A stretch of 64,000 nucleotides of DNA from Hyphomicrobiales bacterium. Lineage in GTDB: Bacteria > Pseudomonadota > Alphaproteobacteria > Rhizobiales > Beijerinckiaceae. The notes beneath the pieces are model-generated. The model searched no databases. It saw only the letters and a program-made list of their open reading frames with translations, and was not told the DNA's origin. Position numbers and translations under genes: made by a program. This document shows, piece after piece, positions 1 through 64,000 of the stretch. The DNA lies in NCBI GenBank assembly GCA_003963405.1, contig RXIY01000064.1:62001-126000 (forward strand). The letters run 5' to 3'. Position 1 is the first letter of the stretch. Every line of letters begins with the position of its first letter.

Positions 1-376
1 CGAAAGCCTGGATGACGCGCAATTGCCCCGTGAGATTGGTCTCGACCTGACGCTCGAAATCCGCGATCGGCAGATGCAGCAGCGGCCCCGGCACGGCGAC
101 GCCGGCATTGTTGACGAGGCCAAAGAGCGTCGCGCCGGAGAGCCATTGCCCGACCTCGCGCGCGGCGCGGGCGATGGCCTCGCCGTCGGTCACGTCGAAG
201 AGCAGGGCCGCGAAATTTTGTGGCCCGAAACGGGCCGTGAGCCGCTCGGCGTCCGCGTCTTTGCGCACCGAGCCGAAGACGAAAAAGCCCTTCTCGACCA
301 GCAGCGCAACGCAGGCCTCGCCGATCCCCGTCGAGGCGCCGGTGACGACGACCGCGCGCTTTTGCTCACCCCCCAT
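1..376 (-). CDS. SDR-family oxidoreductase, N-terminal part (runs off left edge)
   Basis: Only the first 125 codons are inside the window. The protein opens with a Rossmann-fold dinucleotide-binding segment: the glycine motif TGASTGIG is at residues 12-19 and NNAG at 89-92, both diagnostic of classical short-chain dehydrogenases/reductases. The catalytic Ser/Tyr-x-x-x-Lys part lies outside, so substrate and coenzyme choice cannot be read. The ATG at 374-376 lies upstream of the stop of the preceding thiE-amidase gene, giving an 11-nt overlap. This makes it the probable last-read member of the thiamine operon by translational coupling. A role in thiamine synthesis is not implied by the sequence. 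Confidence 0.85.
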   Translation of the reverse strand, partial: MGGEQKRAVVVTGASTGIGEACVALLVEKGFFVFGSVRKDADAERLTARFGPQNFAALLFDVTDGEAIARAAREVGQWLSGATLFGLVNNAGVAVPGPLLHLPIADFERQVETNLTGQLRVIQAF

Positions 377-1784
377 GCCCGGCTCCCGACAGATCGAGAA
401 GACGGGCCAGCGCGTCGAGGGTGGAGGCGTCGGCGCGGCCGTCGACGCGCGCGCGGCGGAAGTGACGCTGAAAGGCCGAAACGGCGGCTGCGGTCTCCTC
501 GTCATAGACGCCGGTTTCCGCCGTCTTGTAGCCGAAGGCGGCGAGCCGCCGCTGCACCTGCGAGACGGCGGGGCCGGCCATGTCGAGTTCGAGCGCCCCA
601 TCCGCGTCCGCGTCCGGCGCGGGCGCCGCGACGTCGAGACCCACGCCCGCCGCGGCGAGCGCGTCCCAGGGAAAGAATTCGCCGGGGTCGATCTTGCGGC
701 GCGGCGCAATGTCGGAATGGGCGAGAACGCGCTGTGGGGGGATGCCGCGGCGCGCGCAAATGTCCCGGCACAGCGCGACGAGCGCCTCGATCTGCGCGGC
801 CGGATAGGGGTGCGGGTCGATATGGCCGGGATGGACGATTTCGACGCCGATCGAGGCGGAATTCATGTCGGTTTCGCCCGCCCAGAAACTCACGCCCGCG
901 TGCCAGGCCCGGCGCGCCTCGGGCACGAGCTGCAGGACGCGCCCATCCTCCTCGACGACGTAATGCGCGGAGACTTCCTGGATGGGGGAGCACAGAAGCT
1001 CGAGCGCGCCCTCCGCGCTCGGCATGCCGGTGTAATGCAGGACGAGCGCCGAAACGGGGCGCAGCCGCGGGCCATGGTTGGGAGAGGGCAGAACGCTCGC
1101 GCCCGCGTGATCGGGCGGGAAGGGATCGACCAGTTCGCCCGCCTCGCGCCAGGGCGCGGTGGCCGCGATCCATTCCACCGTGCGCGATTCGGGATCGGGG
1201 GCGCGCAGAATATCCGTCACCACGCAGGCGCTGTCGGCGCCCGAGGCGAGAGCGAGGCAGGCGCGGCCCGGCGTCAACCCGCCGATGGCGACGAGCGGAA
1301 CTTCGCCCGCGCGCTTCTTCCAGTCGGCGAGCCGGTCGAGCCCCTGCGGCGCGAAGGCCATCTGTTTGAGCAGCGTCGGCCAGACCGGCCCGAGCGCGAC
1401 ATAATCCGGCGCGAGCGCGAGGGCGCGCTCGAGCTCGGCGTCGTCATGCGTCGAGACGCCGAACCGCAGGCCGTGGCGGCGCAGCACGGCAATATCGGCC
1501 GTGTCGAGGTCGCTCTGCCCGAGATGGACGAAATCGCAGCCGAGTTCGATCGCGAGCCGCCAGTAATCATTGACGACGAGCTGCGCCCCCGCCGCCCGGC
1601 ACAGATCGCGGGCGCGCGCGATCTCCGCGCGAAGCTCGTCCTCGGGACGATCCTTCACGCGCAGCTGCACGAGCTTGACGCCCAGCGGCAACAGACGCGT
1701 CAGCCAGTCGGAATGATCGACGATGAGATAGAAGGGATCGAGGCTCCAGGCGGTCAAAGGCGGCTCCTTGTCGGGGCAAGCCAT
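366..1784 (-). CDS. thiE: ThiE-type thiamine phosphate synthase fused to zinc N-acetylmuramoyl-L-alanine amidase
   Basis: A single 472-residue frame carries two unrelated enzymes. Residues 15-205 look like thiamine phosphate synthase, which joins HMP-PP to the thiazole phosphate: QLRVK at 40-44, ND at 72-73, HLGQSDL at 87-93, STH at 111-113 and AIGG at 166-169. Residues 220-375 are an AmpD/AmiD-type amidase, cleaving the lactyl-Ala bond of muropeptides, with predicted zinc ligands H250, H356 and D366, catalytic E315 and K364. The H-to-D spacing of ten matches AmpD. Residues 400-465 resemble a PG_binding_1 domain. Each family normally stands alone. No stop codon or strong ribosome site is visible at the junction (residues 206-222), although an in-frame GTG at V203 could give a separate amidase. 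There is no signal peptide, so both activities would be cytosolic, which suits muropeptide recycling. The gene lies 25 nt after thiG. Confidence 0.85.
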   Translation of the reverse strand: MACPDKEPPLTAWSLDPFYLIVDHSDWLTRLLPLGVKLVQLRVKDRPEDELRAEIARARDLCRAAGAQLVVNDYWRLAIELGCDFVHLGQSDLDTADIAVLRRHGLRFGVSTHDDAELERALALAPDYVALGPVWPTLLKQMAFAPQGLDRLADWKKRAGEVPLVAIGGLTPGRACLALASGADSACVVTDILRAPDPESRTVEWIAATAPWREAGELVDPFPPDHAGASVLPSPNHGPRLRPVSALVLHYTGMPSAEGALELLCSPIQEVSAHYVVEEDGRVLQLVPEARRAWHAGVSFWAGETDMNSASIGVEIVHPGHIDPHPYPAAQIEALVALCRDICARRGIPPQRVLAHSDIAPRRKIDPGEFFPWDALAAAGVGLDVAAPAPDADADGALELDMAGPAVSQVQRRLAAFGYKTAETGVYDEETAAAVSAFQRHFRRARVDGRADASTLDALARLLDLSGAGHGG

Positions 1785-1809
1785 AGACGAGCCCGCCGGC
1801 CCGGTCCAT

Positions 1810-2610
1810 TCACGCCACGTCGCCGAAAGGCCGGCCGAGCACGGGCGTCGAGGGCTCCGCCATGTCGCGGGGCGTCATGGGCCTGGAGAGGAAAGCGAGG
1901 CGCCCCGCCTGCGTCGCCAGGCCGAAGGCCCGCGCCATGCCGACGGGATCGCCCGCGCGCGACACCGCCGTGTTGAGCAACACCGCGTCATAGCCCATTT
2001 CCATGACCGTGGCGGCGTGGGAGGGCGCGCCGAGCCCGGCGTCGACGATGAGCGGAACGCCGGGAAAATGCGCCCGCAGCGCCCGCAGCGCGAAGGCGTT
2101 GTTGACGCCGCGCCCCGAGCCGATGGGCGCGGCCCAGGGCATGAGCAGGTCGCAGCCCGCCTGCAACAGCTTCTCGGCGACAACGAGATCGTCGGTCGTA
2201 TAGGGAAAGACCCTGAACCCATCCGCGACGAGCGCCCGCGCCGCCTCGACGAGGCCGAAAACGTCCGGCTGGAGCGTATCCTCCTCGCCGATGACTTCGA
2301 GCTTGATCCAGTCCGTCTCGAACACCTCGCGCGCCATCTGCGCCGTGGCGATCGCCTCCCGCGCCGTGCGGCAGCCCGCCGTATTGGGCAGAACCCGCAC
2401 GCCGACCTCGCGAATGAGGCTCCAGAAGCTCTCGCCGGCGCGCGAGCCGCCCGCCTCGCGGCGCAGCGAGACGGTGACGATCTCGCAGGCCGAGGCGCGC
2501 ACCGCCTCGGCGAGGATCGCGGGCGAAGGATAGCGCGCCGTGCCGAGCAGGAGCCGCGACCGCAGCGCCACGCCATAGAGGATCAGGGGGTCGGCCGACT
2601 CCATGGGCAA
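1810..2610 (-). CDS. thiG: Thiazole synthase ThiG
   Basis: ThiG condenses 1-deoxy-D-xylulose 5-phosphate, the glycine-derived imine and ThiS-thiocarboxylate to form the thiazole phosphate of thiamine. The 266-residue protein is of normal length. It carries the Schiff-base lysine K103 in WIKLEVIGE, the PNTAGC motif near residue 75, and the phosphate-binding [10 protein letters not shown] segment near residue 190. It starts 5 nt after the thiS stop, and its imine supplier ThiO and sulfur carrier ThiS are encoded just upstream, so the three form the glycine-oxidase type of thiazole module. Control is presumably by the upstream TPP riboswitch. Confidence 0.97.
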
Positions 2611-2615
2611 AGCTC

Positions 2616-2813
2616 TCAGCCGCCCTGCCGGGGCGTGACGATCTCGACGGCGTCGCCTTCCTGCAAGGGCGTGCTGTCCCGGTCCTTGTCGCGCACGAAC
2701 TCCTGATTCAGGGCCGTGCCGACCTTCTGGTCGTCATAGCCCAATTCGCGCAGCAGCGCCTGGAGCGTGGTGGCCGTGACCTCACGCGGGCGCCCGTTCA
2801 CCTGAATCCGCAT
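2616..2813 (-). CDS. thiS: Sulfur carrier protein ThiS
   Basis: This small beta-grasp protein (65 residues from the chosen start) carries sulfur as a C-terminal thiocarboxylate to ThiG. The required Gly-Gly terminus is present (PRQGG-stop), and the length matches known ThiS proteins. Two adjacent ATG codons at 2814-2816 and 2811-2813 could each serve; the second, giving MRIQVNG, fits the family best. The open frame extends further upstream, but that part lies inside thiO in another frame and is not ThiS-like. The gene overlaps the end of thiO by 32 nt, a sign of translational coupling. Confidence 0.93.
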
Positions 2814-3795
2814 CATCCATGACCTCCGGAAAATAGGCTCCGCCGAGCACGACCTCGGCGGCGCGGCGCGCCAGCGCCGGCGCGAGCAGGAAACCATGCC
2901 GGTAGAGCCCATTCATATAGATCGTCCGGCCGCGCCGGATAAGCCTCGGCAGATTGTCGGGGAAGGCCGGACGCACGTCCGAGCCCGTCTCGACGATCTC
3001 CGCCTCGGCGAAGGCCGGATGGATGGCGAAGGCCGAATTGACGAGCTCGACCACCGAGCGCGCCGTCACCCGCGCGCGCTCCTCATTCTCGATCATGGTC
3101 GCGCCGATCATGTAGAGACCCTCGCCCCTCGGCACGACATAGACCGGGCGGCGCGGATGCAGCATGCGCACGGGGCGGGACAGCGCAATCTCCTCGCTGC
3201 GCAGGATCAGCATCTCGCCCTTGACGCCCCTGAGCCGCGCGAGGTCGTCGCGCGCGGCGAAGCCCCGGCAATCGACGGTCCAGTCGGCGCGGCTCGTCAG
3301 GTTTTCGGCCTCGACGCCGAAGCGCATGTCGACGTTTGGCGCTGCGGCGAGCGCCGCGGCCAGCGCCGCGATGGCCGCCCGCGGATCGAGATGCGCCTCT
3401 TGGGGAAAGTAGAGGGCCTGATCGAATCGGCCGGAAAGATCGGGCTCGAGGCCCGCGACGGAGTCGGCGTCGAGCCGTTCGAAGTGCGCCGTGCGGCGGG
3501 CGAAATCGGCAAGCTCCGCGCGCTCGCGCGGCGCGGCGACGACGAGACTGCCGGCGACCGTCGCGACCGGGACCTCGCGCGCCCAGAAGTCGAGCGCCTC
3601 CTCGCCCAGCCGCGCGACGACGGGCTCGGCGCTCTCCAATTCGCACCAGGGCGCGATCATGCCGCCGGCAAAGCGCGAGCAGCCCTGCCCCGGCGCCTGC
3701 TGGCGCTCGACGAGTTCGACCGCGACGCCGCGGCGCGCGAGCGCGAAGGCCGCGCAGAGCCCCGCGACCCCGGCCCCGATCACCCGCGCGCGCAT
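2782..3795 (-). CDS. thiO: FAD-dependent glycine oxidase ThiO
   Basis: ThiO oxidises glycine to the imine needed for thiazole formation, the aerobic alternative to ThiH. The 337-residue protein begins with the dinucleotide-binding motif GAGVAG (about residues 7-12) followed by the acidic residue of the second strand, E33 in VERQQ. It has the DAO-family RFAGGMIAP segment near residue 45. It is the first gene after the TPP riboswitch, whose 3' end is about 25 nt from the start codon, so ligand binding could mask the ribosome site. ThiS and ThiG follow with overlap or minimal spacing. Confidence 0.93.
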   Translation of the reverse strand: MRARVIGAGVAGLCAAFALARRGVAVELVERQQAPGQGCSRFAGGMIAPWCELESAEPVVARLGEEALDFWAREVPVATVAGSLVVAAPRERAELADFARRTAHFERLDADSVAGLEPDLSGRFDQALYFPQEAHLDPRAAIAALAAALAAAPNVDMRFGVEAENLTSRADWTVDCRGFAARDDLARLRGVKGEMLILRSEEIALSRPVRMLHPRRPVYVVPRGEGLYMIGATMIENEERARVTARSVVELVNSAFAIHPAFAEAEIVETGSDVRPAFPDNLPRLIRRGRTIYMNGLYRHGFLLAPALARRAAEVVLGGAYFPEVMDDADSGERAPA

Positions 3796-3819
3796 GGCCC
3801 GCGTCCCGATTGTGAAAAG

Positions 3820-3962
3820 CTGATCACCATCCCTCCGCCAGCATCGAAACTGGATCAGGTTCGAAGGGTCGCCGCGCCCGGCGCCTCGAGAAACCTCCAG
3901 ACGCCCCCGCAGCCTCTCAGCCCCGTGGCGGCGCGCGTGCGCCGCCGGGCGGGGCTCCCCCG
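3820..3962 (-). promoter_or_regulatory. TPP riboswitch (THI element)
   Basis: On the minus strand the conserved CTGAGA core (complement of 3915-3922), the GACCCTTCGAACCTGATC block (complement of about 3855-3872) and the closing GGAGGGATGGTGATC are all present in the right order. These are the hallmark sequences of the thiamine-pyrophosphate aptamer. It ends about 25 nt before thiO. Translational control through the ribosome-binding site is the likely mode, since no terminator with a U-tract follows it. Confidence 0.95.
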
Positions 3963-3971
3963 GCGAGGCGG

Positions 3972-4000
3972 AGAGTCGCGCGAATGGCCAGGCGCGTCAA
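3972..4000 (-). promoter_or_regulatory. Predicted sigma-70 promoter of the thi operon
   Basis: On the minus strand TTGACG (complement of 3995-4000) is followed after 17 nt by GACTCT (complement of 3972-3977). The predicted start of transcription falls within about 10 nt of the first helix of the TPP riboswitch, which is what a riboswitch promoter should do. The -10 match is weak. Confidence 0.5.
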
Positions 4001-4134
4001 GCGCCGCCCGGGCGCAGAAGACAGGCGCGCCTCTTCGCCTGCAGTCTTGCAACAGAGGCGGGGATCGCCCAAGTTCATCCGAATGGACGCGCGCCCGAGA
4101 CAAAGCGTCGCGCCGACAGGGGAGAAAAATCGAC

Positions 4135-4674
4135 ATGTTCTTCAACACCAAGACCGCCGGGCTGCGTCCGGCGCTGGCCGCGGCGCTCGTCGCCGGCGCG
4201 CTCGGCCTCGCCGCTCCGGCGCAGGCGGCCAAGCTCGGCCCCTATTTCCCGATTCCGAACGGCTTCAACCTCACGGGCGTCGCGCGGGATTCGCTTCTCA
4301 ACATTCAGGCGAGCTGGCTGAAGAACGGGCTCGACAATCTGGAGAAGGCGCGCAAGGAGGCCGAGGCCGCCCACGACGAAGCGAAGGTCAAGGATCTCGA
4401 CAAGCAGATCGAGGACGCCAAGGCGGAAATCGCCATCGCCAGCGACACCACCCCGGGCCCGACGCAGAAGGAGCGCAAGGACAAGCTTCTCACGAACGTC
4501 AACCAGTGGATCAACGAGCTCGACCGCATGGCGACGGAGCAGATGAAGATCGCTATCATGTCCGACGGCGGCGTGGCGATGACGGCCGAGAAGCTCAACC
4601 ACCAATATTCGACCTTCGCGGACGATCTGCAGAAGGCCAAGCGCGACGCCAGCATCGAGAACTGGGGCAAGTAA
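4135..4674 (+). CDS. Secreted coiled-coil protein of unknown function
   Basis: The 179-residue protein has a clear Sec signal peptide with probable cleavage after AQA near residue 31. The mature part is rich in Lys, Glu and Ala, with a helical, coiled-coil-like stretch at about residues 60-105, and no cysteines. I do not recognise the family. The ATG at 4135 is preceded by GGGGAG at the right distance; the longer upstream open frame is non-coding leader and overlaps the thi promoter region. It diverges from the thi operon and converges with zapA. Composition suggests a soluble periplasmic or extracellular helical protein; nothing indicates a catalytic role. Confidence 0.85.
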   Translation: MFFNTKTAGLRPALAAALVAGALGLAAPAQAAKLGPYFPIPNGFNLTGVARDSLLNIQASWLKNGLDNLEKARKEAEAAHDEAKVKDLDKQIEDAKAEIAIASDTTPGPTQKERKDKLLTNVNQWINELDRMATEQMKIAIMSDGGVAMTAEKLNHQYSTFADDLQKAKRDASIENWGK

Positions 4675-4709
4675 GCCCCTACGCGGAAGCGAGCCCTTGC
4701 GCCAAAGCC

Positions 4710-4732
4710 CCTCTCCCGCGACGCGGGGGAGG
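4710..4732. repeat. Intergenic palindrome (G/C-rich, copy 1)
   Basis: Two 11-nt arms (4710-4720 and 4722-4732) pair throughout with a single G-U wobble. The core CTCCC...GGGAG resembles copies at 29184-29208 and 53122-53147. It lies between the convergent ends of the secreted protein gene and zapA, where it could also slow RNA polymerase, but no U-tract follows. Confidence 0.6.
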
Positions 4733-4743
4733 CCTGGGGCAGG

Positions 4744-5127
4744 CTAAAGCGGGAAATCCTCCAGCGGCGCGGGTTTCTGCAGGTCCGCGTTCAGCTCCTC
4801 CAGCCGGCGCGCCGCGTCCTCCACGGCGCCCGCGACCTTTTCCTCAAGAGCGGCGGCGGCTTTCTGCGTCGCGGCCAGTTCGGCGCGCAGGGTCGTCGCC
4901 TCCTGTTCCATGGCCTGCGCCTTGCCGCGCGCCTCCATGGACTCGTCGGCGATGGCGAGCGCCGCCATCACCACGATGCGCTGCTCGCCGATCTCCTTGA
5001 AACTGTCCTTCATGCTCAGGATCTTGCCCTCGACGTAACGGGCGAGCTCCTCGAGCCGCGGCTCCTCGCCGTCGTCGCAGGACAGGCGATAGGTGCGGCC
5101 CGCGATATTGACCATGACGGCGGCCAT
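4744..5127 (-). CDS. zapA: Cell division protein ZapA
   Basis: ZapA stabilises FtsZ protofilaments at the division ring. The 127-residue protein has the family's N-terminal globular part (VNIAGRTYRLSC, then a short E-L-A-R-Y-V segment) and a C-terminal coiled coil rich in Ala, Glu and Leu from about residue 65. The start ATG at 5125-5127 overlaps the stop of the DUF4164 gene as TAATG, so the two are translationally coupled. In related genomes a 6S RNA gene often follows zapA, but I see none here. Confidence 0.9.
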   Translation of the reverse strand: MAAVMVNIAGRTYRLSCDDGEEPRLEELARYVEGKILSMKDSFKEIGEQRIVVMAALAIADESMEARGKAQAMEQEATTLRAELAATQKAAAALEEKVAGAVEDAARRLEELNADLQKPAPLEDFPL

Positions 5128-5441
5128 TATTCCTGCTCCTCCAGGGGAAACGAAACGGCGGCTTCGAGCGCGGCGGCGACCCCTGCCCCCGCGCTGTCGA
5201 GGCGGCGCAGCACTTCGTCGCGGGCCTTCTCCAGCGCGCTGACGCGGGCGAGCGCGTCGTCGAGCTCCAGCGCGAGACGCGCCCGGTCGTCCTGCATGAT
5301 GGCGACCTCCTCCTCGAGCTCGGCGCTGGAGAGATCCTCCTCGAGCCGCGCGGCGATCGTGCGCTCGAGTTGATCCAGCGCGGCCTTCAGGCGCGCGAGG
5401 GCCGCGTCTATTCTTTCGGCGGATTTTTCTGAACGCGTCAT
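5127..5441 (-). CDS. DUF4164 family coiled-coil protein
   Basis: This 104-residue, highly charged, almost wholly helical protein consists of heptad-like Leu/Ala patterns over about residues 8-85 with an acidic tail ending in EEQE. It matches the small alphaproteobacterial DUF4164 proteins that sit directly before zapA. Start choice: the ATG at 5439-5441 (MTRSEK) is the family-like start, and the much longer upstream frame runs through the gap promoter region. The TAATG overlap with zapA suggests a shared role in division-ring assembly. That is inference from context. Confidence 0.8.
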   Translation of the reverse strand: MTRSEKSAERIDAALARLKAALDQLERTIAARLEEDLSSAELEEEVAIMQDDRARLALELDDALARVSALEKARDEVLRRLDSAGAGVAAALEAAVSFPLEEQE

Positions 5442-5616
5442 CGCCGGGCGGCGCCCTATTTCTCGCGGCGGAAGAGGTTGCGGCCGGCCCGGAGCCGATT
5501 CGCCGCAGGAAGTTGGTAGCATGAATCGGGCTTTTCCAAAGCCGCCCAGACAAAAGGCGCGGGGACAAACGGCCCGGCCGCCCGTCTTCCCGGTCCGCGC
5601 GCGACGCGCCGACGCG

Positions 5617-5644
5617 TTGACAGGGGGACGCGAGGTGCTATCAC
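5617..5644 (+). promoter_or_regulatory. Predicted promoter of gap
   Basis: A perfect -35 TTGACA (5617-5622) is followed after 16 nt by TATCAC (5639-5644). It is the best promoter-like pair in the 303-nt gap between the DUF4164 gene and gap. The leader would be about 95 nt and ends in a strong AAGGAG ribosome site before the ATG at 5745. Nothing else was found in this gap. Confidence 0.55.
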
Positions 5645-5744
5645 ACCCTCGCCTCGACATCACGGCCCGGCGCGCGGCGCGCAGACGCAGCAGGGCGAGA
5701 GCCGCCTTTCTCGGGAAACGGCCGGCGACAAGGAGAAATTCCAT

Positions 5745-6752
<1,008 letters not shown>

Positions 6753-6775
6753 CCGTTCGACGAAAGCTGCATTGG

Positions 6776-6805
6776 ACGCGGGCCGCTTCGGCCCGCGTTG
6801 CTTTT
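6776..6805 (+). terminator. Intrinsic terminator between gap and pgk
   Basis: A perfect 9-bp stem (ACGCGGGCC at 6776-6784 with GGCCCGCGT at 6790-6798, loop of five) is followed by TTGCTTTT. It sits inside what is usually one operon, so it probably acts as an attenuating terminator. Confidence 0.75.
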
Positions 6806-6831
6806 CAAAACGACGATTGTGGAGCTCGCCG

Positions 6832-8025
6832 ATGACCGCCTTCCGCACCCTCGACGACATCGACGTCAAAGGCAAACGCGTTCTCCTGCGCGTCGATCTC
6901 AATGTGCCGATGGAGGACGGCCGCGTGACCGATGCGACCCGCATCGAGCGCATCCTGCCGACGATCGAGGAGATTGCCGGCAAGGGGGCCAAGGTCATCC
7001 TGCTCTCGCATTTCGGCCGGCCGAAGGGCCAGCGCGTCGAGGAAGACTCGTTGCGCCACACGCTTCCCACGCTGGAGCATTATCTCAAGCGCAAGGTCGC
7101 TTTCGCCGATGATTGCGTGGGCGCTGCGGCCGAAGCCGTCATCGCCGGGATGAGGGACGGCGACATCGCGCTTCTCGAGAACACGCGTTTCCACAAGGGC
7201 GAGGAAAAGAACGATCCGGCTTTCGTCGAAGAGGTGGCGAAGCTCGGCGATCTTTTCGTCAACGACGCCTTCTCGGCGGCGCATCGCGCCCACGCCACGA
7301 CGGAAGGGATCGCCCACAGGCTCCCCGCCATCGCCGGCCGCACCATGCAGGCGGAGCTGGAGGCGCTCGAATCGGCGCTGACCAGTCCGGCGCGCCCGGT
7401 GATGGCCATCGTCGGCGGCGCCAAGGTCTCGACGAAACTGGAGCTCTTGGGCAATCTCGTCGCCAAGGTCGACTATCTCGTGATCGGCGGCGGCATGGCC
7501 AATACGTTTCTTGCCGCGCAGGGGAAGGCGGTCGGCAAGTCGCTCTGCGAGCACGACCTCGCCGACACCGCGCGCGAGATTCTCGAAAAGGCGAAAGCCG
7601 CCAATTGCACGGTCGTTTTGCCCGTCGACGCCACGGTCGCCAAGAAATTCGAGGCGCACGCGCCCTCGCACATCGTTTCCGTCGATCACGTCGCGCCCGA
7701 CGACATGATCCTGGATGTCGGACCGAAATCCGTCGCGCATGTCGAATCGCTCATCGCCAAATGCAAGACGCTCGTGTGGAACGGCCCCTTCGGCGCCTTC
7801 GAGCTGCCGCCGTTCGACGAGGGCACCAACGCCGTCGCGCAGACGGCGGCGCGGCTGACCGTCGAGGGCAAGCTGCTTTCCATCGCGGGCGGCGGCGATA
7901 CGGTGGCGGCGCTCAATCAGGCGCATGCCGGGCAGGAATTCTCCTATGTGTCGACGGCCGGCGGCGCCTTTCTCGAATGGCTCGAAGGCAAGACCCTGCC
8001 GGGCGTCGCCGCGTTGCAGGGCTAG
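6832..8025 (+). CDS. pgk: Phosphoglycerate kinase
   Basis: Pgk transfers the acyl phosphate of 1,3-bisphosphoglycerate to ADP. The 397-residue protein has the substrate-binding RVDLNVP (about residues 20-26) and SHFGRPKG (about 60-67), the VGGAKVSTK segment in mid-protein, and the nucleotide-binding GGGDTVAA near residue 350. Start choice: the ATG at 6832 has GGAG seven nucleotides upstream and gives the family N-terminus; the open frame upstream includes the gap terminator and is not coding. Confidence 0.97.
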
Positions 8026-8079
8026 CTCGATTGGCCAAGGCGGCCCGCGGGCCATTGTGCGGCGCGCCGGAGCGCGCCG

Positions 8080-8108
8080 TTGACGGCGCGGGGCGGCGCG
8101 CGCTACCA
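8080..8108 (+). promoter_or_regulatory. Predicted promoter of hspQ
   Basis: TTGACG (8080-8085) and CTACCA (8103-8108) are separated by 17 nt, close to the alphaproteobacterial housekeeping pattern. The predicted leader is about 33 nt. A heat-shock sigma-32 pattern was not evident. Confidence 0.45.
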
Positions 8109-8147
8109 GTGGCGATCGTAAAATCCGCGTTGAAGGCGTCGTAAAGA

Positions 8148-8480
8148 ATGCCGAGAGAGAGTGTCGCAAAATTCGCGATCGGACAGGTCGTGAAACATCG
8201 CCGCTACCCCTTCCGCGGCGTCATCTATGATGTCGATCCGGTTTTCGCCAACACCGAGGAATGGTGGCTCTCGATTCCCGAAGAGTTGCGGCCGAGCAAG
8301 GACCAGCCCTTTTACCACCTCTTCGCGGAAAACGCCGAAACCGAATATGTGGCCTATGTGTCGGAGCAAAATCTCATGCCCGACACCTCCGGCGACCCCG
8401 TCCGCCATCCGCAGGTCGACGAGACCTTCGAGCGTGACGAGGACGGCGTCTATCGGATGCGCGCGCCCAAGCGGCACTGA
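8148..8480 (+). CDS. hspQ: Heat shock protein HspQ (YccV family)
   Basis: The 110-residue protein matches the HspQ/YccV family: KFAIGQVVKHRRYPFRGV near the N-terminus, the DVDPVFANTEEWW core, and QPFYHLFAEN plus YVSEQNLMPD in the second half. In enterobacteria HspQ is a heat-shock protein that acts as a specificity enhancer of the Lon protease and was first described as a hemimethylated-DNA-binding protein. It stands alone, downstream of pgk with its own promoter-like element, and is convergent with ialB across a bidirectional terminator. Confidence 0.9.
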   Translation: MPRESVAKFAIGQVVKHRRYPFRGVIYDVDPVFANTEEWWLSIPEELRPSKDQPFYHLFAENAETEYVAYVSEQNLMPDTSGDPVRHPQVDETFERDEDGVYRMRAPKRH

Positions 8481-8563
8481 GCCCCACCGCTTCGCCGAGA
8501 CGAAGCAGATCGCAGCCTTCATCGGGATTGAAGCCGACAAAAGCGCCCTGGGCAAAAAACAAA

Positions 8564-8587
8564 ACGCCCGCGTTTTCACGCGGGCGT
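8564..8587. terminator. Bidirectional terminator between hspQ and ialB
   Basis: A 9-bp stem, ACGCCCGCG (8564-8572) with CGCGGGCGT (8579-8587), has an A-rich run on its left (AAAAAACAAAA) and T-richness on its right, so it can serve both convergent genes. It is stronger for the leftward ialB transcript. Confidence 0.8.
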
Positions 8588-8613
8588 TTCTGACGCCTCG
8601 ATATTTTTGAGGC

Positions 8614-9309
8614 TTACTTCTTGTCGGCCGCGCCCTTGGCCTCGAGCTTCTTGCGCTCTTCCTCGGCCTTCTTCTGCAGCTCTTCCTGGAGCTTCTTCTG
8701 CTGCTCCTCGAGCACCTTCGGGTCGATGGCCGGGCCGTCGAAGGCTTTCCCGAAGTTCGTCAGCGGCAGATAGAAGGTCACTTCGGCGTTGGCCTGGTTC
8801 TTGACCACGATCATCATCTTCTCGGCCTTCTTCATGCCGTCGATGACCGCCTTCTTGACCTTGGCCTCGGCGAAGCAGCCGTTCGGGAAGCAGATCTCGA
8901 AGGCGCCGGAATCGACCGGTCCCTTGTCGATCGCATAGCGGAAGCCCGGCTTCAGCATCAGTCCCGGCGGCAGCAGCAGGCGGATGATCTTGGTGTCGTC
9001 GGCCTTGGGGTCGTAAACGGCGAGGGCGAGCAGCGGCTGGGGGGCGTCGCCTTCCTTGGCGGCCGCGCCGAAATCGCGGGTCGTGTAGCAGATTTCCTTC
9101 TTGGTCGCCTGGTCCGTGCCGCAGACCTTGGTCCAGTCGGGCTGCACCGCTTGCAGATTGGCGGTGATCGGACCCGCGGGCTGCGCCGGCTGCTGCTGGG
9201 CGGGCGCGCCGCCGGCGGCCGGAGCCTGCTGGGCCTGCGCCGAAACGCCGGCGAGCAGCAAGGCTCCCGCCAGGGCAACCGCGGCGGACCGCGGGAAGAG
9301 GATCGACAT
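8614..9309 (-). CDS. Invasion-associated locus B (IalB) family periplasmic protein
   Basis: The 231-residue protein has a Sec signal peptide ending in SAQA near residue 27, a short Ala/Gln/Pro-rich linker, then the IalB domain (WTKVCGTD, LLPPGLMLKPGFRYAID, FEICFPNGC and a late FYLPL). Four cysteines in the domain (in VCG, EICY, EICF and NGCF) are typical and probably form disulfides. The tail from about residue 198 is a charged helix of Lys, Glu and Gln. IalB was named in Bartonella, but the family is common in free-living alphaproteobacteria with an unknown, probably envelope-stress-related role. Confidence 0.88.
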   Translation of the reverse strand: MSILFPRSAAVALAGALLLAGVSAQAQQAPAAGGAPAQQQPAQPAGPITANLQAVQPDWTKVCGTDQATKKEICYTTRDFGAAAKEGDAPQPLLALAVYDPKADDTKIIRLLLPPGLMLKPGFRYAIDKGPVDSGAFEICFPNGCFAEAKVKKAVIDGMKKAEKMMIVVKNQANAEVTFYLPLTNFGKAFDGPAIDPKVLEEQQKKLQEELQKKAEEERKKLEAKGAADKK

Positions 9310-9634
9310 GAGGAAGTCCCTTTCGCTTGTCTGCTAGCCGGCGCTTTTCCGGCTTCTAGCAAATTCTGTTGTCACGTCGTCGCGGGGGCCGCCGCACGCG
9401 GGGACGCGGAAATTGCGCCCTTGAACCCTTGCCCCTGCCGCGCATCGGCCGCGGCGCGAGGCCGCGCCGAGTCGACGGCAAAGCTCTTTACAGCGTCGCC
9501 GCGCCGATTTCCAGCGGTCGCGGCGCGCCGTGCTCGCCTTCGCCCGCACAAACCCCTTAAAATTTGCCAATTACGGCGAAATGAAGCCCGCCCGCGGGCT
9601 TCAAGCCGCCACATGTTCGACTATGGTCGGGGCC
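9310..9634. other. Non-coding divergent region between ialB and the yejA-like gene
   Basis: These 325 nt hold the divergent start regions of two genes. I see a hairpin at about 9332-9359 near ialB (GCTAGCCGG with CCGGCT...AGC) and another at 9582-9601 (GAAGCCCG with CGGGCTTC) about 35 nt before the rightward start. No convincing promoter pair, operator or small gene was found. Confidence 0.5.
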
Positions 9635-11527
9635 ATGACGTCCTTTACGATTCGCGGCCGTCGCCTCTTCGCCGCCGCCTTCCTGATCGCCGGCGCCGTC
9701 GCGCCCGTCGCAGCGGCGGCGCCGGCCCGCGGCCCCACCGCGCAGGAGCGCCCCGCGCCAGCGCCCGGCGACGCCGCAACGCATGACGCCCTCGCGACGC
9801 ATGGCCTCGCGGTGCATGGCGCTCCCGCGCTGCCGCCCGATTTCGACCACTTTCCTTACGCCGATCCGGCGGCGAAGAAAGGCGGCCGGCTGCGCGTCGG
9901 GCTGCCGGGCACCTTCGACAGCCTCAATCCCTTCAACGTCAAATCCGGATCGGCGGCGCAGGGCCTCGTCGGCAACGTCTTCCAGAGCCTGATGGCGCGC
10001 TCGCAGGACGAGCCCTTCACGCTCTATCCGCTCATCGCGCAGTCGGTCGAGATCGATCCCGCCCGCGCCCATGTGACCTTCCATCTCGACCCGCGCGCAC
10101 ATTTCTCCGACGGCGCCCCGATCACGCCCGAGGACGTGCTTTTCTCCTTCGATCTTCTCAAGTCGAAGGGCCGCCCGCAGCAGCGCGTCGCTTACGGCCT
10201 CGTCAAATCCATCGAGGCGCCAGACGCCCATACGGTGCGCTACGATCTCTCCGGCGTCGGCGACCGCGAATTGCCGCTGATCCTGGCCATCATGCCGGTC
10301 CTGCCCAAACATGCGACCAAGGCGGACAGCTTCTCGGACGCCACGCTCGCCAAACCCGTCGGCTCGGGGCCCTATGTGGTGGCCGCGGCGGAGCCCGGCG
10401 CGCGCGTGCTCCTGCGCCGCGATCCCAACTATTGGGGCGCACAGACGCCGAGTCAGCGCGGCCTCTACAATTTCGACGAGATCGACATTCAGTATTTCCG
10501 CGACGGCAATTCGCTCTTCGAGGCCTTCAAGGCCGGCCTCATAGATTATCGCGAGGAGACGAACACGACGCGCTGGTCGACGGGCTACGACTTTCCGGCG
10601 CTGCGGGACGGGCGGGTCGTGAAGGAAGCGCTGAAGAACGACAATCCCAAGGGCCTGAGCGGCTTCGTCTTCAATACGCGGCGGCCGCTCTTCGCCGACA
10701 TCCGCCTGCGCGAGGCGCTCGGCATGATGTTCGATTTCGAGTGGGTGAACGCCAATTATTATTCGGGCCTCTACACCCGCACGAAAAGCTTCTTCGACGA
10801 ATCGGACCTCTCCTCCTCCGGCCGTCCGGCGAGCGCGAAGGAGCGCGCCCTGCTCGCGCCCTGGCCCGACGCCGTGCGCGCCGACATTCTGGAAGGGAAC
10901 TGGCGTCCGCCGGCCAGCGACGGCACGGGACGCGACCGCGAGATGGCGCGGCGCGCGCTCGATCTCCTCGCGACCGCCGGCTATCGACTCGAGGACGGCA
11001 AGCTCGTGAAGGACGGCGCGCCCGTCTCCTTCGAGATCATGGTCAAGGACCGCGATCAGGAGCGCTTGGCGCTCAGCTACGCCTCGACGCTCGCCCGCAT
11101 CGGCGTCGAGGCGCGCGTGCGTCTCGTCGACGAGGTGCAATATCAGCGCCGCCGCCAGAAGTTCGATTTCGATATGATGATCGGGCAATATGTCGCTTCC
11201 GCCTCGCCCGGCAACGAGCAGCGCATGCGCTGGGGCTCGACGAGCGCGACGCAGGAAGCCTCGTTCAATCTGGCCGGCGCCGCCTCGCCCGCGATCGACG
11301 GGCTCATCGTCGCGCTGCTCGCGGCGAAAACCGACGAGGAGTTCGTCGCCGCCGTGCGCGCCTATGATCGCGTGCTGCTGTCGGGCTTCTATGTCGTGCC
11401 GCTGTTCCACGCCTCGGAGCAATGGATCGCGCATTCGGCCGATCTCATGCGGCCAGAACGCCTGCCGCGTTACAGCTCGCCGATTTTCGGGCCGACGCTC
11501 GAAAGCTGGTGGAAGAAAAATCCGTGA
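9635..11527 (+). CDS. Periplasmic oligopeptide-type ABC substrate-binding protein (YejA-like)
   Basis: The 630-residue protein has a signal peptide (cleavage near AAAAPA, residue 29) followed by a family-5 solute-binding fold. Diagnostic parts are KKGGRLRVGLPGTFDSLNPF at the N-terminal strand, the PEDVLFSFD segment, GSGPY, and the late YDFPALRDG and FVFNTRRP segments of the long YejA branch. YejA delivers peptides, including microcin C in enterobacteria, to YejBEF. No permease or ATPase gene is beside it, so it would have to share a transporter encoded elsewhere. The start at 9635 (MTSFTIRGRR) gives a standard signal peptide; earlier in-frame ATGs only add an unlikely extension. qmcA follows after 151 nt. 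Confidence 0.88.
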   Translation: MTSFTIRGRRLFAAAFLIAGAVAPVAAAAPARGPTAQERPAPAPGDAATHDALATHGLAVHGAPALPPDFDHFPYADPAAKKGGRLRVGLPGTFDSLNPFNVKSGSAAQGLVGNVFQSLMARSQDEPFTLYPLIAQSVEIDPARAHVTFHLDPRAHFSDGAPITPEDVLFSFDLLKSKGRPQQRVAYGLVKSIEAPDAHTVRYDLSGVGDRELPLILAIMPVLPKHATKADSFSDATLAKPVGSGPYVVAAAEPGARVLLRRDPNYWGAQTPSQRGLYNFDEIDIQYFRDGNSLFEAFKAGLIDYREETNTTRWSTGYDFPALRDGRVVKEALKNDNPKGLSGFVFNTRRPLFADIRLREALGMMFDFEWVNANYYSGLYTRTKSFFDESDLSSSGRPASAKERALLAPWPDAVRADILEGNWRPPASDGTGRDREMARRALDLLATAGYRLEDGKLVKDGAPVSFEIMVKDRDQERLALSYASTLARIGVEARVRLVDEVQYQRRRQKFDFDMMIGQYVASASPGNEQRMRWGSTSATQEASFNLAGAASPAIDGLIVALLAAKTDEEFVAAVRAYDRVLLSGFYVVPLFHASEQWIAHSADLMRPERLPRYSSPIFGPTLESWWKKNP

Positions 11528-11678
11528 GCCATGGAGCCGCGGCGTTCGGGCGATTGCGTTTCTCTCCGCGTAGCGATCCATGCGCCGACGCACATCGGCG
11601 GTCGATCCGCCGTCGAATGATCCCGAAGGCGCCCGTGCGCGCGCCTGTTCCTATGGTTTCCGCCGGACGGAGGACGTG

Positions 11679-12665
11679 ATGGGCTTTCCGCTTTTCATCA
11701 TTGGCGCGGTCGCGATCGGCCTGCTCATTCTCGATCACACACTCGCTCTCGGCCTTTCCTTCCTGCACAATCCGCTTTTCTGGTTCGTTTATGTCGCGCT
11801 GCTCGCGCTCGGCGCCATGGTGCGTTTCGTGCGCCAGCAGAGCGTGCTCGTCGTCGAGCGACTCGGACGCTACAACCGCACGCTCACCGCGGGCGTCAAT
11901 TTCGTCTATCCGATCGTCGAGCGCGTCGCCTATGTCTTCGATCTGCGCGAGCAGGTGATCGACGTGCCGGCGCAGGACGCGATCACCAGGGACAACGCCA
12001 CCGTCACGATCGACGGCATCCTTTATTACAAGGTCGTCAACGCCAAGGACGCCGCCTATGGCGCCGAGAACATAGAGCGCGCCATCGTCAATCTCGCGCA
12101 AACCTCGATGCGCTCCGCCATCGGCTCGATGGAGCTCGACAAGACTTTCGAGAACAGGACCGAAATCAACGAGCGCGTCGTGCGCGCCGTCTCGGACGCC
12201 GCGCAGCTCTGGGGCGCCCATGTCACGCGCTACGAGATCAAGGACATCAGGATGCCGGAGTCGCTGCGCCAGTCGATGGAGCGGCAGATGAAGGCCGAGC
12301 GCGACAAGCGCGCCGCCGTGCTGGAGTCCGAAGGCGTGAAACAGTCCGAGATCAACCGCGCCGAGGGCGAAAAACAGGCCGCCATTCTGCGCGCGGAGGG
12401 ACAGGCCAGGGCGATCGAACTGGTGCGCCAGCAGATCACCGAGATCGGCGGCGATCAGGCGGTGCAGCTCGAAGTGGCGAAATCCGCGATCGAGCAATAT
12501 GGCCGCCTCGCCAAGGCCGGCAATGCGCTGGTGCTGATGGGCGACGGCGCGGATCCCGCCGGCTGGATCGCGAGAGCCATGGCCGTGCTCAGAACCGTCA
12601 ACGCGCAAGGCCCCGCGGCGAGCGCGCCAAAGACCCGCGCGCAGCCCTGGGACGGGCCGCAATGA
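11679..12665 (+). CDS. qmcA: SPFH/band 7 membrane protein (QmcA/stomatin type)
   Basis: The 328-residue protein has two hydrophobic N-terminal stretches (about residues 4-20 and 30-48), then a stomatin/prohibitin domain (VERLGRYNRTLTAG, FVYPIVERV, VIDVPAQ, ITRDNATV, then YEIKDI near residue 187) and an Ala/Glu/Lys/Arg coiled coil (about 200-265). QmcA-type proteins form large oligomers in the inner membrane and work with NfeD-like partners. The start at 11679 has GGAGGAC upstream. The NfeD-like gene follows after 24 nt, so the pair is a standard SPFH-NfeD operon. Confidence 0.92.
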   Translation: MGFPLFIIGAVAIGLLILDHTLALGLSFLHNPLFWFVYVALLALGAMVRFVRQQSVLVVERLGRYNRTLTAGVNFVYPIVERVAYVFDLREQVIDVPAQDAITRDNATVTIDGILYYKVVNAKDAAYGAENIERAIVNLAQTSMRSAIGSMELDKTFENRTEINERVVRAVSDAAQLWGAHVTRYEIKDIRMPESLRQSMERQMKAERDKRAAVLESEGVKQSEINRAEGEKQAAILRAEGQARAIELVRQQITEIGGDQAVQLEVAKSAIEQYGRLAKAGNALVLMGDGADPAGWIARAMAVLRTVNAQGPAASAPKTRAQPWDGPQ

Positions 12666-12689
12666 GCCGCAGCAGCAGGGGCCGATGAC

Positions 12690-13154
12690 ATGGATACAGC
12701 CTTCCCCATCGATTCGGCGGCGGCGAGCCTGATCGCCGGCCTCGTCCTGCTCGGCGTCGACATCGTCGTTATCGGCCTCTCGCCGGTGATGTTTCTCGCC
12801 ATCGGCGCGCTCGCCACGAGCGCGGCGCTTTACGCGACCGGCCTTCGGCCGGGCCTCCTCGAAACGGCGGCCATCGCGGCCGGCCTGAGCCTGCTTCTCG
12901 CGCTCTTCGGCCGCAAGGCGCTGCAACGCTTTCAGACGGCCGACGTGCAGGAGGACCAGAGCAGCGACCTGATCGGGCGCGAACTCGTCGCGACGCATGA
13001 GGTGACGAAGACGACGGGCCGCGTCCATTGGTCGGGGCTCGACTGGGAGGCCCGGCTTGCGCCCGACGCCCCGATCGAGCGCCTCGAACCCGGCGCCCGC
13101 GCGCGGGTGACGCGGGTCGAGAATCTGGCGCTGGTGCTGACGCCGGTTCCGTGA
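12690..13154 (+). CDS. NfeD-like membrane protein, partner of QmcA
   Basis: The 154-residue protein has about three hydrophobic helices (residues 12-75) followed by a small beta-rich, OB-like NfeD domain (LIGRELVATHEV, GRVHWSGLDWEARL, GARARVTRVENLALVL). This is the short NfeD1b/YbbK type that is regularly paired with SPFH proteins and thought to organise membrane domains. mutL starts 23 nt later, so it may share this transcript. Confidence 0.88.
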   Translation: MDTAFPIDSAAASLIAGLVLLGVDIVVIGLSPVMFLAIGALATSAALYATGLRPGLLETAAIAAGLSLLLALFGRKALQRFQTADVQEDQSSDLIGRELVATHEVTKTTGRVHWSGLDWEARLAPDAPIERLEPGARARVTRVENLALVLTPVP

Positions 13155-13177
13155 TTGCCTGCTATTGAGATTCTGAA

Positions 13178-14974
13178 ATGCCCGTTCGCCGTCTCGATCC
13201 CATTCTCGTCGACCGCATCGCCGCTGGCGAAGTGGTGGAGCGGCCCGCCTCGGCGGTGAAGGAGCTCGTGGAAAATGCGCTCGACGCAGGCGCGGCGCGC
13301 ATCGACGTCGCCATAGAGGAGGGCGGCCGGTCGCTCATTCGCGTCATCGACGACGGCTGCGGCATGGACGCGCAGGACCTCGCCCTCGCCGTGGAGCGTC
13401 ACGCCACCTCGAAAATCCCCGACGGCGATCTCACCCATATCGCCACGCTCGGTTTTCGCGGCGAGGCGCTCCCCTCCATTGCGGCGGTCGCGGATCTGAC
13501 GATCGACACGCGCGCGAAGGACGCGCCGCATGGCTTCTCGATCCGCGTCGAAGCGGGCGAGAAGCGCGGCCTCACGCCGTCGAGCTGGCCTCGCGGCACG
13601 CGGATCGAGGCGCGCGCGCTTTTCGCCGCGACGCCGGCGCGGCTGAAATTTCTCAAGACCGAGCGCACCGAGACGGCGGCCGTCGTCGATGTCGTGAAGC
13701 GCCTCGCCATGGCGCATCCGCAGGTTCGCTTCGCGCTTTCGTCGGACAGCGGCGCGCTGTTCGATTATCCGGCCTGCGGCGACGATGGGGCGCGGCGCAT
13801 TGCGCAGGTGCTGGGCGACGAGTTTCGCGCCAACGCCTTCGAGCTCGACGCCGAGCGCGCGGGCGTGCGCCTTTCGGGACTGGCCGGCCTGCCGACCTAC
13901 AATCGCGGCAATACGCAGGCGCAATATGTCTATGTCAACGGACGCCCGGTCCGCGACAAGCTCTTCGCCGGCGCCATTCGCGCCGCCTTTCTCGATTTCC
14001 TGAGCGCCGACCGCCATCCGGTCGCGGTCCTGTTCATCGACTGCGATCCCCGCATCGTCGACGTCAACGTGCATCCCGCCAAGGCCGAAGTGCGCTTCGC
14101 CGATCCGGGCCTGGTGCGCGGCCTCGTCGTCGGCGCGCTGAAGCAGGCGCTCGGCGAGAAGAGCCATCGCAGCGCGACGAGCGGCGCGAGCGCGGCGCTC
14201 GACATGCTGGCGCGCGCGGCGCCGGCGCGCGGCTTTTCGCCGTTTCGCGCCTCCGCGCCGGCGAATTGGGACGTCGCGCGCTCGCCCTATGCGCCGGAAG
14301 GCTTCGCCGAGACGCGGCAACAGACCTTCCCGACCGGCGCGCCCATGGCGGATGCGCGCGCCCATGAGGGTTTCGCCCAATCCACCGCCGAGGACGCCCC
14401 GCTCGGCGCGGCGCGGGCGCAACTGCACGAGACCTATATCATCGCGCAGACGCGCGACGGCCTCGTCATCGTCGATCAGCACGCGGCGCATGAGCGGCTC
14501 GTTTACGAGAAGCTCAAGAAACAGCGCGCCGAGGCGGGCGTCGAGCGGCAAATCCTGCTCATTCCCGTCGTGGTCGATCTCGACGAGACGCGCATGAACG
14601 CGCTCGCCGGCGCATTCGAGGAGCTTGCGGCGCTCGGCCTCGTTCTCGAACCCTTCGGCCCCGGCGCCGTTCTCCTGCGCGAGACGCCGGCGGTTCTGGG
14701 CGAAGTGGACGGCAAGCGGCTCGTCGAGGACATTGCCGACATGCTCGCCGAGGCGGGCGACGCGCGCGCGCTGTCGCGCCGTCTCGATCATGTGCTCGCG
14801 ACCTGCGCCTGCCATCATTCGGTGCGCGCGGGGCGCCGCCTCGGCGCGCAGGAGATGAATGCGCTGCTGCGCGAAATGGAGACGACGCCCGGCGCCGCGC
14901 AATGCAATCACGGCCGCCCGACCTATGTCGAGCTGAAGCTTTCGGACATCGAAAAGCTTTTCGGCAGGAAATGA
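13178..14974 (+). CDS. mutL: DNA mismatch repair protein MutL
   Basis: MutL couples MutS mismatch recognition to strand removal. The 598-residue protein has the GHKL ATPase motifs (E42 and N46 in VKELVENALDAGA, DDGCGM, then GFRGEALPSI), a variable linker (about residues 330-410) and a C-terminal dimerisation domain. That domain keeps the metal-dependent nicking-endonuclease motif DQHA-x2-E-x4-E starting at D433, with ACHHSVRAG and CNHGRPTYVEL near the end. It is therefore the endonuclease type found in bacteria without MutH. No mutS is nearby. Confidence 0.97.
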   Translation: MPVRRLDPILVDRIAAGEVVERPASAVKELVENALDAGAARIDVAIEEGGRSLIRVIDDGCGMDAQDLALAVERHATSKIPDGDLTHIATLGFRGEALPSIAAVADLTIDTRAKDAPHGFSIRVEAGEKRGLTPSSWPRGTRIEARALFAATPARLKFLKTERTETAAVVDVVKRLAMAHPQVRFALSSDSGALFDYPACGDDGARRIAQVLGDEFRANAFELDAERAGVRLSGLAGLPTYNRGNTQAQYVYVNGRPVRDKLFAGAIRAAFLDFLSADRHPVAVLFIDCDPRIVDVNVHPAKAEVRFADPGLVRGLVVGALKQALGEKSHRSATSGASAALDMLARAAPARGFSPFRASAPANWDVARSPYAPEGFAETRQQTFPTGAPMADARAHEGFAQSTAEDAPLGAARAQLHETYIIAQTRDGLVIVDQHAAHERLVYEKLKKQRAEAGVERQILLIPVVVDLDETRMNALAGAFEELAALGLVLEPFGPGAVLLRETPAVLGEVDGKRLVEDIADMLAEAGDARALSRRLDHVLATCACHHSVRAGRRLGAQEMNALLREMETTPGAAQCNHGRPTYVELKLSDIEKLFGRK

Positions 14975-15053
14975 TCCGGGAGCTTGAGCGCCGCCCGCCC
15001 GCACATATTTAAGGTGCTTGCGACGGGTCCATGGCTGGATCGGGAGGGAACGC

Positions 15054-15581
15054 ATGAATCGCAGGGAAACGCTCGCCGCCGCCGCCGCTCTCGCCCTCTT
15101 CCCGCGCCCCGCCCGCGCGGCGGCGCGTGTCGAGATCGAAGCGTTCGACACAACTGGAAAAAGTCTCGGCGTGGAGACGGTCGAAAAGATCGTGAAACCC
15201 GACGCCGAGTGGCGCGCGCAGCTCTCGGCGCTGGCCTATGACGTGACGCGCCGCGAGGGCACGGAGCGGGCCTTCACCGGCCCCTATTGGGACGCGCATG
15301 ACGACGGGCTTTTCCGCTGCGTCTGCTGCGACACGGCGCTCTTCGACTCGAAGACGAAATATGATTCCGGCACGGGCTGGCCGAGCTTCTTTGCGCCGAT
15401 CTCCAAAATCAATGTCGTCGAAAGCGTCGACGCCTCCTTCGGCATGCGGCGCGTCGCCGTCTCCTGCAAACGCTGCGACGCGCATCTCGGCCATGTCTTC
15501 ACCGATGGGCCGCGGCCCACGGGGCTGCGCTACTGCATGAATGGGGTGGCGTTGCGCTTCGTCCCGCGCGGGCGATCGTGA
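15054..15581 (+). CDS. msrB: Periplasmic peptide-methionine (R)-S-oxide reductase MsrB
   Basis: MsrB reduces the R-sulfoxide of methionine. The 175-residue protein keeps the two zinc CxxC pairs (CVCC and CKRC), GTGWPSF, and the resolving/catalytic segment RYCMNG near the C-terminus. Residues 1-24 form an export signal: an RR pair, a hydrophobic Ala/Leu stretch and ARAAA, so the enzyme acts in the periplasm. It might use Sec or Tat. The start at 15054 follows GGGAGG; an earlier in-frame ATG only adds a poor leader. The msrA start codon comes one nucleotide after the stop. Confidence 0.95.
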
Positions 15582-15582
15582 G

Positions 15583-16242
15583 ATGCGCCGGCTTCTGATC
15601 GCGCTGGCGCTTGTCGCGACGCCGCTCTCCGCCGCCGAGCGCGCCGTGAGCCTGCCCCCGGCGGCCTATGATCCGCCGGCGCCCTCTGCCCAACAGAAGC
15701 TCGTCGTCGCGGGCGGCTGCTTCTGGGGCGTTCAGGGCGTCTTTCAGCATGTCGCCGGCGTCTCGCGCGCGGTCTCGGGTTATGCCGGCGGCGACGCGGC
15801 GACGGCGCATTATGCGCGCGTCTCGCAAGGCGACACCGGCCACGCCGAATCCGTCGAGATCACCTATGACCCCGCGAAGGTGAGCCTCGGCGCGCTGCTG
15901 CGGGTCTTCTTCTCGGTCGCGCATGATCCGACGCAAAAGGACCGGCAGGGGCCAGACGTCGGGACGCAATATCGCTCCGCGATCTTCATCGCCGATCCGG
16001 GGCAGGAGAAGATCGCCCGCGCCTATGTGGCGCAGCTCACGGCGGCGAAGAGCTTCCCGGCGCCCATCGTCACCAGCATCGAGCCGCTGGCGCGTTTCTA
16101 TCCGGCCGAGGCCTATCATCAGGACTATCTGACGGAGCACCCGCAGGCGCCTTATGTCGTCTTCAACGACCTTCCGAAGATCGAGACTCTTCGCCGCCTC
16201 TTTCCGGCCCTTTATCGCGACAGGCCCACGCTGACCAAGTGA
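15583..16242 (+). CDS. msrA: Periplasmic peptide-methionine (S)-S-oxide reductase MsrA
   Basis: MsrA reduces the S-sulfoxide of methionine. The 219-residue protein has the active-site motif GGCFWGVQ (about residues 44-51), the YAGG and GHAESVEI segments, and YHQDYL near residue 185. A signal peptide (cleavage near LSAAE, residue 18) puts it in the periplasm like MsrB. The TGAGATG junction with msrB means the two are co-translated as a stereo-complete methionine repair pair. No thioredoxin-like or DsbD-like electron donor is encoded next to them. Confidence 0.95.
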   Translation: MRRLLIALALVATPLSAAERAVSLPPAAYDPPAPSAQQKLVVAGGCFWGVQGVFQHVAGVSRAVSGYAGGDAATAHYARVSQGDTGHAESVEITYDPAKVSLGALLRVFFSVAHDPTQKDRQGPDVGTQYRSAIFIADPGQEKIARAYVAQLTAAKSFPAPIVTSIEPLARFYPAEAYHQDYLTEHPQAPYVVFNDLPKIETLRRLFPALYRDRPTLTK

Positions 16243-16251
16243 CGAAGGCGC

Positions 16252-18369
16252 TCAGCCGCCAAACAGGCGCCGGAAGAATCCCTTCGGCTTCTCCGGCGTG
16301 GCCGGCGGCGCGGGTGGCGGCGCGGCGGCGGCGGCCGTCATGCCGGCGGCGACGCGGGTCTCCTGCTCCTCGCGCTCGACGCCGGCGCGCGCGACGAGCG
16401 CGGCGAGCATGGGCGCAGAGGTCGCCGAGACCCAGCGGCCTGCGCGGCGGGCGGCGAGGTAATCGGCGAGCGCCGAGGCGCTCTGCGCGTCGCGGCCTTT
16501 TTCGAAGTGGACCAGCGCCCGCTCGACGATCCCCATATCGATGAGCGCGCGGGCGGCCCGCGCCGCCCTCTGGCGCGTCGGCGGATCGGCCGTCACGCCG
16601 ATGCGCGCGGCGAGAAGCGCCAGCGCCTCTTCCTCCTGCGAGAGCGCGGTCAAAACCCCGAGTTCGGCGGCAGGGTCGAGGCCCGGCGGCGCCATGCCTT
16701 CGGCGCCGCAGGCGGCGGCGTAGCGTGCGACGAGCGGCAGCGACCCGCGCGCCTCGGCGCCGATCCGCCCGTCCCGCACCTGCTGCGCGAGCGGGCCGCC
16801 CCTGACGAGGAGCGCCGTCACGGCGGGATCGGCGCCATAGGCGCCGTAGCCGCCCACGGCCTCGACGAGCGCGGGCGCGGCGGCGCCCGCCAGCGCGGCG
16901 AAACTCGCCTGTTGCAGGGGCTCGAACACGTCCCAAAGGCCGGCGGAGGAGAAACGGGCCGGCAGCCCGGCGCGGGCGAGGGCTTCGTTCAGCCCGGCGG
17001 CGAGCTTCTCGCGCCGGCCCTTGAGCCCCGCCGCGCGCTCCGCGAAGGCGCGGGCGGCGGCGCCCGTGCTCATGCGCGCGCCGGCGCTCTCGGCGCGGCG
17101 CATCAGCTCGTCGAGCAGGAGATCGTCGTCGGAGAGGCGGCGGGGCGCAAGGCCGTCCGCCTCGACGCGGAAGAGCCGCACGAAGGGGGGGCCGCCCGGA
17201 TCGACCGGGGCGACGCCCAGATCCCCCGGCCGCGCGACGGGGGCGACGAGCCCCACATCGTCGCCGAGCGAGGCGCCGTAAAAGTCGATCTCGATGGTTT
17301 CGCCCAGTCCGGCGCCGTTGCGTTCGACCCCCCGCCGCACGGCGACCCCGTCGGCCTCGGGCGATTCGGGATCGAGGAGCAGATTGAGAAGATTGGCGAC
17401 GACGACCGCGTCACGCGATTCGACGGCGTCGGGGTGTTCGGTCGGTTCGCCCGTGGCCTGGCGGATGTCCTCGAAGCCGAGCGGATCGATGATCGGCTCG
17501 CCGGCCTGTTTCTGCTCCTGCATCCATCCCCGCAGGCGGCGGCGCTGATTGAGCGCCATGGCCACGCAGGCGCGTCCGACGAGGGTCGCGCTCTCCTCCA
17601 GCGAATCGGGGATGCGCAGACGCAGGCCGACGCGCGGCGCCCCGTTCTCCGCCACCCAATGCTGCATGATGGCGAAGGGCGCCTCGCGCGTGTCGGCGGC
17701 GGCCTCCGTTTCGAGCGGGCGCGCCTCGAGCAGCAGCCGGCTCTGATAGGCGGGAAAGACGCGGCGCGCGGGCGTGAGGCGGGCGACGAGCCCGCCGTCC
17801 GCACCCTGCTCGAAGGCGCGGCGCTGGCCGAAGGCCCAGACGAGGCGCGGCCCCGCCGACGCCGTCTGCTCGCGCGCCAGGCGTTCGACGTCGCCGCGCG
17901 CCGGCAGGGCCATGACGCGAAAGACCGCGCCCTCGCCCCCATTGCCCTCGGGCAGCAGCGTCATCAGCAGGCGATAGTCGGCCCCCGGCGGCAGATCCCG
18001 CTCGGCGCCGAGAACGAGCGTCAGCGTCGCGCCGTCCGCCCCGGAAAGACGCAGGAACCGATGTTCCGGCGGAATGTCGAAGATGACCACGCCCGCGCGC
18101 CATCGCGCCGCGTCGATGACCTCCGCGAGGGTCGCGTCGGTCTCGAAGGCGGGGTCGCGCGCCGAGACGACCGTCAGCGCCGGCCGCGACGCGAGCGGCG
18201 CCGCGCGCTCGACGCCGTCGAAGGCGCCGATGGCGAGACGCCGCCGGCCATCCCAGAAATAATCGAGTTGTTCTTGCCACATTCGCCGCAGCGCCCGGGT
18301 GGAAAGTTCGAGGACCGCAGGGCGCCAGGGAGGCGTCACGATCCATGCGCGAGAAGAGGCCCAAAGCAT
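16252..18369 (-). CDS. Large protein of unknown function with Pro/Ala linker and basic C-terminal tail
   Basis: I do not recognise this 705-residue protein. The first half (to about residue 390) looks like mixed alpha/beta with repeated RVxxLRLR-type strands. The second half (about 430-640) is strongly helical, rich in Ala and Leu, with ARA and ALA patterns resembling solenoid repeats. Then comes an Ala/Pro linker (about 675-690) and a short basic-aromatic tail, KGFFRRLFGG. No signal peptide or membrane span is evident. The start is uncertain: ATG at 18367-18369 is used, but M30 (18280-18282) would also make sense. The frame further upstream is in the promoter of the divergent glycine riboswitch. 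It converges with msrA, 9 nt away. Confidence 0.75.
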   Translation of the reverse strand: MLWASSRAWIVTPPWRPAVLELSTRALRRMWQEQLDYFWDGRRRLAIGAFDGVERAAPLASRPALTVVSARDPAFETDATLAEVIDAARWRAGVVIFDIPPEHRFLRLSGADGATLTLVLGAERDLPPGADYRLLMTLLPEGNGGEGAVFRVMALPARGDVERLAREQTASAGPRLVWAFGQRRAFEQGADGGLVARLTPARRVFPAYQSRLLLEARPLETEAAADTREAPFAIMQHWVAENGAPRVGLRLRIPDSLEESATLVGRACVAMALNQRRRLRGWMQEQKQAGEPIIDPLGFEDIRQATGEPTEHPDAVESRDAVVVANLLNLLLDPESPEADGVAVRRGVERNGAGLGETIEIDFYGASLGDDVGLVAPVARPGDLGVAPVDPGGPPFVRLFRVEADGLAPRRLSDDDLLLDELMRRAESAGARMSTGAAARAFAERAAGLKGRREKLAAGLNEALARAGLPARFSSAGLWDVFEPLQQASFAALAGAAAPALVEAVGGYGAYGADPAVTALLVRGGPLAQQVRDGRIGAEARGSLPLVARYAAACGAEGMAPPGLDPAAELGVLTALSQEEEALALLAARIGVTADPPTRQRAARAARALIDMGIVERALVHFEKGRDAQSASALADYLAARRAGRWVSATSAPMLAALVARAGVEREEQETRVAAGMTAAAAAPPPAPPATPEKPKGFFRRLFGG

Positions 18370-18421
18370 AGCCGGGCCGCCCGCCCCGGCGCAAATCTCG
18401 CGGGAACGGCGCGGGAACGGG

Positions 18422-18450
18422 TTGACGCCTCCGGCGAACAGGCACATGTT
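18422..18450 (+). promoter_or_regulatory. Predicted promoter of the gcv operon
   Basis: TTGACG (18422-18427) and CATGTT (18445-18450) are 17 nt apart, placing the start of transcription a few nucleotides before the first glycine aptamer. The -10 is a weak match; the placement is the main support. Confidence 0.5.
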
Positions 18451-18465
18451 TGACGTGTGGACTTC

Positions 18466-18663
18466 CTCGCGGGAGAGACCGGCGTCAGCGCGCCGGCGCC
18501 GAAGGCGAAACCGCCCCGGAAACGCTCAGGCAAAAGGACCGCGTGAAGTAAATGACTCTGGAAAGCGGCGCGGCGCCTTGGCGCTTCGCCCACCGAAGGG
18601 CGTAACCCGCAGGCCTCCAAGGCTGCGCGGGGAAATCTCTCAGGTCACCGGACAGAGGGGGCG
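18466..18663 (+). promoter_or_regulatory. Tandem glycine riboswitch
   Basis: Two aptamer-like units follow each other. Unit 1 has GCGGGAGAGACC (18469-18480), CGCCGAAGGCG, CTCAGGCAAAAGGACC and the closing CTCTGGAAAG near 18553-18562. Unit 2 has CACCGAAGGGCGTAA near 18590, CTCTCAGGTCACCGGACAGAGG (split across 18637-18658) and its closing helix. These are the conserved glycine-riboswitch blocks. It lies directly upstream of gcvT, where in other bacteria glycine binding switches the cleavage system on. The expression platform (18664-18720) holds the ribosome site GGAGAG at 18709-18714. Confidence 0.93.
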
Positions 18664-18720
18664 CGTGGGGAGCGGGAAGTCCGCAAGCTGCGCTTGACGC
18701 CCAACGCCGGAGAGTCTCTC

Positions 18721-19851
18721 GTGACGGCTCAGCCCAACCCTACCGCCCCCCTGGCGCATCTGCCGCTCGACGCGCTGCATCGCAGCCTCGGCGCGCGCAT
18801 GGCGCCCTTCGCCGGCTACGACATGCCGCTGCAATACGCCTCGGGCATCGTGTCCGAGACGCTTCATACGCGCCAGAAGGCGGGTCTTTTCGACGTGTCG
18901 CACATGGGCCAGGCGATCCTTGCGGGCGCCGGCGCCGCGCAGGCGCTCGAATCCATCGTTCCCGCAGATCTACTGGCGCTCGCCCCCGGCCATATGCGCT
19001 ACACGCAGCTTCTCAACGACAAGGGCGGCATTGTTGACGACCTGATGGTCACGCGGCTCCCCGGCGCCGAGGAGCGGCTGCTTCTCGTCGTCAACGCCTC
19101 GCGCAAGGCGCAGGATTTCGCCTTCATCCGCGAGCGGCTGCCGCAGTTCGATCTCCTTCCATTGGACCGCGCGCTGATCGCCCTTCAGGGGCCGCGCGCG
19201 GCCATGGTCCTCGGCGCATTGCTCCCCGGCGTCGAGGACCTTCCCTTCATGCGCTGGCGCGCCTTCGAGGAAGGTCCCGCGAGCGTCTTCGTCACGCGAA
19301 GCGGCTACACGGGCGAGGACGGCTTCGAGATTTCCGTTCCTTCCGAAAACGCAGAAACCTTCGTCAGGGCGCTCCTCGCCAATGAATGCGTCTTGCCGGC
19401 GGGCCTCGGCGCGCGCGACGCGCTTCGGCTGGAGGCGGGCCTGCCGCTCTATGGCCATGAGCTCGACGAGACGACCGATCCGGTCGAGGCGGGCCTCGCC
19501 TGGTCGATCGGCAAGCGGCGGCGCGCCGACGGCGGCTTCCCCGGCTTCGCGCGCATCAGCGCCGCCCTGCGCGACGGGCCGGCGCGATTGCGGGTCGGGC
19601 TCCTGCCGGAGTCGAAGGCCCCGGTGCGCGAGGGCGCCATGCTGGTGTCGACGAGCGGCGAGCTCGCGGGCCATGTGACCTCTGGCGGCTTCTCGCCCAC
19701 GCTGCAACGGGCGATCGCCATGGGCTATGTCGCCTCCAAGCACGCCAGAAAGGGCGCGCAGGTCGTCACCGAACTGCGCGGCAACCGCATTACGCTCGAC
19801 GTCGCGCCGCTGCCTTTTGTCGCCCATCGCTATTTCAAACCCAGCGCCTGA
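18721..19851 (+). CDS. gcvT: Glycine cleavage system T protein (aminomethyltransferase)
   Basis: GcvT transfers the methylene group from aminomethyl-lipoyl GcvH to tetrahydrofolate, releasing ammonia. The 376-residue protein shows the family motifs MAPFAGYDMPLQY near residue 28, the folate-site SHMGQ near 60, and SGYTGEDGFEI near 195. The GTG at 18721 is chosen because GGAGAG ends six nucleotides upstream; a TTG 27 nt earlier lies too close to the riboswitch platform. It is the first gene of gcvT-H-PA-PB, with gcvH 11 nt downstream. Confidence 0.95.
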   Translation: MTAQPNPTAPLAHLPLDALHRSLGARMAPFAGYDMPLQYASGIVSETLHTRQKAGLFDVSHMGQAILAGAGAAQALESIVPADLLALAPGHMRYTQLLNDKGGIVDDLMVTRLPGAEERLLLVVNASRKAQDFAFIRERLPQFDLLPLDRALIALQGPRAAMVLGALLPGVEDLPFMRWRAFEEGPASVFVTRSGYTGEDGFEISVPSENAETFVRALLANECVLPAGLGARDALRLEAGLPLYGHELDETTDPVEAGLAWSIGKRRRADGGFPGFARISAALRDGPARLRVGLLPESKAPVREGAMLVSTSGELAGHVTSGGFSPTLQRAIAMGYVASKHARKGAQVVTELRGNRITLDVAPLPFVAHRYFKPSA

Positions 19852-19862
19852 AAGGAGGCCCC

Positions 19863-20237
19863 ATGACCGGCCTGCGTTTCACCAAGGATCATGAATATCT
19901 GCGCCTCGAAGGGGACGCCGCGGTCGTCGGCATCACCGATTACGCCCAGCAGCAGCTCGGCGACATTGTCTTCGTCGATCTGCCGAAGGTCGGAAAGAAA
20001 GTTTCCAAAGGCTCCGAGCTCGCCGTCATCGAAAGCGTGAAGGCCGCGAGCGAAGTCTATGCGCCGATTTCCGGCGAGGTGATCGAGGTGAATCCCGAAC
20101 TCGCCGAGAAGCCGGCGCTCGTCAACGAGGATCCGTTACAGGGCGGCTGGCTCGTGAAGCTGAAGGTCGAGTCTGCAAGTGAAGCCGAAGGTCTGATGGA
20201 CGCCGACGCCTATGCGGGCTTCGTGAAAACCCTGTAG
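19863..20237 (+). CDS. gcvH: Glycine cleavage system H protein
   Basis: GcvH shuttles the aminomethyl intermediate on a lipoyl arm. The 124-residue protein has the lipoyl-lysine K60 in the context [12 protein letters not shown], and the HEYLRLEGD start and [12 protein letters not shown] that typify the family. A good AAAGGAGG site precedes the ATG. Lipoylation enzymes are not in this window. Confidence 0.97.
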
Positions 20238-20262
20238 CCGGCCAACAAGGAAACGAGAGAAG

Positions 20263-21603
20263 ATGCGCTATCATCCGCTGTCGGACGCCGACAGACAGAC
20301 GATGCTCGCCGCCATTGGCGCCGCCGACATCGAGGCGCTCTACGCCGACGCGCCCCCCTCGACGCTTTTGAAGGCGCCGCTCGATCTGCCCCCGCACAGA
20401 TCGGAGATGGAAGTCGAGCGCCTGTTGCGGCGGCTTGCGGCGCGCAATGTTCCCGCCGGGCGCGTTCCCTTCTTCGTCGGCGCCGGGGCCTATCGGCATC
20501 ATGTGCCGGCGAGCGTCGATCATCTGATCCAGCGCTCGGAGTTTCTCACGAGCTATACGCCCTATCAGCCGGAGATTTCGCAGGGCACGCTGCACTATCT
20601 CTTCGAGTTTCAGACACAGGTCGCGCTGCTCACGGGCATGGAGGTCGCCAACGCCTCCATGTATGACGGCTCGACCGCCACGGCCGAAGCCGTGCTGATG
20701 GCGCATCGGCTGACCAAGCGGCGCAGGGCGCTGCTCTCGGGCGGCCTGCATCCGCACTACGCCGAGGTCGTGCGCACGATCTCGCGTCTTGCCGACGACG
20801 AGGTCGCCGACATGGCGCCCGACCCGTTCGGCGCGGAAGACCTCGTGGCGCAGATCGACGACACGCTGTCCTGCGTCGTCGTGCAGACGCCCGACGTGTT
20901 CGGCAATCTGCGCGACCTCACATCGCTCGCCGAAGCCTGCCATCGTCACGGCGCGCTGCTCGTCGCCGTCGTCACGGAAGCCGTGTCGCTCGGCGCGATC
21001 ACGCCGCCCGGCGCCATGGGCGCCGACATCGTCGTCGGCGAGGGGCAGTCGATCGGCAATGCGCTGAATTTCGGCGGCCCTTACGTCGGCCTGTTCGCGA
21101 CGCGTCACGACTATGTGCGGCAGATGCCGGGACGCCTTGCCGGCGAGAGCGTCGACGCCGACGGACGCCGCTCCTTCGTGCTCACGCTTTCGACGCGCGA
21201 GCAGCATATCCGCCGCGACAAGGCCACCTCCAACATCTGCACCAATTCGGGCCTCTGCGCGCTCGCCTTCTCGATCCATCTGACGCTGCTCGGCGAAGCG
21301 GGGCTTACAAAGCTCGCGCGCGCCAATCACGCCAACGCCGTGGCGCTCGCCGACATGCTGGAGACGGTCGCAGGCGTGGAGATTCTCAACAAGACCTTCT
21401 TCAACGAGTTCACGCTGCGCGTTCCGGGCGACGCCGCGGCGCTGGTCGAGAAACTGGCCGCAAAAGGCGTGCTCGCGGGCGTGCCCCTCTCGCGCCTGCT
21501 GCCCGGCGCCGGCCTCGACGATCTGCTTCTCGTCGCCTCCACGGAAATGAACACGTCGGAAGATCGCGCGGCCTTCGTCGCCGCTCTCGAGGAAACGCTC
21601 TGA
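20263..21603 (+). CDS. gcvPA: Glycine dehydrogenase (decarboxylating) subunit 1
   Basis: This is the N-terminal half of the split P protein, 446 residues. It matches the family through the [20 protein letters not shown] segment near residue 75, [18 protein letters not shown] (about 105-122), and the [11 protein letters not shown] cofactor-pocket region. The P protein decarboxylates glycine with PLP; the PLP lysine itself is on subunit 2. Its TGA overlaps the ATG of gcvPB (TGATG), ensuring paired synthesis. Confidence 0.95.
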
Positions 21604-23129
21604 TGCTCGACCGCCCCGCCCATCTCCCCATGGAAGAACCCCGCGCCACCTTCACCGGCAATCGCGGGCTCGATCAGGAAGAAGCCCTCATCTTCGAGAG
21701 CGGCCGCTGCGACGTGAGCGGCGTCGACGTGGAGGAGCCCCCGCCCGTCGCATCGCGTTTGGGAAGCCACGCGCGAAAAGACCCGATCGGCCTGCCGGGC
21801 CTCACCGAGCCCGAGGCGATGCGCCACTATGTGCGGCTGTCGCGCCGCAACTATTCGATCGACGCAGGGCTCTATCCGCTCGGCTCCTGCACGATGAAAC
21901 ACAATCCGCGGATCAACGAGAAGATGGCCCGCCTCGAGGGCTTCGCGGACATCCATCCCTTGCAGCCGGTCTCGACTGTGCAGGGCGCGCTGGAGCTGAT
22001 GGAGACGCTCGCTGATTGGCTGCTGACATTGACGAACATGCAAGCCATCGCCCTGTCGCCGAAGGCGGGCGCCCATGGCGAGCTCTGCGGCATGATGGCG
22101 ATCAAATCCGCCATTGCGGCGAAGGGCGAGGGCGAGACGCGCAAGGTGGTGCTGATCCCCCAGTCGGCGCATGGCACCAATCCCGCGACAGCCGCCTTGC
22201 TCGGCTTTTCGGTGCGCATCGTTCCGGCGGCGGCGGATGGGACCGTCCGCGTCGCGGCGGTGCGTGAGGCGCTCGGTGCGGATGTCGCGGCGATCATGCT
22301 CACCAATCCCAACACCTGCGGCCTGTTCGAGCGCGACATCGTCGAGATTGCGGAAGCCGTGCACGAGGCCGGCGCTTACTTTTACTGCGACGGCGCCAAT
22401 TTCAACGCCATCGCCGGCGTCGCGCGGCCCGGCGATTTCGGCGTCGACGCCATGCACATCAATCTGCACAAGACCTTCTCGACGCCGCATGGCGGCGGCG
22501 GGCCGGGCGCGGGTCCCGTCGTGCTCTCGAAGCGTCTCGCCGCCTTCGCGCCCGTTCCCTTCATCCGCCGCGCGGGCGGCCGTCTCACCCTCGTCGAAGA
22601 CGCGACGGGGACGCAGAGCTTCGGCCGCCTCGCCGCCTTTCACGGACAGATGGGCATGTTCGTGCGCGCGCTCGCCTATCTCGTCGCCCATGGCGGAGAC
22701 GGCGTCGCGGAGGCGTCGAAGGACGCGGTGCTCGCGGCGAATTACGTGCGCGCCGGTTTGCGCGATGTGATGACGCAGCCTTTCGGCGACCGTCCCTGCA
22801 TGCACGAAGTCCTGTTCGACGACGCCTGGCTGAAGGACACCGGCGTGACCACGCTCGACTTCGCCAAGGCGATGATCGACGAAGGCTACCACCCCATGAC
22901 CATGTATTTCCCGCTGGTCGTGCACGGCGCCATGCTGATCGAGCCGACGGAATCGGAATCGAAAGCCTCGCTCGATCTCTTCATCGCGACCCTGCGCGAC
23001 CTCGCCAGATCCGCGCGGGAGGGCGACAGGGCGCGTTTCGATCAGGCGCCATATTTTGCGCCGAGGCGCCGGGTCGACGAGACGCTTGCGGCGAGAAAGC
23101 CGGTCTTGCGCTGGAGTCCGGGAGAGTGA
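21603..23129 (+). CDS. gcvPB: Glycine dehydrogenase (decarboxylating) subunit 2
   Basis: This is the C-terminal, PLP-binding half of the split P protein, 508 residues. PLP attaches to the lysine in the conserved HINLHKTFSTPHGGGGPG segment (about residues 284-301). The YPLGSCTMKHNPRINE segment near residue 92 and SAHGTNPATAA near 192 are also family hallmarks. A two-subunit P protein is the Bacillus/archaeal layout and contrasts with the single-chain GcvP of many proteobacteria. A hairpin without a U-tract follows at 23213-23235. Confidence 0.96.
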   Translation: MLDRPAHLPMEEPRATFTGNRGLDQEEALIFESGRCDVSGVDVEEPPPVASRLGSHARKDPIGLPGLTEPEAMRHYVRLSRRNYSIDAGLYPLGSCTMKHNPRINEKMARLEGFADIHPLQPVSTVQGALELMETLADWLLTLTNMQAIALSPKAGAHGELCGMMAIKSAIAAKGEGETRKVVLIPQSAHGTNPATAALLGFSVRIVPAAADGTVRVAAVREALGADVAAIMLTNPNTCGLFERDIVEIAEAVHEAGAYFYCDGANFNAIAGVARPGDFGVDAMHINLHKTFSTPHGGGGPGAGPVVLSKRLAAFAPVPFIRRAGGRLTLVEDATGTQSFGRLAAFHGQMGMFVRALAYLVAHGGDGVAEASKDAVLAANYVRAGLRDVMTQPFGDRPCMHEVLFDDAWLKDTGVTTLDFAKAMIDEGYHPMTMYFPLVVHGAMLIEPTESESKASLDLFIATLRDLARSAREGDRARFDQAPYFAPRRRVDETLAARKPVLRWSPGE

Positions 23130-23212
23130 GCGCGGCGCGGGCCGCCGCAGGAAAAAATCGCTTCTGAAATTCGGTGGCGCGGCAAAGGGGCTGTGGGGCG
23201 GTCGCGAGCCCC

Positions 23213-23235
23213 CGCTCCGAGAGACAATCGGAGCG
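23213..23235. repeat. Intergenic hairpin between gcvPB and the DUF1150 gene
   Basis: An 8-bp perfect inverted repeat (CGCTCCGA at 23213-23220, TCGGAGCG at 23228-23235) separates two convergent genes. There is no U-tract on either side, so it may be a weak bidirectional terminator or an mRNA 3'-end stabiliser. Confidence 0.5.
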
Positions 23236-23244
23236 GAGCAGGCT

Positions 23245-23514
23245 CTAATGCAGGCTGACCATGGTCAGATCGTTCTCGCGCGCATTGCCGATCGCGCCCT
23301 CCTCCGAATCCGCGAGCACGATGGGCGCGCCATCGGCGCCGATCAGCGCGAAGATCGTGAGGCCCGGCTGAATGTGCGGCGCCTGCGGATAGAGGCGGTT
23401 TACATCCTCCGACCGCATGGCCTTCACATAGGCGATCATGCCATCGCCCAGATTGGCGAACTGCTCCGGCGTCAGCAGGGGCGCCTTGCGTTCCATGGCT
23501 TGTTTGACGTGCAT
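23245..23514 (-). CDS. DUF1150 family protein
   Basis: The 89-residue cytosolic protein matches DUF1150, a small alphaproteobacterial family: a LTPEQFANLGDGMIAYVK start, and IVLADSEEGAIGNARENDL-TMVSLH at the end. GGAGGAG sits at the proper distance from the ATG. In many relatives it follows a small heat-shock gene; here the Hsp20 gene is 11 kb away. Function is unknown; a link to protein homeostasis would be a context argument from other genomes only. Confidence 0.85.
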   Translation of the reverse strand: MHVKQAMERKAPLLTPEQFANLGDGMIAYVKAMRSEDVNRLYPQAPHIQPGLTIFALIGADGAPIVLADSEEGAIGNARENDLTMVSLH

Positions 23515-23658
23515 TCGCTCCTCCTCGGCGTCCGTTCGAGACCCGCCCTCGACGCCTGCTTCGCAGCGCGTCTTGCCGATAGATGTGTGGCGCTTTGAAC
23601 GGCTTTTAAAGAGGAGGGGCGGCCGAATCTTCAGCCGCGCCCAAGCTTTGCACGCGGC

Positions 23659-24921
23659 TTACAGCGCAAGCGCCAACCGCCCCGGATCCTCGAGCGTCTC
23701 CTTGACGCGAACGAGGAAGGTCACGGCCTCTTTGCCGTCGACGATGCGGTGATCGTAGGAGAGGGCGAGATACATCATCGGCCGGATCTCGACCTTGCCG
23801 TCGACCGCGACCGGGCGCTCCTGGATCTTGTGCATGCCGAGAATGCCGGACTGAGGCGCGTTGAGGATCGGGGTCGACATCAGCGAGCCATAGACGCCGC
23901 CATTGGAGATGGTGAAGGTGCCGCCCTGCAGATCGGCGATGTCGAGCGTGCCCTCGCGCGCCTTCCTGCCCAGCGCCGCAATGCCCTTTTCGATCTCGGC
24001 GACGCTCATGCGGTCGGCGTCGCGCAGCACCGGCACGACAAGGCCCTTGTCCGTGCCGACCGCCACGCCAATGTGGCAGAAGTGCTTGTAGACGATGTCG
24101 GTCCCGTCGATCTCGGCGTTGACGGCGGGGATCTCCTCCAGGGCCTGGCAGCAGGCCTTCACGAAATAGCCCATGAAGCCGAGCTTCACGCCGTGCTTCT
24201 TCTCGAACAGCTCCTTGTATCTGGCGCGCTGGGCGATGAGGGCCGACATGTCGACCTCGTTGAAGGTCGTGAGCATGGCGGCGACGTTCTGCGCCTCCTT
24301 GAGGCGCCGCGCGATCGTCTGGCGCAGGCGGCTCATCTTCACGCGCTCCTCGCGCGCGGCGTCCTCCTGCGGCGCGGGCGGGCGCGGCGCCGGCGGCGGC
24401 GCCTCGACGGCCGGGGCTGGCGCGGCGGGAGAAGGCGCGCGGGCGGCGAAGTCGATCACGTCAGATTTCAGCGCCTGTCCGCGTTTGCCCGAGCCCGCGA
24501 TCTGCGACACGTCGATGCCTTTCTCCGCCGCGATCTTGGCGGCTGCGGGTGAGGGCGGCATCGAGGGCGCGGCGGGCGCCGGCGCAGCGGCCGGCGGCGC
24601 AGGGGCAGCGGCGGGCGCAGGGGCGGGCGCAGGGGCGAGCGGGGCGGGTTTGGCCGCGGGCGCGGGCGCAGCGGCCGCCGCGCCGGCGCCGGGCGTGATC
24701 TGGCCCAGCAGCGCGCCGGGTTGCACCGTCTCGCCTTCCTTGACTGTGATCTCGGCGAGGACGCCGGCCGCCGGCGCGTTGACCTCGAGCGTCACCTTGT
24801 CGGTTTCGAGCTCCGCGAGCGCCTCGTCGGCGCGCACGACGTCTCCCTGTTTCTTGAACCAGCGGCCGATCGTCGCCTCGGTGACGGATTCGCCCAGGGT
24901 GGGCACGCGAATTTCGGTCAT
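23659..24921 (-). CDS. sucB: Dihydrolipoyl succinyltransferase, E2 of 2-oxoglutarate dehydrogenase
   Basis: E2 transfers succinyl groups from SucA to CoA. The 420-residue protein has one lipoyl domain with K42 in ETDKVTLEV, a long Ala/Pro hinge (about 75-118), the peripheral subunit-binding domain ([16 protein letters not shown]... to about 155), a second Ala/Pro hinge, and the catalytic domain ending with the active-site [12 protein letters not shown]. The ATG at 24919-24921 gives the usual [13 protein letters not shown] start; the 14 earlier codons fall in the sucA-sucB spacer. No E3 (lpd) gene follows. Confidence 0.96.
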
Positions 24922-24952
24922 TGTCGGTCTCTCTTGGAAAACGGCCTTCGGG

Positions 24953-27900
24953 TCAGGACGCAAAGGCCTCTTCGAGGAAAGCCTTCAGCTGTGCGAGATG
25001 CTTCGACATGGTGCCCGCCGCCGTCGAGGCGGAGGCCGGGCGGCCGACATAGCGCGCGCGTTTCGTCCGGCCGCCGACCTGCCCCAGAACCCATTCGAGA
25101 TAAGGCTCGACGAAGAACCAGGCGCCCATGTTCTTGGGCTCCTCCTGGCACCAGACGACATCGGCGTTCCTGAAGCGCGCCATGGCGGTGACGAGGCCCT
25201 TCAGCGGGAAGGGATAGAGCTGCTCGACACGCAGCAGATAGACGTCGTCGACCCCGCGCTTCTCGCGCTCCTCGAAGAGGTCGTAATAGACCTTGCCCGA
25301 GCAGAGGATGACGCGCCTGATCTGGTCGTCGCCCTTCAGCGCGGCCTGCGGCTGCGTCGCCGTCTCGGCGTCGTCGAGCAGAAGGCGCTGGAAGCTCGAG
25401 GCCATGCCCATCTCGCCGAGGCGCGACACGCAGCGCTTGTTGCGCAGAAGCGACTTCGGCGTCATCAGCACCAGCGGCTTGCGCATGTTGCGGTGAAGCT
25501 GGCGGCGCAGGATGTGGTAATAATTCGCCGGCGTCGAGCAGTTGGCGACCTGCATGTTGTCTTCGGCGCACAATTGCAGATAGCGTTCGAGACGCGCCGA
25601 GGAATGTTCCGGCCCCTGCCCCTCGTAGCCATGCGGCAGCAGGCAGACGAGGCCCGACATGCGCAGCCATTTGCGCTCGCCCGCCGAGAGGAACTGGTCG
25701 AAGACGACCTGCGCGCCATTGGCGAAATCGCCGAACTGCGCCTCCCACAGGACGAGCGCATTCGGCTCCGCGAGCGAATAGCCATATTCGAAGCCGAGCA
25801 CGGCTTCTTCGGAAAGCATCGAATTGATGACCTCGAAGCGTCCCTGCTGGGGCGCGACATGGTCGAAGGGAATGTAGCGCCGCTCGGTCTCCTGATCGAT
25901 CAGCACGGCGTGGCGCTGCGAAAAGGTGCCGCGCTCCACGTCCTGGCCGGAGAGACGCACATTGTAGCCTTCAGCCAGCAGCGTCCCGAAGGCGAGCGCC
26001 TCCGCCGTCGCCCAGTCGATCGCGACGCCGTCCTCGATTGCGCTTTTCCGGGTGTCGAGGAAGCGCTGGATCGTGCGATGGAGTCGGAAATCTTGCGGCA
26101 CGGTGGTGAGCTTCGCGCCGATCTCCTTGAGGGATTCGAGCGGCGCGCCGGTCTTGCCCCGGCGCTCGTCCTCGGAGGCCTGATAGCCGGGCTTGAGGCC
26201 CGCCCAGCGGCCGTCGAGCCAGTCGGCCTTGTTGGGCTTGTAGGACTGGCTCGCCTCGAATTCGGATTCGAGCCGCGCCCGCCAGGCGTCCTTCATCTTC
26301 TCGACGTCGGCCTTGCTGAGCTGCCCCTCGGCGATGAGCTTCTCGGCATAGAGATCGAGAGTCGTGCGATGGGCGCGGATCTTTTTGTACATCAGCGGCT
26401 GGGTGAAGCCCGGCTCGTCGCCTTCATTGTGGCCGAAGCGGCGGTAGCACCACATGTCGATGACGACAGGCTTCTGGAACTGCTGGCGGAATTCGGTCGC
26501 GACGCGCGCGGCGAAGACGACCGCCTCCGGGTCGTCGCCATTCACATGAAAGATCGGCGCCTCGACCATCTTCGCCACGTCGGAGGGATAGGGCGAGGAG
26601 CGCGAGAAGCGCGGATAGGTCGTGAAGCCGATCTGATTGTTGATGATGAAATGCACCGAGCCGCCGGTGCGATGGCCCTTGAGCCCCGAGAGGCCGAAAC
26701 ATTCCGCGACGACGCCCTGGCCCGCGAAGGCGGCGTCGCCATGGATGAGCAGCGGCAGCACCACGCGGCGGTCGCCGCCATGCTGATCCTGCTTGGCGCG
26801 CACCTTGCCGAGCACCACCGGGTCGACGATCTCGAGATGGGAGGGATTGGCGGTGAGGGACAAATGCACCCTGTTGCCGTCGAACTCGCGATCGGACGAC
26901 GCGCCCAGGTGATATTTCACGTCGCCCGATCCTTCGACCTCGTCGGGAAGGAAGGAGCCGCCCTTGAATTCGTGGAAGAGCGCGCGATGCGGCTTGGCCA
27001 TCACCTGGCAGAGCACGTTGAGCCGGCCGCGATGGGCCATGCCGAGCACCATTTCCTCGACGCCGAGCGCGCCGCCGCGCTTGATGATCTGCTCCAGCGC
27101 CGGAACGATGGACTCCGCGCCGTCGAGGCCGAAGCGCTTCGTGCCCGTATATTTGACGTCGAGAAACTTCTCGAACCCCTCCGCCTCGACGAGCTTGTTG
27201 AAGATCGCGCGCTTGCCCTCGTCGGTGAAGACGATCTCCTTCTTGGGGCCTTCGATGCGCGCCTGCAGCCAGGCTTTCTCCTCCGGCGCGGAAATATGCA
27301 TGAATTCGAAGCCGATCGAGCCGCAATAGGTGCGGCGCAGGATCGTGACCATCTCGAAGACGCTGGCGTATTGCAGGCCGAGCACGCCGTCGATGAAGAT
27401 CTTGCGGTCGTAGTCCTCGTCCTTGAAGCCGTAGGTCTCCGGATGCAGTTCGCCATGGTCGTGGCGCTGCTCGAGGCCGAGCGGATCGAGATTGGCGTGC
27501 AGATGGCCGCGCATGCGATAGGCGCGGATCATCATCAGCGCGCGCACGGAATCGCGGGTCGCACGGCGGATTTCGTCGGCTGTCACGGCCGTCGGGGGCG
27601 GAACCGGGACGCCTTTGGCCGGAGCGGGCCGCGGGGCCGGCGCGGCGACGTCGCCGGCAAGCGCGCTGACCCATTCGCCATGCGCCGCGGGCGGCCAGTC
27701 CGCACGCGCCCAGGACGGGCCGTTGGCGGAGCCATTGTGATGCGCCGCGCCGGGCCTGGCGCCCATTTCCGAAAAGAACGCCGCCCAGTCCGGGCTCACC
27801 GAGGCCGGGTCGGCCTCATAGGCGTCGAGCAGCCCCTCGAGATAGGCCGCATTTGCGCCCTGGAGAAAGGAAGTGCTTGCAAAGTTCTGGTTTTGCGCAG

Positions 27901-27958
27901 AACGCGGGCCGCCGGGAGCCGCCGGTCCGGCCACGCCATCAGTTTCAAGACGCGCCAT
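24953..27958 (-). CDS. sucA: 2-Oxoglutarate dehydrogenase E1 component
   Basis: SucA is the thiamine-diphosphate-dependent decarboxylase of the citric-acid-cycle complex. The 1001-residue protein has the N-terminal E2-binding [21 protein letters not shown], the [11 protein letters not shown] segment, [14 protein letters not shown] with NNQIGFTT for cofactor binding, and the C-terminal [20 protein letters not shown] and CSGKVYYD segments. sucB begins 31 nt downstream, and sucD lies 145 nt upstream with a hairpin between. A 1267-codon open frame on the other strand is an artefact of G+C-rich codons. Confidence 0.97.
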
Positions 27959-28031
27959 TTTCTAAGCTTCTCGTGAAGCCGACCTTGGCGCGTCCGCAGA
28001 TCTTGCCGCGCGCCGCCGAAGGCTTGGATTG

Positions 28032-28060
28032 AGGGCGCCGCCAGGATACGGCGCCGCCCT
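28032..28060. repeat. Hairpin in the sucD-sucA spacer
   Basis: AGGGCGCCG (28032-28040) pairs with CGGCGCC-GCCCT (28049-28060) with one bulge. On the leftward transcript it falls between sucD and sucA with no U-tract, so a processing or attenuation role is possible. The rest of the 145-nt spacer shows nothing. Confidence 0.4.
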
Positions 28061-28103
28061 TAATTTAAGCTCCCCGAGGCGGCAAAGAAGGGCGCGGCGA
28101 CGC

Positions 28104-28988
28104 CTAACCTTTGAGCACCTCGACCAATGTCTTGCCCAGGCGGGCCGGAGAGGGAGAAACCCTGATTCCGGCCGCCTCCATCGCCGCAATCTTGCTCTCC
28201 GCATCGCCCTTGCCGCCGGAAATGATGGCGCCGGCATGGCCCATGCGGCGGCCGGGAGGGGCCGTGCGGCCGGCGATGAAGCCCACCATGGGCTTCTTGC
28301 GGCCGCGCTTGGCTTCGTCCTTCAAGAATTGGGCCGCTTCCTCCTCGGCCGAGCCGCCGATCTCGCCGATCATGATGATCGACTTCGTCGCCTCGTCGGC
28401 CAGGAACAGCTCGAGAACCTCGATGAAGTCCGTGCCCTTCACCGGATCGCCGCCGATGCCGACGGCCGTGGTCTGGCCGAGGCCCTCGCGGCTCGTCTGA
28501 AAGACGGCTTCATAGGTCAGCGTGCCGGAGCGCGACACGACGCCGACCGAACCGCGCGAGAAGATATTGCCCGGCATGATGCCGATCTTGCTCTCTCCGG
28601 CCGTGACGACGCCGGGGCAATTCGGCCCGATGAGGCGGGACTTTGAGCCCGAGAGCGAGCGCTTGACGCGGATCATGTCCTGCACCGGCACGCCCTCGGT
28701 GATGCAGACGATCAGCGGGATTTCCGCGTCGATCGCCTCGCAGATGGCGTCGGCCGCGCCCGGCGGCGGCACATAGACGACCGAGGCCTCGGCGCCGGTC
28801 TTGGCGCGGGCTTCGGCGACCGTGTCGAAGACCGGGAGGCCCAGATGCTGCGAGCCGCCCTTGCCCGGAGAAACGCCGCCGACCATCCGGGTCCCATAGG
28901 CGATCGCCTGCTCCGAGTGGAAAGTGGCGGTCTTGCCGGTGAAACCTTGAGTGATGACTTTGGTGTTCTTGTCGATCAGCACGGACAT
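28104..28988 (-). CDS. sucD: Succinate-CoA ligase (ADP-forming) subunit alpha
   Basis: The 294-residue protein has the CoA-binding start ([20 protein letters not shown]), the GPNCPGVVT segment near residue 123, and the phosphohistidine loop GHAGAII near residue 247. Its beta-subunit gene sucC, which normally sits directly upstream with overlap, is missing; the next gene upstream is rplA. Malate-CoA ligase MtkB of serine-cycle methylotrophs is closely related, but linkage to sucA-sucB favours SucD. AGGAA precedes the ATG at 28986-28988. The long frame beyond this start runs through the terminator of rplA. Confidence 0.9.
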
Positions 28989-29183
28989 GCAGCGATTCCT
29001 AAAGAGAACGGGCGGCGCGGAAAGCGCGAGCGCCCGGCGCCCCATCGGGGGCGGGCCGGGTCTCGTCGCCGCGAGATTTCGCGGCCGCCAAACTATTGGC
29101 AGACGCGCCCGCTTACAAGGCGGAAAGCGCCTGGATCGGCGGCATGCGACCGGCTGTCGCGATGGAAAGCCGGGCAACCCCCT

Positions 29184-29208
29184 CCCCAGCCTCCCGGGGA
29201 GGCTGGGG
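29184..29208. repeat. Intergenic palindrome (copy 2) at the rplA/sucD junction
   Basis: The 11-nt arms CCCCAGCCTCC (29184-29194) and GGAGGCTGGGG (29198-29208) are perfect, with a three-nucleotide loop. It abuts the rplA terminator and resembles the palindromes at 4710-4732 and 53122-53147 in its C-rich/G-rich arms. The rest of the 277-nt gap (28989-29183) holds nothing I recognise. Confidence 0.65.
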
Positions 29209-29210
29209 GT

Positions 29211-29240
29211 AAAAAAAAGCCGGCGGTTTCCCGCCGGCTT
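29211..29240 (-). terminator. Intrinsic terminator of rplK-rplA
   Basis: On the minus strand a perfect 10-bp stem (complement of 29231-29240 with 29217-29226, GAAA tetraloop) is followed by eight U residues. This is a textbook terminator that isolates the ribosomal genes from sucD. Confidence 0.92.
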
Positions 29241-29265
29241 CAAATCTCAGCCTATATCAAAGCGC

Positions 29266-29970
29266 TTACGCCGTGGTCGCGCCGAGCGAGCCCACCTCGA
29301 CCTTCACGCCCGGACCCTGGGTCGAGCTGATGGCGACGCGCTGGATGTAGGTGCCCTTGGCGCCCGCGGGCTTGGCCTTGGCGACGGCGTCGACGAAAGC
29401 CTTGATGTTCTCGACGAGCTTGCCATCGTCGAAGGAGGCCTTGCCGACCGTGCCCTGAATGATGCCGGCCTTCTCGACGCGGAACTCGACCGCGCCGCCC
29501 TTCGAGGCCTTCACCGCGCCGGCGACGTCCATCGTCACCGTGCCGACCTTCGGGTTCGGCATCATGCCGCGCGGGCCGAGCACCTTGCCGAGGCGGCCGA
29601 CGAGCGGCATCATGTCCGGCGTGGCGATGCAGCGGTCGAACTCGATCGTGCCGCCCTGGACGATGTTGACCAGATCCTCGGCGCCCACGACGTCGGCGCC
29701 CGCCGCCTTGGCCTCGTCCGCCTTGGCGCCGCGCGCGAAGACGCCGACGCGCAGGACGCGGCCGGTGCCGTTCGGCAGATTGACGACGCCGCGCACCATC
29801 TGGTCCGCGTGCTTGGGGTCGACGCCGAGATTCATGGCGATCTCGACCGACTCGTCGAACTTGGCCGTGGCGCGGCTGCGCACGAGCTTGACCGCCTCGT
29901 CGATCGGATAGAGCTTGGTGCGCTCGATGCCCTCGCGGGCCTTCTTGATGCGTTTTCCGACATGCGCCAT
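29266..29970 (-). CDS. rplA: 50S ribosomal protein L1
   Basis: L1 forms the mobile stalk at the E site and in many bacteria represses its own rplK-rplA mRNA. The 234-residue protein has the expected [10 protein letters not shown] start and the signature [31 protein letters not shown] (described from about residue 115 to 145). It begins 4 nt after the rplK stop. In most bacteria rplJ-rplL-rpoB follow, but here a strong terminator and then sucD follow. Confidence 0.98.
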
Positions 29971-29974
29971 GGTC

Positions 29975-30421
29975 TTACTCCACCACCTGGAGGCCCATCG
30001 CGCGGGCCGAGCCTTCGATCATCGACATTGCGGATTCGACGGACGCGCAGTTGAGATCGGGCATCTTCTTTTCCGCGATCTCGCGAATCTGCGCCTTCGT
30101 CACCTTGCCGACGACGTTACGGCCAGGGGTCTTGGAGCCGGAGGCCGGCTTCTTGCCGATCTTGAGGCCCACCGCCTTCTTGAGGAAGAAGGAGACCGGC
30201 GGCTGCTTCATCTCGAAGGTGAAGGAGCGGTCCTGATAGGCGGTGATGATGACGGGGATCGGCGTCCCCTTCTCCATCTGCGCCGTCTTGGCGTTGAACG
30301 CCTTGCAGAACTCCATGATGTTCAGGCCGCGCTGACCGAGCGCGGGACCAATCGGCGGCGACGGGTTCGCCGCGCCGGCCGGCACTTGCAGCTTTATGTA
30401 GCCGGCAATTTTCTTCGCCAT
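29975..30421 (-). CDS. rplK: 50S ribosomal protein L11
   Basis: L11 binds the GTPase centre of 23S rRNA. The 148-residue protein has the [22 protein letters not shown]-terminal switch region (residues 8-28) and the C-terminal rRNA-binding segment ending in [17 protein letters not shown] precedes the ATG. It is co-transcribed with rplA, and is separated from nusG by an unusually long 428-nt spacer. Confidence 0.98.
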
Positions 30422-30849
30422 GTGCTTTCTCCAACGAATGACGGCGCGCGGCGCTTTACAAAGCGCCCGCTTCCGCCGGTTGCAGTCCGTGGTCCGATCC
30501 CGTTCTCCCCTGGCGTCAGGGCGGGTCCGCCACGTATGTCTTCCCGGACGGAAGGACCGTCCGGTGAAGCGCCGCTTTTAGGGGAAGGCGCGGGAAAGCG
30601 CAAGCGTGGAGAACGGACGTTCGCGACGCTCTCCGACGAGCGGGATTCGAAAGATCAGCCTCAATGCCGCTCTGGCGGAAACGGCGCACGCTGTTCGACG
30701 CGGCGCACGCGCTGCTCGCGTTCGCTCAGCAGCACGCTCATGGAGGCCCCAGCGCTCGCGGACTTCCTACGGCAAAGCTTTATGGCGTATCTTTGAGAGC
30801 TTGGGAGCAGAACGCGCGCCCCCTCCCAATCGAACGGCCCCGAACAGCC
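30422..30849. other. Long leader between nusG and rplK, no gene found
   Basis: These 428 nt carry no convincing gene. On the leftward strand there are two hairpins: TTGGGAG/CTCCCAA arms at 30801-30807 and 30823-30829, just after nusG, and CCGGACGG/CCGTCCGG arms at 30544-30551 and 30557-30564, about 120 nt before rplK. The second could belong to an L1-responsive leader. A 26-codon frame on the minus strand (30664-30741) has no family support. No clear promoter stood out. Confidence 0.45.
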
Positions 30850-31380
30850 TCAAACCTTCTCGACCTGCCCGAATTCGAGATCCACGGGCGTCGGGCGGCC
30901 GAAGATCGAGACGGCGACCTTGAGGCGCGAGCGCGCTTCGTCCACTTCCTCGACGAGGCCGTTGAACGAGGCGAAGGGGCCATCGGAGACGCGCACCGTC
31001 TCGCCCACCTCGAAGCTGATCGTGGGCTTGGGGCGCTCGACGCCCTCGGCCACCTGCCCCTTGATGCGCATCGCCTCTTCTTCGGAGATGGGCATGGGCT
31101 TGTTGTCGGCGCCGAGGAAGCCAGTGACCTTGGGCGTGTTCTTGATCAGCGAGAAGACAGGATCGGTCAGATTGCACTTCACCAGCACATAGCCGGGAAA
31201 GAACTTGCGCTCCGTCGAAACCTTCCGCCCGCGACGCACTTCGACGACCTGCTCGGTCGGCACCAGAATTTCCTCGAAAGCCTCGGTCAGGCCCCGCTGC
31301 GCGGCGCCCTCGCGGATCGCTTCCGCGACCTTCTTTTCGAAGTTGGAATAGGCGTGGACGATGTACCAGCGCATGCTCAT
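30850..31380 (-). CDS. nusG: Transcription termination/antitermination protein NusG
   Basis: NusG binds RNA polymerase and links it to Rho and the ribosome. The 176-residue protein has the NGN domain ([25 protein letters not shown]) and the C-terminal KOW domain ([19 protein letters not shown]). The ATG at 31378-31380 gives [11 protein letters not shown]; the 280 codons of open frame upstream are spurious, since they run through secE and a lipoprotein gene. It follows secE by 29 nt. Confidence 0.97.
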
Positions 31381-31409
31381 GAGGGCGCGTCCGGCTCCGT
31401 GAATGAAAA

Positions 31410-31601
31410 TTACTGGCCGACGCGCAACAGCAGGCCGACGAGGAAGCGCAGCGCCGAATCGACGACGACGAAGAACAGGCTCGCAAACAGCACCATGAGG
31501 ATCACGAGGCCGGTCGTGATCATCGTTTCGCGGCGCGTGGGCCAGGTCACCTTGTTCGCCTCGGCGCGAACTTCCTGGAGGAAGGTAAAGGGATTGACCA
31601 T
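31410..31601 (-). CDS. secE: Preprotein translocase subunit SecE
   Basis: The 63-residue protein is the short single-span form of SecE: an amphipathic start ([20 protein letters not shown], with the conserved W-P), then one membrane helix over about residues 28-58. It stabilises SecY. secE-nusG order is conserved. A good leftward promoter lies at 31698-31726. A tRNA-Trp often found upstream in other proteobacteria is absent. Confidence 0.95.
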
Positions 31602-31697
31602 TTGCTTGTCCGGTTCTTCTTGTGCCGCCGTCCGCGAGGGACGCGCGCCGTAAAACAGTCGCGGCGCGGAGCCTTCCGGCCGCGCGCCACGTTTGGG

Positions 31698-31726
31698 TCC
31701 TTATAGCGGCTTCAGCCGCGCCCGCC
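31698..31726 (-). promoter_or_regulatory. Predicted promoter of secE-nusG
   Basis: On the minus strand TTGGCG (complement of 31721-31726) and TATAAG (complement of 31698-31703) are separated by exactly 17 nt. The -10 matches five of six consensus positions. The leader to secE would be about 90 nt. Confidence 0.65.
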
Positions 31727-31845
31727 AAGTGGGGAAATGCGAAGAGGCAAATTGCAAAGGCCGGCCGCGCGCCCGCGCGCCATTGCCGCGCCCGGCCCGC
31801 GATCTTATGACCGCCGGGCCCCTCGTTTTCGATCTGGAGGAAGAC

Positions 31846-32181
31846 ATGCGCCTTTTGGGCCTTCTCGCCGCCGGCCTGGCCGCAACCGCCCTCGCCGCCT
31901 GCAACGCGCCGCGCCAGACGCGGCCCGTGATCGACCCGCCCGGCCCGCCTCGGCCGTCGAGCCCGGAGCGCCCGGAAGGCGCCGGCTGCGCCGGCCCGGT
32001 TTCGCGCTATCGGTCGGTGATCGAGAACGATCTCTCCATGGGCCATGTCGACCCCGGCGTCTATCGCCAGATTCAAGGCGAAATTTCCGAGGCCGCCGCG
32101 GCCTGCGCGGCGGGGCAGGACGGCAAGGCGGCCGCGCTGCTGCGCGCCTCGAAAGTCCGCCATGGCTATCCCGGCGGCTAG
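31846..32181 (+). CDS. Small conserved lipoprotein
   Basis: The 111-residue protein has a lipoprotein signal with lipobox LAAC at residues 17-20, a short Pro/Arg-rich linker, and a compact domain with two further cysteines (GAGCAGP and AAACAAG) that could form a disulfide. The segment [20 protein letters not shown] followed by an Ala-rich helix and RHGYPGG resembles conserved hypothetical lipoproteins of Rhizobiales. The ATG at 31846 has an excellent GGAGGAAG site; the longer open frame is the secE promoter region. No function is known to me. Confidence 0.85.
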
Positions 32182-32235
32182 CATCCAACGCGCCGGGACG
32201 CTGAGACGGCGGCGCGACAAGGCGCCGCTCGTCAA

Positions 32236-32290
32236 TCTGGAAACAATCCAGACTTCCCCCTTTGACGCTCGCGGCGCCGGCGCCTACGTT
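32236..32290 (+). promoter_or_regulatory. Predicted promoter and operator of the cupredoxin-FTR1 operon
   Basis: TTGACG (32262-32267) and TACGTT (32285-32290) are 17 nt apart, giving a leader of about 30 nt. Just upstream, TCTGGA (32236-32241) and TCCAGA (32247-32252) form a perfect inverted repeat with a 5-nt centre. An iron-dependent regulator such as Irr, RirA or Fur would be expected here, but the sequence does not say which. Confidence 0.5.
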
Positions 32291-32327
32291 GCCTTGCACA
32301 GGCGTCAAGCTGGAAAAAGAGACAGGC

Positions 32328-32648
32328 ATGAACAGGCGAGCGGCGGTTTTCGTTTTCGCGATGTGTTTTTCGGGCGCCGCGGCGGCCGAGAGCTACACGC
32401 TCACGATCAAGGATCACAAATTCGATCCCGCCGAACTGAAAATTCCCGCGGACAAGGCGGCGACGCTCGTCGTCAGGAATCTCGACGGGACGCCCGAAGA
32501 ATTCGAGTCGAAGCCGCTGCGCATCGAGAAGGTGGTCCCGGCCAATAGCGAGGCGACCTTTCAGCTGCGCGCCCTGAAGCCGGGGCGCTATAAATTCTTT
32601 GGCGAATTCCACGAGGACAGCGCCAAGGGCGAATTGGTCGTGGAATAA
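32328..32648 (+). CDS. Periplasmic cupredoxin-like protein, iron-uptake partner
   Basis: The 106-residue protein has a signal peptide (cleavage near AAAAES, residue 20) and one cupredoxin_1-type beta domain: YTLTIKDHKFDPAELKIPADK, then VRNLDGTPEEFES, and GRYKFFGEFHE near the end. It resembles the cupredoxin domain of EfeO and the small partners of FTR1 permeases. Some usual type-1 copper ligands (the Cys and Met) are absent, so it may bind another metal or a different copper site. Its TAA overlaps the ATG of the FTR1 gene (TAATG), so the two are made together. Confidence 0.85.
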   Translation: MNRRAAVFVFAMCFSGAAAAESYTLTIKDHKFDPAELKIPADKAATLVVRNLDGTPEEFESKPLRIEKVVPANSEATFQLRALKPGRYKFFGEFHEDSAKGELVVE

Positions 32649-33478
32649 TGCTCGGCGCGCTCATCATCGTCTTTCGCGAGGCCATCGAGGCAGGCCTCAT
32701 CATTGGCATCGTCGCGGCGGTGACGCGCGGCGTGCCGGGCGCGCGCGGCTTCATCGCCGGCGGCGTGGGCGGCGGCGTTCTCGGGGCGCTGGTCGTCGCG
32801 GCCTTTGCGGAAGAGCTGTCGCGCGCCTTCGCGGGCAGCGGGCAGGAACTCTTCAACGCGGCGGTGCTGATGATCGCCGTTGTCATGCTCGCCTGGCACA
32901 ATATCTGGATGGCGCGCCATGGCCGCGAGCTGGCGCAGGAACTCTCCGATGTGGGGCGGGCGGTGGCGCGCGGCGACCGCACGCTGTTCGCCCTCGCCAC
33001 GGTCGTCGGCCTCGCCGTGCTGCGCGAAGGGTCGGAAGTGGCGCTGTTTCTCTATGGCGTGCTGGCCTCCGGCGAGTCGGCGGGCAGCGTGCTGATCGGC
33101 GGCGTGGCGGGACTCGCCCTCGGCGCCGCCACAAGCGTCGCGACCTTCTTCGGCCTCGTTTCCATTCCGCCGCGACGGCTCTTCGCCGTCACGACCGCGC
33201 TCATCACCCTGCTCGCGGCCGGTCTGGCGGCGCAGGCCATGGCGTTCCTCCAGCAGGCGGGAGCCGTCACGGCGCTGTCCGATACGCTGTGGGACACGTC
33301 CTGGATTTTGTCGGACAAGAGCATCCCCGGCCGTGTGCTGCATACGCTCATCGGCTACGCCGACCAGCCGTCGCAGATGCAGGTCGTGGTCTATGCTCTC
33401 ACTATCGTCGCCATCGTCGCCGCGACGAGGCTTACGGCGCCGGCCGCGCCCGCGCCGGCGCGGGCGCCGGCGGAATGA
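32648..33478 (+). CDS. FTR1-family high-affinity iron permease
   Basis: The 276-residue integral membrane protein has about seven spans and the two iron-binding REXXE motifs of the FTR1/EfeU family: R10-E14 (REAIE) and R126-E130 (REGSE). It would move iron, oxidised in the periplasm, across the inner membrane. Its only visible partner is the cupredoxin; the EfeO M75 peptidase domain and EfeB peroxidase are absent, so the system is minimal. The last 47 nt overlap the convergent DUF1259 gene on the other strand. Confidence 0.93.
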   Translation: MLGALIIVFREAIEAGLIIGIVAAVTRGVPGARGFIAGGVGGGVLGALVVAAFAEELSRAFAGSGQELFNAAVLMIAVVMLAWHNIWMARHGRELAQELSDVGRAVARGDRTLFALATVVGLAVLREGSEVALFLYGVLASGESAGSVLIGGVAGLALGAATSVATFFGLVSIPPRRLFAVTTALITLLAAGLAAQAMAFLQQAGAVTALSDTLWDTSWILSDKSIPGRVLHTLIGYADQPSQMQVVVYALTIVAIVAATRLTAPAAPAPARAPAE

Positions 33479-34352
33479 ACGCGGCGTCGGCGCCGAGAAC
33501 CTCGAGGCCGCGCCGCAGCGCATAGGCGAGCTGGACGGCGTCATCGAGCGCCCACACATGCACGAAGAACAGCCGGGGCTGGTCGTCCGGCATATGGTCG
33601 CACAGGGCCACGACCTCGACGCCGCCCGATTGCAGCGCCTCGATCAGAGCCGCAATCTCACCGGGGAGCGCCGCGAATTCGCCGGCGACGGCGGCCCTCC
33701 CGTCTCCGAGCAGCTGGAAGTTCAGCGCCGTGGCGATCCCCATCGCCGGCGGCGCCGGAACGCCGCTCGCGCGTACGCCTTCGGCGCGCGGAATGACGAA
33801 GCGCCAGGCGCCCAGCGCCATCCGTCCCTTTGCGCCGAGGGCGAGCTCGATTTGCGCAAGCTCCTGCGGCGCGAGTTCGGGCGAGGTCGGCGCGGGCGGG
33901 TCGGGGTCTCGCGCCTTGCTCCGGGCCACGTCGCGCAGCGCCTGCGCCATTTCGGCCGGATCGCCGTAGCCGGACACATGCAGATGCGCAGGCGCGGGGC
34001 GCGCGCGGAGCATATGGCTATGCGCGCCAGAAACACGCACGCCTTTGGCGACGAGCGTCTCGAGGGCGCGAGGCGCCTCGGACTGCGCGACAACGAGATC
34101 GCCGCGCATCATGGCGTAGGGACCGACCTGGAGAAAGGCGGCCCAGCCGGCGCCCGCGAGGCCTGGCGCCAGCGTGACGCCGTCGAGCGCAACTTGCAGA
34201 TCGGGCCGCGGCAGATCGTATCGGTGGACCGTTCCAATCACGGCGCCCTCCCGGCCTATCGCCGCATCGACCCGTGACCAGTCGATGTCCGCTCGCGCCG
34301 GCGCGCACACCAGCGCCCCAGACAGCGCGAGCATGGACAAGGCTTTGTGCAT
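33432..34352 (-). CDS. DUF1259 domain secreted protein
   Basis: The 306-residue protein has a signal peptide (ARA at about residue 21) and two copies of a DUF1259-like unit. Each has a VHRYDLPRPDLQV or FVIPRAEGVRASG segment, a variable middle, and a histidine-containing segment (GAHSHMLRARPAPAHLHVSG in the first; DHMPDDQPRLFFVHVW in the second). The family is known from LppY/LpqO-type proteins with unknown function. The start at 34350-34352 is chosen for the signal peptide. Its end overlaps the FTR1 gene, convergent. Confidence 0.85.
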   Translation of the reverse strand: MHKALSMLALSGALVCAPARADIDWSRVDAAIGREGAVIGTVHRYDLPRPDLQVALDGVTLAPGLAGAGWAAFLQVGPYAMMRGDLVVAQSEAPRALETLVAKGVRVSGAHSHMLRARPAPAHLHVSGYGDPAEMAQALRDVARSKARDPDPPAPTSPELAPQELAQIELALGAKGRMALGAWRFVIPRAEGVRASGVPAPPAMGIATALNFQLLGDGRAAVAGEFAALPGEIAALIEALQSGGVEVVALCDHMPDDQPRLFFVHVWALDDAVQLAYALRRGLEVLGADAAFIPPAPAPARARPAP

Positions 34353-34458
34353 GGACCTCCCCCGCCGGCGGTTTCGAGTGGCGTCCGCCACAGATGGCGC
34401 GGGCGGCGACGGGGAACAGGCCGCGCCGAGACGCGCGGCGGCGCAAGGGCGCGAAGCC

Positions 34459-34884
34459 TCAGTCTCGCGCGATGATGTTGATCTTCTTGATCACCCGCTC
34501 GGGCTCGGGCCGGACGAGATCGACCGAGAGCAGGCCGTTGACGAGATCGGCGCCCAGAACCTGCATGCCGTCGGCGAGCAGGAAGGCGCGCTGGAACTGC
34601 CGCGCGGCGATGCCGCGGTGGAGGAAATGCCGCTCGCGCTCCTCGACCTGCCGGCCACGGATGACGAGCTGGTTTTCCTCGAGCGACACATCGAGCTGGT
34701 CGCGCGTGAAGCCGGCGACGGCCAGGGTGATGCGCAGCCGCTCGGGCTCGTTCTCGGTGCGCGGAAGCCGCTCGATATTGTAGGGCGGATAGCCATCCGT
34801 GCCGCTGCGCGTCACCCGGTCGAGGGCGCGTTCGATTTCGTCGAAACCGAGGAGGAACGGAGAGTTGAGCGGGGGACGCGACAT
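34459..34884 (-). CDS. Small heat shock protein, Hsp20 family
   Basis: The 141-residue protein has the alpha-crystallin domain (about residues 33-125): YNIERLPRTENEPERLRITLAVAGF, then QLVIRGRQ, and the GLLSVDLVRPEPE end with a short tail carrying an IKKINI-like I-x-I element. It holds unfolding proteins for refolding. The 5' leader shows an AGAAGGG ribosome site, but I could not draw a convincing ROSE thermometer. The 196 nt upstream to the next gene show no clear sigma-32 promoter. Confidence 0.92.
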   Translation of the reverse strand: MSRPPLNSPFLLGFDEIERALDRVTRSGTDGYPPYNIERLPRTENEPERLRITLAVAGFTRDQLDVSLEENQLVIRGRQVEERERHFLHRGIAARQFQRAFLLADGMQVLGADLVNGLLSVDLVRPEPERVIKKINIIARD

Positions 34885-35081
34885 TGTCTGAAGCCCTTCT
34901 GGCGCCTCTATCTTCGCCGTGACCCGTCTGGCGTCCGGCAGTCAATTTATGGCCGAGCGCGCAGGCGCGATCAAGCGGGGCGTCGTCGCCGCATGCGCGC
35001 AGCCTCGCGTCCTTGGCCATTGACGCAGGCGCCGCGCGCCCCCATCTGCGGGACACTCTTAGCCAAGGAACAGGCGCTCCC

Positions 35082-35474
35082 ATGCCTCCTGTCACGCTGC
35101 GGCTGGCGCTCGCGCCAATCGCTCTCGCGCCCTTCGCCGCGCATGCCGAGGAAACGCCCGCGATCGTCGCGCCCGAGCCCGACCGCTTCACCCTCCAGCC
35201 CGTGGACGGCGGTTTTTTGCGGATGAACCGCGAAACCGGCGCGGTCTCCTGGTGCTCGGCCAAGGACGGCGTCGCCGTCTGCCGGATCGGGGCCGACGAG
35301 CGGGCGACGCTCGAAGCGGAGATCGAGCGCCTGAGCGCCGAGAACGCCAGACTGAAAACCGAGGCGGCGAAAGGGCTGGCGCCCGGCGAGCAGGAATTCG
35401 AGCGGGCGCTCTCCTTTACCGAGCGCTTCCTGCGACGCATACTCAGACTGTTCAAGGAAGAAGCGCCGAATTGA
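35082..35474 (+). CDS. Small secreted protein, coiled-coil C-terminus
   Basis: The 130-residue protein has a signal peptide (cleavage near AHAEE, residue 21), then a short domain with two cysteines (SWCSAKDG and AVCRIG) that may form a disulfide. A helical, charged second half follows (about residues 80-130, with a Glu/Leu/Arg pattern). It resembles small conserved proteins of Rhizobiales that precede a DUF6460 gene. The start at 35082 follows AAGGAACAGG. Function unknown. Confidence 0.75.
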   Translation: MPPVTLRLALAPIALAPFAAHAEETPAIVAPEPDRFTLQPVDGGFLRMNRETGAVSWCSAKDGVAVCRIGADERATLEAEIERLSAENARLKTEAAKGLAPGEQEFERALSFTERFLRRILRLFKEEAPN

Positions 35475-35600
35475 CGAAAAGGCCTTCTCGGCATGACGGA
35501 CGACGGACCCTTCGCCAATTGGCCGCATCTCGACAAGCCCGCGCGCCCGGCGCGGCACCTTGCTTTTCTCCCCGACCCAACCGAAACGGAACCGCAATCC

Positions 35601-35879
35601 ATGGCGTCGAAGAACGCGATCGAAAATTTTCTCGGCGGCTCGCCGATCAACGTCGCCGTGCGCCTTTTTTTCATCTCTCTCGTCGTCGGCGCGCTGCTGA
35701 TGTGGCTGGAGTTGCGGCCGATCGACATTCTGCGCGGCGTGCAGGCCTTCTTCGACCGAATCTATCACCTGGGCTTCGGCGCCGTGCGGGAGCTTGTCAG
35801 CTATGTGCTGGCGGGCGCCGTTTTCGTCGTGCCGGCCTGGCTCGTCTTGCGGCTGATGAGCGTGGGCGGCCGGAGATGA
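35601..35879 (+). CDS. DUF6460 family integral membrane protein
   Basis: The 92-residue protein begins AIENFLGGSPINVAVRLFF and has two membrane helices (about residues 15-35 and 65-88) around an IDILRGVQAFFDRI amphipathic stretch, matching DUF6460. The ATG at 35601 gives the family-type start, although an in-frame ATG at 35493 would add 36 mostly polar residues and cannot be excluded. The stop overlaps the next start (ATGA at 35876-35879), so the downstream gene is coupled. Confidence 0.75.
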   Translation: MASKNAIENFLGGSPINVAVRLFFISLVVGALLMWLELRPIDILRGVQAFFDRIYHLGFGAVRELVSYVLAGAVFVVPAWLVLRLMSVGGRR

Positions 35880-36184
35880 GGCGTGCGCTTCTTCTCCTTG
35901 CCGGGTTCATCGCGTCGTTTGGCGCGGCGCCAGCTCAGGCGGCGAGCGACGACGCCTGGCGGGAGTTTCGCGCGAGCGTCCGGAAGAGTTGCGAAGCGGC
36001 TGTGGCCGGCCGGCTCGATCGCGCAACGATCGAGGTCGATCCCTTCGGCAGCGAGACTTACGGCGTCGCGCTCGCCAAAGGCGTGTCGAGGGACGCAAAA
36101 GCGCCGCGCGTCATCGTTTGCATCTACGACAAGCGTTCGAAGCGGGCGGAGGCGAGCGGCGAATTTGCGCCCGGATCTCAGTAG
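35876..36184 (+). CDS. Small secreted protein of unknown function
   Basis: The 102-residue protein has a signal peptide (cleavage near AQAAS, residue 22). Its mature part has two cysteines (RKSCEAAV, VIVCIYD) that could pair, and a short DPFGSETYGVALAKG segment. I do not recognise it. It is translationally coupled to the DUF6460 gene (ATGA) and its last 7 nt overlap the convergent extensin-family gene. Confidence 0.7.
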   Translation: MRRALLLLAGFIASFGAAPAQAASDDAWREFRASVRKSCEAAVAGRLDRATIEVDPFGSETYGVALAKGVSRDAKAPRVIVCIYDKRSKRAEASGEFAPGSQ

Positions 36185-37074
36185 CGCTTGCGGATCGACG
36201 AGGTCAGATCGGGGTCGCCCGCCGCCGGATCGTCCCGACGCGGCGGCAGCGGCGCCTCGGGCGCGGCGAGCGGGCCGAAGCCGTCGCCGCCGTCGAAGGC
36301 GGCGCGCGGCGGCCGGCCGGTCGTGTCATTGTCGGTCTCCTCGCCGGCGGCGGGCCGCGCATTGCGCATGGCGATCAGCGGGGACTCTTCTGGCGGCGGC
36401 GGGGTCTCTTGCGGGGCGGGCTTGCAGATCGAGCGGCCCGACCTTCCGTGCATGGCGAGATCGACGTGTATATGATTGTAATGGAAGGCGTTCGAGCCCG
36501 GCGACAGCACGGTGGTGAAATGGTCGCACGAACCTCGATGCACATCCATCAGAAAGGCGCGCGTCTGCTCGTCGCCGCGCCACCAGTCCCGCACGAGCGT
36601 GATCTGACGCCCGTCCTCCAGCACGAAGCCGCCGATGTCGAGCGCATTGCCGAAGGCGTGTTCGGACAGCTGCGCGCCGCTTTGGTTGTTCATGCCCCGG
36701 CAGGCGTAGGAGCCCATTGAATCAATGCGCGCCACGCGGGCGCCGAGCCGCGCCTGCGCGGCCGGCTGGACGGTGTCGGCGAGCCATTGGTCGAGCTCGG
36801 CGACCATGGAGCAGTCGAGCGTGGCGGTCGCGTTGAAAGCCACCGCGCCGCCCTGAAGCGCCGTCACCTTGAACGGCTTCGTGAGGCCGCAGACGCCCGG
36901 ACCCTCGACCTCGCTCGCAAGCGCGATGAAGTCGGACGGCTGCACGCGTCTTTGCGCGATGCAGGCGTTTTCAGCCTGCGTGCGCCAGGCGGGCCGCTGC
37001 GGGCGGAACGGCCCGGCGCACCCCGCGAGCGTCGCGGCGGCGGAAAGGAAGAGGAGCGTGGCGCGGCGGACCAT
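36178..37074 (-). CDS. Extensin-family lipoprotein (peptidase M15-like fold)
   Basis: The 298-residue protein has a lipoprotein signal with LAGC at residues 16-19. The core (about 35-215) matches the Extensin_like_C family: the MGSYACRGMNNQSG segment, then SEHAFGNALDIGGF and FHYNHIHVDLAMHG, which are the H-x(6)-D and H-x-H zinc-site pattern of LAS peptidases. This suggests peptidoglycan peptide cleavage at the outer or inner membrane. The remaining C-terminal third is a Pro/Ala/Asp-rich low-complexity tail. It converges with the small secreted protein before it. Confidence 0.85.
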   Translation of the reverse strand: MVRRATLLFLSAAATLAGCAGPFRPQRPAWRTQAENACIAQRRVQPSDFIALASEVEGPGVCGLTKPFKVTALQGGAVAFNATATLDCSMVAELDQWLADTVQPAAQARLGARVARIDSMGSYACRGMNNQSGAQLSEHAFGNALDIGGFVLEDGRQITLVRDWWRGDEQTRAFLMDVHRGSCDHFTTVLSPGSNAFHYNHIHVDLAMHGRSGRSICKPAPQETPPPPEESPLIAMRNARPAAGEETDNDTTGRPPRAAFDGGDGFGPLAAPEAPLPPRRDDPAAGDPDLTSSIRKRY

Positions 37075-37158
37075 GCCGCGAGGGTGGCGGACGCTTGGTT
37101 AAGCGAGCGTCGAAAAGTTTAGTTAACCCGCGAAATATCAGCCGCCTGTCGGAGACAG

Positions 37159-37186
37159 AAAAAACGGCCGGCGCTTCCGCCGGCCG
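37159..37186 (-). terminator. Intrinsic terminator of the DUF2852 gene
   Basis: On the minus strand a perfect 9-bp G+C stem (complement of 37178-37186 with 37165-37173, four-base loop) is followed by six U residues. It ends the DUF2852 transcript before the extensin-family gene. Confidence 0.9.
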
Positions 37187-37206
37187 CAAAAGGGGAGAAG
37201 GGAAGC

Positions 37207-37677
37207 TTACCGCCCCGCGCCGCCCTTGCGGGCGCGCATGAAGGAATCGAATTCCTCGCGGTCGCGCGCGCGGCGCAGCTCGGAGATATGTTCGGCGAAG
37301 TCGCGCTCCGCCTCGGCGAGCTTGCGGCGCTCCTCCTCCAGACGGGCGAGCTCGCCCTCGCGCCATTCGTCGAAGGCGACATTGCCGGTCGAGCGCATGA
37401 AGGACGGACCCGCCCAGCCGCCGCTCGCGGCCTCGCGCGAGACGTCGTCGAAGGCCGCCCTGACCTTGGCCCCCTGCTCGGCCGCGAAGGAGAAGAGGTC
37501 GCCCCGATAGCCGAAGCTCCGGCCCCACAGCTTCATGAACAGCAGGGCGAGCCCGATCGGCCAGAAGATGAAGAAGCCGAGAACGATGGCCGCGACTTCG
37601 AACGGCCTCCAATGCGCGCACCCTCCCTGACGGCCCCAGGGCGAGGCGGACATTCGGGAATCATGATCGCAGCTCAT
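37207..37677 (-). CDS. DUF2852 family membrane protein
   Basis: The 156-residue protein has a single hydrophobic helix (about residues 27-48: VAAIVLGFFIFWPIGLALLF) after HWRPFEV, then a charged coiled coil (about 100-145, EEERRKLAEAERDFAEHI) and a basic tail. This matches DUF2852 of alphaproteobacteria. The ATG at 37675-37677 is chosen since GGAG lies about seven nucleotides upstream; M9 is an alternative. Function unknown. The promoter region is shared with the divergent glyA-like gene. Confidence 0.85.
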   Translation of the reverse strand: MSCDHDSRMSASPWGRQGGCAHWRPFEVAAIVLGFFIFWPIGLALLFMKLWGRSFGYRGDLFSFAAEQGAKVRAAFDDVSREAASGGWAGPSFMRSTGNVAFDEWREGELARLEEERRKLAEAERDFAEHISELRRARDREEFDSFMRARKGGAGR

Positions 37678-37723
37678 ATGTGGCTCCAGTCTGATGCTCG
37701 GCCCGTCGAGCGCGCCGATGTGA

Positions 37724-37742
37724 ATGTTATAGATATTAACAT
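37724..37742. promoter_or_regulatory. AT-rich palindromic operator candidate
   Basis: ATGTTA (37724-37729) and TAACAT (37737-37742) are perfect inverted arms around a 7-nt A/T-rich centre. It lies in a short A+T-rich island between the divergent DUF2852 and SHMT-like genes. The form would suit a TetR-, LysR- or MarR-type dimer. Confidence 0.55.
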
Positions 37743-37815
37743 AGACTTCCGCAAGGCGCGGAGCTCATGCGCGCCCGCCGTCCGGCCGCGCCGCATGTCT
37801 CGCCGGATGGTCTCG

Positions 37816-37837
37816 TTTGCGAAGTCGATTTGCGAAG
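37816..37837. repeat. Tandem 9-mer upstream of the SHMT-like gene
   Basis: TTTGCGAAG occurs at 37816-37824 and again at 37829-37837, a 13-nt period. It ends 59 nt before the glyA-like start codon. It could be a direct-repeat operator. Confidence 0.5.
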
Positions 37838-37895
37838 ACGCGCGCGAGCCGGCACAGTCTCCTTTCGACAGTGGAGCCGCGAGATTCGAAACGCG

Positions 37896-39155
37896 ATGTC
37901 CAATCCTCCCGACGGCTATTTCTCCCGCGGCCTCGAGGCCGATCCGGAACTCGCGCGCGCCATCGACGGCGAGCTCGCCCGCCAGCGCGAGGGGATCGAG
38001 CTCATCGCCTCGGAGAATATCGTCTCGCGCCTCGTGCTCGAGGCGCAGGGGTCCGTGCTCACCAACAAGACCGTCGAGGGCGCCGCTTTCGCCCGCTATT
38101 ACGGCGGCGCCGAATTCGCCGACGCCATCGAGAGCCTCGCAATCGAGCGCGCCAGAAAACTCTTTTGCTGCCGCTTCGCCAATGTGCAGCCGCATTCGGG
38201 CTCCAACGCCAACGCCGGCGTGTTTCTGGGCCTTCTTCGCCTCGGCGACCCCATTCTCTCGATGAATGTCGCAGCGGGCGGCCATATCAGCCACGGACAT
38301 CCCGCGACGCTGACCGGGCGCGATTACAAGATTGCGCATTATGGCGTGAACCGCGTCACCGAAAGGATCGACCTCGACGAGGTTCGCGATCTCGCCCGCG
38401 CGACGCGGCCGCGCATGATCGTGGCCGGCGGCTCCGCCTATCCGCGAACGATCGACTTTTCGGGCTTTCGCGCCATCGCCGACGAGGTCGGCGCCTTTCT
38501 TCTCGTCGACATGGCGCATGTCGCCGGCCTCGTCGCCACGGGGCTTTATCCCGATCCCGTCCCGCACGCCCATGTGGTGACCACGACGACCTACAAATCC
38601 CTGCGCGGCGCGCGCGGCGGGCTCGTTCTGTGGAACGACGACAGCCTTTCGAAGCGCATCGACGCAGGGATTTTTCCTGGCGTTCAGGGCTCCGTGATGC
38701 TGCACGCCGTCGCCGGCAAGGCGGCCTGCCTCGGCGAGGCGCTGCGCCCCGAATTTCGGGCTTACAACGAAGCCGTTCTCGACAATGCGCGCACGCTCGC
38801 GCACGCCCTCGACGCGGCGGGCCTGCGCATCGTGACGGGCGGAACGGACATGGGGCTCATGCTCGTCGATCTCTCCGCGACAGGCGTGACGGGAGACGTC
38901 GCCGCAAGGGCGCTCGAGGCGGCGGGGCTCGCCGTCAACAAGAACATTATCCCCTTCGATCCGCGCCCGCCGGAGGCGCCCTCCGGCCTGCGGCTTTCGA
39001 GCAACGCCGGAACCACGCGCGGCTTCGGCGCCGCCGAATTCCGGCAGATTGGCGCCTGGATCGCCGGCGTCGTCGCCGATCCTTCAAATGGCTCGCTCAT
39101 CGCCGCGGCGCGCGACGACGTGCTGGCGCTGTGCCGCGCCTTTCCTATCTACTGA
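37896..39155 (+). CDS. Divergent serine hydroxymethyltransferase paralogue
   Basis: The 419-residue protein is a fold-type I PLP enzyme of the GlyA family, which interconverts serine and glycine with tetrahydrofolate. It keeps ELIASENI near residue 45, QPHSGSNANAGVF near residue 100, VDMAHVAGLVATG near residue 207, and the PLP lysine K234. It differs from standard GlyA in the lysine loop: usual TTTTHKTLRGPRGG is here TTTTYKSLRGARGG, with tyrosine (Y233) instead of the conserved histidine. In the HGHPATLTGRDY stretch the usual HGA-x-x-N/S pattern is lost. It may be a second SHMT with a changed substrate, for example alpha-methylserine. The ATG at 37896 is family-like; the Arg-rich upstream extension is not. 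Confidence 0.85.
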   Translation: MSNPPDGYFSRGLEADPELARAIDGELARQREGIELIASENIVSRLVLEAQGSVLTNKTVEGAAFARYYGGAEFADAIESLAIERARKLFCCRFANVQPHSGSNANAGVFLGLLRLGDPILSMNVAAGGHISHGHPATLTGRDYKIAHYGVNRVTERIDLDEVRDLARATRPRMIVAGGSAYPRTIDFSGFRAIADEVGAFLLVDMAHVAGLVATGLYPDPVPHAHVVTTTTYKSLRGARGGLVLWNDDSLSKRIDAGIFPGVQGSVMLHAVAGKAACLGEALRPEFRAYNEAVLDNARTLAHALDAAGLRIVTGGTDMGLMLVDLSATGVTGDVAARALEAAGLAVNKNIIPFDPRPPEAPSGLRLSSNAGTTRGFGAAEFRQIGAWIAGVVADPSNGSLIAAARDDVLALCRAFPIY

Positions 39156-39180
39156 CGAGGCTCGAAAAACAGCGGCGGTC

Positions 39181-40374
39181 ATGGCGGATTCTCTCACGGC
39201 GCGCTTCGTTCAGTCTCTCGACCGCGTCGACGCCGCGGCCTGGGACGCCTGCGCCAATCCGCGCGCGACGGCGCCCGACGACGGCGAGCGCCACAATCCT
39301 TTCATCTCGTACGCCTTCCTTCATGCGCTGGAACGCTCGGGCTCGGTCGGCCGCGCCAGCGGCTGGTCTCCCCTTCATGTGCTGGTCGAGGATGCGGGCG
39401 GGCGCCTCGTCGCCTGCGCGCCGACCTATCTCAAGTCGCACAGTCTCGGCGAATATGTCTTCGATCAGGGATGGGCCCAGGCCTATGAGCGCGCCGGCGG
39501 GCGCTATTACCCCAAGCTGCAGGTCGCGGCGCCCTTCACCCCCGTCACCGGCCGCCGCCTCCTCGTCGCGCAAGGCGCGCCTGCGGGCGCGCAGGCGGCC
39601 CTGATCGCGGCCCTGCGCGGCCTGCGGCAGGCCGTCGGCGCCTCTTCGATCCACTTGACGTTCCCGACGCGCGCCGACGCCGAGACGCTGCGCGCGGCGG
39701 GCTTCATATTGCGCGCGGGGGAGCAGTTTCATTTCTTCAATGAAGGCTATCGAGACTTCGACGATTTTCTCGACGCGCTCTCGGCGCGCAAGCGCAAGGC
39801 GATCCGCCGCGAGCGGCGGGACGCGCAGGAGGGGCTCGTCATCGAACGTCTCACCGGCGGCGAGATTGCGCCCGCGCATTGGGACGCTTTCTTCGCCTTC
39901 TACATGGACACGGGCGCGCGCAAATGGGGGCGGCCCTATCTGACGCGGGCCTTCTTCGACGCGATCGGCGAGACGATGGCGGATCGCATTCTGCTGGTGA
40001 TGGCGCGTGTCGGCGGCGACTATGTTGCGGGCGCGATCAACTTTCTCGGCGACGACGCCATTTACGGCCGCAATTGGGGCGCTCGCGTCGAGCGGCCCTT
40101 CCTGCATTTCGAGGTCTGCTATTATCAGGCGATCGAACATGCGCTCATGAACGGCTATAAACGCGTCGAAGCGGGCGCGCAGGGCGAGCACAAGCTCGCG
40201 CGCGGCTATCGGCCCGTCGTCACCTGGTCCGCGCATGAATTTGCCGACGAAAATCTTGCCGCCGCCGTCGCGGATTATTGCCGGCGCGAGCGGCGCGCGC
40301 TCGACGACATGATCGCCGAACAGGAAGCCTTGCTGCCTTTTCGCAGCAGCCAGACGAAGGAGACTGCCTCATGA
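39181..40374 (+). CDS. FemAB/BioF2-like acetyltransferase, DUF482 family
   Basis: The 397-residue cytosolic protein matches the DUF482 'peptidogalycan biosynthesis' family with a doubled GNAT-like fold. Recognisable are [55 protein letters not shown], the [13 protein letters not shown] basic helix, and GRNWGA with HFEVCYYQ, ending KLARGYRPV. Its substrate is not known; relation to FemAB suggests aminoacyl or acyl transfer. It lies 25 nt after the glyA-like gene and overlaps the next gene (ATGA), so the three probably form an operon. Confidence 0.88.
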
Positions 40375-40844
40375 GCGAGACGCAACGGCCCCCACTGCCC
40401 CCTTTCACGCGCGAGGCCGCGATCCAGAAAGTGCGCATGGCGGAAGACGCCTGGAACACGCGCGATCCCGAACGCGTGTCGCTTGCCTATACGATCGACA
40501 GCCGCTGGCGCAATCGCGCCGAATTCCCCCGCGGCCGCGCCGAGATCCTCGAATTCCTCAAACGCAAATGGGCGCGGGAGCTCGACTACCGCCTCATCAA
40601 GGAATTGTGGACCTTCGACGACAATCGCATCGCCGTGCGCTTCGCCTATGAATGGCGCGACGATTCCGGAAGCTGGTTCCGCTCGCATGGCAACGAGAAT
40701 TGGGAGTTCGACGAGAACGGGCTGATGCGCCTGCGTTTCGCGAGCATCAACGATCAGCCGATCAGCGAGGCCGAACGCAAATATCGCTGGCCGCTCGGGC
40801 CCCGCCCAAAGGATCATCCCGGCCTCTCGGATCTCGGCCTCTGA
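40371..40844 (+). CDS. DUF1348/NTF2-like family protein
   Basis: The 157-residue protein matches the nuclear-transport-factor-2-like DUF1348 family: [62 protein letters not shown], and [15 protein letters not shown]. These form a cone-shaped fold often used for small-molecule binding or isomerase chemistry; no catalytic role is established. The ATGA overlap at 40371-40374 couples it to the FemAB-like gene. Confidence 0.9.
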
Positions 40845-40922
40845 GCCAAGACGCTTTTCGCGGGATTTGACGGCGCGGCGCGCGCGCGCGACATTTTTGG
40901 GGCAAAGGATCGGAGACGCGCA

Positions 40923-41141
40923 ATGACCCCTGCCGCCCTGCTCGCCATCGCGGTCGCCGCCGCCTGCGCTCTTGGCGGCTGCGCCGCAGCGCATCGACTC
41001 TTCAACCGCGCCGGCGCCTCACAGGCCCATTGCGATGCGCAGCGCAGGAACGGCGCGCAAAAATTCACGTCCCTTCTCCTCGGCGCCCTCGCCTGCGGGG
41101 CGGTCATGTTCGCAGCGCTCTATCTCGCGCCGGCGCCGTGA
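40923..41141 (+). CDS. Small two-helix membrane protein
   Basis: The 72-residue protein has an N-terminal hydrophobic helix (residues 4-22) with a GGC that resembles a lipobox, then a polar Arg/Gln-rich loop and a second helix (residues 50-70). It could be a lipoprotein or a plain two-span membrane protein. I do not recognise it. GGAGACGC lies just before the ATG. It converges with the Gdx-like gene 20 nt away. Confidence 0.6.
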   Translation: MTPAALLAIAVAAACALGGCAAAHRLFNRAGASQAHCDAQRRNGAQKFTSLLLGALACGAVMFAALYLAPAP

Positions 41142-41161
41142 CCGCGCGCGGGAAAGGCGCC

Positions 41162-41476
41162 TCACTCCGTCAGCCGCAGGCCGACGACGCCGAGCACCAC
41201 GAGCGCGATGCTGCACAGCCGCAGCGGCGTCGCGGGCTCTCCGAACCAGAAAATGCCCGTCGTCGCCGTGCCGGCTGCGCCGAGTCCCGTCCAGACGGCG
41301 TAAGCGGAGCCAATTGGCAGCGTGCGAACCGCGAGCGCGAGCAGGCCAGCGCTCGCGCCCATGGCGGCGAGTATGCCGATCGAGGGCCATAGCCGCGTGA
41401 AACCGCCGGCGGCTTTGAGCCAGACCGCCCAGGCGATCTCGAACAGCGCCGCAAACAGCAGGATGATCCAGCTCAT
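41162..41476 (-). CDS. SMR-family transporter, Gdx/SugE type (guanidinium exporter)
   Basis: The 104-residue protein has four membrane helices and the antiport glutamate E13 in ALFEIAWAVWLK. The segments PIGSAYAVWTGLGAAGTA and the C-terminal LRLCSIALVVLGVVGLRL match the Gdx/SugE branch rather than EmrE. Proteins of this branch export guanidinium in exchange for protons. I looked for a guanidine riboswitch in the 156 nt before it and found none of the known patterns. GGGGAG at a good distance supports the ATG at 41474-41476; longer TTG-started frames are not needed. Confidence 0.88.
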   Translation of the reverse strand: MSWIILLFAALFEIAWAVWLKAAGGFTRLWPSIGILAAMGASAGLLALAVRTLPIGSAYAVWTGLGAAGTATTGIFWFGEPATPLRLCSIALVVLGVVGLRLTE

Positions 41477-41632
41477 GTCACGTCTCCCCGGCTGCGGCGT
41501 CTCGCGGACGCGACGCAACTGAAACAAGGAGAGGAGGCTGCCGGTTCGCGGGCGCCGCAATGAAACCGCCCAGCCGACGAACCGCGCCTCATTTCGGCGC
41601 CGTTTGGCAGGTCAGTTGCGGGCGAATTCTCC

Positions 41633-42973
41633 GTGTTCTCGCAAAGTCATGGGTTGGAAAACTTGGCCCCCCTCCTCGTCGCGGCGACGCTGATCGTTTC
41701 CGCCTTTGCTCTTTCACTGAACCTGCCCGCGAAGGACGCGCTGGCGCGTAACGGGCAGGAAAGGGAGCGGACTGGCTGGCGATTGATCTTCGAGGAAAAT
41801 TTCGAGCGTCCGATCGGCGGAGAAGCCGCGCCCTGGATAAGGACGCCCCCGGGAAGGGCCGACCCCTTCGACGACGACGGCGACTATTTTCATGCGACCG
41901 GCGGCGCGGATTTCACCCGGCAGCTCGACTCCTTCGACACCTACCGACAAACATTCCGATTTGGAAAAGACGGATGGCTGACCGCGGAACTCTCTGCGCG
42001 CGATCCGGAAAAGGTTGGAAAGCCCAAAAATCCGCCGTCATTGACGAATGTCGCCATCAACGGCGAACCGGCGGCGCTGCTGAGCGAGCCGGATCATCAT
42101 GGGGGAATCATCATCCGCCCCACGCATCCGCTTCCCACCCAATACCGCATCGAGTATTCGCTTGTGGGGTTGGATTTCGGCGGCAGCCGCAACGGCCAGT
42201 GGGCCTATTCGGGGCGCGTCAACGGCTACGCCGAAAACGGGGCGAAGACGCGCCACCCCTGGGCGTTTGGCCCGAGCAACGAAATTGCGAAGCCCTATGC
42301 CGACTGGTTCGGCGTCAAAAATACGAACGGCTTCTACTTTCTGGCTATTGTGGATTACCCGGACCCGTTTCCCCGCAACAACGTCTTCATTCATACACAC
42401 CGCAAAGTCGCGATCGACGCTTACACCATGGCGGAGAAGCCTTCCTTCCAGCTCTGCGCTCCCTCGGGAAATCATGTCACTCAGGACAACACGGTAAATG
42501 CCCTGTTCTTTTCTCCGGGCGGCATGGTCGAGAGCGAGCCCGTCTCGGCAAGCGAATGCGGAACGACTTACGGCGACGCGCGCGCCGCTCCGCCAGTGGT
42601 CTCGGCCGCGCAGCTGACGCCCGAGGTCCTGCCCGGCGAAAGATATCGTTTTGCGATCGAGCGCGACCGAACGGGCTACACACTCGAAATCCAGGGCAAT
42701 TTCCGTTTCTCCGGGAAAGCGACTTATCGTTTTCGCCGCGCATTTCTCCAGGATGGCCATCCCATCTGGCACTACAATCAGACGCGCGAGGAATATGACG
42801 GCGCTTACGACCGTTCGTTTACCTACAAGGGTCCCTTCGGCCTGTTGGAAATCCCGCATAGCTGGCCGAAAGACTCGGCCTATCCCGATTTTTTCATCAT
42901 CGGCGATCCGCACACCAACTATTATGAAGGAACGGCCGCGATCGCCGACATCCGCCTCTACGAGCGCGACTGA
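41633..42973 (+). CDS. Secreted protein, possible concanavalin A-like/glycan-binding fold
   Basis: The 446-residue protein starts at a GTG with no strong ribosome site; a nearby in-frame TTG (residue 8) is an alternative. A hydrophobic segment (about 12-30) acts as signal or anchor. The mature part is rich in Trp, Tyr, Phe and Asp, with short beta-like stretches: LIFEENFERP, RQTFRFGKDGWLTAELSARD, GGIIIRPTHPLPTQYRIEYS, and DFFIIGDPHTNYYEGTAAIADIRLY at the end. This suggests a jelly-roll (laminarinase- or LamG-like) domain, but I cannot assign a family and see no E-x-D-x-E pair. Its G+C content is visibly lower than its neighbours, hinting at transfer. Confidence 0.75.
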   Translation: MFSQSHGLENLAPLLVAATLIVSAFALSLNLPAKDALARNGQERERTGWRLIFEENFERPIGGEAAPWIRTPPGRADPFDDDGDYFHATGGADFTRQLDSFDTYRQTFRFGKDGWLTAELSARDPEKVGKPKNPPSLTNVAINGEPAALLSEPDHHGGIIIRPTHPLPTQYRIEYSLVGLDFGGSRNGQWAYSGRVNGYAENGAKTRHPWAFGPSNEIAKPYADWFGVKNTNGFYFLAIVDYPDPFPRNNVFIHTHRKVAIDAYTMAEKPSFQLCAPSGNHVTQDNTVNALFFSPGGMVESEPVSASECGTTYGDARAAPPVVSAAQLTPEVLPGERYRFAIERDRTGYTLEIQGNFRFSGKATYRFRRAFLQDGHPIWHYNQTREEYDGAYDRSFTYKGPFGLLEIPHSWPKDSAYPDFFIIGDPHTNYYEGTAAIADIRLYERD

Positions 42974-43013
42974 GACGACAGGGAGGAAGCCTGGAACTTC
43001 CCGGAGGAAGCCC

Positions 43014-43154
43014 ATGCGGCCGATGGTCTGCGCGTCCTTTGCCCTTCTCTGCGTCGTCGCGCAGACGCCGGACGGGGCGCTGCTCGTCACCGGCGACGAG
43101 AACGGAGCCGTCTATCTCATCGGCCACCGGCTCGGGCCGGTTGCCGGAAACTGA
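43014..43154 (+). CDS. 46-residue secreted or membrane peptide
   Basis: An ATG at 43014 follows a strong CCGGAGGAAG ribosome site. The peptide has a short hydrophobic start (MVCASFALLCVVAQ) that could be a signal, then TPDGALLVTGDENGAVYLIG, which reads like one blade of a WD40 propeller, and ends after GN. It lies 40 nt after the secreted protein gene and 71 nt before the pirin gene, on the same strand. It may be a real small gene or a remnant of a larger repeat protein. Confidence 0.5.
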   Translation: MRPMVCASFALLCVVAQTPDGALLVTGDENGAVYLIGHRLGPVAGN

Positions 43155-43225
43155 AGCGCCTGTCGAAAGGGTTGGCGGCGCGCGCCGGAGGGGCCATGTT
43201 CCGACTCGAACGGGAGGCTCGGAAC

Positions 43226-43930
43226 ATGCAGCTTTCGATCCGCAAGGCGGAGGCGCGCGGCGCCGCAAGGCTCGGCTGGCTCGACAGCCGGCACAGCTTT
43301 TCCTTCGGGGACTATTTCGATCCCGCGCATATGGGTTTTGGCCCGCTGCGCGTGATCAATGAGGATCGCGTTGCGCCCGGCGCGGGCTTCCCGACCCATC
43401 CGCACCGCGACATGGAGATCATCTCCTACGTCCTCGAGGGGGCGCTCGAGCACCGGGACAGCACCGGCGGCGGCGGCGTGCTGCGCCCCGGCGAGGCTCA
43501 GCGCATGACGGCGGGGACCGGCGTGCGCCATAGCGAATACAACGCCTCAGACCGCGAACCCGTACATTTTCTGCAAATCTGGATTTTGCCCGAGCGCGAG
43601 GGCCTCGCGCCCGGCTACGAGCAGAAAGCCTTCCCGCCGGGCGAAATGCGCGGCCGGCTGCGCCTCCTCGCCTCCCGCGACGGCCGGGACGGCTCGCTCA
43701 CCATCCATCGCGACGTCGATCTCTACGCAACGCGTCTTGGCGGGGGCGAACATGTGTCGCTGCGCCTTGCGCCCGGCCGCGGCGCCTGGGTGCAGGCGGC
43801 GCGCGGGGAACTCACGGCCAATGGCGCGCGTCTCTCGGCGGGCGATGGCCTCGCCGTGACGGGCGGGGACGAGTTGCGCCTCGAGGGCGTGAGCGACGCG
43901 GAGGCGCTTCTCTTCGACATGCGAATGTGA
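43226..43930 (+). CDS. Pirin-family protein (YhaK/YhhW type)
   Basis: The 234-residue bicupin has the pirin start (DYFDPAHMGFGPLRVINED) and the metal-site residues H58, H60, H102 and E104 (THPHRDMEII and GVRHSEYN), spaced as in YhhW. Such proteins are quercetin-2,3-dioxygenase-like or redox sensors. The start at 43226 follows GGGAGG; an earlier in-frame start is not needed. The methyltransferase gene begins 52 nt downstream. Confidence 0.93.
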   Translation: MQLSIRKAEARGAARLGWLDSRHSFSFGDYFDPAHMGFGPLRVINEDRVAPGAGFPTHPHRDMEIISYVLEGALEHRDSTGGGGVLRPGEAQRMTAGTGVRHSEYNASDREPVHFLQIWILPEREGLAPGYEQKAFPPGEMRGRLRLLASRDGRDGSLTIHRDVDLYATRLGGGEHVSLRLAPGRGAWVQAARGELTANGARLSAGDGLAVTGGDELRLEGVSDAEALLFDMRM

Positions 43931-43982
43931 CACATCCCCCCAGCGCGCCGCTTGGGGCGCGGGTGACCATTTCGGAGGGACA

Positions 43983-44747
43983 GTGGGCGCGGATGTCGGG
44001 CAATCCCTGGTCTTCGGCCAGAACGCGGCGGACTATCAGGCCTTCCGCCCGGAATATCCCGAGGGGCTTTTCGCCTGGCTGGCCGGCTCCGCCCCCGCGC
44101 AGGGCCTCGCCTGGGACTGCGGAACCGGCAGCGGTCAGGCCGCGCTTGGCCTTTCCCGTCATTTCAGCCGCGTGCTCGCCACGGAACGCGACCCGCGGCA
44201 ATTGGCGCTGGCCCCGGACCGGCCCAATATCGAGTACCGCCTCGCCGCAGCCGAAGATGACCCTGGACTCGACGGCGCGGTCGACCTCATCGCCTGCGCC
44301 TGCTCCCTGCACTGGTTCGACTTGGGCGAATTCTATCCGTTGGCGCGGCGCGCGCTGAAGCCTGGCGGCGTTCTCGCCGCCTGGACCTATGACTGGCCCC
44401 GGACCGGCCGCGCCCCGCTCGACGCGGTGCTCGAAGCGCTGAAGAGCGGGATCCTCGGCCGCTACTGGGGCCAGAACGCGCACTATTACTTCAGCGGCTA
44501 TCGCACCCTGCCCTTTCCTTTCGCCGAGCGCGAGGCTCCCCTCTTCACGACGAAAATCGCCGAATCGAAAGACGATCTCCGCCGATTCCTCTCCACCTGG
44601 TCGGCGGTGCGCCGATACGAGGAGGACACGGGCCGCAATCCGCTCGACCTTGTGGACAAGGCGCTGGAGGACGCCTGGCGGGCCGACCCCCCGGCGCGCG
44701 CCGTCGAGGCGCCGCTGTATCTGCGCTGCGGATATAAAGAAGACTGA
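43983..44747 (+). CDS. Class I SAM-dependent methyltransferase
   Basis: The 254-residue protein has the yeast TMT1/Crg1-like start (FGQNAADYQAFRPEYP), motif I WDCGTGSGQAA near residue 44, the acidic loop ATERD, and ACSLHWFD near residue 107, followed by LKPGGVLAAWTYD. This group methylates small acids or toxins in yeast and bacteria. The substrate here is unknown. The GTG at 43983 follows GGAGGGA. Confidence 0.88.
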   Translation: MGADVGQSLVFGQNAADYQAFRPEYPEGLFAWLAGSAPAQGLAWDCGTGSGQAALGLSRHFSRVLATERDPRQLALAPDRPNIEYRLAAAEDDPGLDGAVDLIACACSLHWFDLGEFYPLARRALKPGGVLAAWTYDWPRTGRAPLDAVLEALKSGILGRYWGQNAHYYFSGYRTLPFPFAEREAPLFTTKIAESKDDLRRFLSTWSAVRRYEEDTGRNPLDLVDKALEDAWRADPPARAVEAPLYLRCGYKED

Positions 44748-44801
44748 TTTTCAGACGACTTCCGGAGGGCTCCTCCGCGCCCGAGCGACCCGGCGCCGCG
44801 G

Positions 44802-44816
44802 GAACGAAAAAAGAAC
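44802..44816 (+). promoter_or_regulatory. LexA (SOS) box with the recA promoter
   Basis: GAAC-N7-GAAC (44802-44805, 44813-44816) is the reverse-orientation form of the alphaproteobacterial SOS box GTTC-N7-GTTC. It directly adjoins a plausible -35 TTGGAG (44817-44822) with CACAAT (44839-44844) 16 nt further on, so LexA binding would block the polymerase. recA starts about 85 nt downstream. Confidence 0.85.
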
Positions 44817-44900
44817 TTGGAGAGCGGAACAAATCATGCACAATAGCGCCCGAGCCGTTGCCCCTGTGCGTCGATTCGTGCCAGAAGGGATTTTCAAGCC

Positions 44901-45974
44901 GTGAGCCAAGCCAATCTCCGCCTCGTGGAAGGAACGTCCGTGGACAAGACCAAGGCGCTTGACGCCGCCCTGTCGCAGATCGAGCGCGCCTTCGGCAAGG
45001 GCTCGATCATGCGGCTCGGCAAGAATCAGAAAGCGGTCGAGATCGAGACCATTTCGACGGGCTCGCTCGGGCTCGACATTGCATTGGGCGTCGGCGGCCT
45101 GCCGCGCGGCCGCATCGTCGAAATCTACGGGCCCGAGTCTTCGGGCAAGACGACGCTTACGCTGCATGTCGTCGCCGAGGCGCAAAAGGCCGGCGGCGTC
45201 TGCGCCTTCGTCGACGCTGAACATGCGCTCGATCCGGTTTACGCCCGCAAGCTCGGCGTCAATCTCGACGAGCTTCTGATTTCCCAGCCCGACACGGGCG
45301 AGCAGGCGCTCGAGATTACAGACACGCTGGTGCGTTCCGGCGCCGTCGACGTGCTCGTCATCGACTCGGTCGCCGCGCTCACGCCGCGCGCGGAGATCGA
45401 GGGCGAGATGGGCGAGGTGCAGCCGGGGCTTCAGGCGCGTCTGATGAGCCAGGCGCTGCGCAAGCTCACCGCCTCCATCGCCCGCTCCAATACGCTCGTG
45501 ATCTTCATCAACCAGATTCGCATGAAGATCGGCGTGATGTACGGCTCGCCGGAGACGACGACGGGCGGCAATGCGCTGAAATTCTACGCCTCGGTCCGCC
45601 TCGACATCCGCCGCATCGGCGCCATCAAGGATCGCGACGAAACGATCGGAAACCAGACCCGCGTCAAGGTGGTCAAGAACAAGGTCGCGCCGCCTTTCAA
45701 ACAGGTCGAATTCGACATCATGTATGGCGAGGGCGTCTCCAAGGTCGGTGAGCTCATCGACCTCGGCGTCAAGGCGGGCGTCGTCGAAAAATCCGGCGCC
45801 TGGTTCTCCTACGACAGCCAGCGCCTCGGCCAGGGCCGGGAGAACGCCAAGGGCTTTCTGCGTCAGAACCCCCAAATCGCCGGACGCATCGAGCAGGCGA
45901 TCCGCGAGAACGCCGGCCTCATCGCCGAGAAAATTCTGGACGCAGGCGCAGGCGACGACGACGGCGGCGAATAA
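44901..45974 (+). CDS. recA: Recombinase RecA
   Basis: RecA forms the ssDNA filament for strand exchange and LexA autocleavage. The 357-residue protein has Walker A at GPESSGKT (77-84), LVIDSVAAL, the L1 loop EGEMGE, the L2 [17 protein letters not shown] segment, and an acidic C-terminus (GDDDGGE). The GTG at 44901 follows AGAAGGGA at a somewhat long distance. It is under the LexA box and ends at an intrinsic terminator 30 nt past the stop. Confidence 0.98.
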
Positions 45975-46003
45975 TTCCGCGCCCCTTTCAGCACCGATGA
46001 TCG

Positions 46004-46027
46004 AAGGCCCGCTTGCCGGGCCTTTTT
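46004..46027 (+). terminator. Intrinsic terminator of recA
   Basis: AAGGCCCG (46004-46011) pairs with CGGGCCTT (46017-46024), giving eight base pairs and a five-base loop, followed by a run of U residues to 46027. Confidence 0.88.
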
Positions 46028-46188
46028 CATTGCCGAAACGCTCCCGGACTGGCATATCCGGCCGCGACAGACGGCGCGCGGGCTCTCTTCCGGCCAGCCG
46101 CGACGCGGCCTTTCGCAGGGCGGCCTTCCGCCCGGCAAGGTTTTCACCATATGACCGGCGTCACCGGTCGCCTTCAGAGAGACGCAAA

Positions 46189-48854
<2,666 letters not shown>

Positions 48855-48858
<4 letters not shown>

Positions 48859-50099
48859 CGGCGGAAAAACGAGGCTGGTATTATCGCACTCGGCGCCGCA
48901 CGCATCTGATTCTCGACGGGGGCGGGCACGACTGGGCGACCCGGTTCGTTCATCGGACCCTTGTGGTCCTCGTCGCCTTCTCCGTCTTCGCGGTGGTCCT
49001 CGAGTCGGTCCCCGAATATGAACATAAATACGGGCCACTGTTTCATGCGATCGAATATGTCGCCGTCGTCGCTTTCACCATCGAATACCTGATGCGGCTC
49101 TGGTCCGCCCCGGACCATACGCCCTACACCGATCGCACCTCGACCGCCGCGCGGCTTGCCTTCATCGTTTCCGGCTCGGCGATCATCGATCTCCTCACGA
49201 TCTTGCCTTTCTACCTTTCGCTCTTCATCGCCACCGACCTGCGGGTGATGGTCCTGCTGCGGCTCCTGCGCTTTTTCAAGCTCGCCCGTTATTCGGCTGG
49301 CATCAGGACCCTCGTCGCCGTCATGGAAGCCGAACGCAAGGCGCTCGTCGCGACCGGCATCCTGCTGTTTGGCGCCGTTCTCTTCTCCGCGAGCGCCATC
49401 CACATCGCCGAGCAGGACGCCCAACCGGAAGCTTTCGGCACGATTCCCACCGCCATGTGGTGGGCCATCGTGACCATCACCACCGTCGGCTATGGCGACG
49501 TCACCCCTGTCACCGTCGCCGGACGCATGATCGCCTCGGTTACAATGGTTTTGGGGTATGTGATGCTGGGCTTGCCCGTCGGCATCGTGGCCACCGCCTT
49601 CGCCGAGGAAATTCACCGCCGTGAATTCGTGGTCACCTGGAGCATGGTCGCGAGCGTGCCTCTGTTTCGGACGCTCGGCGCGACGGCGATCGCCGAAATC
49701 ATGCGTTATCTGAGCGCGCAGTCGATTCCGGCGGGGACGCTCATCGTCCGGCGAGGCGATCTGGCGCAGTCGATGTATTTCATCGCCGAGGGCGAGGTCG
49801 AGATCGAACTTTCCCGCGAGCCCGCACGACTTGGGCCGGGTCAGTTTTTCGGAGAGATGGCGATTCTGCACAAGACGCTGCGCACAGCGAACGTCCGGGC
49901 CGTCGAGCCAACCAAACTGCTCGTTCTCGACGCCTACGACCTGCAGTCCCTGATCGTACGCAATCCGGAAATCGGCGACGCCATTCGTGACGTTGCCGCG
50001 AGCCGCCAGGAACTGGCGCCGGAGGCGCAGCATGGTGACATGATTGAGGCGGAATTGGCGCGGCCTGCCGATACAACTGAGGGGCCTGCCTGCGACTGA
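48855..50099 (+). CDS. Voltage-gated-type potassium channel with cyclic-nucleotide-binding domain
   Basis: The 414-residue protein has six membrane helices. The fourth is positively charged ([18 protein letters not shown]), and the pore has the potassium filter TVGYGD at residues 210-215. The cytosolic part (about 290-395) is a cyclic-nucleotide-binding domain with [10 protein letters not shown]-like [10 protein letters not shown] in the phosphate cassette, where usual R-x-A-T/S is RTANV, so ligand binding may be altered. It resembles MlotiK1. The GTG start at 48855 overlaps the alaS TGA (GTGA), an odd pairing for a channel. Confidence 0.9.
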
Positions 50100-50155
50100 C
50101 CGGGCCTTTCAATGCCCCGGAAGACTCCAGCCCCCGGACCAGCCCCCGGACGACA

Positions 50156-50187
50156 AACGCGCCCCGGCGTGGCCGCCGGAGCGCGTT
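50156..50187. terminator. Hairpin between the channel gene and atpC
   Basis: AACGCGC-CCCGGCG (50156-50169) pairs with CGCCGG-GCGCGTT (50174-50187) with one mismatch. It separates two convergent genes; on the leftward strand TTTG follows it. A weak bidirectional terminator is likely. Confidence 0.55.
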
Positions 50188-50211
50188 GAAAGTGGACAAG
50201 CGTCAGCGCGT

Positions 50212-50613
50212 TTACGCCGCTACGGCGGCGCGCATCTCCTCGAGCTGGGCCAGCTTCTCGCTGGCGGCGCTACGCGTCTCGTCTGACCTGGCGTCGGCGA
50301 CGTCCTCGCGGGCGTTCCTGATGTCGGCGTCGAGCCTGGCCACGTCGATCTCGGCGATCGACACGGCGAGCTCGGCGAGAATGGTGAAGCCGGCCGCGTT
50401 GACATCCGCAAATCCGCCGCGCACGAAGAGCTTTTCGACCTTGCCGTCGCCGCCCGCGACGGTGACGACGCCGGATTTCAGGGTCGTCATGACCGGCGCA
50501 TGGTCCTTGAGGACCGTGAACTGGCCCTCGGCGCCCGGCGCCACGACGCTTTCTACCTCGCCCGAAAACAGGAGCTTCTCGGGAGAGACGAGTTCGAAGT
50601 GAAATGCGGGCAT
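50212..50613 (-). CDS. atpC: ATP synthase subunit epsilon
   Basis: The 133-residue subunit inhibits and couples F1. It has the N-terminal beta sandwich ([50 protein letters not shown]) and the two C-terminal helices (residues 85-130, Ala/Glu/Asp-rich). It is the last gene of the leftward atpHAGDC operon, 128 nt after atpD, with a hairpin between. Confidence 0.96.
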
Positions 50614-50696
50614 GTCAGTCTCCGGGGGAGGTTCTGTAGCGGGATGGCGCCGCGTTTCGGCGCACGAGGGCCGGGATCACGCCCGGCCGCGCAGAG

Positions 50697-50726
50697 GAAC
50701 ACGGCCGGAAATTTCCGGCCATGTTC
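50697..50726. repeat. Hairpin between atpD and atpC
   Basis: GAACACGGCCGGAAA (50697-50711) and TTTCCGGCCATGTTC (50712-50726) form a near-perfect 15-bp inverted repeat with one mismatch, lying in the atpD-atpC spacer. There is no U-tract. It might act as an mRNA stabiliser that sets the epsilon:beta ratio. Confidence 0.6.
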
Positions 50727-50741
50727 GCGATTTGAAGCGCG

Positions 50742-52187
<1,446 letters not shown>

Positions 52188-52194
52188 TTAACGA

Positions 52195-53076
52195 TCAGAG
52201 CGCTTCGGCGCCCGAGATGATTTCGATGAGTTCCTTGGTGATCATCGCCTGCCGCGACCGGTTGTAGAGGGTCGTCTGCTTGCGGATCATGTCGCCGGCG
52301 TTGCGCGTAGCGTTGTCCATCGCGCTCATGCGCGCGCCCTGTTCGGAAGCGGCGTTCTCGAGCAGCGCGCGGAACACCTGGACCGAAATGTTGCGCGGCA
52401 GAAGGGTCGAGAGGATCTCGTCCTGGCCGGGCTCATATTCATAGGTCGGCTGCGGGCCTTCCTGCGCGGGCGCGTTCTCATTGGCGGCGATCTGCGCCGG
52501 GATGAGCTGCTGCGCCGTGGGGATCTGCGCGATGACCGACTTGAACCTCGAGAAGAAGAGCGTGGCGACGTCGAATTCGCCGGCCTCGAACATGGCGATG
52601 ATCTTCTTGCCGATCTCGTCGGCGTTCTCGAAGCCGATCTGCTTCAGACCGCGCAACTCGATGAGTTCGACGATCTCCTTCTCGAATTGACGGCGAAGCT
52701 GGTCGTAGCCCTTCTTGCCGACGCAGAGAATCTTGACCGTCTTGCCCTGACCCTGGAGGCGCTGGGCGTGGTCGCGGGCGAGGCGCACGATCGAGGAATT
52801 GAATGCGCCGCAGAGACCACGCTCGGCGGTGGCGACGACCAGCAGATGCACATCGTTCCGGCCGTTGCCGGCCAGAAGCTGCGGGCCGCCGGTGGTGACG
52901 CCGGCGGCGAGATTGGCGAGCACCGATTCCATGCGCTCGGCATAGGGACGGGCGGCCTCGGCCGCCGTCTGCGCGCGGCGCAATTTGGCCGCCGCGACCA
53001 TCTGCATGGCCTTGGTGATCTTCTGCGTCGCCTTGACGGAGGAGATGCGGTTACGAAGATCCTTCAACGAGGGCAT
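52195..53076 (-). CDS. atpG: ATP synthase subunit gamma
   Basis: The 293-residue rotor shaft shows the N-terminal coiled-coil helix ([33 protein letters not shown], residues 4-36), the internal ERGLCGAFN, and the C-terminal helix ([19 protein letters not shown]). It starts 81 nt after atpA, with an intergenic palindrome between. Confidence 0.97.
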
Positions 53077-53121
53077 GAGCGTGCTTCTTGTCTAAAGGGT
53101 TCGCCTCCGGGAGGCGCTTCC

Positions 53122-53147
53122 CCCTCTCCCCGCGGGCGGGGAGAGGG
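53122..53147. repeat. Intergenic palindrome (copy 3) inside the atp operon
   Basis: CCCTCTCCCC (53122-53131) and GGGGAGAGGG (53138-53147) are perfect arms round a 6-nt GCGGGC loop. It lies between atpA and atpG and is the clearest of three G/C-rich palindromes in this window. A second, shorter hairpin lies at 53103-53117. Confidence 0.7.
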
Positions 53148-53157
53148 CACGAGTGCT

Positions 53158-54689
<1,532 letters not shown>

Positions 54690-54690
<1 letters not shown>

Positions 54691-55253
54691 CAGCCGACCT
54701 CTTTCATGCGTGTGCGGATTGAGTTGAGCTTGGTGCGAACGGAAGCGTCGACCATGCGCGAACCGAGTTTCACGATGATGCCGCCGATGACCGACGGATC
54801 CGTGCGAACGTTGAGGCTGACCGACTTGCCGCCGGTGACCGCGGCGAGCGCCTGGCGCAGCGCCGATTCATGATCGGGGCGCAGCGGGGCGGCGACGGTC
54901 ACGTCGGCGCGCACGAGGCCCTTGGCCTTGTCGTGCAGCCCCTGATAGGCGGCGATCATGTCCGGAAGGACGAAGAGGCGGCGCTTGGAGGCGACCAGCC
55001 GGATGAAATTGGCGGCGATGCCGGAAATGCCGGCCTTGCCGAGAAGCGCGTCGAGCGCCTTGACCTGCTCCTGCGCCGAGAACACCGGGCTCTTCACCAG
55101 GCGCTTCAGGTCGGGGCTTTCATTCATGAGGCCCTGGAACGCGGCGAGGGCTGCGGCGACCTCGTCCGTGGCGCGCTTCTCCGACGCCAGTTCGTAAAGG
55201 GCGGAGGCGTAGCGTCCTGCGACGCCGGAAAGCGAAACTCCGTCTTGAGCCAC
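54690..55253 (-). CDS. atpH: ATP synthase subunit delta
   Basis: The 187-residue stator subunit has the N-terminal helical domain ([16 protein letters not shown]) that binds alpha, and a C-terminal part ending in [30 protein letters not shown]. The start is a GTG (complement of 55251-55253). It is the first gene of the F1 operon; the 516-nt region upstream should hold its promoter. Confidence 0.96.
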
Positions 55254-55769
55254 TTGGATCGCTCGTCAAATTCCCGCCGTTCCAAACGCCGGCCACGGCG
55301 CAGAGAATGCGCGCGCGTTTTCCGCGGTCAGCCTAGAAGCGACGGATGCTGCAGGGGCAAGGAACTGAAGGCGGCAACGCCCCAGTCCCAAGGCGACGGT
55401 CCCCTAACACAGCGGATTTTGCGGCGCAACCCTGTCGGGCTCATCGTTTTCAATCGCGCTCCCGCGCGAGCCCGTCGCGGAACGGGTGGAAAGGATGAGG
55501 GAAGCATCCGACCTGCGCCGCGTCTGGCCGGTCCGATTCCGCTGATTTCCCAGTCGCGAACCGGGTTCTTTCCGTGGCCCGCGCCCTCTGGCCTTTTCAC
55601 GGCGGCCGTGGTCCTCCGCCGAGCGGCGGAACAGAGAATCAGCCTGCGGCATTTTAGCGATCAAAATCTGTCGGGCGCCAGATAACCGCATCGCCTTTGC
55701 TTCTCGCCCGCCGGCGGCTAAGTTGCGCGCTTCGGGCGTTCGCGCCTTTTCTTTCAACGGGAGAGGCGC
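55254..55769. other. Non-coding divergent region between atpH and mtnP
   Basis: These 516 nt separate the leftward F1 operon from mtnP. Open frames here (up to 90 codons on the minus strand) have no protein-like composition. On the minus strand TTGCCC with TCTAGG 17 nt later (near 55370 to 55335) is a weak promoter candidate for atpH. mtnP has a GGGAGAGG ribosome site at its end. The priA gene often found here in relatives is absent. Confidence 0.5.
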
Positions 55770-56651
55770 ATGACGCGCGCGGTTGTGGGCATTATCGGCG
55801 GCTCGGGCGTTTATGACCTTCCGGGGGCCGAGAATGTGCGGCGCGCGCGGGTGTCGACCCCCTGGGGCGAGCCGTCGGACGAACTGGTCTTCGGCGAGAT
55901 CGGCGGCACGAAAGCGGTGTTTCTGCCGCGCCACGGACGCGGCCACCGACTGTCGCCCTCGTCGATCAACTACCGCGCCAATATCGACGCGATGAAACGC
56001 GCGGGCGTGACCGACATCATCTCCGTCTCGGCTTGCGGCTCGTTCAAATCGCAGTTCTTCCCCGGGCTTTTCGTGCTCGTCGACCAGTTCGTGGACCGCA
56101 CATTCGCCCGCCAGTCCTCCTTTTTCGGCGACGGCTGCGTGGCGCATGTGTCGATGGCGCATCCGATCGCGCCGAAGCTTTCGAAGCGCATCGCGGCGGC
56201 GGCCCGCGCAGAGGGGATCGAGATCGCGGAGGGCGGCACATACGTCTGCATGGAGGGTCCGCAGTTCTCGACCTACGCCGAATCGCTCCACTACAAGGCC
56301 GCAGGCTTCGATCTCATCGGCATGACCGCGATGCCGGAGGCGAAGCTCGCCCGCGAGGCGGAAATTTCCTATGCGACCATCGCCATGGTCACGGATTTCG
56401 ACTGCTGGCACCCCGACCACGATCACGTCGACGTCGCATCGGTGATCGACATCGTGCGCAAGAACTCCGCCGCCGCCGCGCGGCTCGTGGCGCGCGTGCT
56501 GAAGGATTTCCCCGCCGAGCACGAGCCCTGCCCCATTGGCTCGGACCGGGCGCTGGATAATGCGATTCTCACGGGGCCCGAGGCGCGCGACCCGGTCTTG
56601 CTGGAGAAACTGGATGCGGTGATGGCGCGCCTCAACGCCGCGAGCAAATAG
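55770..56651 (+). CDS. mtnP: S-methyl-5'-thioadenosine phosphorylase
   Basis: MtnP cleaves 5'-methylthioadenosine, the by-product of polyamine synthesis, to adenine and methylthioribose 1-phosphate. The 293-residue protein has the PNP-fold start IIGGSGVYDLPG, the phosphate-binding PRHGRGH near residue 53, SACGSFK, the substrate EGPQFSTYAE near 165, and MTAMPEAKLARE, then DFDCWH. These fit MTA phosphorylase rather than purine nucleoside phosphorylase. apt, which uses the adenine, is 450 nt away. Confidence 0.95.
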   Translation: MTRAVVGIIGGSGVYDLPGAENVRRARVSTPWGEPSDELVFGEIGGTKAVFLPRHGRGHRLSPSSINYRANIDAMKRAGVTDIISVSACGSFKSQFFPGLFVLVDQFVDRTFARQSSFFGDGCVAHVSMAHPIAPKLSKRIAAAARAEGIEIAEGGTYVCMEGPQFSTYAESLHYKAAGFDLIGMTAMPEAKLAREAEISYATIAMVTDFDCWHPDHDHVDVASVIDIVRKNSAAAARLVARVLKDFPAEHEPCPIGSDRALDNAILTGPEARDPVLLEKLDAVMARLNAASK

Positions 56652-56658
56652 GCGGGCG

Positions 56659-56985
56659 TCAGTAATACCACCAGCCGTTGCGCCACTGGCCCTGCAATCG
56701 CAGAGGCGGCGCGGGACGGCGCGCGCCGATATTCGCGCCATAGTAGCCATAGTAATCGCCCGAATAGCTGCACCCGTAACAGCCGCCATAGCCCTGAGGA
56801 CCCCAGGCCGCCGTCTGTCCGGCGCCCTGCCCCGCCCCTTGGCCGGGACCGGCGCCATAGGGCTGGCCGGGCGGAACGGCTCCCGGCAGGGCGGCGCCAG
56901 GGGACGCTTGCGGCGCTTGCGGCAGGGGCTGCGCGGGCGCGACAAGAGGGAAAAGCGCGAGACAGATGAGGAGAACGCGACGCAT
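56659..56985 (-). CDS. Small secreted Gly/Pro/Tyr-rich protein
   Basis: The 108-residue protein has a signal peptide (cleavage near APAQP, residue 18), then Pro/Ala- and Gly/Gln-rich low complexity, and a C-terminal Tyr/Gly cluster (GGCYGCSYSGDYYGYYG) with two cysteines, ending in RLQGQWRNGWWYY. Its start at 56983-56985 is chosen for the signal peptide. It is convergent with mtnP and divergent from apt. A surface or matrix role is possible. No family is recognised. Confidence 0.65.
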   Translation of the reverse strand: MRRVLLICLALFPLVAPAQPLPQAPQASPGAALPGAVPPGQPYGAGPGQGAGQGAGQTAAWGPQGYGGCYGCSYSGDYYGYYGANIGARRPAPPLRLQGQWRNGWWYY

Positions 56986-57100
56986 CTGGCGACAACCTTG
57001 GTGTTTGGCCCGGTTGCAGTGTATGCAGCTTGCCTGCGCGCGCCAGCGCGATCTCAACTTAAGGTTGAGGATGCCGTAACACGCACCCAAGGGTTCACAG

Positions 57101-57628
57101 ATGCCGCTTCGCGCCAGCATCCGCACGATTCCGGATTACCCGAAAGAAGGCATACTCTTTCGCGACATCACGACGCTGCTCGGCGACGCGAGGGCCTTTC
57201 GCAAGGCGGTGGACGAGCTGGTTCAGCCCTGGGCCGGCGCGAAGATCGAGAAGGTCGCCGGCATGGAGGCGCGCGGCTTCATTCTGGGCGGCGCCGTCGC
57301 CCATCAGCTGTCCTCGGGGTTCATTCCGATTCGCAAAAAAGGCAAATTGCCGCATGAGACTGTGTCGATTGCCTATGAGCTGGAGTATGGGACCGACGAG
57401 ATGGAGATGCATGTCGACGCCGTCGCGCCGGGCGAGCGCGTCATCCTCGTGGACGATCTGATCGCCACGGGCGGCACGGCGACGGGCGCGATCCGGCTGT
57501 TGCAGAAGATGGGGGCCGAGGTGGTCGCCGCCTGTTTCGTCATCGACCTGCCAGACCTTGGCGGCGCGAGAAAGATCGAGGCGCTCGGCGTGCCGGTGCG
57601 CACCCTCGTCTCTTTCGAGGGACATTGA
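57101..57628 (+). CDS. apt: Adenine phosphoribosyltransferase
   Basis: Apt makes AMP from adenine and PRPP. The 175-residue protein has [17 protein letters not shown], the [14 protein letters not shown] segment, the flexible loop [10 protein letters not shown], and the PRPP motif [14 protein letters not shown] near residue 120. With mtnP nearby it closes adenine salvage from methylthioadenosine. Confidence 0.96.
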
Positions 57629-57682
57629 CGGGAGGGCGCCCCTGTCTCAGGCTCTGCGTCGAGAGGAACGAAACGCCCGCTC

Positions 57683-59191
57683 ATGAAGCCGCGCCTCACG
57701 CATCTTCTCTTCGCCGCGCTCGCCGTCGCCGCTTTCGGCCTCGGCGTGGCGGCGCTGCGTTTCATGCCCGGAGCCGGCAAGGCGCGCGGTCCCGGCGCCG
57801 CCAGGGTCGTCGCCCTCGGCGCGCCCCATCCGGCCGGCGGCGCCATCGTGACAGGCCTGCGCCGCGGCCTCCCGCCCTCATCCGTCTCCACGGCCGACGC
57901 CGCCCCACCCGCGCCGCAAGCGCCGGCGGCTCCGCCGCTCCCCGGATTGGCCCCGCAACCGGCCGCGCCGCAGGCCCTCGCCGCCGTGGCGCCCGCCGGC
58001 GCCGCGCCCCAAGCCCCGGCCGCCGGTCTCGATGGCGGGGGCGTCGAGGGCTCTGTCTCTTTCCCGCCGCCCCCGCCGGTCCGCCCAGTGGAACTGCGCA
58101 ACGCGGAAACGCCCTTGGCCAATGCCTCGGGAGAAACGCCGCTGCCGCCCGTCCGCCCGCGCGACCTCGCCGCGCTTGAGGTCCCGGCCCCGGCCGAGCC
58201 GCCGGCCCCCGCTCCCCCGCCGCCGCAGACGGCCCAGCAGCCTCCGGCCTCGTCATGGTCTTTTCCGCAATGGCCGCAGGCGCCGCAGCCGGCGCCCGAG
58301 ACCGCGCCCCCCGCCGGCGCAGCGGCGCCCGCGCCGCTTTACGCCGATGTGCCGACGCCCCCGGCCCGCCCCGCCGATCTCGGCAAGCTGGCCGCCCTCG
58401 CGCCCGCGAGCGATTCGGCCGCCCAGACGCCTCCGGGGGCCGCCGCGGCGCCGGCCGCCGCGCCGGACGGGGTTCAACTCGCCCGCCTGCAGGAGCCGGC
58501 CCTGCGGCCGGCGCCGGAGGACGCCTTCCAGCCGCCGCCGCCGAAATTCGGCATGGGCGACCCCGTCTTCGTGCGCATTTTCAAGCAGGAGGGGCAACTG
58601 GAGCTGTGGCTGAAGAAGAACGGCCGCTATGCGCTCTACAAGACCTTCCCGATCTGCAAATGGTCGGGCCGGCTCGGCCCCAAGATCAAGGAGGCGGACT
58701 ACCAGTCGCCCGAGGGCTTCTACAGCGTCTCGGCCAAGCAGCTCAATCCGCACTCCAATTATTACCGCGCCTTCAATGTCGGCTATCCCAACGCCTTCGA
58801 CCGGCAGAACGGCCGCACGGGCGGGCTCGTCATGGTGCATGGCGCCTGCAAGTCGGTCGGCTGTTTCGCCATGACCGACCGCGGGATCGAGGAAATCTAC
58901 GGCTTCGTCGAAGCGGCCCTGCGCGCCGGGCAGAAGGAAATCCCGGTGCATATCTTTCCCTTTCGCATGACGGAGGCCAATCTTGCGCGCGAGACGGGGA
59001 ATGGCGGCGGCTGGCTCGCCTTCGTCAGCGGCGGCGGCGGTTATGCGCAATGGGCGGGCTTCTGGCACAATCTCAAACAGGGCTACGACATGTTCGAGCA
59101 GACGGGCGAGCCGCCGGTCGCCTTCGCCTGCGGCGACCATTATGAATTCGACGGCGGCTCCTCCGCCTGCCGCCGCGTCGCCGGCTGGTGA
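57683..59191 (+). CDS. L,D-transpeptidase (YkuD/YafK type) with long Pro/Ala-rich region
   Basis: The 502-residue protein has an N-terminal signal/anchor helix (residues 6-25), about 240 residues rich in Pro and Ala with scattered Gly/Ser, then a YkuD catalytic domain (about 290-450). The catalytic box is MVHGACKSVGCFAMTD, with His in HGA and the nucleophile cysteine near residue 394 in SVGCFAMTD. The YafK subgroup cuts or forms Lpp- or peptide-linked muropeptides. The Pro/Ala stretch probably spans the peptidoglycan or periplasm. It lies 54 nt after apt. Confidence 0.88.
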   Translation: MKPRLTHLLFAALAVAAFGLGVAALRFMPGAGKARGPGAARVVALGAPHPAGGAIVTGLRRGLPPSSVSTADAAPPAPQAPAAPPLPGLAPQPAAPQALAAVAPAGAAPQAPAAGLDGGGVEGSVSFPPPPPVRPVELRNAETPLANASGETPLPPVRPRDLAALEVPAPAEPPAPAPPPPQTAQQPPASSWSFPQWPQAPQPAPETAPPAGAAAPAPLYADVPTPPARPADLGKLAALAPASDSAAQTPPGAAAAPAAAPDGVQLARLQEPALRPAPEDAFQPPPPKFGMGDPVFVRIFKQEGQLELWLKKNGRYALYKTFPICKWSGRLGPKIKEADYQSPEGFYSVSAKQLNPHSNYYRAFNVGYPNAFDRQNGRTGGLVMVHGACKSVGCFAMTDRGIEEIYGFVEAALRAGQKEIPVHIFPFRMTEANLARETGNGGGWLAFVSGGGGYAQWAGFWHNLKQGYDMFEQTGEPPVAFACGDHYEFDGGSSACRRVAGW

Positions 59192-59263
59192 CGTTCAGAT
59201 GTTCTTCAGACAAGGGACGTTAGACAAGCCGACGGCGCCAGCTGCGCCGCGACCGGGGACCCG

Positions 59264-59599
59264 ATGCCTGCAATCCGCACTCTCTTCTTCGCCGGCGCCG
59301 TCGGCGCCCTTATCGCCGCTCAGCCTGCCAAGGCGGGCGGACCCAATGTGGCGGTCTGCATGACCCTCGCCAACGCCTACAACACCTGCGTCGTCGAGCA
59401 GCAGAGCTACGGCGGTGGCGGATGGGGCGGCCCGAGAGGCTATGGGGGCGGGTATGGCCAGGGCTATCCCGACGATGGCGACTGGGACGACGAGGATTAC
59501 GCCTATTGGCGGGCCCAGCGCCGCGCGGCCCGCGCCAATCGCGCCCAGGCGGCCTGCATGAGCTGGCTCGTTCAGATGAAGGCCGCGAACTGCTATTGA
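59264..59599 (+). CDS. Small secreted Gly/Tyr/Asp-rich protein
   Basis: The 111-residue protein has a signal peptide (cleavage near AKAGG, residue 24). It has a cysteine pair early ([12 protein letters not shown]) and another at the end (ACMSWLV and NCY), framing a Gly/Tyr/Trp-rich segment ([19 protein letters not shown]) and an acidic patch. Two disulfides are plausible. Its family is unknown to me. Like the gene at 56659 it has a Gly/Tyr low-complexity core, but the sequences are not clearly related. Confidence 0.65.
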
Positions 59600-59795
59600 G
59601 CCGACGCGGCCAGCGCCATTGACAAGGCCGGGCCGACGCGCTAGGCGTATTTTGCTTCGTCGCGGCGGTCTCGCCGCTTTTTTCATTTTGAAGCGAAGCG
59701 CAACCGGTCCAACTGCAAGAAGCCGGCCCGCCCGCACAGCGCCACCGCGCTATGCTCGAACAGGCGAGCGCCGGATCCGAACACGGGAAAAAAAG

Positions 59796-60098
59796 ATGTT
59801 CGCAGTCATCAAAACCGGCGGCAAGCAATATAGCGTGTCCGCCGGAGACATTATCACCGTCATGGCGCTCGAAGGCGCGCCGGGCGACAAGGTCACCTTC
59901 GACGAGGTGCTGATGATCGGGGGCGACTCCCCCAAGATCGGCGCTCCCACGGTCGCGGGCGCCACGGTGTCGGCGGAAATCGTCGGCCAGGCGCGCAGCG
60001 CCAAGTCGATCGCCTTCAAGAAGCGCCGCCGCCAGAACTCCAAGCGCAAGCGCGGGCATCGTCAGGACTTGACGCTCGTCAAGATTCTCGCGATCTAA
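59796..60098 (+). CDS. rplU: 50S ribosomal protein L21
   Basis: The 100-residue protein has the [14 protein letters not shown] start and the C-terminal [19 protein letters not shown] rRNA-binding tail. The ATG at 59796 gives the family start; the longer frame is leader. rpmA follows after 88 nt, the usual L21-L27 pair. Confidence 0.97.
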
Positions 60099-60186
60099 GC
60101 AACGGATTTTCAGGCGGCGCTCGGGGCCGCCGTAGAAACGGGCGGTCAGCACGGGCCGCCGGACAAGAACGACACGGAGCAGGACA

Positions 60187-60456
60187 ATGGCTCACAAGAA
60201 AGCGGGCGGCTCGTCGCGCAACGGCCGCGACTCGGACGGCCGGCGCCTCGGCGTCAAGAAATTCGGCGGCGAGTCCGTCGTGGCCGGCAATATCATCATT
60301 CGCCAGCGCGGGACCAAGTGGCATCCCGGCCGCAACATCGGCATGGGCAAGGATCACACGCTCTTTGCCCTCGTCGACGGCGTCGTCGAGTTTCACTCGA
60401 GCCGCGGACGCTCCAGCGTCTCGGTCGTCGTCCCGGCCGCACAGGCCGCAGAGTAA
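60187..60456 (+). CDS. rpmA: 50S ribosomal protein L27
   Basis: The 89-residue protein has the start [21 protein letters not shown], whose N-terminal arm reaches the peptidyl-transferase centre, and the [15 protein letters not shown] core. There is no Firmicutes-type cleaved N-terminal extension. A terminator-like hairpin follows at 60579-60606. Confidence 0.97.
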
Positions 60457-60578
60457 GGCGGACGGATCGCAAGCGACCCGCCGCCGGCCATTTCCCCGGC
60501 GGACAGGTCGTCTTGAGACCCCGCAAGGAGCCCAGGGCTCCAGAGCGAATGTCCGGAAAAGGTCCAACTGGGCCGATA

Positions 60579-60606
60579 GGGGGGAGCGGCCGCCGCTTCC
60601 CCCTTT
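60579..60606 (+). terminator. Terminator-like hairpin after rpmA
   Basis: GGGGGG-AGCGG (60579-60589) pairs with CCGCT-TCCCCC (60593-60603) with one G-U pair and a three-base loop, followed by TTT. It lies before the GNAT gene, so it probably ends most rplU-rpmA transcripts. Confidence 0.65.
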
Positions 60607-60648
60607 GTCGCATCCGGGGCCGGTTCGGTCTTTCGCTTGGAGCCCTTT

Positions 60649-62320
<1,672 letters not shown>

Positions 62321-62341
62321 TCAATCTTTGGGCTGCTGCGC

Positions 62342-62364
62342 CATTGACCTTGACAGGGTCAATG
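62342..62364. promoter_or_regulatory. Strong palindromic operator candidate before the Cys-rich gene
   Basis: CATTGACC (62342-62349) and GGTCAATG (62357-62364) are perfect 8-nt arms about a 7-nt centre. A TTGACC -35 lies in the left arm and TAGCTT at 62367-62372 is a weak -10 at 17 nt, so a bound dimer would control the promoter. The start codon at 62382 is only about 10 nt beyond, so the transcript would be nearly leaderless. A MerR-, TetR- or MarR-type regulator would suit; none is encoded beside it. Confidence 0.6.
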
Positions 62365-62381
62365 ACTAGCTTCCACCCGTT

Positions 62382-62774
62382 ATGATCCCGAGAAACGACA
62401 GGAGAGGGCATTTCGGCTCGACGGCGGCGACGCTGCTCGTGGCCTATCTGCTCATCCTGCAAGGGATCGCGGCGGGCGCCGTCACCAGCGCCCGCGGCTC
62501 GGCGCTGTTTTCGGACGCAATCTGCCTCGGCAAGAGCGCCGGCCCGCTCGGCGGCGCGCCTGGAGCGCCGATCCGGCCCACGCGACATGGCGACGCCTGC
62601 TGCGTCATTCATTGCGTGTCCCTCGGCGGCGCGACGGCCCCCTCCCCCTTCGTGGGCGAGACGCCGCCGCCGCTGACTTATATCGAAGCGCGGCTTGCCT
62701 TCGAACACGCCTTGTCGGGCTCAGAGGCGGCGACGCCGCCGCTTGGCTCCCGCGCCCCTCCCGCCCTGGTCTGA
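62382..62774 (+). CDS. Small Cys-containing membrane or secreted protein, DUF2946-like
   Basis: The 130-residue protein has one hydrophobic helix (residues 16-34) and then an extracytoplasmic part with CLGK, and a DACCVIHC cluster (about residues 71-78) that could bind copper or another metal. It weakly resembles DUF2946, a family often near metal-response genes, but I cannot confirm this. It may be leaderless behind the palindrome at 62342. The C-terminal third is Pro/Ala-rich. No partner gene lies next to it. Confidence 0.6.
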   Translation: MIPRNDRRGHFGSTAATLLVAYLLILQGIAAGAVTSARGSALFSDAICLGKSAGPLGGAPGAPIRPTRHGDACCVIHCVSLGGATAPSPFVGETPPPLTYIEARLAFEHALSGSEAATPPLGSRAPPALV

Positions 62775-62952
62775 AGCCGGCCGCGCTATAGCGGCGTCGA
62801 ACGACCTCGCCCGCCTGCGCGGGCGAAAGGTCTGGCGTTGGACAAAGTCTCCAGAAAGTTTGCGCTTTGATCATCGAATCCAAAGCCGGGCCGCATGGCC
62901 CGAAACGGCCAAGTTCGCGGCCGGCTGGAGCGCGTTTAGGTGACATGGGATC

Positions 62953-63399
62953 ATGGACAAGAAACCCGCGCGGGCGCGAAAGCCGGTCAAGGCCGTCGCC
63001 CGCCTCTCCTCACGCGAGCGCCGCTGCTCGCAGAATGGCAAGCTGACCGCTCCCGTCGAAGGCGCGATCCGGCTGAGCGCCTCGGCCGAGCGCCTGTATC
63101 CCGACGCGGCGCAGAAGGACCGCGTCGAGGTGATGGAAATGTATTTCGACGCCAAGGGTCGGCCGATCAAACGCAAGGGCGTCGGCGCCGAGCGCGTCGC
63201 GCGCGCCTATGACGCCCAGGGCAATCAGGTCGAGGAGGCCTATTTCAACGCGGAAGGCAAGCCGACCGTTCGCAAGGACGTGGGCGCCGCCCGCATCGCC
63301 TGGCGCTACGACGCCGCCGGCCGCCGCGTCGACGCCGCCTTCTACGGCGCCGACGGCGCCCAGATCCGTCCCGTGGGCAAGCGTCCCGCCGGGGTCTGA
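62953..63399 (+). CDS. Cytosolic repeat protein with YD/YF-DAxGxP repeats
   Basis: The 148-residue protein has no signal peptide. From about residue 60 it holds two and a half copies of a roughly 33-residue unit: YFDAKGRPI...YDAQGNQVEEA, YFNAEGKPT...YDAAGRRVDAA, FYGADGAQI. The pattern Y-F/D-A-x-G-x-P is like that of beta-strand repeats seen in bacterial sensor and surface proteins. The first 50 residues are basic and Lys/Arg/Ala-rich. Function unknown. It is convergent with the O-methyltransferase gene. Confidence 0.7.
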   Translation: MDKKPARARKPVKAVARLSSRERRCSQNGKLTAPVEGAIRLSASAERLYPDAAQKDRVEVMEMYFDAKGRPIKRKGVGAERVARAYDAQGNQVEEAYFNAEGKPTVRKDVGAARIAWRYDAAGRRVDAAFYGADGAQIRPVGKRPAGV

Positions 63400-63473
63400 C
63401 GCCCGCGTCGGGACCGTGCCGGGACACTGGCCCGGAACCGCCCCTGCGAGAGCAACGCGCGGGGGGCGCTGCG

Positions 63474-64000
63474 TCATTTTACGCGGGCAATCAGAAAGCC
63501 GTCCCAGCCTTTCGCGCCGACCGTCTGAATGACTGTGGCGCTCACGCGCGGTTCGGCGGCGACGGCGTCGAAGAGCGCCCGAGCGCCAAGCGCGCCGTCC
63601 TCCCTCGTTTGCGCATCCGCGACGGCGCCCTCGCGCACGACATTGTCGACGATGATGAGCGCGCCGGGCCGGGAAAGCCGCAACGCCCACTTGAAATAGG
63701 AAGCATTGTTCGCCTTGTCGGCGTCGATGAAGGAAAGATCGAAAGGCGCGACGCCTTCGGCTTCGAGCCCCGGCAGGACGCTGAGCGCGGCGCCGACGCG
63801 CAGGTCGACCCTGTCGGCCACCCCCTCCCGCTGAATATCGGCGCGCGCCACCTCGGCATGGCGCGGATCGACGTCGATCGTCACGATCCTCCCGCCCGCG
63901 CCGAGCGCACGCGCGAACCAGATGGTGGAATAGCCGCCGAGGGTTCCGATCTCGAGAATGCGGCCTGCGCCCGTCGCCGCGGCGATGAGATAGAGGAATT
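63474..64000 (-). CDS. O-methyltransferase, caffeoyl-CoA OMT family (runs off right edge)
   Basis: The last 175 codons are inside the window; the N-terminus is beyond it. Motif I is ILEIGTLGGYSTIWFA, followed by VTIDVDPRH (acidic ribose-binding residue) and FIDADKANNASYF, which supplies the metal-binding D-x-x-N residues, then ALIIVDNVVREG. These mark the cation-dependent class I O-methyltransferases. The substrate (often catechols or related phenolics) is unknown. The end, KGWDGFLIARVK, is family-like. Confidence 0.92.
   Translation of the reverse strand, partial: FLYLIAAATGAGRILEIGTLGGYSTIWFARALGAGGRIVTIDVDPRHAEVARADIQREGVADRVDLRVGAALSVLPGLEAEGVAPFDLSFIDADKANNASYFKWALRLSRPGALIIVDNVVREGAVADAQTREDGALGARALFDAVAAEPRVSATVIQTVGAKGWDGFLIARVK

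Follow-up and report, generated by a model that had tools for sequence, protein, structure and literature searches.

In most members of the genus Methylocystis, thiamine phosphate synthase (ThiE) is encoded in one reading frame with a zinc amidase that fits the AmiR type and with a peptidoglycan-binding domain; this fusion is genuine, combines two known families in one gene and is specific to the lineage. We consider it probable that the gene specifies one cytosolic chain with two independent enzymes, that it originated in a single rearrangement, and that its amidase came passively under a TPP-riboswitch operon. The gene lies at the beginning of the window, the whole 64,000-nucleotide stretch of DNA that was analysed (contig RXIY01000064.1, positions 62,001 to 126,000), and is composed as follows.

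366..1757, minus strand: likely coding sequence of the thiE::amiR-type fusion gene, with a TTG start at 1757; the longest open reading frame runs from the ATG at 1784
1170..1742, minus strand: ThiE (thiamine phosphate synthase) domain, residues 15-205 of the 472-aa frame (Pfam, NCBIfam and 1g4t match)
1089..1169, minus strand: junction, residues 206-232, consisting of a native-like ThiE tail (ATAPWR), a short linker and a native-like amidase head
678..1061, minus strand: Amidase_2 zinc amidase domain, residues 242-369 (H250, E315, H356, K364, D366)
408..575, minus strand: PG_binding_1 domain, residues 404-459 (Pfam)

One uninterrupted frame carries three domains

The open reading frame at 366-1784 of the minus strand comprises 472 aa with 0 internal stops. 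Its TTG at 1757, which is residue 10 and would give a coding sequence of 463 aa, is likely the thiE start rather than the ATG at 1784; the Shine-Dalgarno pairing was −7.7 kcal/mol at the TTG versus −5.5 at the ATG, and a start codon was aligned with this TTG in 23 of 32 fused loci. The Pfam domains TMP-TENI (residues 24-192, 156.4 bits, cut-off 27), Amidase_2 (residues 242-369, 137.3 bits, cut-off 26) and PG_binding_1 (residues 404-459, 59.6 bits, cut-off 23) were all detected above their cut-offs in this single frame, which confirmed the in-frame fusion of ThiE, amidase and peptidoglycan-binding domain described in a first-pass annotation of this DNA. In a structure of moderate confidence predicted from 20 input sequences (mean pLDDT 74.5, below 50 at residues 134-147, 239-256 and 359-368), a helix at residues 198-214 reaches the linker, and the arrangement and packing of the domains are not clear from this model.

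Sequence features of the ThiE and amidase halves

The ThiE half passed the NCBIfam thiE equivalog NF000734 (residues 14-213, 316 bits, cut-off 252) as well as TIGR00693 (149.9 bits, cut-off 145.1), and matched Bacillus subtilis ThiE (1g4t) with an E-value of 1.6e-24. The motifs QLRxK, ND, HLGQxD, STH, GP..PT.LK and IGG, which we take to be the ThiE core motifs with known roles, were invariant in 30 fused proteins, and the region that bears them aligns with 1g4t. Among the NCBIfam models listed in the search, none was a ThiE-amidase model. The ThiE of the fusion is the only canonical ThiE found in its own genome. A ThiE-like paralogue was also located there (G000:C47:8005-8496, L053), scoring 52.6 bits and thus over the Pfam TMP-TENI cut-off; it is divergent, and the usual ThiE motifs were missing by eye.

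In the amidase half, the five predicted residues H250, E315, H356, K364 and D366 were all intact, as the first-pass annotation had read them, being invariant in the 30 aligned fused proteins and lining up with those of AmiD/AmpDh2; by AmpD/AmiD work, they are presumably zinc ligands and catalytic residues. The AmpD/AmiD-type label given earlier needs correction as regards AmpD proper: the AmpD equivalog NF008758 failed (104.2 bits, cut-off 143), and the amidase was therefore named AmiR-type. Its architecture, Amidase_2 followed by a C-terminal PG_binding_1, is that of Caulobacter AmiR, a demonstrated recycling amidase that removes stem peptides from muropeptides (PMC13046382); the Agrobacterium AmpD orthologue likewise has a recycling role (PMC9790009). 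In the free relatives that occur within the genus, the protein begins no more than about 17 residues before SPNHG, and such short heads leave little room for a signal peptide. In the fused chain, the amidase domain is internal, and an obvious export signal was not seen in the sequence. In the order of its domains, and in that no export signal is apparent, the amidase would resemble the AmiR type, and a cytosolic place is predicted for it.

As to activity, the N-terminal ThiE would join HMP-PP and thiazole phosphate to give thiamine phosphate, and the C-terminal AmiR-type amidase would serve recycling by releasing the stem peptides of (anhydro)muropeptides taken up by the cell. The own genome also encodes AnmK and two GH3 proteins, of which one is NagZ-like in size. 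Because the fusion holds the only Amidase_2 as well as the only canonical ThiE found in this genome, the cell probably still depends on both functions, and selection acting on the two halves separately would then suffice to keep the fusion.

The fusion was found throughout most of Methylocystis

The whole fusion was found in 33 of 39 Methylocystis genomes, the own genome and the same-species genome G101 included, and a stop at the junction in none of them; in four genus matches listed with stops inside, the stop lay at one end of the match and never at the junction. Methylocystis rosea SV97 (L069) and M. silviterrae FS (L064), both culturable, are among the strains with the fusion. The fused proteins diverge down to 67% identity (30 aligned). 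Thus, the supposition that close relatives might all carry separate thiE and amidase genes did not hold. These genomes also bear on a sequencing or assembly artefact, that is, a stop or frameshift missed near position 1150. No supporting evidence for it was found, in an assembly that consists of 122 contigs; all 472 codons of the window's frame are open, in agreement with the first-pass annotation, and G101 carries the whole frame, nothing missed near 1150, with an identity rounded to 100% (1057.8 vs 1063.9 bits). A full-length frame was furthermore present in 31 further genomes of the genus. Since 33 of the 39 genomes, the same-species one among them, carry the frame, the fusion is not a sequencing error, and the artefact was rejected as having practically no chance of being the explanation.

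Three genus members that lack the fusion, G007, G025 and G033 (KS32), hold both genes at separate loci. In G034 (bog_906), the amidase is free and thiE is cut by contig ends, and in G028 (90% complete), a ThiE match was absent and other amidases only were found, so that this genome is left unplaced. In G017 (metagenome bin X3_MetaBAT.1), 37 nt are missing in the linker (L031:4526-4560, and at the same place in L074); the deletion puts ThiE and the amidase in separate frames, with an ATG remaining from which the amidase could start. As G017 is nested in the fused clade, the case looks like either a natural re-fission or an assembly error in the metagenome bin.

Among 63 relatives from outside the genus, taken from the top of a list ordered by E-value, none matched both halves. 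The fusion was found in none of the 358 non-genus genomes of a family sample, in two genomes of an order sample (397 genomes), both within the genus, and in the own genome alone in a class sample (385 genomes). These three samples overlap one another, and mostly four candidates were scored per genome under strict thresholds, so that a strongly diverged fusion, or one with a long linker, could have escaped detection. Among plasmids, 0 of 776 matching records had a place covering 80% of the fusion protein. The earlier statement that the two families are normally separate is borne out by these samples, in which fusions were seen in Methylocystis and none outside it. Searches at the level of titles and abstracts found no literature on a ThiE-amidase fusion.

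One candidate outside the genus, G997, in which the amidase match reaches back to residue 174, was rejected, its ThiE being on another contig. In G060, an amidase gene and a ThiE-like gene lie ~2.4 kb apart in reverse order. A separate case was noticed in Methylosinus sp. Sm6 (L078:3001-4575, NZ_JAINDZ010000021.1), where thiE is open in frame into trpA; this frame has 525 codons, carries TMP-TENI and Trp_syntA and retains an ATG at the likely own start of trpA, and it is perhaps another loss of the thiE stop, in one strain.

The fusion closes the thi genes of a TPP-riboswitch operon

The operon runs in the order TPP riboswitch, thiO, thiS, thiG, fusion and SDR-like gene, and its remaining parts are located in the window as follows.

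3812..3971, minus strand: TPP riboswitch aptamer upstream of thiO
2782..3795, minus strand: thiO, FAD-dependent oxidoreductase (Pfam DAO), named from its family and its place in the operon
2616..2813, minus strand: thiS (Pfam ThiS), probably starting at the ATG at 2813; the listed open reading frame starts at 2912
1810..2610, minus strand: thiG, thiazole synthase (Pfam ThiG)
1..376, minus strand: 5′ part, within the window, of a presumably short-chain dehydrogenase-like (SDR) gene, named from its translation; its likely ATG overlaps the fusion stop by 11 nt

The RF00059 match in the window (E-value 1.4e-5) aligned with model positions 1-105, contained the CUGAGA and GAACCUGAUCC cores and ended 16 nt before the thiO ATG. 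Its score of 37.3 bits is below the Rfam gathering score of 54.3, and a gathering-level Rfam scan therefore misses it. RF00059 matches were found in 9 of 9 related loci searched (47.5-62.2 bits, all E-values below 1e-5), and the cut-off was passed in four of the nine, namely one of six fused and three of three unfused loci. The fusion is thus, as annotated at first, the last thi gene of a TPP-riboswitch operon, with a full-length aptamer before thiO, though one below the Rfam cut-off.

Two fused loci show an additional gene in this region. In Methylocystis BC.3.87, an opposite-strand gene that we take to be phage tail sheath-like lies between thiG and the fusion (L055:1826-2938), and in Methylocystis sp. 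B8, a same-strand gene, presumably phytanoyl-CoA dioxygenase-like, occupies this place (L065:1930-2955). Elsewhere in the window, an ordinary-looking glycine riboswitch (18460-18551, 68.1 bits) is located ahead of genes at 18694 and 20263, which from their translations we assume to be of the glycine-cleavage type.

A rearrangement most likely brought the amidase behind thiE

In unfused kin, thiE follows thiG and closes a thiOSGE operon. The free amidase adjoins the SDR gene, away from thi, in six of these kin (G025, KS32, three Methylosinus and FeB_33); in G007 and bog_906, the stretch retrieved with the free amidase showed no adjoining SDR gene, and L059, whose SDR match is fragmented, was left out of the comparison. 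Because the unfused kin hold the genes at separate loci, a rearrangement most likely transferred the amidase-SDR block to a place directly behind thiE. The first-pass annotation had considered a merger of two adjacent genes by loss of a stop codon; with the genes apart in unfused kin, an ancestral thiE-amidase neighbourhood followed by simple stop loss is unsupported, and it is improbable that the two lay side by side in the ancestor. The free amidase lies behind moeA in G025 and KS32, where fabA follows thiE. In the own genome, moeA is on another contig than the fusion and its next frame is not an amidase, and fabA is away from the fusion in the own genome, G010 and G024; these moeA and fabA positions do not reveal the type of rearrangement.

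The free ThiE of KS32 has the C-terminus ATAEWRR and its free amidase starts with MSFVPDYKSARVVPSPNHG, and the junction in the window reads ATAPWREAGELVDPFPPDHAGASVLPSPNHG; native ThiE tails and amidase heads map onto the junction. R213 and F222 of the junction also occur in unfused KS32, and P211 is common to both fused clades. We propose a single origin of the fusion, in a common ancestor of most Methylocystis: a rearrangement would have joined the amidase-SDR pair in frame to the end of thiE, with which thiOSGE closes. In this event, thiE would have lost its stop and the amidase its start, whereas the ThiE tail and amidase head would have been kept nearly whole.

In a concatenated thiO-thiS-thiG-thiE-amidase protein tree of 44 rows, two of which (F_L009 and F_L017) were under half filled, the fused rows together with G017 formed one clade (100/99). 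The ThiE-only tree placed two fused clades apart (93/77 and 87/87) with three label changes, one of them G017, and in the amidase-only tree the two fused clades joined at 80/70. As support from single genes is weaker and the ThiE-only tree sets the fused clades apart, a single origin rests on the concatenation, the gene order and the junction. Two independent fusions of the same genes in two Methylocystis clades, perhaps since the fusion was favoured, would account for the separation of the fused clades in the ThiE-only tree and for their linkers, which differ in sequence and by three residues in length. However, except for insertions in L005 and L028, the two clades agree in the order thiOSGE-amidase-SDR, their junctions have P211 in common, and the concatenated tree gives one clade, and we regard two fusions as quite unlikely.

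Linker conservation and internal starts

The junction and its internal start codons were compared in 32 of the 33 fused genomes, the same-species G101 being left out, and codons in 30 loci. In the two clades, uncorrected pN/pS was 0.40 and 0.24 for the linker (residues 206-232) and 0.70 and 0.62 for the spacer between the amidase and peptidoglycan-binding domains, which indicates that the linker is under purifying selection, as expected of a translated, constrained sequence. A single product is predicted from this codon pattern and from the following survey of start codons. Across the 32 fused loci, no conserved internal start with a ribosome site was found. The sole internal start candidate in the window is GTG V203, from which the first-pass annotation had thought a free amidase might still be made; its Shine-Dalgarno pairing was +0.1, in agreement with that annotation's reading that no strong internal ribosome site is present, and a GTG occurred at this position in 4 of 32 loci. 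A free amidase from V203 is therefore unlikely, and this start was rejected.

The fusion might nevertheless be a convenience at the transcript level: internal initiation might still yield the amidase on its own, or the linker might be cleaved post-translationally. Some ATG, GTG or TTG was present between the EW motif of ThiE and SPNHG in 12 of 32 junctions, and five of 32 loci had a candidate pairing at −5 kcal/mol or better: L002 (TTG, −10.3), L008 (ATG, −6.8), L003 (GTG, −6.6 and −5.1), and L006 and L010 (GTG, −6.5 each). These strong candidates lie at scattered places, a GTG being at one common place in three of the five loci. Most frequent among the in-frame candidates was a TTG within ThiE, present at the aligned place in 23 of 32 loci; in 19 of these 23 it lacked pairing (+0.3 or +0.4). 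Against separate production also stand the absence of any candidate from 20 of 32 junctions and, over a wider stretch, from 4 of 32 loci, the value of V203 in the window, and the purifying selection on the linker, which internal initiation alone would not need. We consider a separately made or released amidase rather unlikely.

Thiamine-dependent control of the amidase

With one chain and two independent enzymes as the preferred reading, a side effect of the fusion would be that the amidase and the overlapping SDR gene are read from the TPP-riboswitch operon, and an ample supply of thiamine should lower the amount of amidase. Such thiamine-dependent control of recycling is plausible from the gene order; in two fused genomes (L055 and L065), a gene lies between thiG and the fusion. 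An adaptive link would go further, in that thiamine status would be meant to govern muropeptide recycling, or the domains would affect each other's activity. The retention of the fusion down to 67% identity (30 proteins), the conserved linker and the riboswitch match in 6 of 6 fused loci searched (one over the cut-off) are consistent with such a link. Yet the gene would be kept even if selection acted on either domain by itself, an intervening gene is present in the two fused genomes just mentioned, and the genus has at least three members, G007, G025 and G033, that lack the fusion; moreover, we know of no metabolite shared by the ThiE and amidase pathways, which also counts against the link. 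An adaptive purpose thus appears to have a rather low probability.

Beyond the passive placement that we favour, the TPP riboswitch might set the rate of peptidoglycan recycling, with the fusion kept since this coupling, or a physical effect of ThiE oligomers on the amidase, is useful; we hold this to be conceivable, if on balance unlikely. If it were true, plentiful thiamine would repress ThiE-AmiR, and muropeptides would build up in the cytosol. The gene represents a fusion of two unrelated pathways for which the unfused states, the residues of the junction and a possible re-fission (G017) can all be observed. It provides a clean test case of whether a chance fusion can subject a housekeeping process such as cell-wall recycling to a riboswitch that senses a vitamin, and of whether the coupling matters to the cell. 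Furthermore, the recycling amidase in these methanotrophs may hide behind the name thiamine phosphate synthase.

Comparison with known systems

The thiamin phosphate synthase ThiE of B. subtilis (1g4t/2tps) matches most of the ThiE domain, but is a stand-alone enzyme, whereas the ThiE of Methylocystis is joined to an amidase. ThiE is likewise one domain of a composite in the yeast-type bifunctional enzyme (3nl2), in the ThiE-kinase (PRK09517) and in the Nudix-ThiE (PRK08999), and most known fusion partners of ThiE serve thiamine metabolism. For the amidase half, AmiD and AmpDh2 (2bh7 and 4bj4; 123 and 159 bits, over both domains) are the closest solved relatives. AmiD and AmpDh2 are envelope proteins, whereas no obvious export signal was seen in the amidase of the window. 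Caulobacter AmiR is alike in the order of its domains; it is a free protein whose operon also encodes a transporter and a regulator (PMC13046382), whereas the Methylocystis amidase is the C-terminal part of ThiE.
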